DNA of 64,000 nucleotides from Candidatus Hydrogenedentota bacterium (GTDB lineage Bacteria; Hydrogenedentota; Hydrogenedentia; Hydrogenedentales; JAEUWI01). Below the pieces are notes generated by a model. The model saw only the letters and a list, made by a program, of their open reading frames with translations, was not told where the DNA came from and did no database searches. Positions within the stretch are counted from its first letter, which is position 1; each line of letters opens with the position of its first letter. The translations under genes and the position numbers were made by a program. Positions 1 through 64,000 of the stretch are shown here, in pieces. The stretch lies in assembly GCA_016182605.1 (NCBI GenBank), contig JACPGE010000016.1, positions 95,774 through 159,773 on the forward strand, in the 5' to 3' direction.

Positions 1-188
1 GTGCATCGGATGCAGCATGAAAAAACGGCCTTGGGATGCTCCCGGGGACAGCCCCTCGCCGATGGGGGGTGGCGCTGCCAGGTCAGCGTCTGTGGCCCCG
101 GCGTACGGAGCGAACTGTACATCACCGGACGCTTACGAAGTCAGAAGGGCTTACGGAACAAACGCCTGGGGCCCAGAATTGATCCAGG
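1..188. other. Window edge, no gene recognised
   Basis: This stretch lies downstream of the minus-strand histidine kinase. It has short open frames on both strands but none has a recognisable domain, a convincing ribosome site or family-like composition. I see no repeat or terminator with a T-run. Confidence 0.5.
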
Positions 189-3100
189 CTAGGTTCTGCC
201 GCCAGCGAGCGTCTCGCGCAGCTTGGCGGCAAGCGCCGCTTCGGTGAAAGGTTTGGCGAGGAAGTGGACGCCGGAATCGAGAATACCTTCGTGGGCGATG
301 AAATCCGCGGTGTAGCCGGAAAGAAAAAGGCACTTGAGTGCGGGGTGCCTCGAGGCGAGGGTATCCCAAAGCATGCGGCCGCTCATGCCGGGCATGATAA
401 CATCCGTGACGAGGACGTCGATGCCGCCGCTGTGCTGTTCGGCGAGTTCCAGGGCATCCAGTGGCGAGGGTGCGGCGAGCACGCTATAGCCAAGATGCTC
501 CAGCAGCCTTCGGACGAGCATTAAGAGCGCGGTTTCGTCTTCCACGAGGAGGATGGTTTCCGTGCCGCCGGTAACGCACACCTTTTGGCCGGCCCCATCG
601 CGGGTCCAGACTTCCTGGGTTTCACGGGGAAACCCGATCTCGAAGGTGGCGCCTTCGCCGGGGGCGCTGTGGACGCTAACGAAGCCGCGGTTCTGCCTCG
701 CGATGCCATAAACGGTGGACAAGCCGAGTCCGGTGCCTTCGCCAATGGCCTTGGTGGTGAAGAAGGGCTCGAAGATATGGGCGAGGGTATCCTGATCCAT
801 GCCGCAGCCGCTGTCGCGGACGGTAAGGATCACGTAGTCTCCGGGCTCGATCTCTTCGCGGCAGTTGCTCCCCGGGCCACCGCAGAGGCGGTTGGCGGTT
901 TCGAGGGAGACGGCGCCATTCCCGGCAATGGCGTCGCGGGCGTTGACCATGAGATTGGCAAGGAGCTGGTGGACTTGGGCGGGGTCCATTTTAACGGGCC
1001 ACAAGGCCTTTCCGGGCTTCCAGATGAGATCGATATTTTCTCCGATGAGGCGGCCGAGCATCTTGATCTGGCCGGAGACGATGTCATTCAGGTCGAGCAC
1101 TTTGGGTGCGATGGTCTGTTTTCGCGCAAAGGCAAGCAATTGGCGGGTGAGTTCGGCGGAACGCTCCGCGGCGTTAATAATGGCCTGGAGATCGCTGCGC
1201 ACGGCGTCGCTGAGATCGGGGGTCTGAATGGCGAAGCCCGCATGCCCAAGGATAACGCCAAGCATGTTGTTGAAATCGTGGGCAACGCCGCCGGCGAGGC
1301 GTCCAATGGATTCCAGTTTTTGCGATTGGCGCAGTTGCTCTTCCAGAACTTCCCGGCGGGCCTCGGCCTGCCTGGCCTCCGTGATATCGGCCGCGATGCC
1401 GCCGATGGAGGTGATTTCCCGATTTTCATTGCGCAAGGGGAAAAGCACGGAACTGAAGATGCGGGTAACGCCTCCGACGGTAAAGGAGTCTTCCACCGGC
1501 TGGGGCATGCCCGTGGCGCAAACGAGCTGAATACGGTTTTGAAAGTGCGCGGTGGTGCCGGGATCGAGGAATTCGCCGTAGCGGTGGCCCACGAGTCGGG
1601 ACTGCTCGACGCCGAGGATCTCGCATGCCGCCTTGTTCACGAGCAGGTATTGGCCTTCCAGGTCGATCTCGGTGATGAGGAGGGGGCTGTGGTCGAGAAT
1701 CCCCTGAAGGCGGTTGGTGATGGCGTGAAGGGAAAGACTCGCGATCTTTCGATCCGTGACCACTTCGGAGAAGACGAGTATGCCCCCGATCCCGCCGTCT
1801 TCCCTGTGCCAGGGGTGAACCTCCCAACGCATCCAGTCCAAGTGTCCGCCGGCGCGCGGAAAAGGGTCCTCGTCGCATTTTTCAGTGGCGCCTTCGAGAC
1901 AGCGGCGGTGGATCGCCTTCCAGCGTTCGGGGAGATCCGGAAAAACATCGTAGTGACTCCGCCCAATCAAGTCCCGATCGAGCAGATCGTAGTCGATGTG
2001 CCACCTCCTGCTGGCGGCGAGATAGCGCATGTCCCGATCGAACATGGCGATGGCGGCGGGGCTGTATTCGATGAAGAGGCGGAACTGCTCTTCCCGGATA
2101 GCGAGGGCATCCGCGGCGCGTTTTTGCTCGGTAATGTCGTGTGCAAGCACGAGCCTGCAAGCGCGTCCGGCGAAATCGAGTTTGTGCGAGACCATTTGGA
2201 CGTCTATCCGGGAGCCGTCTTTGCGGCAATGGCGCACGTTGTCCGACTTGAAGAGGCCCTCGTCCTGCACGCGGGTGAGCGTTTGAAAGAGAAGTTGCCG
2301 GTCTTCCGCCGGCCGGATATCGGCGATGCTCATGGCAAGAAATTCTTTCCGGCTGTAACCGTACTGAACGGTAGCGGCGTCGTTGACTTCCACGAAAGCG
2401 AGCGATTCCAGATCGAAGACCCACATGGGATGGGGGTTGGCTTCGAAGAGGCTGCGATAGCGCGCTTCGCGATCGCGAAGCTGGTTCTCGAAAATGCTGC
2501 GCTCGGTAATGTCCAGCACGGTGCCCGAATAGCGGATCGGCTCGCCCGCGGCATTGCTCCCGCGATAGACGCTTGGAGCAAAGTAGCGCACATCGCCCCA
2601 TTCTGGATTGGTCCGGTAGACCAATCCCGGGGGACCTTCGCCGCGCAGGATGGCATCCATCGCGCCAATGATGGCGGCGCGATCCTCCGGATGAACGCGG
2701 GCGAGGAACTCCTCCAGTTTGGGAAATGGCTTGCCGGCATCCAGCCCGTGCATGGCGCACATTTGAGCGGAACACCACCCTTGGCCGGAGGGCACGTCGA
2801 ACTCCCAACTGCCAAGACGCGCATGCGCCTCCGCGGCCTCCAGGCGTGTCATCTGCAATTTCATGGCCGCTTCCGCGGCACGCTCCGCGCTTTGGTCCCG
2901 GAAGACGAGAACCACTCCGCTGGTGTGGCCCTGCTTGTCCAAGATGGGCGCGCTGCTGTCGGCAATGGGGCGCTTGACGCCATCGCGGGCCCGGAGCAAG
3001 GTGTGTGTTGCGAGCCCCGCGGCCTTTCCGGTGCTCATGACCTGGTGCACAGGGCTGGGGATCGATTCGCCGGACTCCCCGTTGACGATGCAAAAGACAT

Positions 3101-4274
3101 CTTCAAGGGGCTTTCCAGACGCCTCGGATTCGATCCAACCGGTGAGGGCTTCCGCCTGGGGATTCATCTTTTTGACGCGGCCCAGACCATCGGCCGTGAT
3201 AACGGCATCGCCGATGCTGTAGAGCGCGAGGCGGAACTCCTCATTGGCCTGCCCCAATTCCTGTTCAGCCTGAAACATGACGCGATAGAGATCGGCCTGG
3301 CGCTCGCGGTAGCGGAAGGCAATCATGAAAGCGGCGAGTACGGTGGCCAGGGCTATGATCAGCGCGGTCAGTCTGGACTGCTGCCGGACCGCGGCGAGGC
3401 ATTCCGACTCGTCGATCTTGGAGATCAGTACCCACTCGGAATCGGGAATGGCGCACAAGTCGGCCAAAACGCGCTCGCCCCGGTAATCGGCCCCTTCGAA
3501 AATTCCCCTGCGGCCGAGCGCGGCCTGAACGGCGGGAATCTGAAGCTCCGTCACTGGATAGCGCCTGCTGAACGGCGGGCCATCCACATGGCGCAGCCTG
3601 CTAACGAACACGATTTCGCCGGCCATCTTCACGGCAAGCGTGTTCTCCGCCGTGGCGCTCGGAAAGGGCCAGGCTTGAAGCAGCGGATAAAGATAATCCT
3701 CTGCGGCGAAACGGAGCGTCAAGACCGCCAGGATCTTTCCGGTGGTGTCGAATACAGGAGCTACGGCATCTATCCAGACTTCCCCGCTCTGGTCTGGGTA
3801 CAAGCGGGATAGCACTTCTTCCCCCCGTGCAACGGCGGCATCGGCCGCGGCGAGCATCTCTGCCGGCACGGAAGCAGGGGCCTCTGGCTCGGCGGCGAGC
3901 AGCTTGCCCTCCAAATCACGGATGTAAGCTGCCCGGCAACCCTTTTCCTCTATCTCCAGGCTCAAAAGATGCTGAAGGTGTTCCATTCCGGCAGGTGCGG
4001 GCGGCGCGCTTTGCACTTCGAACACGGCACTTGCAAGCAGCCCGTTCCGGGAAAGGCGGGCGGCGTCGGAGAGGCACTCTTTGCGCCAATGGGCGATCTC
4101 GCGCGCTTTCGATTCGCCGATACTGAGGAGTTCCCGGTATTTTTCCCCACGAATACGCGCAGTATCGACGCGGTAATAGACATAGCCCGCAACGGCCAAG
4201 AGCAATGCCGCTCCGAAGAAGAGCAACACCGCCCTTCGCTTGGACGGACCCCGTGTTCGTAAGCCTGACCGCAT
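189..4274 (-). CDS. Hybrid sensor histidine kinase with five PAS domains and receiver domain
   Basis: A 1361-residue membrane sensor kinase that should autophosphorylate and pass phosphate to its own receiver. After a short basic leader there is a membrane segment near residues 15-35, an extracytoplasmic Cache-like sensor to about 300, and a second membrane segment near 305-325. About five PAS domains follow (roughly 345-460, 480-590, 605-720, 725-845, 860-980). The phosphoacceptor motif VAHDFNN is near residue 998, followed by an ATPase domain with the G-box GEGTGLGLSTVYGI. The C-terminal receiver starts near 1240 with LLVEDE and probable Asp about 1291 (VTDVIMPG). The ATG at 4274 is preferred over the TTG one codon upstream. 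It stands alone with no adjacent output regulator, so its ligand and target cannot be read from context. Confidence 0.9.
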   Translation of the reverse strand: MRSGLRTRGPSKRRAVLLFFGAALLLAVAGYVYYRVDTARIRGEKYRELLSIGESKAREIAHWRKECLSDAARLSRNGLLASAVFEVQSAPPAPAGMEHLQHLLSLEIEEKGCRAAYIRDLEGKLLAAEPEAPASVPAEMLAAADAAVARGEEVLSRLYPDQSGEVWIDAVAPVFDTTGKILAVLTLRFAAEDYLYPLLQAWPFPSATAENTLAVKMAGEIVFVSRLRHVDGPPFSRRYPVTELQIPAVQAALGRRGIFEGADYRGERVLADLCAIPDSEWVLISKIDESECLAAVRQQSRLTALIIALATVLAAFMIAFRYRERQADLYRVMFQAEQELGQANEEFRLALYSIGDAVITADGLGRVKKMNPQAEALTGWIESEASGKPLEDVFCIVNGESGESIPSPVHQVMSTGKAAGLATHTLLRARDGVKRPIADSSAPILDKQGHTSGVVLVFRDQSAERAAEAAMKLQMTRLEAAEAHARLGSWEFDVPSGQGWCSAQMCAMHGLDAGKPFPKLEEFLARVHPEDRAAIIGAMDAILRGEGPPGLVYRTNPEWGDVRYFAPSVYRGSNAAGEPIRYSGTVLDITERSIFENQLRDREARYRSLFEANPHPMWVFDLESLAFVEVNDAATVQYGYSRKEFLAMSIADIRPAEDRQLLFQTLTRVQDEGLFKSDNVRHCRKDGSRIDVQMVSHKLDFAGRACRLVLAHDITEQKRAADALAIREEQFRLFIEYSPAAIAMFDRDMRYLAASRRWHIDYDLLDRDLIGRSHYDVFPDLPERWKAIHRRCLEGATEKCDEDPFPRAGGHLDWMRWEVHPWHREDGGIGGILVFSEVVTDRKIASLSLHAITNRLQGILDHSPLLITEIDLEGQYLLVNKAACEILGVEQSRLVGHRYGEFLDPGTTAHFQNRIQLVCATGMPQPVEDSFTVGGVTRIFSSVLFPLRNENREITSIGGIAADITEARQAEARREVLEEQLRQSQKLESIGRLAGGVAHDFNNMLGVILGHAGFAIQTPDLSDAVRSDLQAIINAAERSAELTRQLLAFARKQTIAPKVLDLNDIVSGQIKMLGRLIGENIDLIWKPGKALWPVKMDPAQVHQLLANLMVNARDAIAGNGAVSLETANRLCGGPGSNCREEIEPGDYVILTVRDSGCGMDQDTLAHIFEPFFTTKAIGEGTGLGLSTVYGIARQNRGFVSVHSAPGEGATFEIGFPRETQEVWTRDGAGQKVCVTGGTETILLVEDETALLMLVRRLLEHLGYSVLAAPSPLDALELAEQHSGGIDVLVTDVIMPGMSGRMLWDTLASRHPALKCLFLSGYTADFIAHEGILDSGVHFLAKPFTEAALAAKLRETLAGGRT

Positions 4275-4796
4275 CAAAGCGCCTGCTCCCCAGAGTATTC
4301 GGCAATACAGGATACGATGCCCCCATTGGCCGCGATCTTCCTGCCAGAAACCGGCGCCGCGCGGTTCGGATTGCGATAGGAGACATAATTGCGCCGCAGT
4401 GCCCAGTATACCCCAAACGGAGGGGACCTGCTAGGGACCTTAACCCGGATAAATCACGGGCTCCACGCGTTTGTTCCGTAACTCCTTCTTAGCCCGGATA
4501 AATCACGGGCTCCTAACAATGTAGTCTTAACACCCACTCACACATATCGTTATCCCAACTTCAAATCTGGGAATGACAAACAGCCCGTGATTTAGCCTGC
4601 CCGGTGAACGCCAGCACCATCGCCACGCTAAATATGCGGGTTAGCCCGCACATTTCACTGCGCTCCAAATACCCGCTCGCGCATTGACCCTGCAAGTGAC
4701 GAAATGTACAGGTTACTATCATATCCCTCCTGGTGACTGTGGGACAAGCCGCTGAGGCGCGGTGAAAAAGGGGGCTTTCAGCAAGAATGGCAGCCC
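4275..4796. other. 522-bp intergenic region holding repeat copy A
   Basis: Non-coding gap between two minus-strand genes. It holds a 21-bp direct repeat (4443-4463 and 4492-4512) and an inverted-repeat element (4492-4651), annotated separately. No open frame here has support. It should also contain the promoter of the histidine kinase gene, but I could not pick a convincing one. Confidence 0.6.
4492..4651. repeat. Dispersed intergenic repeat, copy A
   Basis: The element starts with AAATCACGGGCT (4500-4511), whose exact reverse complement AGCCCGTGATTT occurs at 4582-4593. It then carries a hairpin TGCGGG/CCCGCA (4635-4650, loop TTAG). Much of it (CACTCACACAT, GACAGCCCG-type, ATTTAGCCTGCCC, GTGAACGC blocks) recurs in the same order at 44704-44911. 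Its first 21 bp also occur alone at 4443-4463. No transposase is inside, so it looks like a small non-autonomous or REP/MITE-like element. Confidence 0.75.
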
Positions 4797-6749
4797 TCAG
4801 GCAAGGCTATCCTGTCTGGCGCGGTTTGCAGCGAGCGCTGCAAGGGCGCGCTGGCGCGGCTGCGCAAAGAGCCGGGACCAGGTGAGGAAAATGAAAGCGC
4901 TGTAGAGGGGCTTGGCCACCGTGGGATCGCCGCGATGCAAGCGGGCGGTGAGCGCACGCAGATAGGCGGGTTGCAGCACCCCCCCACTACATTTTTGTGC
5001 GTCGATTGCGTCTGCGAGGGTACGCTCCAGATCACCGCGCAGCCACTCGTTCACGGGGACCTCAAAACCCTGCTTGCGGCGGTAGACGAATTCGCGGGGC
5101 ATGTGGCGCGCGAGAATGGCCTTGAGGGGTCGCTTCATTTCCTTTCCGCGGATCTTGTGTCCAGGGGGCAGGGCGAGGCCGAACTCCACGAGGCGGTGAT
5201 CGAGGAAAGGGAAGCGGCCTTCAAGGCTGGCGGCCATGGCGATCTTGTCGGACTTGAGCATGAGGTCGTCGGGGATGAAGCTGTTCAGTTCGGTGTATTG
5301 CATGGCGCCCATGGCGTCGAGTCCGAGACCGTGGGCATTTTGGAAGAGGGCGCGGAATACTTCCGAGGATCGGTAGCGTCCGACGGCGTCGAGCACGTCT
5401 TCTGAAAGCATATCGTGCTTCCGGGCATCGTCGGTTTGGGCGAACCAGTTCATGTAGCGCTCGTAATCGGGCAGGCCTGCGTGGCGGCTGAATTTTTCGC
5501 CGCGGCGGCCCAGTTCCTTAAGGGCGCCGGGGAAGGCCTGGAGACCGCGGAATAAGGGCGCGGCGATACCCTGGCGCAGCGCGTTGGGCAGTTTTCCATA
5601 GCCCCCGGCAAAGCGGTCCCAGAAGAAACGGGAATAGCCGCCGAAAGCCTCGTCTCCCCCATCGCCGCAATGGACGACGGTGACTTCGTTGGTGGCGGCC
5701 TTGCAAAGGGTGTAGAGGGGAATCATCGCGGGATCGGCGAGGGGCTCTTCGAGGTGCCAGAGGATATCGTCGAGGTGGTCCACCGAGGCCGCAGTGCAGT
5801 CGAAGACCTGATGGCGGGTGCCGCAGTGCTTCGCGGCCTGGCGTGCGTAGGCAGTTTCATCAAATCCGGCGTGGCCCGGAAAGCCAATGGAGAAGGTGCG
5901 CAGGGGCTCGTCTATAAGTTTGGACATGAGCACGGCGATGAGGGAGGAATCGACACCGCCGCTGAGGAAGAGCCCCTGGGGCACTTCGCTCATGAGGTGT
6001 TCACCGATGGCATCGCTGAGGAGGGCTTCGAGCTGTTCGAGGTGGACGTCCCAGGAACGCGGGGAGATGCCGTCGAAGCGGGGCTGCCAGTAGCGCTGAA
6101 TCTTCACTTCGCCATTCTGGACGCGCATCCAATGTGCGGGCAGGAGCCGCCGGATCTTCGCGAAGGGGGTGTGTGCGCCGGGAATGAACTTAAAAGTGAA
6201 GTAATCGTAGAGAGCGACGGGATCGAGGGCCGTATCGAGATCGGGATCGAGCCAGAGGGCCTTCATTTCGGAGGCGAACGAAAATTGCTGCGCGTCGTGC
6301 CAGTAGTAGAGCGGCTTGATCCCGAAGCGGTCGCGCGCGATGAAGAGGCTGCGATCGCGGGCGTCCCAGATGGCGAAGGCAAACATGCCACGCAGTTTTT
6401 CGACGCAGCCCGCGCCCCAGGCCTCGTAGGCGTGCAGAATGGTTTCGGTGTCGGAGCGGGTCTTGTAGACGTAGCCCTTCGCCTCCAACTGGGGGCGGAG
6501 TTCTTCGTGGTTGTAAATCTCGCCGTTAAAGACGATCCAGACGCTGTCGTCCGCATTGCTGATGGGCTGTTTACCTCCGGAGACATCGACGATACTGAGG
6601 CGCCGCTGGCCCAGGGCGATCGCCCCGTCAATGTGGTGCCCCACATCGTCGGGCCCGCGATGGTGGAGAATGGTGGTCATGTCGTGCAAGAGCTGGGGGG
6701 ACACGGGCCGCGCAGAATCATGATGGAGCTTGCCGCAGATACCACACAT
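4797..6749 (-). CDS. asnB: Asparagine synthase (glutamine-hydrolysing)
   Basis: A 650-residue class-II glutamine amidotransferase that would convert aspartate to asparagine with ATP and glutamine. The start gives Met-Cys-Gly, so Cys2 is exposed as the N-terminal glutaminase nucleophile. The glutaminase domain covers about residues 1-210. The synthase domain has the pyrophosphatase loop SGGVDSS near residue 265 and conserved KSDKIAMA and SLEGRFPFLDHR motifs further on. Its start lies 2 nt after the stop of the upstream glycosyltransferase gene, so the two are co-transcribed. Such pairs are common in surface-polysaccharide loci, where AsnB-like enzymes can amidate sugars instead of making free asparagine, so the exact substrate is uncertain. 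Confidence 0.92.
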   Translation of the reverse strand: MCGICGKLHHDSARPVSPQLLHDMTTILHHRGPDDVGHHIDGAIALGQRRLSIVDVSGGKQPISNADDSVWIVFNGEIYNHEELRPQLEAKGYVYKTRSDTETILHAYEAWGAGCVEKLRGMFAFAIWDARDRSLFIARDRFGIKPLYYWHDAQQFSFASEMKALWLDPDLDTALDPVALYDYFTFKFIPGAHTPFAKIRRLLPAHWMRVQNGEVKIQRYWQPRFDGISPRSWDVHLEQLEALLSDAIGEHLMSEVPQGLFLSGGVDSSLIAVLMSKLIDEPLRTFSIGFPGHAGFDETAYARQAAKHCGTRHQVFDCTAASVDHLDDILWHLEEPLADPAMIPLYTLCKAATNEVTVVHCGDGGDEAFGGYSRFFWDRFAGGYGKLPNALRQGIAAPLFRGLQAFPGALKELGRRGEKFSRHAGLPDYERYMNWFAQTDDARKHDMLSEDVLDAVGRYRSSEVFRALFQNAHGLGLDAMGAMQYTELNSFIPDDLMLKSDKIAMAASLEGRFPFLDHRLVEFGLALPPGHKIRGKEMKRPLKAILARHMPREFVYRRKQGFEVPVNEWLRGDLERTLADAIDAQKCSGGVLQPAYLRALTARLHRGDPTVAKPLYSAFIFLTWSRLFAQPRQRALAALAANRARQDSLA

Positions 6750-6751
6750 AT

Positions 6752-7867
6752 TCAGCGCACCTCATTCTGCAAGATATCGTCCAGTGCGGCCATAACGCGC
6801 GCCGCGCCGATGCGGTTAAGACACTCGGGAACGGGATACTTGGGGCATACGTCGGCGAGGCACGGGCTGCATTCGATATCTTCGCGCAGCACCCGGTGCT
6901 GCAGCCCGTAGGGATACCAGCGGTGCTTGTGGTCGCGGGCGCTGAAGATGGCGACGACAGGCGTGCCCATGGCCGCGGCAACGTGCATGGTGCCGGTGTC
7001 ATTCGAGACAAATGCAGCGCAGTTGCGGGCGACCGCGGCGAGTTCCGCGATGGTGGTTTCGCCCGCGAGATCGATACAGCGATCACCGATGCCCGCTTTC
7101 ATCCGCGCCGTGAGTTCGCGTTCGCCCGGGCTTCCGGTGAGCACGACCCAGTGGCCGTAGCGCTGAACAATGTGGCGGCCGGTCTCAATGAAACGATCGG
7201 GGAGCCAGCGGTTTGCAGGACGCTTTGCGCCGCATTGCATGCCGATGACGGGGGAGCCCGCCGCCGCCGCGAGCAGGCGCCGTGCTTTTGATTCCACTTC
7301 GGGCGAGAGGGCGATCCAGGGCATCGGGCCAATCTGGTGCGCGCCAAGGGGCTCCAGAAGGCGCATGATGCGGGGCGCCTGGCCCATGTCGTGTTCTTCG
7401 ACGGCGACGAGCCGTGCGCCGGTGGTGTGCCGGATGCCGGCGCTGGCGGCAAGGGCAAGGTACTTCAGGAGGCTTTTGAACGGGGTGCGATCGTCGGGGA
7501 GGATGACTGCGAGATCGAATTGGGAGGCGCGAAACCGATTGCGCAGATCGCGGAGGAATGCGGGGCGGGCGGACTCGTCTTCGTAGTAGACGATCATCTC
7601 GTCAAATGTGGGGTCGTGTTCGAGGACCTCGATGGCGCCGGGCGCGCCGCGTTTTGTGGGAGAGGTGAGCAGGGTGAGGTGTGCGCCGGGGAATTGCTTG
7701 CGCAAGGCCTGGAACGCGGGCAGGGCGACGATGATATCGCCGAGATTTCCCAGGCGAATGACGAGGATACGTGCGGGCGTGGCGGACCGCCGCCCCCCGG
7801 GGAGGTGGCGAAGCATGGCGGCGGCGGAGCGGAGGATCGTATTTTGCAACTGAAGCGGCACTTTCAT
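6752..7867 (-). CDS. Glycosyltransferase family 9 (heptosyltransferase-like)
   Basis: A 371-residue enzyme of the ADP-heptose:LPS heptosyltransferase family (GT9). The signature RILVIRLGNLGDIIVALP at about residues 32-50 is the family's N-terminal donor fold start. The C-terminal half carries FVSNDTGTMHVAAAMGTPVVAIF, the conserved sugar-nucleotide site. The closing segment CSPCLADVCPKYPVPECLNRI is the usual GT9 cysteine-containing tail. It acts at the inner face of the membrane on lipid-linked glycans and suggests an outer membrane with LPS-like glycolipid. It leads a two-gene transcript with asnB. Specificity within GT9 cannot be decided. Confidence 0.88.
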   Translation of the reverse strand: MKVPLQLQNTILRSAAAMLRHLPGGRRSATPARILVIRLGNLGDIIVALPAFQALRKQFPGAHLTLLTSPTKRGAPGAIEVLEHDPTFDEMIVYYEDESARPAFLRDLRNRFRASQFDLAVILPDDRTPFKSLLKYLALAASAGIRHTTGARLVAVEEHDMGQAPRIMRLLEPLGAHQIGPMPWIALSPEVESKARRLLAAAAGSPVIGMQCGAKRPANRWLPDRFIETGRHIVQRYGHWVVLTGSPGERELTARMKAGIGDRCIDLAGETTIAELAAVARNCAAFVSNDTGTMHVAAAMGTPVVAIFSARDHKHRWYPYGLQHRVLREDIECSPCLADVCPKYPVPECLNRIGAARVMAALDDILQNEVR

Positions 7868-8228
7868 CGGCGGCGCTGGGCCCTACTGGCCAGGGTTGGG
7901 AACACGGAGCGCAGTATAGCAGCCGTGACGGGACGGGCGCATACGCGACGGAAGCGGGCGTTGTGACAGCGCGCGATCTCTAAGAGAGGAGAGCAGACTA
8001 AGTTATATGTTGACACAAAACTGCTTGCAATTTTCACCCCATTGTAGTTAGATCAAGAAGCTTGGCACTGACGGGGGGGTGGCGGAAGGCAGCTCCTTTT
8101 CGAATTGGGATTGCTGCCGCGCGGAAGCGGCACTCCATTCCTAATGCCGTTGCCGCACAACTTGGCGCTTGATCCCGCCGCAGCAGCTTACTTTGCCGCG
8201 TTCATTCACTACAGGAAGGCAGGTGCTC
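7868..8228. other. Divergent intergenic region upstream of chemoreceptor gene
   Basis: A 361-bp gap between the minus-strand GT9 gene and the plus-strand chemoreceptor gene. It is AT-richer than its flanks around 7990-8060. A TTGACA hexamer sits at 8010-8015 but has no good -10 box at 16-18 bp. A small hairpin TGCCGC/GCGGCA lies at 8115-8132. I see no cyclic-di-GMP riboswitch and no sigma-54 site. Confidence 0.45.
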
Positions 8229-10541
8229 ATGTTGAAAAGCATGCGGCTTGAATACCGGGTTACGCTGATGCTGTTCGCCCTGTTGGCGGTGTCTTTCCTG
8301 GGGGTGACGGCGCTGGTGGCATCGCAGGCGCGCAAGGCGCTTCGTGAAGAGGCGGAGGACAAGCTTGCGGAGATCGCGGCCCACCGCGCATCGGCGATCA
8401 GCGTGGAGTTGAACGACGCGATGAGCGCCACGCGGGCGGCGGCCAAGTTTTTTGAAGGGGTGATCACACAGCGCGCAACGGCGAGCCGCCCGGCGGGATT
8501 GAAGGCAATGGAACAGATCGTTACCTCCCGGGACTTCTATTTCGGGTTCTGGGTTCAGTTCATCCCGGACAAGTATGACGGACTGGATGCGGACTTTGTG
8601 AACAAGGACGGGTATGCGGCGGATGGCGGTTTCATGCCGTATATCACGAAGAAAGACGGCGGCGGTGTGGATATCGTGCAGAGCACCGGCACCTATGAGG
8701 AGTACAAGGAGGAGGCCTACTTCACAATACCCCTGGAATCGAAGCAGGAAGCCTTGATGGAGCCGTATCAGGACCCGGACGCCGGCAATGCCCTGATGAG
8801 TTCGACCTGCGTTCCAGTCTTTGAAGGAGACGAAGTGGTGGCGGTGGTTGGCATGGACATCCTGCTAGACAAGTTCAGCGATATTATGGCCGGCATTACG
8901 CCATTTGATACCGGGCGCGCATTCCTCTTGAGCCAGGAGGGGCTCTACATCGGCCACCCGGATCGGACATTGCTGATTCAACCTGCGGCGGAGCACGGGG
9001 TGCCCGCGGAGCTGCTTGCGGCGGTGCATGCGGGCGAGGCCGCCCGAGCGAATGCGATCGACTCCGGGAAGCCGGTAATCATGCAGGTGGCGCCGATCAA
9101 GGTGGGCAGCGCCCCCACGCCGTGGTCGCTGGGCATCGTCGTGGATGAGGATCGGGTGATGGCGCGGGCCAACCAGATGACGACGCTGGTGGCGGTGATC
9201 GGCGTGCTGGCGCTGCTGGTGTGCAGCCTCTTCACCTATATCACAATCCGTGCGATTGCGGGCCCGATCAAGCTGATTGTGAGCCGCCTGCAGGACATCG
9301 CGGAGGGCGAGGGCGATCTTACGGGGCGCATCCAGGTGCAGGACCGGGCGGAAATCGGGCTGCTGGCGCACTGGTTCAACACGTTCGTGGCCAAACTTCA
9401 AGGCATTATCCAGGACATCGCAGGCATGACGGTGCGTCTTGGTGCATCATCGGATGAGATGGCGCTGGCATCGAAGAGCATGACCCGGGAGGCGGACCTG
9501 ATGCACGACTGGCTGGAAAGCGCGGCCTCCTCGACGGAGAGGGCGTCGCAGAGCATTCAGGAAGCGGCCCATGGCGTGGAGGACGTAAGCGTTCGCGTGA
9601 GTGAGGTCGCGGATGCCGCCGACACGGTTTCCCAAAACCTGGGCACGGTGAGCGCCGCGGTGGAAGAGATGTCGGCAAACATGACCACTATCGCCGCTGC
9701 CGTGGAGGAGATGTCCTCATCGGTCAACACGGTCGCCGCTGCCGTGGAAGAAATGTCGGCATCGTTGAACGACGTATCCGGCAGCACCGGGCGTGCGGCG
9801 CAGCTTTCCTCCAATGTCTCGGAAAAGGCCGGCGCGACGGTCAGTGTGGTGAACGAGCTTGATCAGGCCAGCCAGCAGATTGGCCAGATTGTGGAGTTGA
9901 TACGCGGTATCGCGGCGCAGACCAACCTGCTGGCGCTGAACGCAACCATAGAAGCGGCCTCCGCGGGAGAAGCGGGCAAGGGCTTTGCCGTGGTGGCCCA
10001 TGAAATTAAGGAACTGGCCCGGCAGACCGCCACCGCCACGGGCGAAATCAGCAATCAAGTGGCAAGCATTCAGGACAAAACAGCCGGGACCATTGGCGCC
10101 ATTCGCGACATCATCGAGGCGATCCAGGAGGTGAATTCGGTATTCGGATCCATCGCGGGCGCGATCCAGGAACAAACCTCGACCGTGAGCGAGATCACGC
10201 GGAATGTGGGCTATACCGCATCCGGCGCCAACGAGGTGGCACGCAACGTGAGCGAGGCCGCTTTGGGCGCGGCGGAAATCTCCAAGAGTGTCAGCGGAGC
10301 CAACCAGGGAACAGCAGCCATTGCCGAGCAGGTAACCCATGTGGCCCGGTCTGCCGCGCAGATTTCCGCGAATGCGGCCACGGCCGCGGAAAGTGTGGCG
10401 GAGGCCGCATCGCACGTGGCGCGAACCAGCGAAAAATCACGCGAAGCGCGGAGCCACGCCGAGGGGCTCAACAGCGACGCGCAGGCCCTGCGCGAATTGA
10501 GCGTGCAACTGAGGGCACTGCTGGATCAGTTCACGATTTGA
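8229..10541 (+). CDS. Methyl-accepting chemotaxis protein with dCache sensor
   Basis: A 770-residue transmembrane chemoreceptor. The first membrane segment is at about residues 11-31, a double-Cache sensor fills roughly 35-300 (for example [20 protein letters not shown]), the second membrane segment is near 317-340, and a HAMP domain follows ([12 protein letters not shown]). The cytoplasmic signalling tip is intact: [21 protein letters not shown]. The ATG at 8229 is chosen because AGGAAGG lies just upstream; an in-frame ATG 20 codons earlier lacks this. Three 42-bp units encode AAVEEMS repeats in the coiled coil. No C-terminal CheR-docking pentapeptide is seen. No che genes adjoin it, so it is an orphan receptor probably feeding the flagellar motor encoded downstream. 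Confidence 0.93.
9651..9776 (+). repeat. Three tandem 42-bp repeats in chemoreceptor coiled coil
   Basis: Units 9651-9692, 9693-9734 and 9735-9776 each encode a 14-residue block with the core AAVEEMS. Fourteen residues is two heptads, so unit gain or loss keeps the coiled-coil register. The second and third units are the most alike. Confidence 0.75.
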
Positions 10542-10708
10542 CCGGTTGGGCGCGCTTGGATGCTTCCCTGCGGGGGCCGTGCGAGGGGCGCGCCGGCTGC
10601 CGGGCGCTTGCGTAAGGACCTCCCATTGACTCGCGGCCGGTGCATTGTCCACAATAGCGGCATTACCTACCCGTCGGTAGCATGGGCCTGTACACGGAGA
10701 GCGCGATC

Positions 10709-11860
10709 ATGGATTTCACCCTGCCTGAAGAACTCGAACTGCTGCGCCAAAGCGCTCGAAAATTTGCCGAAGAGGAGATCGCGCCCCACGCCCAAGACTG
10801 GGACCGCGAGGCCTATTTCCCCGACCCCATGATCAAGAAGCTCGGGGATCAGGGCTTTATGGGGATACTCATCCCCGAGGCCTACGGCGGTGCGGCGTGC
10901 GGGTATATGGCGTTTGCCATTATTCTGGAAGAACTGGCGCGCCACGATGGCGGGCTCGCGCTGGCGGTGGAGGCGCACAATGGGCTGTGCTGTCAGCATA
11001 TACTCATCGGCGGGAACGAGGAGCAGAAGCGGAAGTACCTCCCCCCCCTCGCGGCGGGCGATCGAATTGGGAGTTGGTGTCTCACGGAGCCGAACTCGGG
11101 TTCGGATGCGATCGCGATGCAGACGACCGCGGTCCGGGATGGGGACGGATGGATCCTCAACGGCGCGAAGCAGTTCATCACCAATGGGCACCGCGCGGGC
11201 ACCTTTGTGGTGATGGCAGTGACCGACGGCGCCGCGTCGCCACGGGGCATCACGGCGTTTGTGGTGGAGCGGGACACGCCCGGGCTGAGCACGGGCAAGC
11301 GGGAAGAGAAGCTGGGGATGCGATCGTCGGACACGGTGGTGGTGACGCTGGATAACGTGCGCGTTCCGGACAGCCAGCGGCTGGGCGCGGAAAACCAGGG
11401 CTTTCACGATGTGAAGAAGGTGCTGGAGCATGGGCGGGTGATGATCTGCGCGATATCGCAGGGCTTTGCGCGGGGCGCGCTGGAGGAAGCGGCGAAGTAT
11501 TCTCTGGAGCGCACGGCGTTTGGCAAACCGATCCGCAGTTTCCAGAGCATCCAGAACAAGATCGCCGACATCGCCGTGCACGTGGAGGCGGGGCGGCTCA
11601 TGCTCTATCACGCGGCGCATCTGCTTGAACTGGGGCAGTGCTCGGTGCACAAAGCGGCAATGACGAAGCTGTTTATCACGGAAATGGCGACGCGGAGTTG
11701 CATGGAGGCGATCCAGATACTGGGCGGCTACGGGTATTTGCGCGACTACAATGTGGAGCGCTACATGCGCGACGCAAAATTGTGCGAGATTGGCGAAGGC
11801 ACGAGCGAAGTGATGCGCATCCTCATATCGAGGACACTCGAAGAGCAGGGCGTCTATTAG
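10709..11860 (+). CDS. Acyl-CoA dehydrogenase (isovaleryl/citronellyl-CoA type)
   Basis: A 383-residue FAD flavoenzyme that introduces a trans-2 double bond into an acyl-CoA and passes electrons to ETF. Family motifs include WCLTEPNSGSDA (FAD/substrate segment), ERTAFGKPI, and the C-terminal IQILGGYGYLRDYNVERYMRDAK and EGTSEVMRI. The ATG at 10709 is preferred because GGAGAG lies 7 nt upstream and it gives the usual family length; an upstream ATG at 10682 adds nine residues. It leads an operon with a carboxyltransferase, AtuA and enoyl-CoA hydratase genes, so isovaleryl-CoA (LiuA) or citronellyl-CoA (AtuD) are the best substrate guesses. Sequence alone does not separate them. Confidence 0.88.
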   Translation: MDFTLPEELELLRQSARKFAEEEIAPHAQDWDREAYFPDPMIKKLGDQGFMGILIPEAYGGAACGYMAFAIILEELARHDGGLALAVEAHNGLCCQHILIGGNEEQKRKYLPPLAAGDRIGSWCLTEPNSGSDAIAMQTTAVRDGDGWILNGAKQFITNGHRAGTFVVMAVTDGAASPRGITAFVVERDTPGLSTGKREEKLGMRSSDTVVVTLDNVRVPDSQRLGAENQGFHDVKKVLEHGRVMICAISQGFARGALEEAAKYSLERTAFGKPIRSFQSIQNKIADIAVHVEAGRLMLYHAAHLLELGQCSVHKAAMTKLFITEMATRSCMEAIQILGGYGYLRDYNVERYMRDAKLCEIGEGTSEVMRILISRTLEEQGVY

Positions 11861-11931
11861 CCGGTCCTCGTAACTGGCTGCATCGATACGAAGAGTCTTC
11901 CGCACGGGTCATGTACAGGCAAGGAGTGTTT

Positions 11932-13566
11932 ATGAATCAAGTGGCTGCCAAGTTGTCGTTGCGCGAAATCACCGAAGCCGTGATGATCCAGGAGGAGGAG
12001 TTGCGGAAGGGCGGCGGCCCGAAGGGGCATGACCGGCAACACAAACTGGGGCGGCTGACCGCGCGCGAGCGGATTGTGCGGCTTATCGATGAGGGCACCG
12101 GCTTTTTTGAGATGGGGCTGTGGGCGGGCTACCGGATGTATCCGGAGGTGGGCGAGGTGCCCGCGGCGGGGCTCGTGGCGGGTGTGGGCATGGTGCACAA
12201 CCGGCCCTGCATGATCATTGCGAACGATGCGACCGTGAAGGCCGGAGCATTTTTCCCGCAGACCTGCAAGAAGATGATCCGCGCGCAGCGCATGGCTTTC
12301 GAGAATGCGCTGCCCATCATTTACATGGTGGATTCCGCCGGCGCGTACCTGCCCATGCAGGACGAGGTCTTTCCGGACGAGGACGATTTCGGGCGCATTT
12401 TCCGGAACAACTCGGTGCTCTCCGCGGCGGGCATACCGCAGTATGCGGCCATCATGGGCAACTGCATTGCGGGCGGGGCGTACTTGCCCGTGCTGTCGGA
12501 CAAGATACTGATGACGGAAGGCAGCGGGCTCTACCTCGCTGGCGCGGCGCTGGTGAAGGCGGCCATCGGGCAGGATATCGACGAAGAGACGCTGGGCGGC
12601 GCAACTACGCACGCGGAGATCAGCGGCACGATCGATTTCAAGGAGAAGAACGACGAGACGTGCATCGATCGGCTGCGGCGGCTCACGGATCTGCTGCCGA
12701 TGGATCGCTGGGGCTGGTGCGGCGAGCTGCCCAACGCGAAGGATGCAGCGCGCGATCCGCAGGACATCTATGAGTTTGTGGACGCCCACGGGCGCAAGGA
12801 ATACGACACGCGGGATCTGTTGAATTGTGTCATCGACGGGGGATCCTTCGACGAGTTCAAGGCGGACTACGGCAAGACCCTGGTGACGGGCTACGCGCGC
12901 ATTGGCGGCCATGCCGTGGGCATCGTGGCGAGCCAGCGGAAGCGCCAGGAGGCTGCGAACAAGGGCCTTCAAATCGGCGGCGTGATCTACACGGACAGTG
13001 CGGACAAGGCCGCGCGCTTCGTAATGGACTGCAACCAGACCGGCATTCCCCTGCTCTTCATTCAGGATGTGGTGGGCTTCATGGTGGGGCGCGACTCCGA
13101 GCACGAGGGGATCATCCGCAGCGGCGCGAAACTGGTGAACGCGTTGAGCAATGCCGTGGTGCCGAAGATTACGGTGGTGGTGGGCAGCAGTTTCGGCGCG
13201 GGAAATTATGCGCTGTGCGGCAAAGCCTATGACCCGCGCTTCATCTTCGCCTGGCCGAACGCCAAGTATGCGGTGATGGGCGCGGCGCAGGCCTCCGGCG
13301 TGATCTTCTCGATCAAGAAGCGGGCGGCGGAAGAGGAGGCGCGGAAACACGGGCATGAACTCGATCACGACGAACTGGAAGCCCTGCGGAAGGCCGTCTA
13401 TGATCGTGCGGAAGAAACGACCGACATCCGCCACGGCGCGGCGCGCGGCTGGGTGGATGGCCTGATCGCACCGCACACGACGCGCGACGTGCTTATTACG
13501 GCGCTGGGCCTGGTGACGCGGAAGACCCCGGAAGCGCGTTACAAGACGGGCGTGCTGCAAACCTGA
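11932..13566 (+). CDS. Acyl-CoA carboxylase carboxyltransferase (beta) subunit, MccB/AtuC type
   Basis: A 544-residue carboxyltransferase of the biotin-dependent acyl-CoA carboxylase family (methylcrotonyl-CoA or geranyl-CoA carboxylase beta subunit). It begins with a LTARERIVRLIDEGTGF segment typical of the family; crotonase-fold halves contain GGAYLPVLSDK and, later, GSSFGAGNYALCG. The ATG at 11932 has AAGGAG 6 nt upstream; an open frame extends another 98 codons upstream but overlaps the dehydrogenase. The enzyme needs a biotin carboxylase/biotin-carrier alpha subunit, which is not encoded in this operon or elsewhere in the window. Confidence 0.92.
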   Translation: MNQVAAKLSLREITEAVMIQEEELRKGGGPKGHDRQHKLGRLTARERIVRLIDEGTGFFEMGLWAGYRMYPEVGEVPAAGLVAGVGMVHNRPCMIIANDATVKAGAFFPQTCKKMIRAQRMAFENALPIIYMVDSAGAYLPMQDEVFPDEDDFGRIFRNNSVLSAAGIPQYAAIMGNCIAGGAYLPVLSDKILMTEGSGLYLAGAALVKAAIGQDIDEETLGGATTHAEISGTIDFKEKNDETCIDRLRRLTDLLPMDRWGWCGELPNAKDAARDPQDIYEFVDAHGRKEYDTRDLLNCVIDGGSFDEFKADYGKTLVTGYARIGGHAVGIVASQRKRQEAANKGLQIGGVIYTDSADKAARFVMDCNQTGIPLLFIQDVVGFMVGRDSEHEGIIRSGAKLVNALSNAVVPKITVVVGSSFGAGNYALCGKAYDPRFIFAWPNAKYAVMGAAQASGVIFSIKKRAAEEEARKHGHELDHDELEALRKAVYDRAEETTDIRHGAARGWVDGLIAPHTTRDVLITALGLVTRKTPEARYKTGVLQT

Positions 13567-13624
13567 ACCGTCCACTTTTTTCGCGCGCGGCCGTTTGCGT
13601 GCAGAACCAACCGGATATGAGTGC

Positions 13625-14995
13625 ATGGCATCCAAGATCACCATCGGCAACGCGCAGGGCTTCTGGGGCGACAGCCCGGATGCCCCCGCAAACCTGTTGC
13701 GCCAGTTCCCCGAACTGGACTACCTCACGCTCGACTATCTTGCGGAAGTATCGCTAAGTATTCTGGCGCTGCAGCGATCCCGCGAGCCGGAGACGGGTTA
13801 CGCTCGCGATTTTCCGGAAGTGTTGCGCAGCCTGATGCCACTCTGGAAAACGGGCTGCAAGACACGCATTGTGTGCAACGCGGGCGGGCTGAATCCGGAA
13901 GCATGCGCGCGCGCGTGCCTCAAGGTGCTTGCGGAGGCGGGGGTCTCGAAGACGATTGGCGTCGTGACGGGCGACAACGTGCTGCCGCTCTTGCAGGCGG
14001 AGCCTGGCGATGCGCTGTACCGGCATTGGGAGACCGGCGCGTCCGTCTCGACGGTGATCGATCGGCTGATGACGGCAAATGCCTATATCGGCGCGCCCGG
14101 CGTGTGCGAGGCCCTGGATGCCGGCGCGGATATCGTGTTGACGGGGCGCGTGGCCGACCCGAGTCTGGCCGTGGGCATTGCGATGCATGCCTTTGGCTGG
14201 CGCGAAACGGACTACGAGAAGCTGGCGGCCGCGACCGTGGCGGGGCATGTGCTCGAATGCGGCACGCAGGCCTGCGGCGGCATCTCAACGCACTGGCTGG
14301 ACTGGCCCGATCCGGCGAACATGGGCTTTCCGTATGTGGAACTGCACGCGGACGGCGCATTCACCGTAACCAAGCCCGCGGGCACGGGCGGCGCCGTGAA
14401 TCTGGAGACGGTGAAGGAGCAGTTGCTCTATGAGATCGGCGATCCCGTGAATTATCTGAGCCCGGACTGCCGTGTGGATTTCACCGCCCTCCAACTGAAG
14501 CCATCGGGGCCCAATCGGGTCACCGTTTCCGGCGTGGCCGGTTTTGCCCCAACGGATCGCTACAAGGTCAGCGCCACGTACCGCGACGGCTACTGGGCGC
14601 AGGGCGCCTTGACGATATTCGGCCGCGACGCGGTTACGAAAGCGCGCCGCTGCGGCGAGATTGTATTGGAGCGGCTCGCGCGCGCGGGCTACACCTACGA
14701 GCGCCACAACATCGAGTGTCTGGGCGCGAACGCCGTGGTGGCGGGGGTGCTTCCGGAGCCGCCGCTGCTGGAGACGGTGCTGCGCATTTCGGTGGCGGAT
14801 CCGCGCAAGGAGGCGATTGAACGCTTTGCGAAAGAGATCGCGCCGCTGGTGACGAGCGGCCCCCAGGGCACGACGGGCTACGCGGGGGGGCGTCCGAAAC
14901 CGACGCCGGTCTTCGCGTATTGGCCGTGCTTCGTGGCGAAGAATCAGGTGCACGTGCAAAGCCGGCCGATCGGCCCGGAAGGAGACACGCCATGA
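13625..14995 (+). CDS. AtuA family protein (DUF1446, acyclic terpene utilisation)
   Basis: A 456-residue member of the AtuA/DUF1446 family, whose founder is part of the citronellol/geraniol degradation cluster of Pseudomonas. The reaction is not established. Recognisable features are the N-terminal IGNAQGFWGDSPDA, the central CNAGGLNPEACARA and VLTGRVADPSLAVG segments, and CGTQACGGISTHW. The ATG at 13625 is chosen because the family starts just there. Its stop overlaps the ATG of the next gene (ATGA), showing translational coupling. Position inside an acyl-CoA degradation operon supports a role in branched-chain or isoprenoid catabolism. Confidence 0.88.
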   Translation: MASKITIGNAQGFWGDSPDAPANLLRQFPELDYLTLDYLAEVSLSILALQRSREPETGYARDFPEVLRSLMPLWKTGCKTRIVCNAGGLNPEACARACLKVLAEAGVSKTIGVVTGDNVLPLLQAEPGDALYRHWETGASVSTVIDRLMTANAYIGAPGVCEALDAGADIVLTGRVADPSLAVGIAMHAFGWRETDYEKLAAATVAGHVLECGTQACGGISTHWLDWPDPANMGFPYVELHADGAFTVTKPAGTGGAVNLETVKEQLLYEIGDPVNYLSPDCRVDFTALQLKPSGPNRVTVSGVAGFAPTDRYKVSATYRDGYWAQGALTIFGRDAVTKARRCGEIVLERLARAGYTYERHNIECLGANAVVAGVLPEPPLLETVLRISVADPRKEAIERFAKEIAPLVTSGPQGTTGYAGGRPKPTPVFAYWPCFVAKNQVHVQSRPIGPEGDTP

Positions 14996-15360
14996 TCGCG
15001 GTGCGGCTTGGAGAGATTGCGCATGCGCGCAGCGGAGACAAAGGCAGTGGCGCGAACATTGGGGTGATCGCCTACACAGAGGCGGGCTACGCGACGATCA
15101 AGTCGAAGGTGACGGTGGAAGCGGTGGTGGCTTTTTTTGCGCCACTGAATCCGGGAGAGGTGCGGCGCTACACGCTGGACAATCTGGGCGCGCTGAATTT
15201 TGTGTTGACGTCGGTGCTGGCCGGCGGGGGCAGCCGGAGCCTGCGCATCGACGCGCAGGGAAAAACGCTGGGGCAGGCCTTGCTGGAGATGCCCCTGGAA
15301 TTGGAACCCGCTGAACTTGCGCTGTGCCGCAGGCCCGCCAGAGAGGAGAACGCCTCATGA
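14992..15360 (+). CDS. AtuA-like small protein (AtuA ferredoxin-fold domain)
   Basis: A 122-residue protein matching the C-terminal extension domain found fused to AtuA in some bacteria. The hallmark is LGEIAHARSGDKGSGANIGV at residues about 6-25. Here the domain is a separate gene that overlaps the AtuA stop codon by ATGA, so the two proteins probably form one complex. The function is unknown. A good ribosome site (GAGAGGAGAA) near its own end serves the next gene. Confidence 0.82.
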   Translation: MIAVRLGEIAHARSGDKGSGANIGVIAYTEAGYATIKSKVTVEAVVAFFAPLNPGEVRRYTLDNLGALNFVLTSVLAGGGSRSLRIDAQGKTLGQALLEMPLELEPAELALCRRPAREENAS

Positions 15361-16130
15361 GTGACCTGGTGTTGCTGGAACAAGATGCCCGCGGGGTCGT
15401 GACGATTTCGTTGAACCGCCCCGAGAAGCGTAACGCGATGAACATACCGCTCCTGGAAGCCCTGTGCACGGCGGTCGCAGCCTCAAACGAGGATCCCGCG
15501 GTGCGCGTGATTGTGATTCGCGGGAACGGCGCCGCCTTTTGCGCCGGCCTCGATCTGGAAGAGGCGATGGACACGGATCGCAGCCACCGATCGGCCGATC
15601 TGGTGCGCCTGATGCTGGAGACGGTCTACGCCTCGCCCAAGGTGACCATTGCCGCGGTGCATGGCGCGGCGGTGGCCGGGGGCGCGGGCCTCATGTCGGC
15701 CTGCGATATTGTGGTGGGCACACTGGACGCCAAGTTTGGCTATCCGGAAGTGCGGCGCGGCCTCGTCGCGGGTCTGGTGATGACCTTCGTGCGGCGTCAA
15801 TTGCAGGAGCGGCACGCGCGCGAACTGTTGCTGCTGGGCGAGATGATCAATGGCGAGCGCGCGCACGAGATCGGCCTGATCAACAGGGCGGTGCCCACAG
15901 ACCTCTTGAACGCCGAAGTGGAGCGCCTGGTGGACACGGTGTTGAAGGGGGCGCCGGGGGCGATTGCGAACACGAAACGCTTCTATGACGGCCTGTGGCA
16001 TTGCGCGGCGGAGGCCGACTTCGACAAGGCGCGGGCGCTGCATGTGGAAGTGCGGAACGGCGGCGAGGCCCAGGAGGGATTCAAGGCCTTCCTCGACAAG
16101 CGCAAGCCCCACTGGGATCCCTCATCGTGA
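15357..16130 (+). CDS. Enoyl-CoA hydratase/isomerase family protein (LiuC/AtuE-like)
   Basis: A 257-residue crotonase-fold enzyme. RPEKRNAMN near residue 22 and NGAAFCAGLDL near 60 form the oxyanion-hole region. The segment corresponding to the first catalytic Glu reads AVAGGAGLMSACD, without the usual Glu; the second Glu (YPEVRRGL) is present. This pattern occurs in methylglutaconyl-CoA hydratase-like members that rely on one Glu, so hydratase activity remains plausible. The ATG overlaps the upstream stop (ATGA) and has GAGAGGAGAA as ribosome site. In the operon it would hydrate the product of the carboxylase. Confidence 0.87.
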   Translation: MSDLVLLEQDARGVVTISLNRPEKRNAMNIPLLEALCTAVAASNEDPAVRVIVIRGNGAAFCAGLDLEEAMDTDRSHRSADLVRLMLETVYASPKVTIAAVHGAAVAGGAGLMSACDIVVGTLDAKFGYPEVRRGLVAGLVMTFVRRQLQERHARELLLLGEMINGERAHEIGLINRAVPTDLLNAEVERLVDTVLKGAPGAIANTKRFYDGLWHCAAEADFDKARALHVEVRNGGEAQEGFKAFLDKRKPHWDPSS

Positions 16131-16759
16131 AGGCCACGGCCAAATCCTTCGCCGCGGGATGCCTGCTCGGTACCTTCGTCTGTCCGCTGCTGCTCTTCGG
16201 CGCGTTCGGCGTGAGTTACTACTTTTTCCGCGATGCCATCATTGGCAAAGCGGCGGGCCTGCGCGAGGAATCCCTGCGGGTCCCCCCCATCTCCGCGGGC
16301 CAGCAGGCCGATTATGCGTGGACCGTCAAAGATCTCGAAGGGAACACCGTGTCCCTGGAAACCGCAAAGGGCAAGACGCTCTTCCTGCACTACTGGAGTC
16401 CGGAATGCGCAATCTGTCTGGCGGAGATTCCCTCGGTGAACGCCCTCTACAAACAGGTGAAGGATCTGCCCATTGCCTTCTTTTGCGTGACCGCCAATCC
16501 GAACGGGATTGACTTGAACGCCACGGCCCGGGAATATGGACTGGACTTCCCCATCTACCTCTTCGACGGCGATCGACCGGAGGTCTTCGCCTCCAGCAGC
16601 GCCCCGCTCACCTGGATCGTGACGCCCAGTGGGGCTGTGGCCTTCAAGCACGAAAGCGGCGCCAAATGGGACGACCCCGCGACGGTGGCGTTCCTGCGGA
16701 GCCTTGCCGAAATGCCCGGAAATCCAGGCGAGCTCATCTCTGAGCCCTTGGAAAATTAA
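16127..16759 (+). CDS. Membrane-anchored thioredoxin-like (TlpA/redoxin) protein
   Basis: A 210-residue protein with an N-terminal membrane anchor (residues about 9-34) and a thioredoxin fold. The redox pair is Cys94-Ala-Ile-Cys97 in FLHYWSPECAICLAEIP, the TlpA pattern with CxxC after a Trp/Ser-Pro. The cis-Pro loop is probably SSAPLTWIV. The GTG start at 16127 overlaps the hydratase stop (GTGA), so it belongs to the acyl-CoA operon although its link to that pathway is unclear. It should sit on the outer face of the cytoplasmic membrane and reduce or oxidise protein disulphides. Confidence 0.82.
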   Translation: MKATAKSFAAGCLLGTFVCPLLLFGAFGVSYYFFRDAIIGKAAGLREESLRVPPISAGQQADYAWTVKDLEGNTVSLETAKGKTLFLHYWSPECAICLAEIPSVNALYKQVKDLPIAFFCVTANPNGIDLNATAREYGLDFPIYLFDGDRPEVFASSSAPLTWIVTPSGAVAFKHESGAKWDDPATVAFLRSLAEMPGNPGELISEPLEN

Positions 16760-17122
16760 TACACGACTGAGGTCTCTGCGAAAGGAAACGGCGCCGCCGC
16801 TGTCACGGAAAGGCCCCTTGGAGTTGCTCCGCACGCGTGAATGCTTGATGCAAGGATTGAGGGCGCGCCAGCAACGGGCATACAAACGTGCGTTTCGCAC
16901 GATCATGTGGCACGGGATGATTGGCGCTGCCAGAATACGGGCGGGATCCTTCTCGGGCGCAACCGGCGCGGACAAAAACACCCGCCCACACCCCGCATCT
17001 CGTGCCGCTCTGCCTCCATTCCCCACCGCTTGATTCGCCCCCGCCCATCCGGCCTACACTACGCCCCGGCGGACATGGGACCGTGCATGGGGCACGCCGC
17101 CAAATGGGAACGCAGGAAATTC
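16760..17122. other. 363-bp intergenic region before sigma-54 regulator
   Basis: No gene is supported here. A 6-bp triloop hairpin (CGTGCG/CGCACG, 16887-16901) has no T-run. The region probably holds the regulator's promoter, but the best hexamer pair (TTGATT at 17030 and TACACT) has a 19-bp spacer and is weak. Confidence 0.4.
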
Positions 17123-18487
17123 ATGCCGAAACAACGCATCTTGGTGATTGACGACGAGCCCCTCATGCGGGAGTACGCCGAAGAGGCCATGCTCCGCGCG
17201 GGCTACCGGGTGGACACGGCGGGCAACGGCGCGGACGGCATCGCCGCGGTAAACGCGCGGGGCTACGACGTGGTGGTCACCGATCTGAAAATGACCCCCG
17301 TCGATGGCGTGCAGGTGGTCCAGCAGGTCAAGGCGGACCACCCCCACGTGGAAATCATCGTCATGACGGCCTACGGCACCATCGAGACCGCCGTGGCTGC
17401 GCTCAAAGCCGGCGCCGCGGACTACATATTAAAGCCCTTCACGCCGGAGGTGCTGGAACTGGCCGTTGCGCGGGCGCTGGACCGGGCCCGCATGGCGGAG
17501 GAAAACCGCTACCTGCGCGCGGAGCTGAACGCGCGCTACGACTTCGGCGCGATGGTCGGCGAGAGCAAGTCCATGGCGGAGGTCTACGAGCAAATCAAAA
17601 AAGTGGCCGGCAGCCGCGCCACGGTGCTCATCCGCGGGGAAAGCGGCACCGGCAAAGAGCTGGTCTCCCACGCCATCCACGTCTCCAGCGGCCGGCGCGA
17701 CAAGCCCTTCATCAAGGTAAACTGCGCGGCCCTCTCCGCGGGCATTCTGGAGAGCGAACTCTTCGGTCACGAAAAAGGCTCCTTCACCGGCGCGCACGAG
17801 CGCAAGATCGGCCGCTTCGAACTGGCCGATGGCGGCACCCTGCTGCTCGACGAGATCAGCGAGATCGACATCGACCTCCAGGCGAAGCTTCTCCGCGCAT
17901 TGCAAGAGCGGGAGATCGAGCGCGTCGGCGGCTCGGAAACCATCAAGGTCGACACGCGCATCGTCGCCACCTCGAACCGCAAGCTCGAAGACGCCGTCGA
18001 GCAAGGCAAGTTCCGCGAAGACCTCTACTACCGCCTCAACGTGATCACCCTGAATCTGCCCCCACTGCGCAATCGCAAGGAAGACATCCCCGCACTGGCC
18101 AGCGTCTTCGTGAAACGCTTCGCCCTGGAGAACGGACGCGCCATCAGCGGACTGAGCCCGGCCGCCCGCCAAGCCTTGCTGGCCTACGATTGGCCCGGCA
18201 ACGTGCGCGAATTGCAAAATGCCGTCGAACGCGCCGTGGTTCTCACCAACGCCGCCTTGCTCGAACCCGGAGATTTCCAGTTCTCCACCATTCCGCCTTC
18301 ACGAAACGGCGCCGCGGGCCTAAGCCCCGGCACCACCGTGGCCGAAGCCGAGCGGGCCCTGATCTATGTGACCCTGGAACACTGCAACCAGAACCGGACC
18401 AGCGCCGCAGAGATGCTCGGAATCAGCGTGCGCACCCTGCGCAACAAGCTGAACGAGTACAACGCCAGCACCGGCGACGAAGAGTAG
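17123..18487 (+). CDS. Sigma-54-dependent response regulator (NtrC/FlgR-type)
   Basis: A 454-residue enhancer-binding activator. The receiver (residues about 1-120) starts [11 protein letters not shown] and has DLKMTPVDG around the phospho-Asp. The AAA+ domain has Walker A GESGTGKE, the sigma-54 contact loop as GSFTGA (Ala to Ser in the second position of GAFTGA), and Walker [12 protein letters not shown] Fis-type helix-turn-helix ends the protein ([16 protein letters not shown]). AGGAA precedes the ATG. The next gene block begins with a well-formed sigma-54 promoter ahead of flgB, so this is very likely the flagellar regulator. Its partner kinase is not adjacent. Confidence 0.93.
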
Positions 18488-18687
18488 CCCATCCATTCCG
18501 CTCAATCATAAGTCGACATCCTCGTTTCCAGTCTCAACCATACCAGGACGAAACACTCATCCCTCACCCCTCGCCCAACCGGCACAAAGTACCGCCCCGG
18601 AGGCAAAGCCTGCCGCTGTCCGCCTCCCCCACCACCTATCGCCTCCATAACCCCTTTGCTACAAGCCACTTAACCCGTTCAATTTAG

Positions 18688-18702
18688 TGGCATCCTCCTT
18701 GC
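18688..18702 (+). promoter_or_regulatory. Sigma-54 promoter of the flagellar operon
   Basis: TGGCAT-N5-TTGC matches the -24/-12 consensus (TGGCAC-N5-TTGC) with correct spacing and only one change. The predicted start of transcription is near 18713, just before the flgB ribosome site GGAG (18722). A sigma-54 activator gene lies directly upstream. Confidence 0.85.
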
Positions 18703-18734
18703 TTATCCTTTTCTGGAATCTGGAGAATCCAACG

Positions 18735-19136
18735 ATGAGTGTCCCCTTTGCCGGGATAAAAACCGATCGCGTGCTGGTAGCGGCGATGAAAACCGCCGAC
18801 ATCAACCACAATATGATCGCCAACAATCTCGCCAACGTCGACACCCCTGGCTACTCCGCCACAGAGTTGGACTTCGAACGGACCTTGAGAGACATGCTGG
18901 AGGACCGGGGCGGCATCGCACTCCGCACGAGCCGACCCCGCCACCTCGATTTTGAAACTCATCGCCCACAATTCGAACGTATTGCATTTTTGTCAAAGAA
19001 TGACTACAATAAAGTCGACTTGGACGACCAGATTACCAAGCTGCGCATGAACACCGGGAAATACACCATGTATGCGCAACTCCTGTCGAAGCATTTCGAA
19101 ATGCAGAAGAACATGCTGAATTCGTTGGTGCGCTAG
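18735..19136 (+). CDS. flgB: Flagellar basal-body rod protein FlgB
   Basis: A 133-residue proximal rod subunit, exported through the flagellar type III system. The N-terminal signature HNMIANNLANVDTPGYSA is the rod/hook family motif, and the C-terminus (KYTMYAQLLSKHFEMQKNML) forms the matching helix. The ATG at 18735 is chosen over an upstream GTG because GGAG lies 9 nt before it and the family starts here. It is the first gene after the sigma-54 promoter. Confidence 0.93.
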   Translation: MSVPFAGIKTDRVLVAAMKTADINHNMIANNLANVDTPGYSATELDFERTLRDMLEDRGGIALRTSRPRHLDFETHRPQFERIAFLSKNDYNKVDLDDQITKLRMNTGKYTMYAQLLSKHFEMQKNMLNSLVR

Positions 19137-19146
19137 GGGATAGCTC

Positions 19147-19569
19147 GTGAATCTGGACTCCATATCCGCGACAGAGATTGCCGTTAGCGGCCTGAAAGCG
19201 CAACGGACACGGATGAATTTAATTGCGAACAACATCGCGAACGCACAGGCCACACGCACACCGGAAGGCGGCGCTTTTCGTCGGCAAATGGCGGTATTTC
19301 GCGGAGACCAGATCCGGCGCGGGGCCAATCCCGAGCATGTCGGGGTCCGCGTCGCCCGCGTAATGCGCGATCCGTCGGCCTTGAAACAGGTCTACGATCC
19401 GAATCATCCCGATGCCAACGCAGACGGCATCGTGGAGTATCCGAATGTGGACGTTTCAATGGAAATGGTGGACTTGATCTCGGCCCAAAGGGCTTACGAG
19501 GCCAATATAGCGGTAATTGTCGCCGGCGGCCAGATGCGCCAGCGGGCCATGGAAATCATACAACGATAA
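19147..19569 (+). CDS. flgC: Flagellar basal-body rod protein FlgC
   Basis: A 140-residue proximal rod protein. It shows RMNLIANNIANAQATRT near the N-terminus, a central VDVSMEMVDLISAQRAYEANI segment and a C-terminal helix. Translation starts at GTG with a GGGGATAG leader 10 nt after the flgB stop. It forms the rod with FlgB, FlgF, FlgG and FliE. Confidence 0.93.
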   Translation: MNLDSISATEIAVSGLKAQRTRMNLIANNIANAQATRTPEGGAFRRQMAVFRGDQIRRGANPEHVGVRVARVMRDPSALKQVYDPNHPDANADGIVEYPNVDVSMEMVDLISAQRAYEANIAVIVAGGQMRQRAMEIIQR

Positions 19570-19615
19570 TAGGGTTGACCCAACACCGGTCCCCATACCG
19601 GAAACTTGAGATACC

Positions 19616-19939
19616 ATGACCATCGATCCCTTGAAAATTCCCGGACTGAATGCACGGCCGCTGGAAATCAGCGCGCGCCAGATGCGCGCTCCCCAGCCGC
19701 ATGACGCGCAGCCCGCGGGAAAATCCTTCAAGGAGATGCTTGCCGACGCCATCACCGAAGTGCAGCAATTGCAGACCGAGGCAGACACCACCATCAAGCG
19801 TCTGGTGGCCGGCGAGATCAAAGACGTTTCGGAGGCCATGGTCGCGGTGGAGAAGGCGGATGTCTCCTTTCAGACCATGATGGCGGTGCGGGGGAAGGTG
19901 ATGACGGCCTACGAAGAAATCATGCGCATGCAGATCTAG
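19616..19939 (+). CDS. fliE: Flagellar hook-basal body complex protein FliE
   Basis: A 107-residue protein joining the MS ring to the rod. Family features are SFKEMLADAITEVQQLQ and VAVEKADVSFQTMMAVRGKVMTAYEEIMRMQ at the C-terminus. It follows flgC by 46 nt. A 297-bp gap then separates it from fliF, unusual for this otherwise tight block. Confidence 0.92.
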   Translation: MTIDPLKIPGLNARPLEISARQMRAPQPHDAQPAGKSFKEMLADAITEVQQLQTEADTTIKRLVAGEIKDVSEAMVAVEKADVSFQTMMAVRGKVMTAYEEIMRMQI

Positions 19940-20236
19940 TGCCCCTGGCACTTTTCTTTTGGGCTGGCGGCAAAACTTGGGGCCGCCACTTGAAAGCGCG
20001 GAGGTTATAATTGAATACCGCCCGTTTTCCAGATTCCTATCTGGAAGACGGGCAAGACTGTTCCAGGGCGGCGCGCGTGCGGCGCTACGCCCCGAAGCAG
20101 GCCCTGTCTTCTGCTCCCATGGGCTATGGGGGCCGCGTGCGTAAGAGGAGTGTGTGTAGGGCCGTGTCCTGACGGGTTGTCAGGGGGCGGATCCCGTGGA
20201 CGGAATTGCGATCGCGACGCGGTATGAGGAACGCCC
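19940..20236 (+). other. 297-bp internal operon gap with TATAAT box and hairpins
   Basis: There is no supported gene between fliE and fliF. A perfect TATAAT lies at 20006-20011 (no good -35 at 17 bp). A 14-bp stem with one G-U pair follows at 20021-20034/20039-20052 (loop TCCT), exactly where a transcript from that box would begin. A smaller stem CCTGAC/GTCAGG lies at 20168-20184. Neither stem has a T-run, so they look like 5' mRNA structures or a processing signal instead of terminators. Confidence 0.5.
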
Positions 20237-21820
20237 ATGCTGGAGTATTTTGCAGATTTTTTCCGCCAATTGTGGCGGGGAATTCGCGGCGCCTGGAAAG
20301 AACTCTCCCTCAGCGCGCGCATCAACATCCTGTTGGCGGCAATCGCCGTCGTGGTCGTCATTGGCGTGGTGGTAATCACCGCCCCGCGCGAACAATACGT
20401 CACCCTCAGCTCCAATCTGGACGGCGCTCAGGCCAGCCAGATTGTCCAGCTCCTCACGGACAACGGCATCCCCTACCAGCAGCAAGACACCTTTAATACC
20501 GTCCTCGTTCCCGCTTCCCAGCGCGATCGGGCCTTCCTCCTTCTGGAGGAAAACGAGCTGCCCGTGGGGCGGAAAATCCCCGCAGGTTTCGAAACCTTCA
20601 GCGAAACCGACCTCATGACCAACCGCTGGCTGCAAGACATGAAATTCATGCAGGCGGTCAAGGGCGAACTGGAAAAACAGCTCAGTTCCTTCAGTTTCGT
20701 GGAATACGCCAATGTCCTGATTCGCGAGGCCCCCGAAGAACTCTTCAAGAGCGACCAGCTTCCCTCCGAGGCCAGCGTCGTCCTCAAAGTCACCCGGCCC
20801 CTCACCGATCTGGAAAAAAAGACCATCGTCAGCATGATTGCCCGGGCCGGGGGCTCCAACCTCCACGAAGGCAACATCACCGTCACCACCACCGACCTGG
20901 AACCCATCTGGCTCCCGGCAAACTCGGAATTCGCGGCCCTCGCCACCGATCGCCTGGAATTCCAGGACGAGCTGGAGAGCCGGGCCGAAAAGCGCATCCG
21001 CAACCGCCTCAACGAGTTGGGCATTCGCGGCACGGTCAGCGTGGCCGCGAAGCTCGACCACACCAAGACCGAGACAACGAGCACCGAGGTGACCGAAGGC
21101 GAGCCGCTCAGCACCTACGAAATGTCCACCACCACCTCGAGCGAAGAAAACCTGCCCGAGGGCGCTCCGGGCGCTTTCGCCAACGTCGCGGAACAAGCCC
21201 CCGCCCCAGGCGCCCTGAGCAACAAAGAAGAAATTACAGAGACCATCCAGAATCTGGAAAACTCCAACACCGTCACCCGCACCCAGACCGAACCGGGCGA
21301 TGTGGTAAAATACACCGTGGCCCTGGTGGTGCAGGGAGACGAATACGAGGTCACGGCCGGGACCGACGGGGCTGAAACGCGCACCTATGTGGGCATGTCC
21401 GACAAGCTGCGCCAGACCTGCGAATCGATCGCCATGAGCGCCGTGGGCGAAGGCAAAGAGAAGACAGAGGTATCGCTGCACGATTTCGAGTATGATGCAG
21501 CGGGCATATCGGCTTCGGTCGCGGCGGTGGAAGCGGCAGAATCGGCAAACATGCGTGAATGGTATATGCAGATCGGCTGGCAGGCCGCCCAGGTCTTGAT
21601 GATCATTCTCTTGTTCTATCTCGTCCGCAACTTCCTGCGCCGCGCCATCGAAGAGCCCAAGGAAGAACGCATCGAACAGGAAGTCGGCGAGATTCCAGAA
21701 GCCACACTGGAAGACATGCGCCGCCAGGAAATTGCCCAGGAAATCATGCAGTTGGCCATGGACGAGCCCGATACCGTCGCGGCCCTCTTGCGTTCCTGGA
21801 TGATCATGGAAGAGGAGTAG
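20237..21820 (+). CDS. fliF: Flagellar MS-ring protein FliF
   Basis: A 527-residue membrane protein that forms the MS ring and export-gate housing. The first membrane segment is near residues 33-50 (INILLAAIAVVVVIGVVVI), followed by YscJ/FliF ring-building domains (IPYQQQDTFNTVLVPASQ; RPLTDLEKKTIVSMIARA). A second membrane segment lies near 455-475. The C-terminal tail (IAQEIMQLAMDEPDTVAALLRSWM) is the FliG-binding helix. GAGGAA precedes the ATG. Its stop lies 4 nt before the likely start of fliG, and its last codons contain the fliG ribosome site. Confidence 0.94.
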   Translation: MLEYFADFFRQLWRGIRGAWKELSLSARINILLAAIAVVVVIGVVVITAPREQYVTLSSNLDGAQASQIVQLLTDNGIPYQQQDTFNTVLVPASQRDRAFLLLEENELPVGRKIPAGFETFSETDLMTNRWLQDMKFMQAVKGELEKQLSSFSFVEYANVLIREAPEELFKSDQLPSEASVVLKVTRPLTDLEKKTIVSMIARAGGSNLHEGNITVTTTDLEPIWLPANSEFAALATDRLEFQDELESRAEKRIRNRLNELGIRGTVSVAAKLDHTKTETTSTEVTEGEPLSTYEMSTTTSSEENLPEGAPGAFANVAEQAPAPGALSNKEEITETIQNLENSNTVTRTQTEPGDVVKYTVALVVQGDEYEVTAGTDGAETRTYVGMSDKLRQTCESIAMSAVGEGKEKTEVSLHDFEYDAAGISASVAAVEAAESANMREWYMQIGWQAAQVLMIILLFYLVRNFLRRAIEEPKEERIEQEVGEIPEATLEDMRRQEIAQEIMQLAMDEPDTVAALLRSWMIMEEE

Positions 21821-21824
21821 GGCC

Positions 21825-22853
21825 ACGGCCAAGAAGGACAAAGCCCCCCTGGAAGTCGATGGCCGCCGCAAAGCGGCCATTCTTCTCGCATGCCTGGGCC
21901 CGGAGAATGCCAGCCGGGTGATGGCCTCGCTCACCGAAGAAGAAATCGATCAGATGACCCTCGACCTCTCGAGTCTCGGCACCGTCGACACCGAAGTGAA
22001 GGCCGCCGTCCTCGACGAGTTCTACGAGATGGCCGTGGCGAAACGTTTCGTGGCCTCCGGCGGCATCGATTACGCCAAGGATCTCCTCGAAAAATCCTTC
22101 GGCCCCGAACGCGCCTTCGAAATCCTCAACCGCCTCCAAAACAGCCTGCAAGAAGTCCCCTTTCAATTCCTGAAGAAAGCGGACCCCTCGCAGATCTCCA
22201 GCTTCATTCAGGATGAGCACCCCCAGACCGTGGCCCTCATTCTCGCCCATCTCCCCCCGCAGATCGCCTCCTTCGTGCTCTCCTCCCTGCCGCAAGACGT
22301 GCAGTCCGATGTCGTCATCCGCATTGCCGGCATGGATCGCACCGCGCCGGAAATTGTCCGCGAGGTGGAACGCGTGCTCGAACGCAAGATGGCCGCGGTC
22401 TTCAGCCAGGGCTTCACCTTCGCCGGCGGCGTGAAAGACGTCGCCGAAATCCTGAATATGATCGAACGCGCAACCGAAAAAACCATCATGGCGGATCTCG
22501 AAGAACGCGATCCGGAACTGGCCGACGAAATCGCGCGCCTCATGTTCACCTTCGAAGACATTATCTATGTGGATGACGCGGGCATCCAGAAGACCCTCCG
22601 CGAAATCGAAAGCAAGGATCTCGCCCTGGCCCTCAAGGCCTCCAACGATGAGGTGAAGGAGAAGGTCCTGAAGAACATGTCGGAACGCGCCCGCGAAATG
22701 ATCATGGAAGAAATCGAGTTCATGGGGCCCGTCCGCATGAAGAACGTGGAAGAAGCCCAGCAAAAGATCGTGGCCGTTATCCGGCGCCTCGAAGAGTCGG
22801 GCGACGTGGTCATCTCCGGGCGGGGCGGCGATTCCGACGAAATCCTGGTCTAA
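21825..22853 (+). CDS. fliG: Flagellar motor switch protein FliG, probable ACG start
   Basis: A 342-residue C-ring protein that binds FliF and gives torque with MotA. The conserved N-terminal stretch RRKAAILLACLGPENASRVM is encoded upstream of the first ATG/GTG in frame (GTG 21918, ATG 21921). Between the in-frame stop at 21801 and that GTG there is no ATG, GTG or TTG. ACG at 21825 lies 7 nt after AGGAG inside the end of fliF and gives a family-length protein beginning (M)AKKDKAPLEV. The middle and C-terminal domains are intact, including PQIASFVLSSLP and the torque helix region EFMGPVRMKNVEEAQQ. The ACG may be a true rare start or a single base error for ATG. Confidence 0.9.
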   Translation, partial: TAKKDKAPLEVDGRRKAAILLACLGPENASRVMASLTEEEIDQMTLDLSSLGTVDTEVKAAVLDEFYEMAVAKRFVASGGIDYAKDLLEKSFGPERAFEILNRLQNSLQEVPFQFLKKADPSQISSFIQDEHPQTVALILAHLPPQIASFVLSSLPQDVQSDVVIRIAGMDRTAPEIVREVERVLERKMAAVFSQGFTFAGGVKDVAEILNMIERATEKTIMADLEERDPELADEIARLMFTFEDIIYVDDAGIQKTLREIESKDLALALKASNDEVKEKVLKNMSERAREMIMEEIEFMGPVRMKNVEEAQQKIVAVIRRLEESGDVVISGRGGDSDEILV

Positions 22854-22935
22854 TATCGACGCCGGCGCCCGAAGCCAAGAAAATAATGATGGGGCCACGC
22901 AGCAGGGACGGCCCCGCGGATAAAGAAAGGCGGAC

Positions 22936-23634
22936 ATGCCGCGCATCGTGAAACAAGTTCATTCCTTCCGGCGTAGCGTCGATTCCTTTCGCCTCGGCGC
23001 CGATCTGGAATTCCCCGATCTGCAAGCTCAGGGCATGGCGCCCGATGAGCCCGAGAATGACACCGATGCGGAAGAAGAACCGATCGACCCCGAGACCATC
23101 CGCCTGGCCATCATGGAAGAGGCGCGCGAAGTCGCCGCCCAAAAAGTGCAGGAGGCCTATGCCGAAGGCCTCAGCCGCGGCGAACAAGCCGGCCGCGACG
23201 CCTTCGATGCAAGCATCGCACAGGCCGCCGCGATGCTCGAGGATGCCAGTCAAAAAATCCAGCAAGCGCGGGCCGCCTACCTGGACGCCTTGACTCCGCA
23301 GGTAAGTGCGCTCGCCGTCCTCCTGGCCGAGCAGGTGATCCAAAAAGAAGTGGCGCAAGATGCCGGACACATCCACCGCACCGTGCGGCGCGCCCTCGAA
23401 TGCCTCTCCGACCGCCAGACCATTACCGTGCACATCCATCCCGCCGACTTCGCGGCACTCACGGAACACCGGGTCCGTCTCCTCGAAGATTTCACCGGCG
23501 TCGAAGAACTCAATATCGAAGCGGACGAAACCGTGGAACCCGGCGGATGCATCATCGCCTCCCAGTCAACACAGGTAGACGCGACCCTGCGCACCTTGCT
23601 GGCCGGCATCGTCGAGCGCATGTACGATGCCTGA
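22936..23634 (+). CDS. fliH: Flagellar export stator protein FliH
   Basis: A 232-residue negative regulator and stator of the FliI ATPase. The N-terminus is acidic and variable, the centre has the Gly-spaced helix AYAEGLSRGEQAGRDAF, and the C-terminal V-ATPase-E-like domain includes the usual VEPGGCIIASQSTQVDATL. It overlaps fliI by 8 nt. A weak AAAGAAAGG precedes the ATG after an 82-nt gap from fliG. Confidence 0.9.
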   Translation: MPRIVKQVHSFRRSVDSFRLGADLEFPDLQAQGMAPDEPENDTDAEEEPIDPETIRLAIMEEAREVAAQKVQEAYAEGLSRGEQAGRDAFDASIAQAAAMLEDASQKIQQARAAYLDALTPQVSALAVLLAEQVIQKEVAQDAGHIHRTVRRALECLSDRQTITVHIHPADFAALTEHRVRLLEDFTGVEELNIEADETVEPGGCIIASQSTQVDATLRTLLAGIVERMYDA

Positions 23635-24952
23635 ATCCCCCACCGACACCCTGAACGCCTACATGGAGCGGATTCGCGGCGTGGACCCCATCACGGCCTG
23701 CGGACGCATCGCCGGCATCGTCGGGCTCACCTTGCAGGCCACGGGACCGGCCATGAATATCGGCGATCTGTGCTATGTGCGCCCGAGAGGAGATGATCGG
23801 AAAATCCCCGTCGAGGTGGTCGGCTTTCGAGACAAGCGCCTCCTGCTCATGCCCCTCGGCGAAATGCACGGCATCGGCCCGGGCAGCATTCTCATCCCCA
23901 CCCACCGGCGCAGACAGGTCCGCATCGGTCAAGACTACGTGGGCCGCGTCATTGGCGCGCTGGGACAGCCCATTGATGGCCTCCCTGCCCCGGCTTGGGA
24001 AGACGAAGTGCCCCTGCATGCGGAACCGCCGGGCCCCATGACCCGAAAACGCATTCGCGAACCCATTGTCACCGGCATACGCGCCATCGACAGTTGCATC
24101 ACCTGCGGCAAGGGGCAGCGCATGGGCATCATGTCCGGGAGCGGCGTGGGCAAGAGCAAACTGACCGGCATGATCGCGCGCAACACCAACGCGGACATCA
24201 ACATCATCGCCCTGATCGGCGAGCGTGGCCGCGAAGTGCGCGAGTTCATCGAGAACGACTTGGGCGAAGAGGGATTGAAACGAAGTATCGTGGTGGTGGC
24301 CACCTCCGACGAACCGGCCTTGGTGCGCCTGAGCGGCGCCTACACCGCAACCGCCATGGCCGAATGGTTCCGCCGCCGGGGAGCCCATGTCATGCTCGTC
24401 ATGGACAGCGTAACCCGCTTCGCCATGGCGCAGCGCGAGGTCGGACTCGCCATCGGCGAGCCCCCCACCACAAAGGGCTATCCCCCCTCGGTATTCGGGC
24501 TCCTGCCCAAGCTCCTGGAACGCGCGGGCACCGGCAGCCACGGCAGCATTACGGGATTCTACGCCGTGCTCATAGAGGCCGACGATTTCAACGACCCCAT
24601 CGGCGACGCGGTCCGGAGCATTCTGGACGGACACATCGCGCTCACCCGCGACCTGGCCTCCCGCGGACACTACCCGCCGATCAACGTACTCGAGAGTGTG
24701 AGCCGCTCGATGCTGGACGTAACCACCGAACGCCACCAGGATCTCGCACGGCGCATGCGCGCCCACCTGGCCACCTACCGCGATGCCGAAGACCTGGTCA
24801 ACATCGGCGCCTATGTGGCCGGCAGCAACCCCGATATCGACCGTGCACTGCGCCTCATGCCCAACATCCGCGCCTTTCTCCAGCAAGGCCTGAAGGAACA
24901 GTCGCCCTACGAAGTCCTGGAGAACCTCATGGCACAAGTGCTCGGAGTATAG
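23627..24952 (+). CDS. fliI: Flagellum-specific ATPase FliI
   Basis: A 441-residue F1-beta-like ATPase that energises type III export. Walker A is GSGVGKS near residue 171, Walker B is HVMLVMDSVTRFA, and the family segment GEPPTTKGYPPSVF is intact. Its start lies within the end of fliH, showing coupling, and fliJ follows after 4 nt. Confidence 0.95.
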   Translation: MPESPTDTLNAYMERIRGVDPITACGRIAGIVGLTLQATGPAMNIGDLCYVRPRGDDRKIPVEVVGFRDKRLLLMPLGEMHGIGPGSILIPTHRRRQVRIGQDYVGRVIGALGQPIDGLPAPAWEDEVPLHAEPPGPMTRKRIREPIVTGIRAIDSCITCGKGQRMGIMSGSGVGKSKLTGMIARNTNADINIIALIGERGREVREFIENDLGEEGLKRSIVVVATSDEPALVRLSGAYTATAMAEWFRRRGAHVMLVMDSVTRFAMAQREVGLAIGEPPTTKGYPPSVFGLLPKLLERAGTGSHGSITGFYAVLIEADDFNDPIGDAVRSILDGHIALTRDLASRGHYPPINVLESVSRSMLDVTTERHQDLARRMRAHLATYRDAEDLVNIGAYVAGSNPDIDRALRLMPNIRAFLQQGLKEQSPYEVLENLMAQVLGV

Positions 24953-24956
24953 CGGC

Positions 24957-25448
24957 ATGGCGCTCTCACCGCGATTCCGGTTTGCCACACTCCTTCGGGT
25001 GCGCAAGCATGAGGAAGAACAAAAGGCCATCACCCTCTCGCGCACCGAACGCTCGGTACACGAACGCAAGGGACAGCGCAATCAGATCGAGGCCGAGCAC
25101 CAGCGCGCACTCTTTGCCGCCGGCGAACTCGCCAAATCTGCCTTTGATGCAAGCGACTTGCGCCGGTACCATCAGTATGAACGCTATCTATCCCGCCTGG
25201 GCGATCAAAAGGACGCCGAAATACGCTCCTTGCAGGACCAGGCACGCACCGAAAGAGAACGCCTCCTGGAGGCGCTGAAGAAGCGGCGCATGCTGGAACG
25301 GCTGCGGGAACGCCACCTGCTCGCCTACATGCAGCAGCGGCGCATCGCAGAACAGAAAATGCAGGATGAAACCGCGGTCATGCGCCACATCCCGGGACCC
25401 TTCACCCTGCATGACCCGGAAAAGACTGAGGAGGAAGGCTCCAAATGA
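24957..25448 (+). CDS. fliJ: Flagellar export protein FliJ
   Basis: A 163-residue coiled-coil protein, almost wholly helical and rich in Arg, Glu and Gln, with the FliJ N-terminal pattern FRFATLLRVRKHEEE. It links FliI to the export gate. It sits in the canonical place after fliI and overlaps the next gene by ATGA. Confidence 0.87.
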   Translation: MALSPRFRFATLLRVRKHEEEQKAITLSRTERSVHERKGQRNQIEAEHQRALFAAGELAKSAFDASDLRRYHQYERYLSRLGDQKDAEIRSLQDQARTERERLLEALKKRRMLERLRERHLLAYMQQRRIAEQKMQDETAVMRHIPGPFTLHDPEKTEEEGSK

Positions 25449-25993
25449 TCAAACTCATACTTCTGCCCGTCGTGGTCTTGGGCTCTTTTGCCGGCACCGT
25501 GGCGCTCGCCATGCTCTTGACCGGCTCGCTCAACCAGGAATCCATCGAGCGCCTGATGGGAACCGAAACGGAACTCGCCGCCCCGCCCGAGACCGCCAGC
25601 CAAAACCTGAGCGGGCTCGCCGAGCAGTTGAAGGCAAAAAGCGACGAACTGGCAAAGCTTGAACAGACTCTCAAGGAACGCGAAGCACAGCTGAACAAGC
25701 GAGAACAGGAACTGGCCACACTGCGTACCGAGGTCGAAGCCATTCAAAAGCAGATCTCGGGCTCGCTGGAAGATGAAAACGCCGACCGCTCCGTCCGGCT
25801 AAAGACCGTGGCCCTCTCCGTAAGCGCAATGAAACCGGACAAGGCCGCCGAGATTCTGGGCAACTATCCTCCAGAAGACGCCGCGGAAATCCTCCAGGAA
25901 ATCCCCGACAAAAACCGCGGCAAAATCCTCGAAGGTATGACGCCCGAGTTCGCAACCAAAGTCCTGCAATCCATGCGAGAGTCCATGATGTAG
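25445..25993 (+). CDS. MotE-like protein (YlxF/MgtE-N domain)
   Basis: A 182-residue protein with one N-terminal membrane segment (residues about 4-26), a coiled coil (about 55-105) and a C-terminal MgtE-N-like helical repeat (MKPDKAAEILGNYPPEDAAEIL). The same architecture is found in YlxF of Bacillus and in MotE of Helicobacter and Vibrio-type systems, where it helps assemble the stator or export machinery. It begins inside the fliJ stop codon. The role here is inferred from architecture and position. Confidence 0.8.
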   Translation: MIKLILLPVVVLGSFAGTVALAMLLTGSLNQESIERLMGTETELAAPPETASQNLSGLAEQLKAKSDELAKLEQTLKEREAQLNKREQELATLRTEVEAIQKQISGSLEDENADRSVRLKTVALSVSAMKPDKAAEILGNYPPEDAAEILQEIPDKNRGKILEGMTPEFATKVLQSMRESMM

Positions 25994-26205
25994 CAACTTG
26001 CAGCGCGCTGCATTCCCTGCGCGCAAGACTGGCCCTGCTCCCCCAAAACCTTGCGGGGAACCCCCGCAGGCCAAGACACCGCTTCACGCTCCCCGCGAGC
26101 GATTCGAGCCCCGCTCTTCAGGCTCCTCCCTCACCGCTCCACTTTCCGTAGCGCCATGCAACGACGCTACGCTTGCATCCACACCAGAAAGGAGGTGATT
26201 CATGT
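25994..26205 (+). other. Leader region of fliK
   Basis: A 212-bp non-coding gap. It has a 7-bp hairpin (TGCGGGG/CCCCGCA, 26052-26068) and nested inverted repeats GTAGCG/CGCTAC (26149-26170) and ATGCAA/TTGCAT (26156-26178). These end just before the ribosome site, where they could affect access to it. Confidence 0.4.
26188..26199 (+). promoter_or_regulatory. Near-perfect Shine-Dalgarno site of fliK
   Basis: AAAGGAGGTGAT is complementary to the whole anti-SD tail of typical 16S rRNA. It lies 6 nt before the ATG at 26206 and decides that start; an ATG at 26202 is out of frame and too close. Confidence 0.8.
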
Positions 26206-28464
26206 ATGAGTATATTTTCCATGTTACCCATTCAAACGAATACGGCTAACACCCTGTTCGCCGCGGATTCGGAAAGCCAGGATACCGCACTCACAGGCGC
26301 CCTGGATTTCGCGTCCATTCTGAGCGAGTTCACGGCGCCGTACATGCCGGAAAATGCCGGCGTGGCAGCGGATGAAAGTGCCTTGATTGACCCACAAGCA
26401 AGCACTCCCTCCCCGGTAAGCACCGATACGGATCCGGATTCGCCACCCGCCGCCCCAGTGGAGGGCGGCAAGGACACGCCCGATGCGATGCTGGATTCGG
26501 CCCCGCCGAATCTCTCGCAGCCCGTGACCCCGCAGCATGCTGAAGGTTTCAGTCCGGAAGATGTAGACGTTACATCTGCCGGGTCGATTCCCAAGACCGG
26601 TGCGGATGTGGTGGAAGCGGTGGATGTGCCAGAGACCGGCGCACCTCCAACGATGGAGGAACTGCTATTGGCAGCCTTGCCAGTGCAGTCCACCGTGGTG
26701 ACACCGGCGCCGGCGCCCGCCAGCGCCGCAAGTGAAGTGCGGCAGCAAACTCCGGATGCGGGTACCCCCCCGTTGTCCGGAACGAGCGCACCCGCACCGA
26801 ACCCCGTGCCCGCAACTTCGAGCGTGGAAACAGGCGCAAAGGGTGTCGTGGCTGCAACGGGCGACGCGATGCCGGCAAGCGCAACAGCGCTCAACGTGGC
26901 GGATGCAAAGTCCGCCACGGAGCCGGCCCCCGAGGCCGGTGCGCCCCGGGAAGCAGCGCTCATGCGCGTCGCTTCCGCCGTGCCGCCTCCCGCGGAACCC
27001 CCTGCGGAAGGTGCCGTGCATCGGGAAGCCCCGATAACGCCTCCGGCGCCTCCAGAAGAAACCGCGATGCAGACGGTCGTGTCTGCGCGCGTATCCACGC
27101 AGGATCGGCAGACCGTCGCGGACCAGGCCGCGCTTCCAGCACAAACAACGGATGGTGATCTACCTGTGGACCCCAAGGCGACGGAGCTTGTCCGCAACCG
27201 CGTGCAAGTGGAACCGAAACAAGCCGTTGTTGCGCAAGTAGGGGCGCCAGAGGCCCCGGCCAATCCCGTGGAAGCGGTGTTGTTCCGCATTTTCGGTCTC
27301 TCCCGGACGGCAACAACGCCGGAAGCCAGTACGGCAACGCGGCAGGCTGATGCGCCTGTCACAATGCAGGTGCAGGCAACACCGGCCACCGCTGTCCCGG
27401 CCCCCACCGGGCCGGCGGCAGCAACCGTTACCCCAGTGCCAACGGCGGATACGGCAACGGTGCCCGCCGCCACGCCCACCGTGACCGAAAGTGCGGCGCC
27501 GGCGCCAATGGAGACCGGGGCTCCGAAACCGCAAGATCCGCTAGACACACCGGTTCCGGCGGCTCCGAAAGTCACGGTGGACCCCGAAGTGAAGTCCGCG
27601 GCCCAACCCGTTGCCGATCAAGGGACGCAGTCCGGCACGCCAGCCGGTAGTCTGCGCCCTGCGGCGGCAACGCCGGCTGCAACCGCCAACCCGGCAGAAA
27701 CGCCACCGCTAAGTGACGCCGATCGCGTTGCCGCTTCGTTGCAGGAAGCAACGGAGAACCGGCACGGTGAACGCACGGGAACTTCCGTCCAACCGCTGGG
27801 CAGAAACCTGCAAGCGCCCGCACTGATCGCAGGCATCGCCTCCGCCAAGGCGGAGGAAGTGCCTCAGACCACGGCAGGTGACGTCATCCCGGGTGTGCGG
27901 CTCGAAACGCCGTCCGTGCCGGGTGCAAGCAGCATGACGCAGGTCAACAGCAACGCGGCCCTGAATATGGAGCCGGTTGCAATGCCTGCCGATACCCCCG
28001 CCGGGACCGTGGTGCGCACGACCCTTCCGAAGCTCGAAGAGACCATCGTTCGGGAGGTGCGCCTGACCGAAGTGCCGGGCGGCAAGCAAATCACCATCCA
28101 GCTTGTTCCGGACTCGCTCGGAGAAATCCGGCTCGAGATCCAGGGCACCCAAGACGAAATGCGGGTGCGCCTGATCACCGCCCATCCACACGTGCGGGAC
28201 AGCCTCGATGGACAATTGCAGCACCTGCGTGATGCATTGGCCAAGCAAGGGCTGGACGTGCAGCGCGTGGAGGTGAGCCTCGACACCAGCGCGGGCCAGC
28301 ACCAGGGCGGAAGGGCTGCCCAGCAGGAACGGAATCCTGACGGGTCGCCGCGCACCCTGAACTATCCCGCTTCGACCTACGCGGGGAACGAGTCCGCCAA
28401 GGATTCGCGTCCCGCACCCCGAAACGTCTGGACCCCGGCAGGCGGACTCAATGTCTTCGCCTGA
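26206..28464 (+). CDS. fliK: Flagellar hook-length control protein FliK
   Basis: A 752-residue secreted ruler protein. Residues up to about 590 are a long Ala/Pro/Thr/Val-rich, low-complexity region with no fixed fold. The C-terminal Flg_hook domain (about 615-725) is clear: REVRLTEVPGGKQITIQL, DSLGEIRLEIQ, and LRDALAKQGLDVQRVEVSL. It is much longer than the enteric FliK (about 400), suggesting either a long ruler or variable spacer. It starts from an unusually strong ribosome site and is followed by flgD, its usual partner gene. Confidence 0.88.
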   Translation: MSIFSMLPIQTNTANTLFAADSESQDTALTGALDFASILSEFTAPYMPENAGVAADESALIDPQASTPSPVSTDTDPDSPPAAPVEGGKDTPDAMLDSAPPNLSQPVTPQHAEGFSPEDVDVTSAGSIPKTGADVVEAVDVPETGAPPTMEELLLAALPVQSTVVTPAPAPASAASEVRQQTPDAGTPPLSGTSAPAPNPVPATSSVETGAKGVVAATGDAMPASATALNVADAKSATEPAPEAGAPREAALMRVASAVPPPAEPPAEGAVHREAPITPPAPPEETAMQTVVSARVSTQDRQTVADQAALPAQTTDGDLPVDPKATELVRNRVQVEPKQAVVAQVGAPEAPANPVEAVLFRIFGLSRTATTPEASTATRQADAPVTMQVQATPATAVPAPTGPAAATVTPVPTADTATVPAATPTVTESAAPAPMETGAPKPQDPLDTPVPAAPKVTVDPEVKSAAQPVADQGTQSGTPAGSLRPAAATPAATANPAETPPLSDADRVAASLQEATENRHGERTGTSVQPLGRNLQAPALIAGIASAKAEEVPQTTAGDVIPGVRLETPSVPGASSMTQVNSNAALNMEPVAMPADTPAGTVVRTTLPKLEETIVREVRLTEVPGGKQITIQLVPDSLGEIRLEIQGTQDEMRVRLITAHPHVRDSLDGQLQHLRDALAKQGLDVQRVEVSLDTSAGQHQGGRAAQQERNPDGSPRTLNYPASTYAGNESAKDSRPAPRNVWTPAGGLNVFA

Positions 28465-28481
28465 CCTCGAAAGGAACCCAC

Positions 28482-29084
28482 ATGAATGCACTTATCGCAT
28501 TCAGAAGCAACGCGGTTGGCTCCATGTCAATCAACCGGACGCAACGCCAGCAGGCCCAGGAGGAAATCATTTCCACCTTCAAGGCCAAAGTGCTGGGCGC
28601 ATCCGGAACGCAAAAGAGTGCCGCGGCCAAAGCCTCGGACAACACCGCCACCGACACCCTCGACAACGAACTGGACAAGGACGCCTTCCTGCGGCTGCTC
28701 GTTACGCAGTTGCAGAACCAGGACCCCCTGGAGCCGGTGGACAACACCGACATGATCGCGCAACTGGCCCAGTTCAGCGCGCTGGAACAGCAGAACAACC
28801 TGAACGAGAGTTTCCAGGGACTCAGCACCCAGTTTGAAGCCCTTACCGGAAACGTTGACCAGCTCAACTTCATCTCGGCTCAGGGTCTGCTCGACAAGTA
28901 CATCGAGGGCGTGGACATCGATGGCAAGGTCGTGGCCGGCAAGGTAGAGTCGGTGCACCTCGATGGCAGCATCGTCGTGCTCTCCGTCAATGACACCCTC
29001 GTCCCCATGAGTGGCGTCATCGCAGTCGCCGATTCGGCCCCAGCCGGCACAGCCAAGTCCAACAACGAGGAGAACGCCTCGTGA
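28482..29084 (+). CDS. flgD: Flagellar hook cap/scaffold protein FlgD
   Basis: A 200-residue hook assembly scaffold. The FlgD signature LDKDAFLRLLVTQLQNQDPLEPVDNTDMIAQLAQFS lies at residues about 65-100. The C-terminal part (ISAQGLLDKYIEGVDIDGK) is short and lacks the large Ig/tudor domain of enteric FlgD, like the Bacillus-type protein. AAAGGAA precedes the ATG. It overlaps the next gene by GTGA. Confidence 0.92.
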   Translation: MNALIAFRSNAVGSMSINRTQRQQAQEEIISTFKAKVLGASGTQKSAAAKASDNTATDTLDNELDKDAFLRLLVTQLQNQDPLEPVDNTDMIAQLAQFSALEQQNNLNESFQGLSTQFEALTGNVDQLNFISAQGLLDKYIEGVDIDGKVVAGKVESVHLDGSIVVLSVNDTLVPMSGVIAVADSAPAGTAKSNNEENAS

Positions 29085-29482
29085 TACGGCCACTCGCTCC
29101 TTCGCTCCTCGCCCCATCCACTCCGGAGATGAGGCAGCCCCAGGCGCCAACGACACCAAAGCAATCTTTTGCCAGCGTGTTGAAGGAGACCCGCCAGCCC
29201 GCTGCGCCACTCACCTTCTCCGGCCACGCCCGTGAACGCCTCGCGGCACGCGGCATTGCCCTCTCGCCAGAGACCCTGGCGGAGGCCGGCCGGGTCGTGG
29301 ATGAACTGGCCCAAAAGGGCGCCCGCGAATCGGTGCTCATGCTGGGAGACGCCACCCTCGTGGTGAACGTCGCCCGGCGCACCGTCATCACCGCCCTCGA
29401 TTCCAACGAACAGACGGGGCGGCTGTTTACCAACATCGACAGTGCCGCGGTAATTCAGCCTCTTCAATCGACCTCAACCTAA
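29081..29482 (+). CDS. Flagellar operon protein, TIGR02530 family
   Basis: A 133-residue protein of the conserved flagellar operon family usually found between flgD and flgE. Typical segments are HARERLAARGIALSPETL, VNVARRTVITALDSNE and FTNIDSAAVI. It starts with GTG overlapping the flgD stop (GTGA). Its role is not known, but position suggests hook assembly. Confidence 0.83.
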   Translation: MIRPLAPSLLAPSTPEMRQPQAPTTPKQSFASVLKETRQPAAPLTFSGHARERLAARGIALSPETLAEAGRVVDELAQKGARESVLMLGDATLVVNVARRTVITALDSNEQTGRLFTNIDSAAVIQPLQSTST

Positions 29483-29557
29483 ACCCGGGCCGGCCCCCGA
29501 AAGGGGAGGCCTGCGGGGCATCGAACGACTGAGATGCCCCCAGAAAAGGAATATAAC

Positions 29558-30820
29558 ATGGGTACAGCCTTATTCACCGGTGTGACGGGCCTTCTCGCAC
29601 ACCAGCGCCGCCTCGACGTGGTGGCCAACAACATCGCAAACGTGAACACCATCGGCTACCGCGGTTCACGCACCCTCTTCCAGGATCTCTTCGCACAAAC
29701 CATCGCCGGCGGCTCCGCGCCACTCGGCAGTTTCGGCGGCACGAACCCGCAACAGATCGGCCTCGGCGTACAGATCGGCAGCATCGACGTGGACTACGGT
29801 CAGGGCTCCCTGGTCACCACCGGCGTTTCCTCCGATTTGGCGATTCAGGGCAATGGCTTCTTCGTCCTCAGCAACGACACCCTGCAAACCTTCAGCCGGG
29901 ACGGTTCCTTCACGCTCAACGCCAATGGCGTACTGATCGAACCGGGCACCGGCTTCCGGGTGCAGGGCTATTCCGCAGACGAAAACGGGGTGATCAACAC
30001 CGATACCCAGCCTATTGGAGACATTGTCATCCCCGTCGGCGGCACCGGCATCGTCCGGGCTACCACCCTGACCAACCTGATCGGAAACCTGGACTCCGGG
30101 ACCACCACCGGGGAGACCGTCTCGCGGACCATGGAAGTTTTCGACTCCCTCGGCACCGCGCGCACCATTACCTTGGGCTTCACGAAGACGGCGGTGGCCA
30201 ACCAATGGACCTGGACCGCAAGCTTTGGCAACACCCAGGTCGGCACCGGCATGGTCACCTTCATGAATGACGGCACGCTTGATCCAAACGATGTGCTCAA
30301 TACGCCCACCGTAACCGTCCCTTCAGCAACCCTCCAGGGCACCGATACTGCAACGCCGGATCCCCTCGTGTTCACCCTCAACATGACGCAAATCACCCAG
30401 CTCGCCGCCAACAGCGATCAGGGCAGCGACGTCACCCTCCGCAACCAGGACGGCTTCCCGCGCGGGATCCTGGAAAGCTTCAATATCGGCGCGAATGGAC
30501 AAGTCAACGGCGTCTTCACCAACGGCCTGACCCGGCCCATCGCCCAGGTGGCGCTGGCGACCTTTGCCAACGTCGGCGGGCTCTCCCGCCAGGGAAGCAA
30601 CGCCTTCCTCGAAACCCCGGCTTCGGGCGTGGCACAGGTCGGCGTTCCCTCCACCGGCGGCCGGGGCATTGTCTCGGGCGGGGTGCTCGAAAGCTCGAAC
30701 GTGGACTTGGGCACCGAGTTCAGTGAGCTGATCATCACCCAGCGCGGCTTCCAAGCAAACGCCCGCACCATCACCGCGGCAGATACCCTGCTTCAAGAAG
30801 CAGTGAATCTGGTACGATAA
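29558..30820 (+). CDS. flgE: Flagellar hook protein FlgE
   Basis: A 420-residue hook subunit. The N-terminus has LDVVANNIANVNTIGYRGSR, the middle has the hook D-domain fold (FSRDGSFTLNANGVLIEPG), and the C-terminus ends with QRGFQANARTITAADTLLQEAVNL. The ATG at 29558 is preferred over one eight codons upstream because AAAGGA sits 7 nt before it. It ends just before a strong palindrome and hairpin (30822-30861). Confidence 0.94.
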   Translation: MGTALFTGVTGLLAHQRRLDVVANNIANVNTIGYRGSRTLFQDLFAQTIAGGSAPLGSFGGTNPQQIGLGVQIGSIDVDYGQGSLVTTGVSSDLAIQGNGFFVLSNDTLQTFSRDGSFTLNANGVLIEPGTGFRVQGYSADENGVINTDTQPIGDIVIPVGGTGIVRATTLTNLIGNLDSGTTTGETVSRTMEVFDSLGTARTITLGFTKTAVANQWTWTASFGNTQVGTGMVTFMNDGTLDPNDVLNTPTVTVPSATLQGTDTATPDPLVFTLNMTQITQLAANSDQGSDVTLRNQDGFPRGILESFNIGANGQVNGVFTNGLTRPIAQVALATFANVGGLSRQGSNAFLETPASGVAQVGVPSTGGRGIVSGGVLESSNVDLGTEFSELIITQRGFQANARTITAADTLLQEAVNLVR

Positions 30821-30821
30821 A

Positions 30822-30861
30822 CGCCTCATGAGGCGGCCCCGGCTTTCGGGCCGGGGCCGCC
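30822..30861. other. Palindrome and 12-bp GC hairpin after flgE
   Basis: A perfect 14-bp palindrome (CGCCTCATGAGGCG, 30822-30835) overlaps a perfect 12-bp GC stem (30832-30843/30850-30861, loop TTTCGG). An A-run, not a T-run, follows. It may pause polymerase or protect mRNA 3' ends between flgE and motA, but it is not a standard terminator on either strand. Confidence 0.5.
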
Positions 30862-30978
30862 CCAAAAAAAATACTCTCAAGCATAGACGCGCAAATTCCG
30901 CTAATGCTAGTATACGCGTCAGGAAGTGTACACCAAATAATGTGGTAGGGTGACCGGATGTACATAGGGTAACAGGGT

Positions 30979-31761
30979 ATGGATATCACCACCGTCGTCG
31001 GCCTCATTGCCGGCTTCCTTCTCATTCTCATCACCATCGTGCTCGGCGGACCACTCGGCATCTTCATCAACGTGCCCTCGCTCGTCTGCGTCGGCGGCGG
31101 CGCCATGGCATCCCTGCTCGTCAATTATCCCCTCTCCCAAATCATTGCAGTCACCATGGTCACCAAAAACGCCTTCCTCTACAAGGAAATCCAAACCGAA
31201 ACCCTGATCACCAAACTCGTGGAATTCGCAACCATCGCGCGCCGCGAAGGCATTCTCGCCCTCGAAAGCCACGTCAAAGACGCCGGCGATGAATTCCTCG
31301 GCCGCAGCATCCAGTTGGCCATCGACGGCACCGCCCCCGAACTTATCAAAGACATTCTCACCACCGAAACCGCTTTCATGGAGGATCGCCACTCCATGGG
31401 CGCATCCATTCTCAAGGCGGGCGCCGACTACGCGCCCGCCTGGGGCATGATCGGAACCCTCATCGGACTGGTCCAAATGCTCGCCGCCATGGATGACCCC
31501 TCACAGATTGGCCCGGCCATGGCCGTCGCGCTCATGACCACCCTCTACGGCTCCGTGGCAGCCAACCTCTTCTTCCTCCCCTGTGTGGGCAAGCTGAAGG
31601 TGCGCACGGCCGTCGAACTCCTGCAAAAGGAAGTGGTGATCGAAGGCATCCTCTCCATACAATCCGGGGACAATCCCCGCGTCGTGGAACAAAAACTGAA
31701 GGCCTTCGTTTCGCCGTCTGTGCGTGAACGCGTAGTAATCGGCGGAACCGCGGGAGGCTGA
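30979..31761 (+). CDS. motA: Flagellar motor stator protein MotA
   Basis: A 260-residue inner-membrane proton or sodium channel subunit with four membrane segments. It has the large cytoplasmic loop with the charged helix after segment 2 and the conserved WGMIGTLIGLVQMLAAMDDP and TTLYGSVAANLFFLP motifs containing the channel prolines. The ribosome site is weak. It follows flgE after 158 bp and is coupled to motB (3-nt gap). Confidence 0.94.
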   Translation: MDITTVVGLIAGFLLILITIVLGGPLGIFINVPSLVCVGGGAMASLLVNYPLSQIIAVTMVTKNAFLYKEIQTETLITKLVEFATIARREGILALESHVKDAGDEFLGRSIQLAIDGTAPELIKDILTTETAFMEDRHSMGASILKAGADYAPAWGMIGTLIGLVQMLAAMDDPSQIGPAMAVALMTTLYGSVAANLFFLPCVGKLKVRTAVELLQKEVVIEGILSIQSGDNPRVVEQKLKAFVSPSVRERVVIGGTAGG

Positions 31762-31764
31762 TCC

Positions 31765-32565
31765 ATGGGCAAAGGCGGGAAATGTCCGGAGTGCGAAGGC
31801 GGCCTGCCAGGATGGCTCGCCACCTTTGCCGACATGATGAGCCTGCTCCTCACTTTCTTTATCCTCCTCCTCTCCTTCTCCAGCGTGAGCGAAGACAAAT
31901 TCAACGCCGCAGCCGCGTCGATGCAGGTTGGCTTCAGCCCCTTCCCGGCATTCAATTCCTTCATCGGCATCGTGCCGCGCCAGTCCAAAAGCGAATCCGA
32001 AACGGACGCCTCGAAGGCCGCGCGCAATCTGCGCCGGCGCTTGCAAGTCAAAGGTCTGGAAGCACAAGCCAAAATCGAATTCGACGCCGTCGGAGGCATT
32101 AAGATAAGCCTCCCCAGCGAAGTCCTCTTCGAGCAGGGCAGTGCAACCCTTAAAACAGACTCCTTTGTTATCTTGCAGGATCTGGGCGAAGTGCTCGGCG
32201 AACTCCCCGATGTCTTTATCGAAGCAAGGGGACACACCGACGGGCTGCCCCTGGCAAATTCCCTGAATTTCAGAAACAACTACGATTTGAGTTTCGAGCG
32301 GGCTTGGGCCGTTGTAGAGCGCCTCAACCAGTTCGGCAATATCCCCCTGGAACAGTTCGAAGTCGTCGCATTGGGCCCCAATCAACCCCTTGCCACGAAT
32401 ACCACCCCGGAAGGACGGCAGGCAAACCGGCGCGTGGAACTCTACGTGCGCGGGCTCGTAAGCCGCCCGAAGATTGACAACCTGCTGGATGGCGTGGATG
32501 AGAAACGCCCGAAAAACGAAGACCCATTCCCGGTTTCGCCCGGCGAATTGGATGACCTGAGGTAA
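31765..32565 (+). CDS. motB: Flagellar motor stator protein MotB
   Basis: A 266-residue stator anchor. The plug/membrane segment PGWLATFADMMSLLLTFF contains the essential ion-binding Asp (residue about 23). The OmpA-like peptidoglycan-binding domain has IEARGHTDGLPL, NYDLSFERAWAVVERL and GRQANRRVEL. It forms the stator with MotA. Confidence 0.94.
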   Translation: MGKGGKCPECEGGLPGWLATFADMMSLLLTFFILLLSFSSVSEDKFNAAAASMQVGFSPFPAFNSFIGIVPRQSKSESETDASKAARNLRRRLQVKGLEAQAKIEFDAVGGIKISLPSEVLFEQGSATLKTDSFVILQDLGEVLGELPDVFIEARGHTDGLPLANSLNFRNNYDLSFERAWAVVERLNQFGNIPLEQFEVVALGPNQPLATNTTPEGRQANRRVELYVRGLVSRPKIDNLLDGVDEKRPKNEDPFPVSPGELDDLR

Positions 32566-32570
32566 GCAAT

Positions 32571-33116
32571 ATGGCAGACGCACCCGAAGTGCCCGGTGGC
32601 AAGGAACAAAAATCTTCCCCCTTGGTGAAAAACCTGATTCTCTACGGTACCGCCCTGCTGGTTCCCGCTATCCTCGGCGCAAGCACCTTTCTCTTCCTCA
32701 TCAAGCCCCGGCTCGAAGGCGCGGTGACGATAGAGGAACCCATGATGGAAACCCCCTCGGACGCCCTCCCCATGGACGTTCAGGAAGTCACGTTCGATCA
32801 GGAAACCACCTCAACCGTGGTGGATGATCCCGATCTCGCCCCCCCCATTTTGATGTACCAAATAGCTCTCTCGGTCAAGAATACCGAGACCAAAACCCTT
32901 ATTGAAGCCAAAAAAGCCTACTTCCAGGCGCGAATTACGCGCCTCCACGGCAACCGCACCGAGAAGGAATTGAAAGACCCCTTCGTTCAAGATACGATAC
33001 TGCGGCAGATTAAACAAGAATCGAACACCCTCCTCAAGCGCCTCGCGCCCGAATCCGAAGTGGATCTGGAGGTTCTCGAAGCCATGTATCTCAAGTTTTC
33101 CGTAATGGCCCTCTAA
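32571..33116 (+). CDS. fliL: Flagellar basal body-associated protein FliL
   Basis: A 181-residue protein with one membrane segment at about residues 24-46 and a periplasmic stomatin-like domain (YQIALSVKNTETKTLIEAKK) ending YLKFSVMAL. FliL supports stator function around the motor. It follows motB closely and precedes fliN directly, where fliM would normally stand. Confidence 0.85.
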   Translation: MADAPEVPGGKEQKSSPLVKNLILYGTALLVPAILGASTFLFLIKPRLEGAVTIEEPMMETPSDALPMDVQEVTFDQETTSTVVDDPDLAPPILMYQIALSVKNTETKTLIEAKKAYFQARITRLHGNRTEKELKDPFVQDTILRQIKQESNTLLKRLAPESEVDLEVLEAMYLKFSVMAL

Positions 33117-33125
33117 GGAGCACCT

Positions 33126-33464
33126 ATGGCGCAGGACAACCGCCCGCCACAAGAGCACGAATTCACCGAGGAACTTGCCTTCTCGGGGCTGGAGCAGGAA
33201 CACCTCCAGTGGCGCGATCTGCGCAGAGTCCGCCTCCGCGTCTCCGCGGATCTCGGCGCCTGCCCCATGACCGTCCGCGAAGTCCTCGCCCTGCAACGAG
33301 GCTCCATCGTGCCCCTGAGCAAACTTGCCGGCGAAACCGCGGACCTCTACCTGAACGAAGTCCCCCTCGGCAAAGGCGAAGTCGTCGTGCTCGGCGATAC
33401 CCTCCACGTGCGCATCGCGGAAGTCGCCGGCGCCACCGAATTGGACCTCGCAGAATATGAATAG
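33126..33464 (+). CDS. fliN: Flagellar motor switch protein FliN
   Basis: A 112-residue SpoA-domain C-ring protein. Conserved points are LRVSADLGACPMTVREVLALQRGSIVPL and DLYLNEVPLGKGEVVVLGDTLHVRIAEV. AAGGAG precedes the ATG. FliM, its usual partner gene, is not in this operon. Confidence 0.92.
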   Translation: MAQDNRPPQEHEFTEELAFSGLEQEHLQWRDLRRVRLRVSADLGACPMTVREVLALQRGSIVPLSKLAGETADLYLNEVPLGKGEVVVLGDTLHVRIAEVAGATELDLAEYE

Positions 33465-34278
33465 CCGCGCGCTTCGTTGCCTCGCCTGCCTCGCCTTCGT
33501 GCTCCACCTCCCCCTGGACGCCCAGGAAGACAAGACGGGCCTGCGCAAGATCGACGCCCCACCAATGCAGGAACTGGGCCTCGCGGTCACGGCCCAGGAA
33601 ACCTCGCCGGAGAATACCGCTTCTTCCGCTGCCCCCCCAGTGCCCGCTGAAGCCGGCGCCGCCCTTCCCGAACCCCAGCCCGCAACAGAAGAAGCACCGC
33701 AAAATCCCCCCCCCGATCCCGTCATGCAACGAATCCAGGCCGAGTTGGATCAAGACGCCGCAGGCGCACAGGGGGAAGCAACCGCCTCTGGACGTGCCCC
33801 CGGCGCCGGCGGCAGTCAGGAAATCTTCGGCAAATATGCCCTGCGCGCACTGGCCGGCCTCTCCTTCGTCATCGCCCTGATCTTGCTGCTCCAATACCTC
33901 CTCCGCCGCTTCGCCCAAAATACTCCCCTGCTCGCGGGGATGCGCCTGGGCGCCGTCATTGGAAAAGTCTATCTGAATCCCAAAGCCTCCCTGCACTACG
34001 TCAAATCCGGCGGGCGCATCCTCGTGCTTGGCGTCACCCCCAACCAGATCACCTTCATTTCCGATTTCGATGAAAGCGCCTTCGCCGCCCCGGAACTGGG
34101 CGCGCCAGCCGTCTCTCCGGCCGACACCATCAGCTTTGTCGAAGCCCTGCGCGCCCAGACCCAGCAATTGACTGCCGCTACACTGCCCGCTCCCGACGAT
34201 GACCTCGCCTCGCTCCGGGGAGACATACAGCGCCTCCAGCAATACCTCCAGGAAGAAACGCATGGCAAGAAGCGCTAA
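33457..34278 (+). CDS. fliO: Flagellar biosynthesis protein FliO
   Basis: A 273-residue membrane protein. A possible signal segment lies at residues 6-23, followed by a long Pro/Ala/Glu-rich region, a membrane helix near 130-150 (ALAGLSFVIALILLLQYLL), and the FliO cytoplasmic domain (IGKVYLNPKASLHYVKSGGRILVLGVT). FliO helps FliP assemble. It overlaps fliN by 8 nt and fliP by 17 nt. Confidence 0.82.
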   Translation: MNSRALRCLACLAFVLHLPLDAQEDKTGLRKIDAPPMQELGLAVTAQETSPENTASSAAPPVPAEAGAALPEPQPATEEAPQNPPPDPVMQRIQAELDQDAAGAQGEATASGRAPGAGGSQEIFGKYALRALAGLSFVIALILLLQYLLRRFAQNTPLLAGMRLGAVIGKVYLNPKASLHYVKSGGRILVLGVTPNQITFISDFDESAFAAPELGAPAVSPADTISFVEALRAQTQQLTAATLPAPDDDLASLRGDIQRLQQYLQEETHGKKR

Positions 34279-35023
34279 TCGCATCGCCCTTCTCTTGCCG
34301 ATGCTGCTGCTCGCGCTTCCGGCGATCGCCCAAGAAGAACCCTCCCTCGGCCGCCAGGTGCTCGGCGCCGCACAGGAAGCGGCAAACCAGGAAAACATCT
34401 CCACCTCCCTCACCGTCGTCTTCCTCATGACCGTCCTCTCGCTCGCCCCCGCCATCCTCGTCATGACCACCTCCTTCACCCGGATCATCGTCGTGCTCGG
34501 CTTCCTGCGGCAGGCCATGGCCACCCAGCAAACCCCGCCGAACCAGGTCCTCCTCGGCCTCGCCCTCTTCCTCACCTTCTTCATCATGATGCCCACCTAC
34601 AAAGAAATGAACGACACGGCCATTCAGCCCTACATCCGCGGCGAATTCACCAGCCAGTGGGAGGCCCTCGACGCCGCCATCAAACCCGTGCGCGATTTCA
34701 TGTTCCGCCAGACCCGCCCCAAAGACATCGTACTCTTCCTGAACATCGCCGATCTGCCGCGGCCAGAGACCCGCGATGACGTGCCCACCGAAGTGCTCAT
34801 TCCAGCCTTCGTCATCAGCGAGCTTACCAAGGCCTTCACCATCGGATTCGTCATCTATATCCCCTTCCTCATTATCGACATGGTCGTCGCAAGCACCCTC
34901 ATGGCCATGGGCATGATGATGCTCCCCCCCATCTTCGTCTCGCTCCCCTTCAAGATCATCATGTTCGTCCTCGCGGACGGCTGGTATCTCCTCCTCGGCA
35001 CCCTCACCGAAAGCTTCAACTGA
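34262..35023 (+). CDS. fliP: Flagellar export gate protein FliP
   Basis: A 253-residue export gate core subunit with a signal peptide (residues 1-23, cleaved near AIAQEE) and four membrane segments. Motifs include TSFTRIIVVLGFLRQA, LALFLTFFIMMP, TEVLIPAFVISELTKAF and MMMLPPIFVSLPFKI. The ATG at 34262 is preferred as it starts the signal peptide. It is the last gene of the block; fliQ and fliR, which normally follow, are absent. Confidence 0.94.
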   Translation: MARSANRIALLLPMLLLALPAIAQEEPSLGRQVLGAAQEAANQENISTSLTVVFLMTVLSLAPAILVMTTSFTRIIVVLGFLRQAMATQQTPPNQVLLGLALFLTFFIMMPTYKEMNDTAIQPYIRGEFTSQWEALDAAIKPVRDFMFRQTRPKDIVLFLNIADLPRPETRDDVPTEVLIPAFVISELTKAFTIGFVIYIPFLIIDMVVASTLMAMGMMMLPPIFVSLPFKIIMFVLADGWYLLLGTLTESFN

Positions 35024-35034
35024 ACATGGATACA

Positions 35035-35076
35035 AAGGGCCCGGCTGCTCCATCCAGCAGCCGGGCCCTTGTTCTT
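35035..35076 (+). terminator. Rho-independent terminator of the flagellar operon
   Basis: A perfect 15-bp stem (35035-35049/35056-35070, loop CCATCC) is followed by GTTCTTTC. It lies 12 nt after fliP and 25 nt from the end of the convergent EF-G-like gene, so it may serve both strands. Confidence 0.85.
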
Positions 35077-35100
35077 TCAGTCTGACCTCTCCGAATGGAC

Positions 35101-37140
35101 TCAGCCCTCGCCCTCCGCCCGGCGCTTCTCATAATCCGTGATGAGCTGCTGAGAAACGTTGTGCGGCGCTTCATCATAGTGGCTGAATCTAATCTCATAC
35201 GCGCCGCGCCCGTGCGTCATGCTGCGCAGGTCCGGCGAATACCGCAATATCTCCGATTCCGGCACGTGCGCACGAATGACCTGTCGCCCCGGACCCGCCG
35301 CGTCCATGCCGATTATCCGTCCGCGCCGGCTGTTCAGATCGCCCGTGATATCCCCCATGAACTCGTCGGGCACCGCGATCGCTATCTCCATGATCGGCTC
35401 CAGAATGCACGGATTCGCCTCCTGAATCGCCTTGCGGATGGCGATCGAGGCCGCAATCTTGAACGCCATTTCGGAGGAATCGACATTGTGATACGATCCG
35501 TAAAACAGCTCCACGCAAACGTCAATCACCGGATGACCCGAGATCACGCCCCGCGCAAGCGCATCCTGGCAGCCCTTGTCAATATGCGGTATATACTGCC
35601 GCGGCACAACGCCGCCAACGATGCTGTCGACAAATTCGTAGCCCGCGCCGCGCTCACGGGACTTCACCCGGATCTGCACGTCCCCATACTGCCCATGCCC
35701 CCCCGTCTGCTTCTTGTGCCGCCCCTGCACCTCCGCCGTGCCGCGGATCGCCTCGCGGTACCGCACCCGCGGCGTGCTCGTCTCCGTCTCCACTTTGTAG
35801 CGCCGCTTCATCCGCTCCACCAGCGTGTTCAAATGCACATCGCCCAGCCCCTGAATAATATGCTGCCCGGTCTCTTCGTCCCGGTAATGGCGGAAGGTGG
35901 GATCGTCGTCCGCGAGCCGGTGAAGCGCTTCCCCAAGCTTGTCTTCGTCTCCCTTGGACTTCGCGTGAATCGCAAAGCGCACCATCCCTTCGGGCAGCTC
36001 GATCCGCGGCAGCGCATGGCTCACGCCCGGAGCCGCAATCGTGTCGCCAAACCGGGTGTTCTTCAGCTTGGTCATCGCCGCAATGTCGCCCGGCCCAACT
36101 TCGTCTATCGACTGTTGCTCTTTGCCATTGAGCAGAAATATCTTGCCGGTGCGCTCTTTGACGCCCGCGGACACATTGTAAAATTCCGTGTCGGATTTCA
36201 GCGTTCCCGTCAGCACCTTGAACAGCGTGAGCTGGCCCACATACGGATCGACGATGGATCGAAACACCTGCCCGACAAACGGCTCGTCGCGGCTCACCTT
36301 GAGTTCGATCCCCTCCTGCGAACCATTGTAGACGATAACGTGCCGGTCCAGCGGACTGGGAAAAGAATCCGCCACCACATCGAGCAGCTCATCCACACCG
36401 AGAAACTTCGCCGCGCTGCCCGCGATGATGGGCATAATCTTGCCCGCCGTGATCCCGTCGTGAAGCCCCTGGTGAAACTCCTCCGGGCTAAGCACACCCG
36501 TTTCGAGATACTTCTCCATCAGCCTGTCGTCGGTCTCCGCCACCGCGTCCGTCATCGCCTCCTTGATCCGATCGATATCCCCCTTCAATACGCTCGTGTC
36601 GCCATCGAAAATATTCGCCACGCCCGTGAGGCCCTCGCCCTGGCCAATGGGAATCACAAGGGGCACACACTGCTTGCCATAAGTCTCCTGCAATTCACTG
36701 ACTATCTTGAAAAAATCCGTGTGATCGCGATCCAGCTTGTTCACAAAAAAAGCCCGGGGAACCCGGTACTTTTCCGCATACTTCCACGCATTGTCCGTGC
36801 CCGCCTGGATACCCGTCGTGGCATCGACCAAAATAACCATGCCATCCAGCAGGGGCGCCGTGGCCGCAAGTTCACCCACGAAATCGGCGTATCCCGGGTG
36901 ATCGATAAAATAAATGCGGTCGCCATGCCATTCCATGTGGCACAGCTTCAATATAATCGTGTGCTTGCTTTCGATCTCCTCGTCGAGATAATCACAGACC
37001 GTGTTCCCCTCTTCCACGGTGCCCAGGCGCTTCGTTACCCCGGCATCGTGTAGCAGATGCTCAATGAGGGTGGTCTTGCCTACCCCTCCATGTCCGGTCA
37101 CTCCCACATTGCGTTCTTTTTTCGGATCTACAGCTGTCAT
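35101..37140 (-). CDS. Elongation factor G paralogue (EF-G-like GTPase)
   Basis: A 679-residue translational GTPase with all EF-G domains. G1 is GHGGVGKTT (residues 16-24) and G4 is NKLD. Switch I lacks the RGITI motif (it reads EEIESKHTII) and switch II reads DHPGY (80-84), so Tyr84 replaces the catalytic His of the usual DTPGH. Domains IV-V are present (TGGHGQYGDVQI; KAIQEANPCILEPIMEIAI). These changes mark the EF-G-like subfamily and not the housekeeping translocase. The ATG at 37140 is preferred over an extension of 24 residues. No ribosomal genes adjoin it. Confidence 0.88.
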   Translation of the reverse strand: MTAVDPKKERNVGVTGHGGVGKTTLIEHLLHDAGVTKRLGTVEEGNTVCDYLDEEIESKHTIILKLCHMEWHGDRIYFIDHPGYADFVGELAATAPLLDGMVILVDATTGIQAGTDNAWKYAEKYRVPRAFFVNKLDRDHTDFFKIVSELQETYGKQCVPLVIPIGQGEGLTGVANIFDGDTSVLKGDIDRIKEAMTDAVAETDDRLMEKYLETGVLSPEEFHQGLHDGITAGKIMPIIAGSAAKFLGVDELLDVVADSFPSPLDRHVIVYNGSQEGIELKVSRDEPFVGQVFRSIVDPYVGQLTLFKVLTGTLKSDTEFYNVSAGVKERTGKIFLLNGKEQQSIDEVGPGDIAAMTKLKNTRFGDTIAAPGVSHALPRIELPEGMVRFAIHAKSKGDEDKLGEALHRLADDDPTFRHYRDEETGQHIIQGLGDVHLNTLVERMKRRYKVETETSTPRVRYREAIRGTAEVQGRHKKQTGGHGQYGDVQIRVKSRERGAGYEFVDSIVGGVVPRQYIPHIDKGCQDALARGVISGHPVIDVCVELFYGSYHNVDSSEMAFKIAASIAIRKAIQEANPCILEPIMEIAIAVPDEFMGDITGDLNSRRGRIIGMDAAGPGRQVIRAHVPESEILRYSPDLRSMTHGRGAYEIRFSHYDEAPHNVSQQLITDYEKRRAEGEG

Positions 37141-37486
37141 GACGGCGTCTCCCCAATGGTGTTTATCCGGCGGGTACCATGCCAATAGCCCAACGGCACA
37201 ATACCCGTGCATTTGAACTGTTCTGCCCGCACGGCCAGCGGCCTTGGGCAGGCGTCATCGCGGCGCGGAGCGAAACAGCCTCTAAGCAAACCGAAGGTGG
37301 TGTGCGGGGGCCACTGGGTGCCGGAGATGCGGCTGAGGGAGGGAGATAGACCGGCGCACAACCATGAGATTCAACTTTCTGGCAGGCCCGGATACTACTT
37401 TGTAGCCGTTTCGAGTATACTCCTTGAAAGGGCCCCCGACAAGTTTTCTGCGCCATTCCAGCAACTCCAGGAGATATCCCAAAAAG
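37141..37486. other. 346-bp divergent intergenic region
   Basis: The gap between the divergent EF-G-like and Memo genes. I see no supported gene, no strong promoter pair and no notable repeat. An AGGAG (37469) before the Memo ATG serves as its ribosome site at a long spacing. Confidence 0.4.
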
Positions 37487-38638
37487 ATGCCATACCTCCC
37501 GCTTCGCTTCTGCTGCGCGCTGCTCGCGCTCGCCCTGCTGCTGCCCGGATCCGCACACGCCACGGCCGAAGTCCACAAGGCCGTCGGAGCCGGACCCCTC
37601 TACCCAGACAAACCCGAAATGCTCCTCCAGGCACTCGACCGATTCTATGCCGGCGCCAACCCCGCACCGCCCCCGGGGCGCCTCTTCGCCATCGTCGCCC
37701 CCCACTCCGGCTACGGCCTCTCCGGCGCCATCGCCGCGCAAGCCTTCAAGTCCCTCACCCCGGGGCAATTCGACAAGGTCATCGTCCTGGGCCCATCGCA
37801 TTTCAGGAATATCGAAGGCTGCTCCATTCCCGCGGTAACCTTCTTCGAAACCCCCTTCGGCCTCGTTACCCTGCAAGAATCCATCATCCGCGAGTTGTGC
37901 TACTCCCCCATGATCACGATGCGCGGACTGCGCTACGAAGGCGGCTCAAGCCGGAAACAGTTGCACGAACAGGAATACTCCATCGAAATGGTGCTCCCCT
38001 TCCTTCAAGAGCGCCTCAGCCGTTTCACCCTCGTCCCCGTCCTCGTCGGCGAAATGAACGACACCAACGGCATGGTCGATCCCACCCGGGTCGAGGCAGT
38101 GGCCGACACGATCCGCGAAGTCCTCGATGAACGCACCCTCCTCGTGATCAGCACCGACTTCACCCACTACGGCCACGACTTCAGCTTCAAGCCGTTCGTG
38201 GACAATGCCGTCGAAAACATTCAGGCCCTCGACGATCGCGCGTACGGCCGCATCCTCGAAAAAGACTTCGACGGCTTCCTGCGCTTCCTCGAAAAAACCG
38301 GCGACCCCATCTGCGGCGCGGATGCCCTCCTCGTGCTACTCAAAATCCTCCCCAAGAACACCATTCCCATACTGCACGCAAGCGGCATCTCCATGGCGCA
38401 AACCGGCGACCCCAACCGCTCTGTCAGCTATGCCTCCTTCAGTTTCTACCTCCCCAATCAAGAAGGCGGCGATCCACAATCGAACGTCGTCCGTTCGCTC
38501 ACCCTGACGCCGGAGAAGCAGGAGTTCAAGGTCCTCGACGGCTCCGGTACAGTCGAGGGGGATCCCCTCCCCCCGCCGAACGAGACCCCTGCCCCCGCGC
38601 CATCCAATGCAGGCGGGCCAGAATCGAATGAGCCCTGA
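37487..38638 (+). CDS. Memo family protein with signal peptide (AmmeMemoRadiSam system protein B)
   Basis: A 383-residue protein of the Memo family, related to dioxygenase-like metal proteins. The conserved metal/active-site positions are visible: APHSGYGLSG, GPSHF, STDFTHYG and GDPICGADAL. Unlike typical cytoplasmic members it begins with a clear signal peptide (residues 2-25, LALALLLPGSAHA) and ends with an extra Pro-rich tail. It overlaps the AMMECR1 gene. In many genomes Memo, AMMECR1 and a radical-SAM protein form a three-part set of unknown function; the third is not here. Confidence 0.87.
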   Translation: MPYLPLRFCCALLALALLLPGSAHATAEVHKAVGAGPLYPDKPEMLLQALDRFYAGANPAPPPGRLFAIVAPHSGYGLSGAIAAQAFKSLTPGQFDKVIVLGPSHFRNIEGCSIPAVTFFETPFGLVTLQESIIRELCYSPMITMRGLRYEGGSSRKQLHEQEYSIEMVLPFLQERLSRFTLVPVLVGEMNDTNGMVDPTRVEAVADTIREVLDERTLLVISTDFTHYGHDFSFKPFVDNAVENIQALDDRAYGRILEKDFDGFLRFLEKTGDPICGADALLVLLKILPKNTIPILHASGISMAQTGDPNRSVSYASFSFYLPNQEGGDPQSNVVRSLTLTPEKQEFKVLDGSGTVEGDPLPPPNETPAPAPSNAGGPESNEP

Positions 38639-39224
38639 AACGCCCCCCTACCTCAACCCCACCGACGAGGACATGCTGCTCGCGATCGCGCGCAAGAGCC
38701 TCCTGCGCTACCTCGAATCCCAGGAACGCCTGGACATCGAGTCCTTCCCCCTCCCGGATCGGCTTCGCGAACCCATGGGCGCCTTCGTAACCCTTCACGG
38801 CCCTGCCGGCTTGCGCGGCTGCATCGGCAGCACCATGGCCGAGCATCCCCTCGCGGAATCCGTCCGCAACAGCGCCATTAACGCCGGCACACGCGACCCG
38901 CGATTCGACCCCGTGCGCCTGGAAGAACTCCCCACCCTCAAGATCGAGATCTCCGCCCTCCTCCCCGGCGACACCCCCACATCCCCCTTCATCCTCCTGT
39001 CCTCCATCGACGCCATCCTCCTCGGGCGCGACGGCCTATGCCTGCGCCACGAACTCAGTGGCCGCTCCGGTCTCCTGCTCCCCCAGGTCCCCCTCGAGCA
39101 CAACATGGACCGCGATCAATTCCTCGATGCCCTCTGCCGCAAAGCCGGCGCCCCACCCAACGCCTGGAAGCTCCCCGGCTACCGCCTATACCGCTTCACC
39201 GCCCAAGTCTTCGGGGAAAAGTAA
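38628..39224 (+). CDS. AMMECR1 domain protein (AmmeMemoRadiSam system protein A)
   Basis: A 198-residue AMMECR1 protein. The signature LRGCIGSTMAEHPLAESVRNSAINAGTRDPRF is intact at about residues 60-92, and the C-terminal LPGYRLYRFTAQVF matches the family end. ATG 38628 overlaps the Memo stop; an ATG at 38607 would add seven residues. It has no signal peptide, in contrast to its Memo partner. Biochemical function is unknown. Confidence 0.87.
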   Translation: MSPETPPYLNPTDEDMLLAIARKSLLRYLESQERLDIESFPLPDRLREPMGAFVTLHGPAGLRGCIGSTMAEHPLAESVRNSAINAGTRDPRFDPVRLEELPTLKIEISALLPGDTPTSPFILLSSIDAILLGRDGLCLRHELSGRSGLLLPQVPLEHNMDRDQFLDALCRKAGAPPNAWKLPGYRLYRFTAQVFGEK

Positions 39225-39293
39225 TCCCGTAGCCCCCCCCCAGAGTGAACATCGAGCTTCCTCCTCGCCTCGAAACGCTCCATCCACCTCAAC

Positions 39294-39428
39294 CCGTCCA
39301 ACCCGTCCATCGCCTCCATCCCGTCCATCGCCTCCATCCCGCCCATCCCGCCCATCCCCTCCATCCCCTCCAACCCCTCCATCTCGTCCATCTCGTCCAT
39401 CTCGTCCATCCCGTCCATCCCGTCCATC
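39294..39428 (+). repeat. 15 x 9-bp tandem repeat (minisatellite)
   Basis: Fifteen head-to-tail 9-bp units with consensus CCGTCCATC and variants at positions 1, 3 and 8 (for example GCCTCCATC, TCGTCCATC, CCCTCCAAC). The array is exactly 135 bp. On the opposite strand it reads as Met-Asp/Glu-Gly/Glu triplets, but no gene start or conserved protein supports coding. Confidence 0.9.
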
Positions 39429-39444
39429 CCGGTCCTACGCTCCC

Positions 39445-39544
39445 GACCCCGAAGGGGTCAAAGAGGGTAGCCGGGGGTTGAGGGAGCCTGAGCGACCGAC
39501 ACCCCCGGAATAAGTCGCAATTCCTATGGACCCTGAAGGGGTCC
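39445..39544. repeat. Pair of related short hairpins
   Basis: GACCCC-GAA-GGGGTC (39445-39459) and GGACCC-TGAAG-GGGTCC (39528-39544) share the core GACCCYGAAGGGGTC. Neither is followed by a T-run. They bracket a 68-bp stretch rich in CCCCGG and GGGGG, and resemble short palindromic intergenic repeats. Confidence 0.6.
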
Positions 39545-39664
39545 CAGAAAACTGAACCGAACTGTGCACGCCCATCCTCTGTGCCATCCTCCTGAATGGC
39601 TCGGACGGCAATCAGATACTTATCGCTATTTTATTTATTATCATACGATTTGTCTTGAAAATAC

Positions 39665-39950
39665 CCCTCGTTTCGCACGCCCCCCTCGTCTCGCAACGCC
39701 ATTCCCACTCCTCATTCGTGTGCATCGGTGCTCATTCGTGGTTTTAATCTTCCCAACGCCTCTCCCGGGCAGTGGCAACCTGCGTCCTCACGCCCACCCT
39801 CGTTTCGCAGTTTCCCACGCCCTCACTCACCCCTAAAGCCTCGGCCCGCACCGCGCCTGCACCCTCGTTTCGCCTGTGCCCCTCCCCCTGCCCATCCGTG
39901 TGCATCGGTGTCCATCCGTGCTTGCTTCCCCCCAGACCCCTCGTCTCGCA
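39665..39950 (+). repeat. Five copies of a 13-bp motif with two 33-bp repeats
   Basis: CCCTCGTYTCGCA occurs at 39665-39677, 39683-39695, 39797-39809, 39862-39874 (last base C) and 39938-39950, all in the same orientation. Between them, 39712-39744 and 39892-39924 share the pattern ATTCGTG/ATCCGTG-TGCATCGGTG-CATYCGTG. The arrangement is regular but the spacings are not equal, so it is not a CRISPR array. Confidence 0.75.
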
Positions 39951-40052
39951 CGACCTCGCCGCTCCAAAAGACTACCCACCGTATGCAACGCCGCGCCATA
40001 CCTACCAGGAAGTCCGTCCTCCCACGATCCCTCCCCCCACGAAAACTTTTTC

Positions 40053-40081
40053 TTGACACCTGAATAAATCTTCAGTATAGT
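40053..40081 (+). promoter_or_regulatory. Near-consensus sigma-70 promoter of helicase gene
   Basis: TTGACA (40053-40058), a 17-bp spacer and TATAGT (40076-40081). Predicted start is near 40088, giving a leader of about 75 nt before the ATG at 40163. It is one of the two best housekeeping promoters in the window. Confidence 0.8.
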
Positions 40082-40162
40082 GCCCTTTGTGTTCGCGCGC
40101 GCCAGACGCCTTACTTGGGAAAAGGCACCGGCACGGCGATCCCTTACCGGAAAGGTTAGCCC

Positions 40163-42778
40163 ATGAAGATGCAGGCCTTGCTGCGGTATGACATACCGCC
40201 GGAAATTCTGGTGTTGTGGCAACGGTGCGAAAGCCCCACCCTCTTGCCCTTGCAGGAGCGGGCAGTGAAAGAACACGGCCTCTTCGACGGGGGCAACCTC
40301 CTCATCCAGGCACCCACCAGCTCCGGGAAAACCTTCATCGGAGAGATGGCCGCCATTCAGACCGCCCTGCGGCGCAAGAAGGTGGTCTACCTCGTGCCCT
40401 TGAAAGCCCTGGCCGAGGAGAAGTTCCGCGACTTCAACGAGAAGTACACCGAGTACGGACTCAAAGTAATTATCTCCACGCGCGATCACCGCCAGTTCGA
40501 TCAGGATTTCGAGAGCGGAGCCTTCTCCATGGCCATCGTGGTCTACGAAAAACTCGCGCAACTGCTGGTGCGCCGGCCGGAACGCCTGGAAGACATCGAT
40601 CTGGTCATTGCGGATGAACTGGAGATTCTCTCCGATCCCGAGCGCGGCGCCATGGCGGAGATCCTCTTCACCCGGCTGCTGCGCGCCCAGACCCGCATCA
40701 TCGGGCTCTCCGCCGTCATCGGCGGAGCAGACGAACTCGCGGAATGGCTCCAGGCAGAATGGGTGCGCTACGACCGGCGGCCCGTGGAGCTGCGCTTCGG
40801 CGTCCTGCACGAAGGCCGCTTCCGCTACCGCACCTACAATGAATCGGGCGAGGGCGAAGAAAGCCTCGTGGATGCGGACAGCGATTCCCCTTGGGAGCAC
40901 CTTGTGGAAAACGTCTGCGCCTTCGCGGACCGGGGCGAGCCCTGCATGATCTTCGTTAAGAGCAAGCATGAGGCGCGGCGGGGCGCGGAGTTGCTCGCCG
41001 CCCGGCTGGAACTCCTGCCCGCTTCGGAAAGCATCGAGGCCCTTCAGGCCCTGGAGCCCACCCATTGCCGCGAGGCGCTCTTGCAGACCATGGCCCACGG
41101 GGTCGCCTTTCACAGTGCGGACCTGCGGCCCGAAGAGCGCGCCCTGGTGGAACAGGCCTACCGGCGCGGCGAAGTCGGCGTCATGGTCTCCACGAGCACC
41201 CTCGCGGTCGGCCTCAACCTCCCCGCGCAAAACGTCTTCCTCAATACCGACAAGTGGCGCTACGACACCCGCCTGGGCATCCCCTGGAAAACCGCCATCC
41301 AACACACCGAGTACGAGAATATGGGCGGGCGCGCTGGACGCTACGGCGCCGGCCACCCTTTTGGCCGCTCCATCCTCGTGGCAACCACCCCCTTCGACCA
41401 GGAAACCCTCTGGCGGCGTTACGTCGAGGGGGAACGGGAACGCATCCAGCCGCAGCTCGACAAGGAACCCCTGGAAAACCACATCCTCGGGCTCGTCGCC
41501 AGCCGCACCTGCTGCACCGTGAACGAACTCCAGCACTTCCTCGAGTGCACCCTCACCGGGAAATGGCAATGGCAGCGGCTCTACACGCTGGATGAAGTGG
41601 CGTTTCGCATCCGCGCCGCCATCAACCGCTGCATCGATGCGGGCATGATCGGCCAGCACCCCGCCACCGCCGAACTCAGAACCACGCCCCTCGGACAAAC
41701 CGTCGCGGCCAAGGGCATCTCGGTGCTCACCGCTAAGGAACTGGAACACTGGATCGGCGAATCGGAACTGCGCAACTGGCATCCCCTCGAACTCATCTAC
41801 GCCGCGGCCTCCGCGCCCGACGCCCAATTGTTCCAGGTGATGCTCACCGCAAAGGAATACGACCACGCAGACTACACCGGCCAGCTCAAACTCCGTCTGC
41901 GCGACGAACCCGGCCAGGCGGACATCGCCGTAAACCGCCTCCGGAACACCAGCATGACGCCCTTCTTCGAAGAAGTGCGTTCCATCAAGGTCGCCCTCTT
42001 CCTCCACGACTGGATTGAGCACCACCCGCTCTTTGAATTGGAAGAGCGCTATCACACCACGGCCGGCCAGGTGCATTCCGCCGCGGAACAGGTCGCCTGG
42101 CTCATCGATGCCGCGGCGGCATTGGCCGAAGCCTTGGGCGGTGCGGAGGACTTCGTCCAACGCATTCAATCGCTCAGCGCCTGCGTCCAGCGCGGCGTCG
42201 GCGAAGAGTTGCTGCCCCTCGCCAAGCTCAATCTCGAAGGAGTGAATCGTTCATCGTTTCTGGATCTTTACGGGCAGGGACTGCATACCGCGCAAGCGCT
42301 CGCGGCCTGTTCTGAATCCACCCTGGAATCCGTGCTGCCTCCCGTTGCGGCAGAGCAAGTCCGCCTCTGGGCACGGGCGCACACCGATGCAACCGTGATC
42401 GCCGCGCTGGCCGCCCCAAACCACAACCCGGCCCCCGTGCTGGTCGTCGATGACCGCCACCCCGGAAAGATCACCCTCGACGGACGCGAGGTTTCGTTGC
42501 AGGAAAAGCAGTACCGGCTCATTCGCGTGCTCGCCGCGGCGCCCGGACAGTGCGTGCCCTATGACGACATCTACGAAGCCGTATGGGGAAGCACCATCGT
42601 GGAAAGTGGTCAGATGCATTTTCAGAAGCGCAAATTGCTCGGCCAGATCACCGGATGCCGGCCGGAGCGCGCCGATCTGATCACCACCACGCCCAAACGC
42701 GGCTTCGTCCTCAATCTCTACCCCAGCGAGGTGCGCCTCACCATCCGTGAACCCGAGTCCATGGCACGTTCGGCATGA
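40163..42778 (+). CDS. Ski2/Hel308-like helicase fused to PhoB-type winged helix
   Basis: An 871-residue superfamily-2 helicase. Motif I is APTSSGKT (50-57), motif Ia VYLVPLKALAEE, motif II DELE near 150, motif III GLSAVIG, motif V STSTLAVGLNLPA, and motif VI ENMGGRAGRYG. The layout resembles Hel308/Ski2 enzymes of archaea, with motif II DELE instead of DEVH/DEIH. After a helical region the C-terminus (about 765-860) is a PhoB/OmpR-type winged helix: VSLQEKQYRLIRVLAAAPGQ, YDDIYEAVWG and TTTPKRGFVLNL. I know of no standard family with this fusion. It is preceded by a strong promoter and repeat-rich DNA and has no operon partner. DNA repair, defence or transcription-linked roles are all possible. 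Confidence 0.85.
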   Translation: MKMQALLRYDIPPEILVLWQRCESPTLLPLQERAVKEHGLFDGGNLLIQAPTSSGKTFIGEMAAIQTALRRKKVVYLVPLKALAEEKFRDFNEKYTEYGLKVIISTRDHRQFDQDFESGAFSMAIVVYEKLAQLLVRRPERLEDIDLVIADELEILSDPERGAMAEILFTRLLRAQTRIIGLSAVIGGADELAEWLQAEWVRYDRRPVELRFGVLHEGRFRYRTYNESGEGEESLVDADSDSPWEHLVENVCAFADRGEPCMIFVKSKHEARRGAELLAARLELLPASESIEALQALEPTHCREALLQTMAHGVAFHSADLRPEERALVEQAYRRGEVGVMVSTSTLAVGLNLPAQNVFLNTDKWRYDTRLGIPWKTAIQHTEYENMGGRAGRYGAGHPFGRSILVATTPFDQETLWRRYVEGERERIQPQLDKEPLENHILGLVASRTCCTVNELQHFLECTLTGKWQWQRLYTLDEVAFRIRAAINRCIDAGMIGQHPATAELRTTPLGQTVAAKGISVLTAKELEHWIGESELRNWHPLELIYAAASAPDAQLFQVMLTAKEYDHADYTGQLKLRLRDEPGQADIAVNRLRNTSMTPFFEEVRSIKVALFLHDWIEHHPLFELEERYHTTAGQVHSAAEQVAWLIDAAAALAEALGGAEDFVQRIQSLSACVQRGVGEELLPLAKLNLEGVNRSSFLDLYGQGLHTAQALAACSESTLESVLPPVAAEQVRLWARAHTDATVIAALAAPNHNPAPVLVVDDRHPGKITLDGREVSLQEKQYRLIRVLAAAPGQCVPYDDIYEAVWGSTIVESGQMHFQKRKLLGQITGCRPERADLITTTPKRGFVLNLYPSEVRLTIREPESMARSA

Positions 42779-42854
42779 AGCGTGCCGGAGGACGCCCCCC
42801 TACAGGCAGCGACTCCCGGTCCCGGGCGGTGCACCGCAAGCAGCGGCGGCGCGC

Positions 42855-42875
42855 CCCCGGGATCGGGGTTTCTTC
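42855..42875 (+). terminator. Possible weak terminator after helicase gene
   Basis: A 5-bp stem CCCCG/CGGGG with loop GGAT is followed by TTTCTTC, 77 nt past the helicase stop and just before the end of the convergent DUF4432 gene. Confidence 0.4.
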
Positions 42876-42879
42876 AAAC

Positions 42880-44007
42880 TCAGGGCTTCGGCACAAACTT
42901 CAAACAGGAATCCACAAACCTCGGGGTCGCGCCGCCCGAGACCTTTTCGATCGCCTTCAGTTCTTCTGCCGTGGCGATCGGGCCAAACTCCAAATCCACA
43001 CACCGCACCTCGCCCGGTTTCAGCACGTGAAGCAGCCCGTTATCTTCGTCCACCTGGCGGCCCGTAACACCGCAGTTGCAGGGCTCCAGGCCCACCACGT
43101 AATCCTGCTCGCCCATCATCTTCCACTGCGTGAAACGCGGAAGCTGATTCGTGTTGTACTTCACATACACGCCAAAGCCTTCGCCGTCCCCAAACCGATC
43201 GTTGACGATCGCGGTTACCACCGTGCCATCCTTCGCCGGCTTCATGTCGTGGTAATAACACTTCTCGTCGATCCCATGGGCCGGCGCATCGAGCTGGTTC
43301 CAGCGCGCCTGATCCTGCTTCGCAAAATCCCCGATCGGCGCTATGTGCCGGCTCGGCGCAAGCACCCGCGATCCCGCCTCCACCGCGGGCCAGCCCACGT
43401 TGCAGTGATACAGCACCATGAAGGGTGTGTCATTGAAACCGTCATTCCGTATTTCGTCGTGTATCCAGAATCGCTTCTCCCCAAGCTTCGTCGATACCGT
43501 CCGCGTGAGCGAAAGCTTCTCCGAAAAAAGCGCCGTCTCCCGCATCTCCCCCTTCACCGAAAGCACGTACTCCTCCTGATCCCACTCCTGGCGCACCTGA
43601 AGGTTCCGCGCCGGCGCATGGCTGATCCGCCCGTGCAGGCCCCGCCCGCTCACCGCACTGTCCGGCGCGGGACCGCCCACATTGGTCAATCCACAGGTCG
43701 TAAGCATCCCGCCAAAGTAGCTGCGCAGCCACCGGATGCCCTCCGCCTCAAAATACTGCGGCGCCACATCCCCCGTCGTGGATCGCCAGCCCATGGCCCG
43801 GCCGCAATAACTCGCGCTGGGTATGTCCATCCCACGGTCAAGCAGCACCGTAAATTCCAGACCGGTCCCCGTTTTGAACTGGGCCGCTCGGACAGGGCGT
43901 TCGTTCCCGTCGTCAAGTTGCACAATTCGTACTCCGGCAACCTGATCCATGTTGCCAATGCGCTTGCGTAACTGCGTCTGCCCAAGCGTTTTATTGTAAA
44001 TCTTCAT
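42880..44007 (-). CDS. DUF4432 / aldose-1-epimerase-like protein
   Basis: A 375-residue galactose-mutarotase-fold protein of the DUF4432 group. Typical segments are TVLLDRGMDIPSASYCGRAMGW, GGMLTTCGLTNVGGPA, LHGRISHAPA and VGLEPCNCGVTGR. GGAGAGGAAACG precedes the ATG. Members probably bind or epimerise sugars, but substrates are largely unknown. It is a single gene convergent with the helicase. Confidence 0.85.
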   Translation of the reverse strand: MKIYNKTLGQTQLRKRIGNMDQVAGVRIVQLDDGNERPVRAAQFKTGTGLEFTVLLDRGMDIPSASYCGRAMGWRSTTGDVAPQYFEAEGIRWLRSYFGGMLTTCGLTNVGGPAPDSAVSGRGLHGRISHAPARNLQVRQEWDQEEYVLSVKGEMRETALFSEKLSLTRTVSTKLGEKRFWIHDEIRNDGFNDTPFMVLYHCNVGWPAVEAGSRVLAPSRHIAPIGDFAKQDQARWNQLDAPAHGIDEKCYYHDMKPAKDGTVVTAIVNDRFGDGEGFGVYVKYNTNQLPRFTQWKMMGEQDYVVGLEPCNCGVTGRQVDEDNGLLHVLKPGEVRCVDLEFGPIATAEELKAIEKVSGGATPRFVDSCLKFVPKP

Positions 44008-44318
44008 CGTTTCCTCTCCGAATAGGTGTCAAGAATGCATCCCCTGTCAAGCAGACAATTTAGCAAATCGGGGGCCGGGGGTCCAAAAAACGCCCGGCGG
44101 ACCACAAAATTAAGAAAACTGGCGTTACCGATCAAGAATTTTCCATAATACCCGCTCGAATCCGGGAAAGAACGCTTTACCGCCGAAGTCGTATAAGGTA
44201 TAGTGGGCTAACGACTTGTCAGGGCCGCATACAGACCGTATAATGCCGTGGATGCATTTCGTGTGGAACGCTGTCGTTCATCAGAACCGGTACCGTTCAG
44301 GAAGGAGATTGGATCCCC
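44008..44318. other. 311-bp divergent region with HU promoter
   Basis: It is AT-richer than its surroundings. It holds the HU gene promoter and ribosome site but no gene. An A/T-rich tract near 44095-44150 may contain the divergent promoter of the DUF4432 gene. Confidence 0.5.
44216..44244 (+). promoter_or_regulatory. Near-consensus sigma-70 promoter of HU gene
   Basis: TTGTCA (44216-44221), 17-bp spacer, and a perfect TATAAT (44239-44244). The leader would be about 68 nt. Fits a highly expressed nucleoid protein. Confidence 0.85.
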
Positions 44319-44705
44319 GTGACAATGACTAAAAGAGAACTCGTGATGCGGGTGGCGAACAAACTGGGGATGACGCAAAGCGATGTCTCCAAGATTATCG
44401 AAGGGTCCTTCGATACCATCTCTCAAACCTTGGCAACAGGGGAACGCTGGGAACTGCGTGATTTCGGCGTCTTTGAGGTGAAGACCCGGGCCTCGCGCAT
44501 TGGGCGCAACCCGAGAACGGGCGACCAAGTCCCGGTGCCGGAACGAAGGGTGGTTACCTTCCGGCCCGGCAAGCGCATGAAGGAACTGGTCTCCCAAGGC
44601 AACTTCGTTGCCGGGGAATATCAGGGGGACTACGGTGACGATATCGAAGAGGAAACCCCGTCCGCTGCATCCACTTCGCGCGATGGCTATGTTCCTTCCC
44701 GATAG
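44319..44705 (+). CDS. HU/IHF-family DNA-binding protein
   Basis: A 128-residue nucleoid protein. The HU fold is complete: TKRELVMRVANKLG, WELRDFGVFEVKTRASRIGRNPRTG (the DNA-bending arm start) and TFRPGKRMKELV. A 30-residue acidic/Ser-rich C-terminal tail extends beyond the normal 90-100 residues. AAGGAG lies 11 nt before GTG 44319; an ATG two codons later is possible. The stop codon abuts dispersed repeat copy B. Confidence 0.9.
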   Translation: MTMTKRELVMRVANKLGMTQSDVSKIIEGSFDTISQTLATGERWELRDFGVFEVKTRASRIGRNPRTGDQVPVPERRVVTFRPGKRMKELVSQGNFVAGEYQGDYGDDIEEETPSAASTSRDGYVPSR

Positions 44706-44911
44706 TCCGGATGAATCACGGGCTCCGGCCGGCGGAGTCATAACTCTCACTCACACATGTTGTTGCCCAAATTTTGGATCCAGAAATAACAGACAGCCCG
44801 CATTTAGCCTGCCCAGTGAACGCAGCATCGACGTTGCGCCGGGCATATTGCGCCACCTTACCAACCCGAATGCAATCTGGAGGCCGCAAAGCGGTAAAAT
44901 ATGCGGGCTAG
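44704..44911. repeat. Dispersed intergenic repeat, copy B
   Basis: It shares with copy A (4492-4651) the blocks TCCGGATRAATCACGGGCTC, CACTCACACAT, CAGCCCG, ATTTAGCCTGCCC and GTGAACGC, in the same order and spacing, then diverges and ends with ATATGCGGGCTA. Its inverted ends (GAATCACGGGCT at 44713-44724 and AGCCCGCATTT) are less perfect than in copy A. It starts within the HU stop codon. Together with the following 92 bp it fills the HU-tsaB gap. Confidence 0.75.
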
Positions 44912-45003
44912 ACGCTTAAGGCCTTCCCGCAACCGCGGTTGAACATGAACCAAAGTCCCATTCGAGAATCCTAACGCACTGCCAGCAGAAGTTGTAGCCC
45001 GCC

Positions 45004-45747
45004 ATGATGCGTTTCAACCCCAATCACAGACTCATCCTGTCGGTGGATACCGCCACCAACACCAATACCGTCGCCCTGTGCCAAGCAGGCGCCTTGCTCG
45101 CAGAGATAAGCATCAACCAGGGCCGCCGTCACGCCGAGCGCCTCCTGGCCCTCATCGATTCCCTCCTCCTCGAAGCCTCCCTCCGTCTCGAAAGCGTCGA
45201 CGCCTTCGCCGTAAGCGCCGGGCCCGGCTCCTTCACCGGACTGCGCATTGGCGTGGCCACCCTCAAGGGACTCGCGCTGGCCCTCGAAAAGCCCCTGCTG
45301 GCCGTCCCCACCCTCCACGCCATGGCATACGCGTTGCCGCCCCTGACCGGCCTGGTCTGCCCCATTCTCGATGCCCGCATGGGCGAGGTCTATGGAGCCG
45401 CCTTCCGGCGCAGCGAGGACGGCATCTCCTGTGTGCGCCCCCCCGTGGTAACGTCTATCGAAGACTTTCTCGCCAGCGTGCTGGCCCTATCCCCTGCTGA
45501 GCCTTTGCTGCTCCTGGGGGATGCCCTGGCGCCCTACGGTGAACGCGCACGGCTCACCGCCCCACACGCGGTATTGGCCCCACCCCTTTACCACGGCCCC
45601 CGTGCCGCCGCCGTGGGCCTGCTCGCGGAGGCCATGCTGGACCAAGGCTGTGCCGCCAATGCCGCGCTGGCAGCGCCGGTTTACCTGCGCAAATCCCAGG
45701 CCGAACAACTCAGGGATATGGCCCCTGCGCGCGCCGCCGCCCCATGA
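45004..45747 (+). CDS. tsaB: tRNA t6A threonylcarbamoyladenosine biosynthesis protein TsaB
   Basis: A 247-residue ASKHA-fold protein that pairs with TsaD to install t6A37 on tRNAs reading ANN codons. Family motifs are LSVDTATNTNTVALC, GRRHAERLLALID and SAGPGSFTGLRIGVATLKGLA. It starts with tandem ATGs; the ribosome site is weak. Its stop overlaps the rimI start (ATGA), the usual pairing. Confidence 0.93.
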   Translation: MMRFNPNHRLILSVDTATNTNTVALCQAGALLAEISINQGRRHAERLLALIDSLLLEASLRLESVDAFAVSAGPGSFTGLRIGVATLKGLALALEKPLLAVPTLHAMAYALPPLTGLVCPILDARMGEVYGAAFRRSEDGISCVRPPVVTSIEDFLASVLALSPAEPLLLLGDALAPYGERARLTAPHAVLAPPLYHGPRAAAVGLLAEAMLDQGCAANAALAAPVYLRKSQAEQLRDMAPARAAAP

Positions 45748-46202
45748 GTATCGCGGAACACCCCACACTGCAATTTATTCCCTTTACAAAGGAACACTTG
45801 CCCCTCATGCCTGCGATTGAGCAGGAAGCCTACCCCGACCCGTGGACCCAGGGCATGTTCGAACAAGAACTGCAAAATGGGGCTTCCCATTTCTATGTGG
45901 GCCTGGCCGGAGATCAATTGGCTGCCTATGGCGGATTCTGGCTGATCGTGGATGAGGCGCATATCACCAAAGTCACCGTGTCTCACGAGCATCGCGGCCA
46001 CGGCTACGGCGCGGCGCTCGTGGGACACCTGCTATCGGAATGCCGCGCCCTGGGCGTTTACGTGGTTCGTCTTGAAGTGCGCGAGCAGAATGCCGTGGCC
46101 CAGCGGCTCTATTCCCGCTTCGGTTTTCAGGAAGTCGGGCGCCGCAGGGGCTACTATGCCAGAACAAATGAAACCGCGGTTGTAATGACCTGTATGCTTT
46201 AG
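45744..46202 (+). CDS. rimI: Ribosomal protein S18 alanine N-acetyltransferase RimI
   Basis: A 152-residue GNAT acetyltransferase. The acetyl-CoA loop is VSHEHRGHGYGAALVGHLL and the C-terminal LEVREQNAVAQRLYSRFGFQEVGRRRGYY is typical of RimI. It overlaps tsaB by ATGA, which supports the assignment over other GNAT enzymes. Confidence 0.92.
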   Translation: MSIAEHPTLQFIPFTKEHLPLMPAIEQEAYPDPWTQGMFEQELQNGASHFYVGLAGDQLAAYGGFWLIVDEAHITKVTVSHEHRGHGYGAALVGHLLSECRALGVYVVRLEVREQNAVAQRLYSRFGFQEVGRRRGYYARTNETAVVMTCML

Positions 46203-46291
46203 GTAGTCTCTGCGGGCAGTGTTTACGTGAAACTGTAGATATTCCGCCAGATCCACCGGTCTGCCGCGGGGGGAGTACTCCAATTACCGCC

Positions 46292-48889
46292 ATGGAATCA
46301 CCATCCTATCGCGGCGTGCCCCTGGGGGGTATGGGCGCGGGCTCCATCGAATTGAGCCACGATGGCGTGTTCCGCAATATCACCATCAACAACAACCGAA
46401 CCACCCTTGACCGTATCCCCGAGTCGCCCCACAGTTTCGCTGCAATTCGTCTCGCGGCGCCGCAGGGCGCCCAAACGCGGCTGCTCCAGCGCAGGCGCGC
46501 CCCCATCCCTGGGGCATCCACCGCCGTTGCCCTGGATCCCGCCCACTATGTCTGGCGCCCCCAGTATCCCCGGGCAGACTTTCAACTCAACGACCCGGCT
46601 TGCGGCGCCAGCGTGAATTGGGCCTTTTACTCGCCGCTCATTCCCTATGACTACGAAGCATCGACCCTGCCCGTCATGCTTTTCGAACTCCACGCTGCCA
46701 ATTCAGGCGCCACACCGCTTGATCTAAGCATCGTTTTCAATTGGGAAAATCTCGCCGCTTGCACGCAGAACCGGCGGCCGCAAACCCCTGCGCCCATTGT
46801 CCCCGTGCAGACCTGGCGCAAGGGCGACGCCAAGGTGGAAGACGGCGAACTGCACGCGCCGGAGGCCGCCGGCCTCGAAGCGGGGGAAGGCAAGTTGCTC
46901 GAACTCTTTGGGCTGCGCTTTGACGGCCAGACCCCGGCACGCGCCAACTGCGACGGCGAGCATTTCATCTCGGTCCTGGGCGGACCCGGAGTCGATTGCT
47001 CCTACGCGATCTGGGACCCCGCCAATGAGGCGGATGCCAGACTCTTCTGGAAAACCCTGGAGGAACAGGGATCCTTGCCCAACGCCGCGCTGGGAGAATC
47101 GCCCGGGGCGGGCGCCATCTGCCTCCGCACCCAACTGGCGCCCAAAGAACGCCGGCGCATCACCTTTGCGTTAACCTGGTACTGCCCCTATTTCCACGTG
47201 AACGGCGCCGCCCAGGGAAACGGCTACACCAACAGCTTCAAAAGCGCGATGCACGTGGCGCGCCGCTGCCTCTACCACACCGGCTATTACCTCACCTCGA
47301 TCCGGAAATGGCAGCACCGCTTTCTCGATTCGGATCTGCCGGACTGGTTTGCCCGCGCGCTCATCAACAACTGCGCGGTCTTCAGCAGCAACAGCCTTTA
47401 CAGCCGCGAGGGGCAATGCGCCCTCTTCGACAACGCGCAGTCCCCCGAAACCGGCACTCTGGAGCACCGGCTCATCACCTCGCTCGGCAGCCTGCTCTTT
47501 TTCCCGCGCTTCGAAATGAGCGAACTCGTCCTCGCTGCGCGCCTGGACGACGAACGGCAAACGCATCGCCTCTCCCGGCGCCTCGGGGTGCTCTCCTTTC
47601 ACGAACCCGACTACCACAGTTCGCGCGTTTCGCAGGCGGAACTCTGCGCCATCTTTGTGCTCTGCGCCTATCGCGACGTACAACTCACAGGGAATCGCGC
47701 GCGGCTCAAGGACCTCTTCCCACGCATGCGCAAGCTCGTGGATGCCGTCGTCTTTCTGGACAAGGATGGCGATGGCCTGCCGGAATCCGCGCCCGGAAGC
47801 CATACTTGCGACGGTATCCCAATCCAGGGCCTGACCAGCATCTCCGCGGGGATTTGGGTCGCCGCGATCGCCGCGATGGAACGCTTTGCGCTCCTGGAGA
47901 ACGACCCGGCCGCAGCCAAGACCTACCGCGACATCCTGTGGGTGGCCGCGGTCTCCTTTGAGCGTCTCTACTGGGATCCCGCGCGGGAATACTATCGGCT
48001 TTACCAGGAGATTGAGCAGGCCGAAGCCTCCCCGGCGTCTCTCGCATCGCTCTGCCACGCCGCCCAACTCAGCGGCCAATGGTACGCCGACTTTCTGGGA
48101 CTGGGCTCGCTCTTCAACCGTGCCCACATCACGCAAGCCCTGGACAGCATCTGGAAGCGAAACCGGCGCCGCAGTGGCCTCGCGGCGTGTGCGTGGCCCA
48201 GCGAACTCCCCGTTCCTCCGGGACTGGCCGCCATCGCGCCCCTCTTGGATACGGCCTGGCCCAGCCATACCGTTGCGAATTATGCCGCCTTGTTAATCTA
48301 CCGGGGACGCGAACGGCGCGGCCTGGCGCTCACGGAGCAATACCTTCGTTGCTTGGCCGATCCTCGAGGCATAACCTGTGAACTGCCCTTCAAGTGGTAC
48401 CACAGTCTGGAAAAACGCCATCCGGAAAGCGCAGAGCGCCACGCGAGCGCGCTCGCCATCTGGTACATCTTCGCGGCGTTGCTGGGCGTCCAATTGAATA
48501 TGGTCGAGAAAACGCTTGTGCTTCGGCCGAACCTGCCGGGCGTCCGCAGAGCCTTTAAGCTGCCAATGATGAGTCCCGTTGGATTCGGACATCTTGCATT
48601 TGAAGAAGCCGGCGGCCCGATCTATGAAGCGCGCATCAAAGTGCGCTTCGAGAGTCCCATAACCATAGAACGCGTGCTGGTGGCCGTCCCCGGCGATGTG
48701 GAAACGATCGGCGCCACGTGCGAGACGCCGCTGGGACCCGTGCAGGCCGGCTGCATGCTGCAATGGCGCGAGGATACCCAATGGGCCACAATCACACCGG
48801 AACGGCCCATCAGCGGGGTCAGTGAGCTGCAATTCACCCTGACGGAAGTGGAAGCGGAGGACTATCCCGAAGTGCCGAATTCGTGGTAA
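46292..48889 (+). CDS. GH116 (GBA2-type) glycoside hydrolase-like protein
   Basis: An 865-residue protein of the bile-acid beta-glucosidase / glucosylceramidase group. The N-terminal beta domain begins GVPLGGMGAGSIEL, a family hallmark. The (alpha/alpha)6 catalytic domain has KDGDGLPESAPGSHTCDGIPIQGLTSISAGIWVAA, where the acid/base Asp is probably the one in TCDG. The segment that normally holds the nucleophile Glu reads NSLYSREGQCALFDN, so the nucleophile is not obvious. There is no signal peptide, suggesting cytoplasmic action on glucosides or glycolipids. It lies alone, convergent with the MqnA-like gene (10-nt gap). Confidence 0.82.
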   Translation: MESPSYRGVPLGGMGAGSIELSHDGVFRNITINNNRTTLDRIPESPHSFAAIRLAAPQGAQTRLLQRRRAPIPGASTAVALDPAHYVWRPQYPRADFQLNDPACGASVNWAFYSPLIPYDYEASTLPVMLFELHAANSGATPLDLSIVFNWENLAACTQNRRPQTPAPIVPVQTWRKGDAKVEDGELHAPEAAGLEAGEGKLLELFGLRFDGQTPARANCDGEHFISVLGGPGVDCSYAIWDPANEADARLFWKTLEEQGSLPNAALGESPGAGAICLRTQLAPKERRRITFALTWYCPYFHVNGAAQGNGYTNSFKSAMHVARRCLYHTGYYLTSIRKWQHRFLDSDLPDWFARALINNCAVFSSNSLYSREGQCALFDNAQSPETGTLEHRLITSLGSLLFFPRFEMSELVLAARLDDERQTHRLSRRLGVLSFHEPDYHSSRVSQAELCAIFVLCAYRDVQLTGNRARLKDLFPRMRKLVDAVVFLDKDGDGLPESAPGSHTCDGIPIQGLTSISAGIWVAAIAAMERFALLENDPAAAKTYRDILWVAAVSFERLYWDPAREYYRLYQEIEQAEASPASLASLCHAAQLSGQWYADFLGLGSLFNRAHITQALDSIWKRNRRRSGLAACAWPSELPVPPGLAAIAPLLDTAWPSHTVANYAALLIYRGRERRGLALTEQYLRCLADPRGITCELPFKWYHSLEKRHPESAERHASALAIWYIFAALLGVQLNMVEKTLVLRPNLPGVRRAFKLPMMSPVGFGHLAFEEAGGPIYEARIKVRFESPITIERVLVAVPGDVETIGATCETPLGPVQAGCMLQWREDTQWATITPERPISGVSELQFTLTEVEAEDYPEVPNSW

Positions 48890-48899
48890 GTCCCGGCAT

Positions 48900-49682
48900 T
48901 CAACAGTACTGAAAATCGGTCCCGGCGCCGCAGCGGCCCGCTTCCACCAGCAACGCATGATACTTGCGCAGTGCGTCGGACTCCAGAGAACCCAGTTGGT
49001 AATACAGCGAAGCAGCCACGGGGCGCACCGGTTCCACTTCCCACGCATCCAACGGCTGGGGCGCCGAGGGCAGTGTCCGATGGACGCTTCCAAGCACTTG
49101 CCGCAGCCGGCTGTACGGCGCGCGATGCCGGCAGGCCCACACCCGAAAAGGCGCCGGCAATCCCGTCGCCTCGTGCCAGGCGCCTGCGACAGAGGCGCTC
49201 TCCGAGTGAAGCATTTCGCAGCCCGTGTCCGGAGTCGACACGAGAGCGGCATCCTGCAATCCGCCATCCGGGCGACCCGGCACGCACGGCAGTAGCGCGC
49301 CGAATTGGGCACGATGACTTATGGCGTAGAGCAGGGCCAGCCCCTCGTCCGCTGGCAGATGATGCACGCGTTGAAGTGTGCCGCGGGGCATGGCGTGGCT
49401 GATGCAGACGCCGTCGTAGTCCGCGGGGGCAAAGACTCCGACGCCCGGCGCCAGGGGATGATGCGGGAAACGGAAGGCTTCGTGGGGCGGCAACAAGGCC
49501 GCATCGAAAGTTGCCTCTTCATGCAGTCGAACGATTTCGACGGCCGTGCCGGCGCTGATACGCACGTTGGGAACGGCTTGCAGCAGGGCCAGAATTTCTG
49601 TCCCAAAGCAATCGTTTATAACGCCGAGATGCAACGGCGGCGCAGGTTCTTCGGCATGGCTATACAGCGTCAAATGATCCAT
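48900..49682 (-). CDS. MqnA-like protein (futalosine-pathway / periplasmic-binding fold)
   Basis: A 260-residue protein with a two-lobe binding fold. The pattern HLGVINDCFGTEI at the start, AALLPPHEAFRF in the middle and AWHEATGLPAPFRVWACR later resembles MqnA, the chorismate dehydratase of futalosine-dependent menaquinone synthesis. Similarity is partial, and the conserved Asn-rich start of true MqnA (YLN) is missing. No other mqn gene is near. It may be a divergent MqnA or a binding protein of other function. A 14-bp palindrome sits 16 bp upstream of its ATG. Confidence 0.5.
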   Translation of the reverse strand: MDHLTLYSHAEEPAPPLHLGVINDCFGTEILALLQAVPNVRISAGTAVEIVRLHEEATFDAALLPPHEAFRFPHHPLAPGVGVFAPADYDGVCISHAMPRGTLQRVHHLPADEGLALLYAISHRAQFGALLPCVPGRPDGGLQDAALVSTPDTGCEMLHSESASVAGAWHEATGLPAPFRVWACRHRAPYSRLRQVLGSVHRTLPSAPQPLDAWEVEPVRPVAASLYYQLGSLESDALRKYHALLVEAGRCGAGTDFQYC

Positions 49683-49697
49683 CGTCCCGTTCCGGAA

Positions 49698-49711
49698 AAA
49701 GTGTACACTTT
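49698..49711. promoter_or_regulatory. 14-bp perfect palindrome, possible operator
   Basis: AAAGTGTACACTTT lies in the 136-bp gap between the divergent MqnA-like and coaE genes, next to a TATACT box (49728-49733) that could be the coaE -10. This position suits a dimeric repressor, but no regulator is identified. Confidence 0.5.
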
Positions 49712-49818
49712 CGCCCTCGCGGGCCTTTATACTCTTTTGGCGCGCTGCGTTGCTACCGCGCGGCCCGGCGATGAATCGCCTTCACCGACGCGCAAGGACA
49801 CGAATCGGGAATGAAAGC

Positions 49819-50427
49819 ATGCACCTCTATGGATTGACCGGCGGCACAGGCAGTGGAAAGAGCACCGCTGCAAAGCGTTTCGCCGCGCGGGACCTGCCTG
49901 TAATCGACGCGGATGCCACGGGGCATACGGTGTTGGCGCCGGGCGGCAGCGTTGAGGCTGAAGTGAAAGAGGCCTTCGGCGCCGGTATACTGACCGATGG
50001 TATAATTGATCGCGACAAACTCGCGGCGCGGGTCTTTCAGGATGACCGCGCCCTGGAGCGGCTCAACAGCATCGTGCATCCCGCCATTTTTGTGGCGATT
50101 GCAAAAGAATGTGAACGGCTCGCAGAAACCGGCGAAGCGGCAGCCTTGCTGGATGCCGCCCTGCTCGGCGAACACGACCGGCGCGATCCGTTTTTATCGG
50201 GTCTCATTGTCATTACCGCGCCGGCAGCGCAGCGCATGGAGCGATTGACGCAGCAGCGCGGAATGGCGCGGGACGACGTGGCGCGCCGCATGAAGGTGCA
50301 AGGCGACCCGGATCGAAAATGTGCATTTGCCGACTGGGTCATAGACAATAGCGGCACGCTGGAAGACCTGCACCGGCAGGTCGATGCCATCGTGGAGGCG
50401 ATTCATGATCAACTCGTCCGGAAATAA
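49819..50427 (+). CDS. coaE: Dephospho-CoA kinase
   Basis: A 202-residue P-loop kinase for the last step of coenzyme A synthesis. Walker A is GLTGGTGSGKST (residues 5-16), followed by VIDADATGH. The lid HPAIF and the C-terminal DWVIDNSGTLEDLHRQVD are typical. The ATG at 49819 is chosen because the family starts there; GGGAA precedes it. It overlaps the zinc-ribbon gene by 23 nt. Confidence 0.94.
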   Translation: MHLYGLTGGTGSGKSTAAKRFAARDLPVIDADATGHTVLAPGGSVEAEVKEAFGAGILTDGIIDRDKLAARVFQDDRALERLNSIVHPAIFVAIAKECERLAETGEAAALLDAALLGEHDRRDPFLSGLIVITAPAAQRMERLTQQRGMARDDVARRMKVQGDPDRKCAFADWVIDNSGTLEDLHRQVDAIVEAIHDQLVRK

Positions 50428-50848
50428 CATTGCGCGGTGCGAAGAATGCGGCAAACTCTATGAAGTCCTGCCAGGCGCCACCTTGTGCAGTCATTGCCGG
50501 CACAGCCGCAAGACCGCCGACGAAACCCTTCACGAGGCGGTCGAACGGCTCGCGCGCGAATTGCAGGTGCACCCCGGTGTGAGCACGGAAGATGATCTTC
50601 TTGTGCCCCCGCCGCCGCCCATGTGTGTGCGCTGCACCCGCCATCCCCAGTTGCAGGATTCAGAGTTCTGTCTCTCCTGTCAGATCGAGTTGGTGAACGA
50701 TCTGGGGCAGGCCGCCTACGATCTCTTTGAGCAGGTGCAGCGGCCTCCTGCCCCGCCCTACGTGTCGCTGCGGGACACCATCGGCGAGAAGCGACGCCGT
50801 ACGGCTTCGAGCCGGGTGCAGTTGGTGGTTACCCCCAGGCTGCGTTGA
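50405..50848 (+). CDS. Small zinc-ribbon protein, possibly YvyF-like
   Basis: A 147-residue protein with two Cys4 clusters: CEEC...CSHC (residues about 12-32) and CVRC...CLSC (about 75-92). The first cluster and the following helix (CGKLYEVLPGATLCSHC) recall the YvyF flagellar-operon family zinc ribbon, but similarity is weak. The start lies within the end of coaE, showing coupling. The function is unknown. Confidence 0.6.
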   Translation: MINSSGNNIARCEECGKLYEVLPGATLCSHCRHSRKTADETLHEAVERLARELQVHPGVSTEDDLLVPPPPPMCVRCTRHPQLQDSEFCLSCQIELVNDLGQAAYDLFEQVQRPPAPPYVSLRDTIGEKRRRTASSRVQLVVTPRLR

Positions 50849-50951
50849 ATCCATCGGGTCTGCCGGCGGCCGAAACCCAATGACGCCGGGGAATCGTGCC
50901 GCCCCGTATGGTATACTCCCGCGGTTTCACCCCTACGGAGTTCCCCCAATT

Positions 50952-52046
50952 GTGAAGAAGCACGCACAAACCCTGGCAGGCGCCGCCTTTGGCATTGCCC
51001 TCCTGATTTTTTTGTTCAAGGACACGGATTGGAGAGAGGTGGGGCACGCGCTCCGTTCGGTGCATTGGGGGTGGCTGGTGACTTCGTTGCTCCTTGTGCT
51101 AGTCACCTTTTTCACCCGGGTGCAGCGCTGGTCGTACATCGTGCGCACGGCGAAACCGGTGAGTTTCCGGGCGCTGTTCAGTGCCACCCAAATCGGATTT
51201 CTCGGCAACTTTGTCCTGCCGGGACGTATTGGCGAAATCATCCGGGCGGTTGTCTTGAGCCATCTCGCGGGGCTCCCCTTCACGCGGTGTTTTGCGTTCG
51301 TTGCCCTGGACCGGGTCACCGATCTCTTCGGCCTGATCGCCGTCATGGGGGTTGCCCTGATTTTTTTCCGCCCGGAAGCGGATATTCCTCTGCCGCCGGA
51401 TATTCTTGATGTTGTGATCCCTGCCGACATCATCCAGGTCGCGACGCTTTGGACCATGGTCTTCGTCGCCATAATTCTTGCCGGACTTGGGCTGCTCTAT
51501 TTTTTTCAGGACCGGTTCGTCGGGATCATGCACTATGTGTTGCGGCCTTTGGGGCGCAAGATAAGCGACAAGATCGAGCATTTCATGCGCACGTTCGCGC
51601 TGGGTCTCCATGTGTTTCGTTCTGTGGGCGATATGGCCCGGGCCGTCGGTTACTCCCTTCTCACCTGGGCGGTTGGCGTGCTCTGTTACCATGCCGTGCT
51701 GGAGGCCTTTGGACTGGCGGCCCACTGGTACACGTCGGTGCTGGTAATGGTCTTTCTGGCTGTCGCGGTCAGCATCCCAGGAGCGCCGGGCTTTGTGGGG
51801 CAGTTTCACCTCGCCGTGGTCGCTGCCGTCTTGATTTCCGATCCCGGCGCCGACACGAATGTGGCCCGGGCCGCGGCGCTGATGGCGCATCTCGTTAACC
51901 TGGTGCCGGTTGCCCTGGTAGGCGTGTACTGCCTGTACACCGAAAAGCTTGGACTGCTCGCGCTGCGGCGGGAGAGTGCCGTGCTGGAGGAGCAGGCGCC
52001 GGAGATGGAAACACCCGGAGACGGGATATCTCCGGGTGATCGCTAG
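50952..52046 (+). CDS. Flippase-like membrane protein (LPG synthase TM / UPF0104 family)
   Basis: A 364-residue polytopic membrane protein with about eight helices. The family segment RVQRWSYIVRTAKPVSFRALF followed by GFLGNFVLPGRIGEIIRAVVL is the lysylphosphatidylglycerol-synthase transmembrane (AglD2-like) signature. A late SIPGAPGFVGQFHLA motif also fits. GTG 50952, with GGAG 11 nt upstream, is preferred over an ATG 24 codons earlier. No catalytic transferase domain is present, so it is a flippase-like protein of unknown lipid substrate. Confidence 0.82.
   Translation: MKKHAQTLAGAAFGIALLIFLFKDTDWREVGHALRSVHWGWLVTSLLLVLVTFFTRVQRWSYIVRTAKPVSFRALFSATQIGFLGNFVLPGRIGEIIRAVVLSHLAGLPFTRCFAFVALDRVTDLFGLIAVMGVALIFFRPEADIPLPPDILDVVIPADIIQVATLWTMVFVAIILAGLGLLYFFQDRFVGIMHYVLRPLGRKISDKIEHFMRTFALGLHVFRSVGDMARAVGYSLLTWAVGVLCYHAVLEAFGLAAHWYTSVLVMVFLAVAVSIPGAPGFVGQFHLAVVAAVLISDPGADTNVARAAALMAHLVNLVPVALVGVYCLYTEKLGLLALRRESAVLEEQAPEMETPGDGISPGDR
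52009..52038 (-). terminator. Probable terminator for the EF-hand gene
   Basis: Read on the minus strand, a perfect 10-bp stem CACCCGGAGA/TCTCCGGGTG with a 7-nt loop is followed by TTTCC. It lies 43 bp past the EF-hand gene stop and inside the last codons of the convergent flippase gene. The T-run is short. Confidence 0.45.
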
Positions 52047-52081
52047 CTAAAGTCTGGGGGGGAGGCGCGTAGCGCGCTGCT

Positions 52082-53155
52082 TCAGTTGGCGGGCGGCGTT
52101 TCTTTCGCAGGCGCCGCCTTTTTCTCGGCTTTCTTTTCTACCTTCTTCTCCACCTTTTTCTCCACGATCTTTTCAGCGTCTTCACCCGCAGCCGGCTTTT
52201 TCTTGGCTCCGGTTTTCTTGGTGTCTTTCTGCCCCAAGTTCATGGCGGCAATGTCTTTCTTCGTGATCTGGCCGTCTTTATCCTTGTCGAGCTGATCGAA
52301 AGCTTCTTTGGGGTATCCCTTCTGTTCCGTGCTCAACTCTTCAAAGCTCAACTGGCCATCCTTATTGGTGTCGTTCTTTTCGATCCAACTCACGAACGAG
52401 GCCGCGACGTCGACGTTACCCTCGATCTTGGCCTTTCGCTGCGGTGTTGCCTTGGCCTCGGTAGCTGGCTTGGACATCTCCTGCTTGGAGATGACGCCAT
52501 TCTTGTCGGTGTCCAGTGCGGCGAAGTGATCCGCAGCGGGCTTCGGAAAGGCCTTGTTGTATTCTTCACCGCTCAACTCGCCGTTGCCGTCCAGATCGGC
52601 TGCGAGGAGCGCTTCCCGTTCCGCGGCGCCCTCGTCGGCTTTCGGCTGGCCCTTCGCTTTGTCCCGCCCACCTGGCAACGCAATCTTGAGCTTGGTTCCG
52701 CCCATGGTATCGTCGTTCACCAGTTCTGACTGGGTGATTTCACCATTCTTGTTCTTGTCCAGGGAGGAGAAACGCGCTTCCGGGAAGTTGGGCAAGGTGG
52801 CGTGAATCTCATCCAGGGTGAGTGAATTGCTCTTATCCACATCCAGCTTCGGGAAGAGCGCCTGGAGGCCCTTTTTTTTTGCAGGGGTTTTCCCGGCCTC
52901 TGCCGGGGCCGCTTCCGGAGTCTCTTCCGGTGTTGCTTCTGTATCTGCTGCTTTTGCAGTTTCCTTGGCGGCCTTCTTGGGTGCGGCCTGGGGTGCTGCT
53001 TTATCGGTTTCTTTTACAGTCTCCTGGGGGGCGGCGGTTGTGGATTCCTTCTTGGCCTTTGGGGAGGCGGGCCTGGGGGCTTCCTGGGCGGCAGCCGCGA
53101 GGTGCAGCCCGGCAAAGAGGGCCGACAGTACGAAATACCGGTATAGCTTCTTCAT
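52082..53155 (-). CDS. Exported protein with six EF-hand motifs and Lys/Ala-rich tails
   Basis: A 357-residue protein with a signal peptide (residues 1-23, ending AAAAQE). Residues 24-95 are a Lys/Ala/Pro/Glu-rich linker. Six EF-hand-type Ca2+ loops follow: LDVDKSNSLT, LDKNKNGEIT, ADLDGNGELS, LDTDKNGVIS, NDTNKDGQLS and LDKDKDGQIT, arranged as three pairs. The C-terminus is a histone-H1-like KKVEKKVEKKAEKKAA tract. It should bind calcium outside the cytoplasm. No partner gene is evident. Confidence 0.85.
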   Translation of the reverse strand: MKKLYRYFVLSALFAGLHLAAAAQEAPRPASPKAKKESTTAAPQETVKETDKAAPQAAPKKAAKETAKAADTEATPEETPEAAPAEAGKTPAKKKGLQALFPKLDVDKSNSLTLDEIHATLPNFPEARFSSLDKNKNGEITQSELVNDDTMGGTKLKIALPGGRDKAKGQPKADEGAAEREALLAADLDGNGELSGEEYNKAFPKPAADHFAALDTDKNGVISKQEMSKPATEAKATPQRKAKIEGNVDVAASFVSWIEKNDTNKDGQLSFEELSTEQKGYPKEAFDQLDKDKDGQITKKDIAAMNLGQKDTKKTGAKKKPAAGEDAEKIVEKKVEKKVEKKAEKKAAPAKETPPAN

Positions 53156-53174
53156 GATTCGCTCTCCATTCTAA

Positions 53175-53186
53175 GCGCAATTGCGC
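53175..53186. promoter_or_regulatory. 12-bp palindrome upstream of EF-hand gene
   Basis: GCGCAATTGCGC is a perfect palindrome 20 bp upstream of the EF-hand ATG, between it and the divergent kinase-like gene. It could be an operator; no regulator is known. Confidence 0.35.
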
Positions 53187-53327
53187 GTGTTACTTCACAA
53201 CGTATGAACCCGGACAATGGTTACAGGGTTCCTTAACTCCAGGTGATAAATTTGGTTTGCAGACGGGCGGTGGGTACAATGCGGCCTTTACGATGGGCCG
53301 ATGCAGCCGCCTCTCCGCGAGACCGCC

Positions 53328-54596
53328 ATGAACTCAAATCATATCACACAGACCTTCTCCAAGTTATTCCCTGCCGCGGGTGCGCCGTTCACGGGGGCCC
53401 TGCCCTCTTCCGGGGCGCTCTTCGGCGATTTGCTGGAGTACGCGAATCTTCCCCAGTGGCTTGTGGCGCTGCCCTGGGACACCCAGTTTGCCTTTTGCGC
53501 CCATCCGGGTGCGAAGGTGGTTCTGCGGGCGGGCGCGGACTGGGACGAGACGGTGCTGCGTGCCGCATCTGGCGGCTGGTCCCCGGAAAGCGGGGTCGAG
53601 CCTGTGGCTTCGTACTGGGCGTTTTTGCTCGATGAGTTGGAATCGCAGTGGCCGCCGGAGCAACGGCGGGGCTTCGACGGCTTGGTGCACTTTCCCGCGG
53701 AAGACGCCGCGACCTCTTGGCCGATCCAATCCCTGGCGCTGGTGCTGTCTGCCCTTTCCGTGGCGGGCATCGGTGTGGACACCGACATCTCCCGCCGGAA
53801 GCTGCTTCAGGTCATCGAAGATCTCGGTGTCGGCATGCCGTACTGGTCCCAGTCTCACGCGGCCTGTGCGCTCTTGAGCGAGGCATCGTGTCTGTTGCGT
53901 GCGGGCGGTCGATCCGATCAGATCGACATGCTGCCGATGCCGGAGGAGTGGACCATAGTGGCGGTGCCGGTCCGCATGACGCCAGTCCGCAAGCTGGGTC
54001 AGTTGAACGAGTGCGCGCGCTTCCTGGTGGAGCAGCAGGTGCGCGCCGAATTCGATCCGGAATTTGAACTCGAATCGATGGCGGACCTGTGGTACGGCGC
54101 TTTGTGCCTGCGCCACGGCGAGGTGCAGGAGGTCGTGCGGCAGGCGCTGGCGAAACCCCCGTTTTTTCAACGGCTGTTGAAGGCGCTCGACAACAACGCG
54201 CTGGGACTTCAGGAAGAAGGCGCGCGGCCTTTAGAGCATTTGTTGCACTATTACCTGAACACCTACCGCAACGTCGAACTCGCGGGGGATGCGCTTGTGG
54301 CCGGGGATCACGATGCGCTTCGCGGACTCTACGGCGAGAATCTTCAGCACCGCGCCACGCTCTTGGAGGGGTTGAATCTTGCGTGTCCGGTCAACACCGA
54401 GTTGTGGCGCAACCTTCCTGTGCTGGGCTTCTCGCTTTCTGGCTGCGGGGCGCAGCAGTGGCTCCTGGGACTCGTGGAGACGGGAGAAGAAGCCGAAGTC
54501 ATGCTGCACCTCGAGAAGAGCCTTACAGAACGGGGTGTGCTTGCCGGTGCCGGGCACGCGTTCCGCCCACACGCCGCCGGCGCCTATGGGCGGTGA
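53328..54596 (+). CDS. Degenerate galactokinase / GHMP-kinase-like protein
   Basis: A 422-residue protein whose layout follows galactokinases. Matching points are YWAFLLDELESQ then GFDGLVHFPAED, GQLNECARFLVEQQ (like YNERxxEC), and ALVAGDHDALRGLYGENLQHR then ACPVNTELWR (like the GELMxxSHxSL and CPELDxLV region). The N-terminal GEHTDY motif is absent and the phosphate loop GLSSSAAL reads ATSWPIQSLAL, so ATP binding is doubtful. It may be a pseudokinase or binding protein. It is followed by dgt after 44 nt. Confidence 0.5.
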   Translation: MNSNHITQTFSKLFPAAGAPFTGALPSSGALFGDLLEYANLPQWLVALPWDTQFAFCAHPGAKVVLRAGADWDETVLRAASGGWSPESGVEPVASYWAFLLDELESQWPPEQRRGFDGLVHFPAEDAATSWPIQSLALVLSALSVAGIGVDTDISRRKLLQVIEDLGVGMPYWSQSHAACALLSEASCLLRAGGRSDQIDMLPMPEEWTIVAVPVRMTPVRKLGQLNECARFLVEQQVRAEFDPEFELESMADLWYGALCLRHGEVQEVVRQALAKPPFFQRLLKALDNNALGLQEEGARPLEHLLHYYLNTYRNVELAGDALVAGDHDALRGLYGENLQHRATLLEGLNLACPVNTELWRNLPVLGFSLSGCGAQQWLLGLVETGEEAEVMLHLEKSLTERGVLAGAGHAFRPHAAGAYGR

Positions 54597-54640
54597 GCCG
54601 GCAAGACTTGCGCCGTGAAACCAGAGGAGCCGGGGCCAAC

Positions 54641-55669
54641 GTGGAAGGATTGATTCGACAGCAATTGGAAGCGCGGGAGCGGCGCATACTTGCGCCTTAT
54701 GCGGCGTTTTCGGGGGATTCCCGCGGGCGTGCGCAGGCCGAGACCGAGGATTCGCTCCGCACCTGTTTTCAACGCGACCGCGATCGCATCGTTCATTGCA
54801 AGGCCTTCCGGCGGCTGAAGCGGAAGACCCAGGTGTTTCTTGCGCCGCAGGGAGATCACTACCGCACCCGGCTTACCCACACGCTGGAGGTGACGCAGAT
54901 TGCGCGGACGGTGTCGCGCGCGCTGGGTCTGAATGAGGATCTTACGGAGGCGATCGGGCTCGGGCACGACCTGGGGCACACGCCGTTTGGTCATGCGGGC
55001 GAGGCGGTATTGAACGAGGTCTATGCGCCCGGTTTTTTCCATTTCGAGCAGAGTCTCCGTGTAGTCGATATCCTTGAAAGCCGCCATTCGGGGCCCGGGC
55101 TGAATCTCACGTGGGAAGTGCGCGACGGCATTTTGCACCATTCGCGGGGGAAGGCGGTGTTGCAGGGCGCGCAGGCGGCGGGTCCGAACACGCTGGAGGG
55201 CGCGGTGATGAGCGTGTGCGATGCGGTGGCGTACATCAACCACGATATCGACGATGCGATCCGCGCGGAGGTGATTACACTCCGCGATTTGCCGCAGGAT
55301 GCCCTGGAGGCGCTTGGCAAGACCTCTTCGGAACGCATCGACGCCATGGTGCACGGCATTGTCGAAGGCAGTGGCGCGGGCAAGATTGGCATCCGGCGGG
55401 AAGTGCTGGAGCCGATGAACGCATTGCGCGACTATCTCTATGCGGAGGTCTATCCGCATCCGGCGATCGATCGGGAAATTCAGAAGGCAAAGGGGATGCT
55501 GCGCGAACTGTACCACCACCTGATTGCGTCGCCCTCGCCCGAGATTTTGCAGGGACGCCAGGAAGATTCCATCGAGCGCCGCACGGTCGACTTTGTGGCC
55601 GGGATGACGGACGAGTACGCGCTTGAACTCTACCGCAGATTGCGTCTGCCCACCTCCATGCGATCCTGA
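54641..55669 (+). CDS. dgt: Deoxyguanosinetriphosphate triphosphohydrolase-like protein
   Basis: A 342-residue HD-domain dNTPase. The metal site is visible as RLTHTLEVTQIARTVSRAL (His) and GLGHDLGHTPFGHAGE (HD). The start RDRDRIVHCKAFRRLKRKTQVF is typical of dGTPase. GTG 54641 follows AGAGGAG by 11 nt; a TTG three codons on is an alternative, and a long upstream extension is a shadow of the kinase-like gene. It is coupled to the purine nucleoside phosphorylase gene, fitting purine nucleotide turnover. Confidence 0.92.
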   Translation: MEGLIRQQLEARERRILAPYAAFSGDSRGRAQAETEDSLRTCFQRDRDRIVHCKAFRRLKRKTQVFLAPQGDHYRTRLTHTLEVTQIARTVSRALGLNEDLTEAIGLGHDLGHTPFGHAGEAVLNEVYAPGFFHFEQSLRVVDILESRHSGPGLNLTWEVRDGILHHSRGKAVLQGAQAAGPNTLEGAVMSVCDAVAYINHDIDDAIRAEVITLRDLPQDALEALGKTSSERIDAMVHGIVEGSGAGKIGIRREVLEPMNALRDYLYAEVYPHPAIDREIQKAKGMLRELYHHLIASPSPEILQGRQEDSIERRTVDFVAGMTDEYALELYRRLRLPTSMRS

Positions 55670-56367
55670 TGGAGGCGCGCGTCGCGATTGTAGCCGGATC
55701 GGGGCTGGATTTCGCGTCCCTGTTTGACGAGGTCTTTGCGATTCACAAATTCGAGACCTTTCCCGGCCTCCAGGCGGGTCATGTGCAGGGGCATAACTAC
55801 CGCTTCGTCTTTGGCGCCGCCGCGGGCGTGCCGCTCGTGCTACAGGAAGGACGCCTGCATCCTTATGAAGGCCTGCGTCTGGAAGCGGCCACGGCCACGA
55901 TTCCGTTGCTGGCCTCCTGGGGCGTGCGCACTATCCTGTTCACCAATGCGGTTGGGGGACTGCGGGCGGCGTTGCGTCCGGGTGCGCTGGTGGCGGCCCG
56001 GAGCGTGCACACCTGGCCATTTGCGCGCTATGCGCTCCAGGAGTCGTTGCGTCCCAACTTCGTCCTGCCTGGGTGCGATGCCGAAGGGGGCTATTGGTGG
56101 ATGCACGGGCCCTGCTACGAGACCGATGCCGAGATTCGCGCGCTACAATCCTTGGGGGGAAGCACGGTGGGGATGAGTTCCGCGCCCGAGATGCAGGTCG
56201 CGCAGGCGCTGGGCCTGCGCGCCGGGATCGTATCGTGCGTGACCAATTCGTGTGTCGACAAGAGCGTGCTCACCCATGCGCACGTGCTGGAGACGGCACG
56301 GCGTTCCTCCGAACGATTGCGGCTGCTGCTTGGGGCACAGATGGATTTTCTCGCGGCGCAGGGCTGA
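55669..56367 (+). CDS. Purine nucleoside phosphorylase
   Basis: A 232-residue family-2 nucleoside phosphorylase. Motifs are AIVAGSGLDFA, LVLQEGRLHPYEG, ILFTNAVGGLRAALRPG, HGPCYETDAEIRALQSLGGSTVGMSSAPEMQVAQALG and SCVTNSC. The ATG overlaps the dgt stop by one base (TGATG). It cleaves purine (deoxy)nucleosides to base and sugar-1-phosphate, downstream of dGTPase. It is about 40 residues shorter than common PNPs, mainly in the early loops. Confidence 0.9.
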   Translation: MEARVAIVAGSGLDFASLFDEVFAIHKFETFPGLQAGHVQGHNYRFVFGAAAGVPLVLQEGRLHPYEGLRLEAATATIPLLASWGVRTILFTNAVGGLRAALRPGALVAARSVHTWPFARYALQESLRPNFVLPGCDAEGGYWWMHGPCYETDAEIRALQSLGGSTVGMSSAPEMQVAQALGLRAGIVSCVTNSCVDKSVLTHAHVLETARRSSERLRLLLGAQMDFLAAQG

Positions 56368-56654
56368 GGGCGGCGAAACAGCCGGAATCTGCCCTTGTGG
56401 AGGTTTATGACACTGGGGGGGATTCTGACGTGTACCTCCGTGTATATCAGCGGCGGGCCGGTTGCGAAAAGGGGGGGCATGCGGGCGGGACACCGGGTGG
56501 TGGGGTGGAGATTGCGGTCTTTGAGAGGGCGTTGACGACGCGGAGCGTCGGGGACGGCATTTCCAATGCAGAGCTTGGAAACGAATCGGATGTTGTCAAA
56601 AAAATGGAAAGGCTTGCCTTCTACGACGTATCATGGCAATGAAGGAATGAAACA
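56368..56654. other. 287-bp gap before the ATPase-TOPRIM cassette
   Basis: The gap holds no credible gene. It has a 6-bp hairpin CGACGC/GCGTCG near 56535-56549 and an inverted repeat TTCCAA/TTGGAA near 56551-56570, like common short palindromic intergenic repeats. Base composition shifts to lower GC from about 56570 on. Confidence 0.45.
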
Positions 56655-57779
56655 ATGGAACCGAAAATAGGCAGTCTCTCGATCAAGCGATTTAGAGCCC
56701 TCCGAGAGATCAACATCTCTCCCCTTGGCAGAGTGAATCTAATTACAGGGCGTAACAATGCCGGAAAATCATCCATCTTGGAAGCTCTTCGCCTCTTGGC
56801 TTCAAACGCATCACCGGCTGTAATCTTTGACATACTCCGTTATCGGGAAGAAGCTGAAGACATTTCTGCAGAATCTAGTAGGCGTTTTGACCTGGAAGGC
56901 GCATTCCCAATTTCTAGTCTTTTCCATGGATTCCCAGAGCTTTCCAAAAAACTTGAACCTGTGGAGATTAAATCGAATGGAAGCCAACGTCCAATGGAAT
57001 TGTCCTTCGAAATCGGCTGGTTTCCAGAAGTACGAACTCCGGAAGGAACTAGCCGGCTAGACACACAGGCTACACTTTTTGACGAAGAAGACGCGGTAGC
57101 CGCACTTAAGATCAGTTCAGGAGGAGACTCACGCGTTGTTCGACTTGATTCTTACGGGCGTAACGCATACCGTGCCCGCCCGTTTCGAATGGAGTCTTCG
57201 GATGAATCACGCCTGAACTGCATATTTGTAAGCGCCTACGGAGGCGAACGAACGGGCACTCTCGGTAGTATGTGGGATAAGATTGCCCTTTCAGATCACG
57301 AGGAGCATGTGGTTGATGCGTTGCGGATTATCGATCCGAACATATCTGCTATCTCTATGGTTGGAGGTGAAAGTCCAGGAAGATCTCGAACCGCAATCGT
57401 TAAGTCACAAGCGCTTGCGCGACCTGTACCCCTTCGTTCCTTTGGCGATGGCCTGAACCGCCTTTTTGGAATCGTCTTATCGCTCGTAAATGCCAAAGAT
57501 GGGTTGCTACTTATCGATGAGTTCGAAAATGGTATGCATTTCTCCATACAGACGGACACTTGGAGGACCATCTTCAAACTTGCCAATCGCCTCAATGTTC
57601 AAGTAATGGCGACTTCACACAGCTGGGATGCAATTGAATCGTTTCAGAGAGCAGCAAGTGAATCCCCAGAAGACGGAGTCTTGATTCGATTGTCGCGCAA
57701 GGGTGATGACATCATTCCGACAATTTTCCGCGAAGACGAATTGACCATTGCGACTCGCGAGCGCATCGAGGTCCGTTAA
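56655..57779 (+). CDS. AAA15/OLD-like ATPase (ATPase-TOPRIM cassette)
   Basis: A 374-residue ABC/SMC-type ATPase. It opens SLSIKRFRALREINISPLGRVNLITGRNNAGKSS, with Walker A at residues 32-40. The signature-like SFGDGLNRLFGIV is near 262, Walker B LLLIDEFENGMH near 285, and the switch His ATSHSWD near 320. This is the layout of OLD-family and AAA15 ATPases. AAGGAA precedes the ATG. It is clearly more AT-rich than its flanks, and the next gene (2-nt gap) is a TOPRIM-like DUF3226 gene. Such pairs act in phage defence in known systems such as PARIS and two-gene OLD systems. Confidence 0.87.
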   Translation: MEPKIGSLSIKRFRALREINISPLGRVNLITGRNNAGKSSILEALRLLASNASPAVIFDILRYREEAEDISAESSRRFDLEGAFPISSLFHGFPELSKKLEPVEIKSNGSQRPMELSFEIGWFPEVRTPEGTSRLDTQATLFDEEDAVAALKISSGGDSRVVRLDSYGRNAYRARPFRMESSDESRLNCIFVSAYGGERTGTLGSMWDKIALSDHEEHVVDALRIIDPNISAISMVGGESPGRSRTAIVKSQALARPVPLRSFGDGLNRLFGIVLSLVNAKDGLLLIDEFENGMHFSIQTDTWRTIFKLANRLNVQVMATSHSWDAIESFQRAASESPEDGVLIRLSRKGDDIIPTIFREDELTIATRERIEVR

Positions 57780-57781
57780 AA

Positions 57782-58407
57782 ATGGCGGGGAAACGGATAC
57801 TGCTTGTTGAGGGCAACGATGACGAGCACGTCATAAAACACATTTGTGATCTAATCAGGTGCCACGTCCGGATGACGTGGGTGGACGCAGTGGCGTTGAA
57901 CATCTGCTTAAGATGCTTCCAGTCAGGCTTAAATCGTGTGAAGATGGCGACATAATGGGTGTTGTCGTCGACGCCGATGCTGATCTTGCCGCAAGGTGGC
58001 GGTCGATTCACGCCATATTGATTCAGGCGGGGTATCAAGGCGTTCAAAACGTTCCCCAAACAAACGGTACGATTCTCCCGGCTCCAAAGGGCACACTTCT
58101 TCCTAAACTTGGGGTTTGGATCATGCCAGACAATCAAGTCAACGGGATTCTGGAAGATTTTTTGCGGTTTCTTGTACCCTCGAATTCGGAACTCTTTCGA
58201 TATGTTGAGAATTGTGTAGACAGGATACCTTCGGAGCAACAGTTCTTCAAAATTGCTGATAAGCCTAAAGCAATAATTCACACATGGCTAGCTTGGCAAG
58301 AAGTTCCTGGAATACCCTTTGGCTTCGCAATTACGAAGAAGTTTCTTGATCCTCGCGTGCCGGAGGCGCGCACGCTGGCCGCGTGGTTGAAAGCTCTCTA
58401 CCTTTAG
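57782..58407 (+). pseudogene. DUF3226 (TOPRIM-like) protein with -1 frameshift
   Basis: The ATG at 57782 begins KRILLVEGNDDEHVIKHICDLI, the TOPRIM-type LVEGxxD start of DUF3226. The rest (VGGRSGVEHLL, VVVDADADLAARW with the DxD pair, VWIMPDNQVNGILEDFL, KAIIHTWLAWQEVPG) lies in the -1 frame, from 57859 at the earliest. A stop in that frame at 57847-57849 confines the shift to about 57850-57885. A perfect 7-bp hairpin (57862-57880) sits right there. No standard slippery heptamer is visible. It may be a real one-base deletion, a sequencing error in a hairpin, or recoding. Read through, the product would be about 208 residues. Confidence 0.8.
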
Positions 58408-58441
58408 ACCAATAAACATTTTCCGATTGCGACCAGTAGGG

Positions 58442-60325
58442 TTATGGAATCCGGTAGAGCACCATCTCCCCCACGTCCGCACTCACGGGCAAGTGCAGCG
58501 GCACGCCGGCCGGGCTCAGGACATGGTCTGCGCCATAGCGCCGGGCAATGATTCCCCACTCCGCGGCGCTGCGCGCCCTCCAAATCGCCTCCCAGGGCAG
58601 GGGCTGCTCCGGCCGGTCAAATCGCACGCCATAGATGTCCTCGTAGATCCGTTGTGTGACGGGCGCGAGGGCGGGCAGGTAAGACATGTACGAACTTGTC
58701 GCCGCGTCGACAAGGATGGGATGGTTCAGCCGGGCCTGGAGGGCGTAGGTGGCGTCTGGGGCGATGAGGGGCGCATCGGGCCGGGACGCCGCCGCAAGCG
58801 TTGCCGCCACGGGCGCATCCCACGCCTGGCCGCGCAGGTGCTGGCGATACTGCCCCTGGGTCCAGAGGGTGCCGATCAACGCGAGGGCCACGGCGCCGGC
58901 CAATAGCGGATGCTGTCTGTCCGTGTTCCGGATGCCGCGGAAGATGCCCTTGGGACGAATGGCGGCGTAGCCCAGCCCGATCAGGATACAACCCGTGCCG
59001 AATTGATGGAGACTGCCGAAGCCCACGAAGATGACCGCGAGCACGGCGGCGCGCAGGCCAGTTCTGGGCTGCTGCATCAGCACGGTGAAGAGCGCCGCGC
59101 CCAGCATCACAAACACAAAACCATCCAAACGTTCTACGTAACGTTGATAGGCCGTCTCCGGCATCCAGGGCGCCCACCAGGGCCGGGTAAGCAAGAGGGC
59201 GAGTGATGCGGCGAGCAGGAACCGGCCGCGGCCATCGCGCCACAGCACGGCGCCGATTACGCACAGCAGGAGCAGCGGCGCGTGATTGATGATTCGGTAA
59301 GGAATCCAAACCAGGAGTATCTGCGGTATGTCCGCGTTCATGAAGTAGTGGCAAAGGGCGATGGGCCACACGAGTGCGGCGAGGATGCCGGTATAGGTAA
59401 GGATGCCCTCGAAGATGCGTTTGTTGCGGCCCGGCGCTTCTCCGTACCACGCGAGCGCGGTGAGCAGCAACGTGGCGGCCATGCACAGGTGCCCGTTCGC
59501 CGTGGGCAAGCGCCGGTGCGGATCGGACCAGGCCACAAAACCGCGCACGATGGCCTCGGCATTTCCGCCCTCCGCATAGCCGCCCTCCGCCGGTGCGGGC
59601 AGGTGCGTCTGCCGCAACACCAACAAGAGGAGTAGCGAAGGCAGCGCGCCGAGTACCACGCCGGAAAGCACCTGACGCAGCACGCCCGCATCGCGACGAT
59701 AGAGCGCGCGCAGACCATGATATAAGGCGATGATCGCAAGCGCGGGCGTCTGGCCGGCATGCACAAACGGTGCGAACACAATGGCCGCGCCGGACCAGAA
59801 CCAGGGCGCGCACAACAGCAAGAACAATGCGAAGATCATATAACCGCCACCCACATGGCCATTGCTGTAGAGCCAAGGCCACAGGGAGAGGGGGTAGCTA
59901 CCGTCGAACTCGGCGAGGATATCGTAGAGCGCGAGGGTGCAGACCACACTTCCGGCGAGGACGGAGCGGCTTAAGACACTTACAAAGCAGTAGATGGGCG
60001 CCACAGAGGCGGCAAGATAGAGGACGTTGCGAAATCCGTTCAACAGAATGGGCCCACCACCGGCCCATTGGAGAAGGGCCAGCAGATAGGTTTGCCCGCT
60101 GAAAATACGGTGAACGTATTGGGAGAGCGGATGGCCCGGCGGGTAATCGACCGCGCCCGTGAGCACTTGCGCGAACTCGAAGTTTTCGTCCCAGCGCACG
60201 CCGCGCACGCTTACGGCAAGGGCAGAAAAGGCCAACCAGAACAGCAGGCCCGGCCAAAAGCCCCTGGGCAAGGCGCTCCCCGGCTCCACGGACTCTCCAG
60301 CAATTTCTGTCTCGGATCGTGCCAT
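58442..60325 (-). CDS. Polytopic membrane protein of unknown function
   Basis: A 627-residue protein with about 12 hydrophobic helices, the first near residues 20-40 and a cluster through about 500, then a soluble C-terminal part (about 510-627). It resembles GT-C type or related sugar-processing membrane proteins in topology (early DENFEF acidic loop after helix 1), but I cannot name a family. The ATG at 60325 is preferred over one 22 codons upstream because GGAAAA precedes it. It lies downstream of the GH2-like gene on the same strand and may be co-transcribed. Confidence 0.7.
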   Translation of the reverse strand: MARSETEIAGESVEPGSALPRGFWPGLLFWLAFSALAVSVRGVRWDENFEFAQVLTGAVDYPPGHPLSQYVHRIFSGQTYLLALLQWAGGGPILLNGFRNVLYLAASVAPIYCFVSVLSRSVLAGSVVCTLALYDILAEFDGSYPLSLWPWLYSNGHVGGGYMIFALFLLLCAPWFWSGAAIVFAPFVHAGQTPALAIIALYHGLRALYRRDAGVLRQVLSGVVLGALPSLLLLLVLRQTHLPAPAEGGYAEGGNAEAIVRGFVAWSDPHRRLPTANGHLCMAATLLLTALAWYGEAPGRNKRIFEGILTYTGILAALVWPIALCHYFMNADIPQILLVWIPYRIINHAPLLLLCVIGAVLWRDGRGRFLLAASLALLLTRPWWAPWMPETAYQRYVERLDGFVFVMLGAALFTVLMQQPRTGLRAAVLAVIFVGFGSLHQFGTGCILIGLGYAAIRPKGIFRGIRNTDRQHPLLAGAVALALIGTLWTQGQYRQHLRGQAWDAPVAATLAAASRPDAPLIAPDATYALQARLNHPILVDAATSSYMSYLPALAPVTQRIYEDIYGVRFDRPEQPLPWEAIWRARSAAEWGIIARRYGADHVLSPAGVPLHLPVSADVGEMVLYRIP

Positions 60326-60483
60326 CGTTTTCCAACTTGCCCCGCGGTGTGGAAGCCCGCCATTAATGACCTGAAGCCGATATGACCGCATTGATCCGGG
60401 CCACGCCTACGGTGCCATACCGGCGGCGCCGAATCAAGAACTGCGGCCACCGCAGCGCTGCATCTACCGCAGAGAATCCTGAT

Positions 60484-63400
60484 CTAACGCCACCAGTTGC
60501 AGGAGAGGGGCAACCCCGACGCGTTCTCCAGACCGATCGTTGCTTCTGCAGGCCCAGCCACGGCACTGCACTTGATCAACACGGTGTTGCGGCCCTGACG
60601 CACCATGGCGTCCTCCGCGCAACGGTTCTCACCGCCACCGCGCAATTCGTCGAGTACGGCAGCGCCGTTGAGCCAGATCTTGAGGCTGCCGCAGAAATCG
60701 GCGCGCAGCCGGATCTTTTCACGGTGCTCGGCGCTGAACTCGGCGTAGGCGTACCACGAACCGCCCCCTGAACCGCCATTGGACGGGAAAGGCCCAGGGA
60801 TGGCCGCATTAAAATTGACCCTGTGTCCTTCTGCCGCGCTGCTGAACCAGGGCTGCCAGTAGACTGGACGGTACCACCCGGGATAGGTTGCGTTCAGATC
60901 GATCTCGCGCTCCGGGGGATACACTGCAGTGTGACCGGACTTTGCCGTATCGTGGGCAAACTCACCGATGACGAGCCATTTGCGCTTGTCGCCCACGAAG
61001 CTGCGGCGCATCCACTCGACAGGCTGTGTTTCCAGGGTGAGGGGCGCCGTCGGGGGAATGGAGCGCCGCGTGAAGTGGGCGACCAGATTAATGATCAGGT
61101 GCTGTGCAAGCGGATCGAAATCGAGCGACTCGAGCACGCGCAGGGTGCACACGATTATCCGGCCGCTGCCGTGGCGTCGCGAGGCGATGGGGGCGCCCCA
61201 GATGGAGTGCCGGCCTTCGGGACAGCCCGCGCCACGCTCCAGCCAGGATCCGCAGATGTCCTCGTCGCTGCCGCCGGCCGTGACGAGGTCGGGCTGCACA
61301 TAGCGGTAAGCAAAGCCCATGTGCGTCTTTGCGGGCAGGTGGTCGAAGACAGGATGGATCCGGTTGTAATGGTAGGCGGCGTCATAGTGCTTTACGGGCA
61401 GCAGATCCAGGGGCGGCTGCTCCGGCTGCAAGACGCGCATAAATGCTGCGAAATCCGCAGGGGGATTGAAGAATATAGCCACCGCACCGCCCTTGACCTG
61501 GGCAAGCATCTGGAGCAGTTCGTTGTCGGGATAAGCGGCCATAGTGTTGGCCAGCGGTGGAATGATGTGGACCGGCGCCAGGAAATTCTGCAACTTGAAG
61601 TATTTGCCCAGGGCCGCGGCATGGCGCCGTTCCGGATCGAGGAGATGTATCTCCTGCTCGGCAGGCTTCACTTCGTCGAGCACGGTGAAGTCCGCGCCGC
61701 TCTCGGCTATACGTTGAAAATTTTGCAGCACGCGCACGATAAAGCGGTGTTTCCCCGTGCTGCCCGATGCGGCGATCGTTCCGCTCCACAATTCCCGGCC
61801 GTGCTTGGGCAGCTTCACGCTGCGCTTCTTCTTCCACAAGACCTGGTTCGTGGGGCCGACCACCTGCAAGGACAATTCCACCCTGCCTTCGGCGCGCTCC
61901 AGGTTGGTCAGCAAGACCTGGACACTGGTCTCCTCGCGCACCATGAGATTGGTGCGCTGAATGACAATGATGGGCCGCATGGAGACCTGAAGCTCCTGCA
62001 ACGCGCGTTCCGCCACCCGCGCTTCACCGTTCACCGCACGCAGGCCATATCCCGCGTTCAGCCCGCTGTCGCGCCATTGCGCATAGCAGTATCCCGCCAG
62101 GGTGCGGTTGCCGCGGGCCGCCGCAAGGATCGAAACCACTCCGGCCGACTGCAAGGCTCGTGCGCCGCGCCGGAATGCCTCTGGGGTGTCGAATACCCGC
62201 TCCAGATGCTGTTCCGGAAAGGTCGCGTCGAAGTCCGTCTCTGCCGTGGCGCCGTCCTGAATGGATGCCTCTGCCATGCCGAACGAAGTGATGGAGGAAG
62301 CGAAATTGAGCAACTCCTCATCGCCCACGTGACGCAAGAACGACTCGTCCAATGGCGTGTGCGGTCCGAAGCCGCGATAGACGACATCCACATAGCTTTC
62401 GCCTTCGTCCCGGTAGGGCCGCACATAGGTGGCGTGCTCCCCCGTCAACGCGGACGTGCCCTGGCCCACGAAAATGAGCCTGCTCGGATCCAGGCTGCGC
62501 AGACCCGGGACGAGTGCGCGCACCCGGCGCAACGTCTCTCTGGGCTCCTGAGCGGAACAGGTGAGGGCGGCGCTGCCGAGGCTGAAGGCGGCCAGCGATG
62601 GATGATTGAGCAGGGGTTCCAGGAAGGATTGGAAGCGCGCCTTGAGTTCATCGTGGAAGGCCTGCGACTCCTTGGGGCGCTCCACAATCAATCCGCAGGA
62701 AATCAACATACCCACGCCGTCCGCGGCCTGGAGCAAATCCGCGCTGAGGGCGGCCTGATCGATCTGCACCCAGTTGAACCCCGCCGCCTTCATGGCCTGC
62801 AAGTCTTCGCGCAGAGATTCGGGCGTGGAGTCCGCCGGAGCATAGGCTACGCCATGAACGAAATAGGGCCGGCCATTGAGATGGAAGCGTTGATCCTTGA
62901 CCGAGAACTCCCGCATGCCAAAGGCGGCGCGCAGTTCTTCGCGATGGCCGGTGGCCGCGGTGAAAACCAGCACGAGTTGATACAACTGCGGTGTTTCCGG
63001 CGACCACGTCACGTACTTTTCAAAATCAAGACTGAAGGTTTCGTCGTCTCCCATGTAGGCCCCGGCCACGCCATCGATGTGTGCGTCCAGGCGCCCTTTT
63101 CCCCGGGTCTTCACGATGCACGCTATGCGGTTGCGGCGGATGTCGGGCTGAATGGATACGGAGACTATGGGGTGCGCTGGCTCCGCCGACAGCGACACGC
63201 CGCGCATGGCGGCGCCGGTGAGTGCCGTGGCCGGAAGCCGGCCCAGGCAGGGATCGCAGATCTCGCCCGCGTCTTCCAGCGGCGCGATTTCCACAGCGAG
63301 CAGGTTTGGTCCCGCGGCGAGGTGTTTGCCGGTATCGATGGAAGACGGGGAACAAACGCCCTGGCATGCGCCAAGCGCCTGGCCATTCAGCCAGAACGAG

Positions 63401-63648
63401 GCGGTGCCCGTCAGGCGATCTACTTTGAGGGAGGCGGGAGAATCGGGAAGGGTATCCAGGGTGAATGAGCACACAAAACGGCGCGCCTGCGCGCCTTGAA
63501 GCGGGTCTGCCGCGCCCCATTGGGACAGCGTGGCGGCTTCTGCGCCCTTGGGGGGCTTGGCCTGCCAGCCTTTGGGTGGAGCGCCCTGCGCCCCTGCCGG
63601 GACCACAAACCATGAATCTTCATGCAAACTGCGGTGCATTGTGCTCAT
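60484..63648 (-). CDS. GH2-like protein lacking catalytic glutamates
   Basis: A 1054-residue protein with glycoside-hydrolase family 2 layout. It has an N-terminal jelly-roll (TASFWLNGQALGACQG; GPNLLAVEI), an Ig-like domain and a TIM barrel starting FHLNGRPYFVHGVAYAP. The acid/base site normally SLGNE reads SLGSA (about 356-360). The nucleophile site normally SE(F/Y)G reads TSFG (about 450). A second carbohydrate-binding-like domain ends the protein (KIWLNGAAVLDE). With both Glu absent it is probably a sugar-binding pseudoenzyme. It has no signal peptide. Confidence 0.75.
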   Translation of the reverse strand: MSTMHRSLHEDSWFVVPAGAQGAPPKGWQAKPPKGAEAATLSQWGAADPLQGAQARRFVCSFTLDTLPDSPASLKVDRLTGTASFWLNGQALGACQGVCSPSSIDTGKHLAAGPNLLAVEIAPLEDAGEICDPCLGRLPATALTGAAMRGVSLSAEPAHPIVSVSIQPDIRRNRIACIVKTRGKGRLDAHIDGVAGAYMGDDETFSLDFEKYVTWSPETPQLYQLVLVFTAATGHREELRAAFGMREFSVKDQRFHLNGRPYFVHGVAYAPADSTPESLREDLQAMKAAGFNWVQIDQAALSADLLQAADGVGMLISCGLIVERPKESQAFHDELKARFQSFLEPLLNHPSLAAFSLGSAALTCSAQEPRETLRRVRALVPGLRSLDPSRLIFVGQGTSALTGEHATYVRPYRDEGESYVDVVYRGFGPHTPLDESFLRHVGDEELLNFASSITSFGMAEASIQDGATAETDFDATFPEQHLERVFDTPEAFRRGARALQSAGVVSILAAARGNRTLAGYCYAQWRDSGLNAGYGLRAVNGEARVAERALQELQVSMRPIIVIQRTNLMVREETSVQVLLTNLERAEGRVELSLQVVGPTNQVLWKKKRSVKLPKHGRELWSGTIAASGSTGKHRFIVRVLQNFQRIAESGADFTVLDEVKPAEQEIHLLDPERRHAAALGKYFKLQNFLAPVHIIPPLANTMAAYPDNELLQMLAQVKGGAVAIFFNPPADFAAFMRVLQPEQPPLDLLPVKHYDAAYHYNRIHPVFDHLPAKTHMGFAYRYVQPDLVTAGGSDEDICGSWLERGAGCPEGRHSIWGAPIASRRHGSGRIIVCTLRVLESLDFDPLAQHLIINLVAHFTRRSIPPTAPLTLETQPVEWMRRSFVGDKRKWLVIGEFAHDTAKSGHTAVYPPEREIDLNATYPGWYRPVYWQPWFSSAAEGHRVNFNAAIPGPFPSNGGSGGGSWYAYAEFSAEHREKIRLRADFCGSLKIWLNGAAVLDELRGGGENRCAEDAMVRQGRNTVLIKCSAVAGPAEATIGLENASGLPLSCNWWR

Positions 63649-63864
63649 TCAACTTCCTGGTGCGGGCATGCGATGCCCTGACGGGATAACTTCGGGATTG
63701 GTGTATTTTACGTGGTGGGTTGTGTATTGCGCAAGTTTTATCAAGGCAAGGGTTTGGGGAGGGGAACAGTCCCCGTCATGAGTTCGAAAGACTGAGCAAC
63801 TTGCGATGTGGAGGAACTCGGGAGTTCCAGAATCGCCTCCGCAATTGCCTCCAGAATACGCTAA
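63649..63864. other. Intergenic region left of the insertion sequence
   Basis: The upstream region of the GH2-like gene. It has a 5-bp hairpin GGGGA/TCCCC near 63765. I see no gene. Confidence 0.4.
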
Positions 63865-64000
63865 GGGTCTGTGACAAAATAACTCGACTATATTTATTCT
63901 GTTGTGCGATACTGTTATCCATGAAAACAGTAACCGATATCGCGCGACAATATAAGCAACTGCAGGGCTCGTTGGACGAGCGCGGCCGTCGTGAGTGGGC
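63865..64000 (+). mobile_element. Left end of an ISAzo13-like insertion sequence
   Basis: A change to AT-rich DNA beginning GGGTCTGTGACAAAATAACT, about 56 bp before a transposase start. That sequence is a plausible terminal inverted repeat, but the other end is outside the window. Confidence 0.6.
63921..64000 (+). CDS. ISAzo13-like transposase, N-terminus only
   Basis: The 26 complete codons from the ATG plus part of the next read MKTVTDIARQYKQLQGSLD then ERGRREW. The LDERxRRxWA motif is the conserved start of ISAzo13-family transposases (Rhodopirellula-type DDE). The gene runs off the right edge. Confidence 0.75.
   Translation, partial: MKTVTDIARQYKQLQGSLDERGRREW

What the first reader, a model, noticed from the sequence alone, without database searches (positions are those of the whole stretch)
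56655..58407. AT-richer AAA15 ATPase plus DUF3226 TOPRIM pair, candidate defence cassette
Two adjacent genes, an OLD/AAA15-type ATPase and a protein with the TOPRIM LVEGxxD start and a DxD pair, sit alone between housekeeping genes and differ in base composition. The arrangement parallels PARIS (AriA-AriB) and two-gene OLD systems, but DUF3226 is a different partner. This may be a little-studied defence type.
Basis: partly seen in the sequence, partly recalled or inferred. Interest (0 to 1): 0.75.

Follow-up and report, generated by a model that had tools for sequence, protein, structure and literature searches.

The report
Broken ATPase–DUF3226 TOPRIM defence pair
Two neighbouring genes, an ATPase and a predicted nuclease whose reading frame is broken here, form a module found in many kinds of bacteria, on plasmids and inside candidate anti-virus operons; it likely lets an infected cell switch on a nuclease, but this copy would not work as it stands.

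Summary
The pair is real. Window 56655-57779 encodes an intact 374-aa AAA_15/ABC-type ATPase. The DUF3226 gene behind it is split: an N piece (57782-57955) carries the TOPRIM LVEGxDD motif, and a C piece in another frame (57859-58407) carries the rest. The stretch is AT-richer than its flanks.

Both proteins match PADLOC's candidate PDC-M38, so the class is already catalogued. No paper in the searched library holds "DUF3226" or "PDC-M38".

The ATPase lies directly upstream in 75 of 77 testable loci, and in nine of nine places in the window's own phylum. It ends in IEVR, and those codons also look like the ribosome-binding site of the TOPRIM gene.

In eight of 74 loci the pair sits directly before HmaB. 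In the four of these eight with enough upstream DNA, HmaA lies upstream. The pair is patchy and also plasmid-borne.

Best reading: an ATPase-gated TOPRIM nuclease defence module that works like PARIS but is filed with neither PARIS nor AbiL. The copy here is likely inactive or mis-sequenced.

The parts
56655..57779 (+). ATPase gene, 374 aa, intact; AAA_15/AAA_21, PADLOC PDC-M38A; ends in IEVR
   Evidence: in alignment A5 (55 rows) G32, N34, K38 (Walker A region), D288, E289 (Walker B) and H322 are invariant
57765..57776 (+). C-terminal IEVR codons (atcgaggtccgt); the TOPRIM start codon follows 2 nt after the stop; conserved tail and SD-like sequence
57782..57955 (+). N piece of the DUF3226 (TOPRIM) gene, LVEGNDDEHV motif; leaves the family frame after about 57847
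57848..57862 (+). zone in which the reading frame of the DUF3226 gene changes
   Evidence: sequence set against the homologues aligned
57859..58407 (+). C piece of the DUF3226 (TOPRIM) gene: DADAD, WIMPDN...GILEDF and PKAIIHTWLAW motifs, 182 aa, open to the family's normal end
55669..56367 (+). left flank, purine-nucleoside-phosphorylase-like gene; HD phosphohydrolase-PNP order kept in 6 of 6 relatives examined, without the pair behind it
58442..60391 (-). right flank, 649-aa protein, no family match over cut-off

Best explanation
The locus holds an intact ATPase gene and a frame-broken DUF3226 gene of a two-gene module whose ATPase likely holds a predicted TOPRIM nuclease in check until phage infection, when the nuclease would be freed to cut nucleic acid and stop the cell. 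Shown: the pair, its almost constant adjacency, the TOPRIM motif set, the IEVR tail and its SD-like codons, the Hma-embedded copies, and the broken frame here. Predicted: the TOPRIM fold and nuclease chemistry (model and conserved residues only). Inferred: the ATPase is sensor and clamp (by analogy with AriA), the flexible IEVR tail is the contact to the partner, and coupled translation keeps the nuclease from being made without its keeper. The copy in this window likely came by horizontal transfer and is most likely inactive, unless the frame break is a sequencing error.
Confidence: 0.64

Rival explanations
1. The pair is an addiction (toxin-antitoxin) module first of all: the ATPase neutralises a toxic TOPRIM nuclease and the unit is kept because losing it kills, with phage defence as a by-product.
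For: Pairs on small plasmids of 4-13 kb; adjoining or overlapping genes with an SD-like sequence in the ATPase tail; the effector gene, with the ATPase still intact, is broken here and in G018, L036, L039 and L080.
Against: Embedding beside HmaA and HmaB is not expected of a pure addiction module. The ATPase can be the broken or lost part too: split in L081, a remnant in L037, absent in L068. Breaks are few and assembly errors cannot be excluded.
Confidence: 0.2
2. The pair serves DNA repair or cell-cycle control, like Rad50/SMC-type ATPases with a nuclease or like archaeal Cran1.
Confidence: 0.08
3. The frame break is a sequencing or assembly error and the window's module is intact and active.
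For: The C piece runs open to the family's normal end and keeps the downstream motifs; the source is a draft assembly of 130 contigs.
Against: Other genomes also carry broken TOPRIM genes, at different positions, though these are mostly drafts as well; no second copy of this locus was found to compare (among the 120 rows shown the only 100% match is the window's own contig).
Confidence: 0.35

Closest known systems
PDC-M38 (PADLOC-DB 2.0.0 candidate; PDCs come from the guilt-by-embedding preprint of Payne et al. 2024, seen only as cited in PMC12988326)
   Same: ATPase matches PDC-M38A at 4.7e-95, TOPRIM C piece matches PDC-M38B at 8.8e-44, 57 of 57 aligned members (window's C piece included) match PDC-M38B
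   Different: Broken TOPRIM frame here; the PADLOC rows give no description of function
PARIS (AriA-AriB), OLD class 4
AbiL (AbiLi-AbiLii)
   Same: One AbiLi model matches the ATPase at 1.1e-63 over its whole length
   Different: None of 57 DUF3226 members matches AbiLii at 1e-3; AbiLii-like matches exist elsewhere in the same genome and phylum
OLD nucleases (class 1/2, P2 Old, Bp OLD, Ts OLD, GajA)
   Different: Two proteins instead of one; class 2 GajA has a helicase partner (PMC12796447, passages), and the neighbours scanned here are not helicases
Hma-embedded candidates (HEC), e.g. HEC-01A/B
   Same: Another ATPase plus partner with a TOPRIM-like motif set; follows our pair directly in L008
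   Different: Different partner family; an HEC-01B model hits only 1 of 57 DUF3226 members, at 8.6e-4

Membership tests
PDC-M38 | ATPase of the PDC-M38A models | tested here: met
   PDLC04611 4.7e-95 over residues 6-374
PDC-M38 | Adjacent PDC-M38B TOPRIM gene | tested here: met
   PDLC04624 8.8e-44, C piece; 57 of 57 in A2
PDC-M38 | Both genes intact | tested here: not met
   DUF3226 gene split over two frames in the window
PARIS | AriA-type AAA_15 ATPase gene followed by a separate TOPRIM gene | tested here: met
PARIS | AriB-type (DUF4435) partner | tested here: not met
   Only PF11536 matches the C piece at E <= 1; no AriB model among the four families hit by the 57 members. Whether PADLOC-DB holds AriB models was not seen in a call; that AriB is DUF4435 is recalled
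PARIS | AriA hexamer that sequesters the nuclease and releases it on an anti-restriction trigger; tRNA cleavage | not testable with these tools
AbiL | AbiLi-like ATPase | tested here: met
   PDLC02336 1.1e-63
AbiL | AbiLii partner | tested here: not met
   0 of 57 members match AbiLii at 1e-3; the AbiLii model PDLC02337 exists
OLD class 1/2 | ATPase and TOPRIM in one polypeptide | tested here: not met
   Separate genes here and in 75 of 77 testable loci; L037 is a degraded join
TOPRIM nucleases | E-x3-D, DxD, third acidic residue and catalytic Lys on a TOPRIM fold | tested here: met
   the fold rests on a model of an intact homologue (L088), and the roles of E124 and K162 are inferred

The most novel reading that the evidence does not exclude
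The pair is a second-line guard of helicase-methylase (Hma-type) immunity: built in between HmaA and HmaB, the ATPase would sense a phage block on that first line, as PARIS senses anti-restriction proteins, and let go of DUF3226. The conserved IEVR peptide at the very end of the ATPase would be the leash, written in codons that also serve as the ribosome-binding site of the nuclease gene, so that the nuclease is made only behind its keeper.
Probability: 0.2. Interest if true: 0.7.

Novelty: new variant of a known kind. Interest (0 to 1): 0.45.

Why it matters
It gives an uncharacterised Pfam family, DUF3226 (1515 relatives at E <= 0.001), a concrete and testable role: the effector of an ATPase-gated TOPRIM system that is separate from PARIS and AbiL. 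Copies inside Hma operons offer a natural design to ask whether such modules guard a first line of defence. The dual-use IEVR tail names a four-residue peptide that can be tested as the toxin leash.

Tried and rejected
PDB sequence search with the C piece: nothing useful; with profile A2: AriB only at 0.28-0.29 over the N-terminal 46 positions. The best row of that list, an engineered repeat protein (4rzp, 6.8e-5), was judged spurious. A partner protein of HEC-01 type had no PDB match at E <= 1.

Programmed frameshifting was considered: the breaks in G000, G018, L036 and L039 lie at different places and L080 has a stop, so decay or error is likelier.

A mobile-element border was sought in and around the pair: no tRNA gene in 52000-62000, no direct repeats in 56300-58700, no Rfam match there at E <= 1, and promoter- and terminator-like sites no more frequent than in shuffles. 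The right flank is not conserved in the relatives examined, so no clean empty site could be shown; only the left side (HD phosphohydrolase-PNP, pair absent) is shown.

Natural ATPase-DUF3226 fusions were looked for in the ATPase protein search: no PF11536 in the Pfam column of the 120 rows shown of 1561. L037 turned out to be a degraded join. Phages: 0 of 50,697 records with one DUF3226 query (P0097) at E <= 1e-5. PHROGs: no family at E <= 0.01 for the four DUF3226 proteins tried.

Defence enrichment is only partly quantified. Neighbours of 19 pairs (112 proteins) hit 100 PADLOC families at 1e-15 against 32 for 112 proteins from elsewhere on the same contigs; the controls included BrxL, PDC-S01, PD-T4-2_B and methylase hits. 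These are family counts, not protein counts; one ATPase can hit 20 models; genes were mechanical ORFs of 100-1500 aa; the neighbour set was longer (51,342 against 40,487 residues before two proteins were dropped from each set of 114 to meet the size limit). Pfam scans of the two sets showed AAA_21, DUF1156 and SLFN_AlbA_2 among the neighbours, but also ordinary families. Hand-picked flanking proteins with hits: 4 of 10 (the four in L018; none of six in L019 and L020), 8 of 10 (at 1e-10), 2 of 10.

Full report
WHAT IS THERE. The ATPase gene is 56655-57779 on the + strand, 374 aa: AAA_15 2.5e-23, AAA_21 1.1e-21. Behind it lies DUF3226, but not as one open frame. The piece 57782-57955 begins MAGKRILLVEGNDDEHV and matches PF11536 positions 2-26 (5.4e-5, just under the curated cut-off). 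The piece 57859-58407, in another frame, matches positions 37-207 (2.6e-53). The frame changes between about 57848 and 57862; everything downstream is open to the family's usual end. Other genomes carry broken copies too: G018:C1 is split 2-46 / 42-207, L036 and L039 are split, and L080 has one stop. The positions differ, so a programmed shift is unlikely. Whether the window's break is biological or an assembly error cannot be told without reads.

COMPOSITION AND SITE. GC is 0.47-0.51 inside and 0.60-0.69 in the 2 kb on either side. Of 55 loci with enough flank, 50 have a pair lower in GC than their 6-kb flanks (mean -5.7 points, Wilcoxon p = 1.3e-8), so this is a habit of the module. The window's own genome has one DUF3226 place. 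The left neighbours (HD phosphohydrolase, then PNP) stand in the same order in 6 of 6 relatives examined, chosen because their PNP matched, and in none of these six regions does the pair follow. The right side is not conserved, so a clean empty site is not shown.

TRANSFER. The window's ATPase is 68, 65 and 64% identical to copies from contigs titled Phycisphaerae, Deltaproteobacteria and Gammaproteobacteria (L004, L005, L063). Within its own phylum the best of the searched genomes is 62% (G022), and two same-family genomes have 37% (G006) and 32% (G004). In G001 and G006, both same-family, the HD phosphohydrolase is 73-74% identical. The phylum's name is not told; a protein-database relative at 67% is labelled Candidatus Hydrogenedentes, so near copies in kin cannot be excluded. 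In the phylum 8 of 68 genomes, 7 of 44 genera, have DUF3226. Plasmids: 9 of 72,556 records. Of the five looked at, four have the annotated ATPase directly upstream of the DUF3226 gene, and the 4,071-base circular record has both, with the DUF3226 match starting just past the start of the record. Phages: 0 of 50,697 records with one query. IMG/VR: 5 contigs, 5 with the pair.

PAIRING. Three are cut at the contig start. Of the other 77, 73 have the ATPase directly upstream by a strict rule, and two more (L036, L039) do once the broken TOPRIM frame is allowed for, making 75 of 77; in L081 that ATPase is itself split. The exceptions are L068 (no ATPase) and L037 (ATPase reduced to its first residues, joined to TOPRIM). 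In the phylum the ATPase profile gives nine places at 204-492 bits and then falls to 38 (in a few genomes only 29 of up to 41 candidates were scored). These nine are the direct neighbours of the nine DUF3226 places; one search lists ten rows because the G018:C1 gene is split. Across 76 pairs the two proteins' distances correlate at r = 0.82; the largest of 2000 permuted values is 0.20. Shared ancestry of the host explains part of such a correlation.

THE TAIL. In 68 ATPases from the loci (those of 340-412 aa and over 100 bits) the last four residues are IEVR in 52, VEVR in 8 and variants in 8, and the last residue is Arg in 68 of 68. In the 120 best database rows, the window's own included, it is IEVR in 114, with Arg last in 117. 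The window's ATPase also ends IEVR. The DNA of this tail runs into the TOPRIM start, often as TGATG or TAATG. Of the 61 genes with Glu-Val in the tail, 37 use GAG-GTG against 7.1 expected from the codon use of the same genes, so the stretch also looks like the Shine-Dalgarno site of the TOPRIM gene; the window's own codons are GAG-GTC. That is not the whole reason for its conservation: in the five Bacteroidota-type loci (L045, L067, L075, L077, L080) no GAGGTG is present, yet the terminal Arg stays (that this phylum relies little on such sites is recalled). In the ATPase model the last four residues are poorly ordered (mean pLDDT 56) while the whole averages 85. A flexible, nearly invariant tail fits a contact peptide. 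That it contacts DUF3226 is inference.

DEFENCE LINK. PADLOC-DB holds the pair as PDC-M38A/B, and 57 of 57 aligned DUF3226 proteins match PDC-M38B. [quoted passage not shown] HmaB lies directly behind the TOPRIM gene, on the same strand (first start codon 27 bases before to 125 after its end), in 8 of 74 loci with at least 900 bases of downstream DNA: L005, L018, L024, L026, L029, L030, L044, L056, titled Deltaproteobacteria, Thermoanaerobaculia, Pseudomonadota (including Rhodocyclaceae, Thiocapsa, Lamprocystis) and Anaerolineae. In L018 HmaA, ATPase, TOPRIM and HmaB follow each other with overlapping ends. HmaA is upstream in L018, L029, L044 and L056, with a 600-base gap in L029 and one or two further ORFs between in L044 and L056; the contigs of the other four begin less than 1 kb before the ATPase. 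HmaA and HmaB were confirmed by PADLOC models in L018, L029 and L056; L044, whose HmaA lies in two frames, and the other four rest on phmmer with the L018 proteins. Hma was named from helicase, methylase and ATPase as a candidate system (PMC8565338, passages). Other neighbours: PDC-S19 and an HmaB-like methylase in L028, HEC-01A/B in L008, a type IIG enzyme in L081. Many loci have none. The neighbour-versus-control comparison (100 against 32 PADLOC families, 112 proteins each) points the same way but is crude (see Tried and rejected).

MECHANISM. In PARIS an AriA hexamer holds AriB, a phage anti-restriction protein sets it free, and the AriB dimer cuts tRNA-Lys (PMC11455837, whole text; PMC12409363, passages). 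The anatomy here is the same in kind: an ABC-type ATPase made first, then a small TOPRIM protein from an adjoining or overlapping start. I therefore take ATPase-gated release or activation of a TOPRIM nuclease as most likely. Target (tRNA or DNA) and trigger are open. It is not filed as PARIS (different partner family) or AbiL (no AbiLii).

NOVELTY. The class is catalogued as a candidate. 'DUF3226' and 'PDC-M38' each return 0 papers in the 5.39-million-paper library; the preprint itself is not held there, so it may already report some of this, the embedding included. What this work adds: DUF3226 read as a complete TOPRIM nuclease close to OLD, the near-exclusive pairing, the dual-use IEVR tail, the Hma-embedded copies, and the broken state of the window's copy.

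Noticed in passing
window 56530-56584: Dispersed repeat with two hairpin-forming halves, 70 nt before the ATPase start; 10 further matches in the own genome and matches in same-family genomes G002, G004, G005, G006.
   Followed up: partly
L008 10706-12447: The DUF3226 pair is followed by a second ATPase plus partner pair, HEC-01A/HEC-01B, whose partner carries E-G-x-x-D and MEAWF motifs: tandem modules of two kinds. The neighbouring gene in L039 may be alike but was not scanned alone.
   Followed up: partly
G000:C117:105252-105863 (own genome, outside the window): AbiLii-like match, one stop inside; AbiLii is in 21 of 68 genomes of the phylum.
   Followed up: no
L037 4903-6600: ATPase reduced to its first few dozen residues and joined to a TOPRIM gene whose end is also lost: a decayed copy.
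   Followed up: partly
genomes G085, G078, G071: Seven, five and four DUF3226 matches in one genome (G078's five include one gene split in two), of very different similarity: several distinct modules side by side.
   Followed up: no
L108 (plasmid NZ_CP035939.1): The pair shares a 9.7-kb Acinetobacter plasmid with a predicted tet(39) gene.
   Followed up: no
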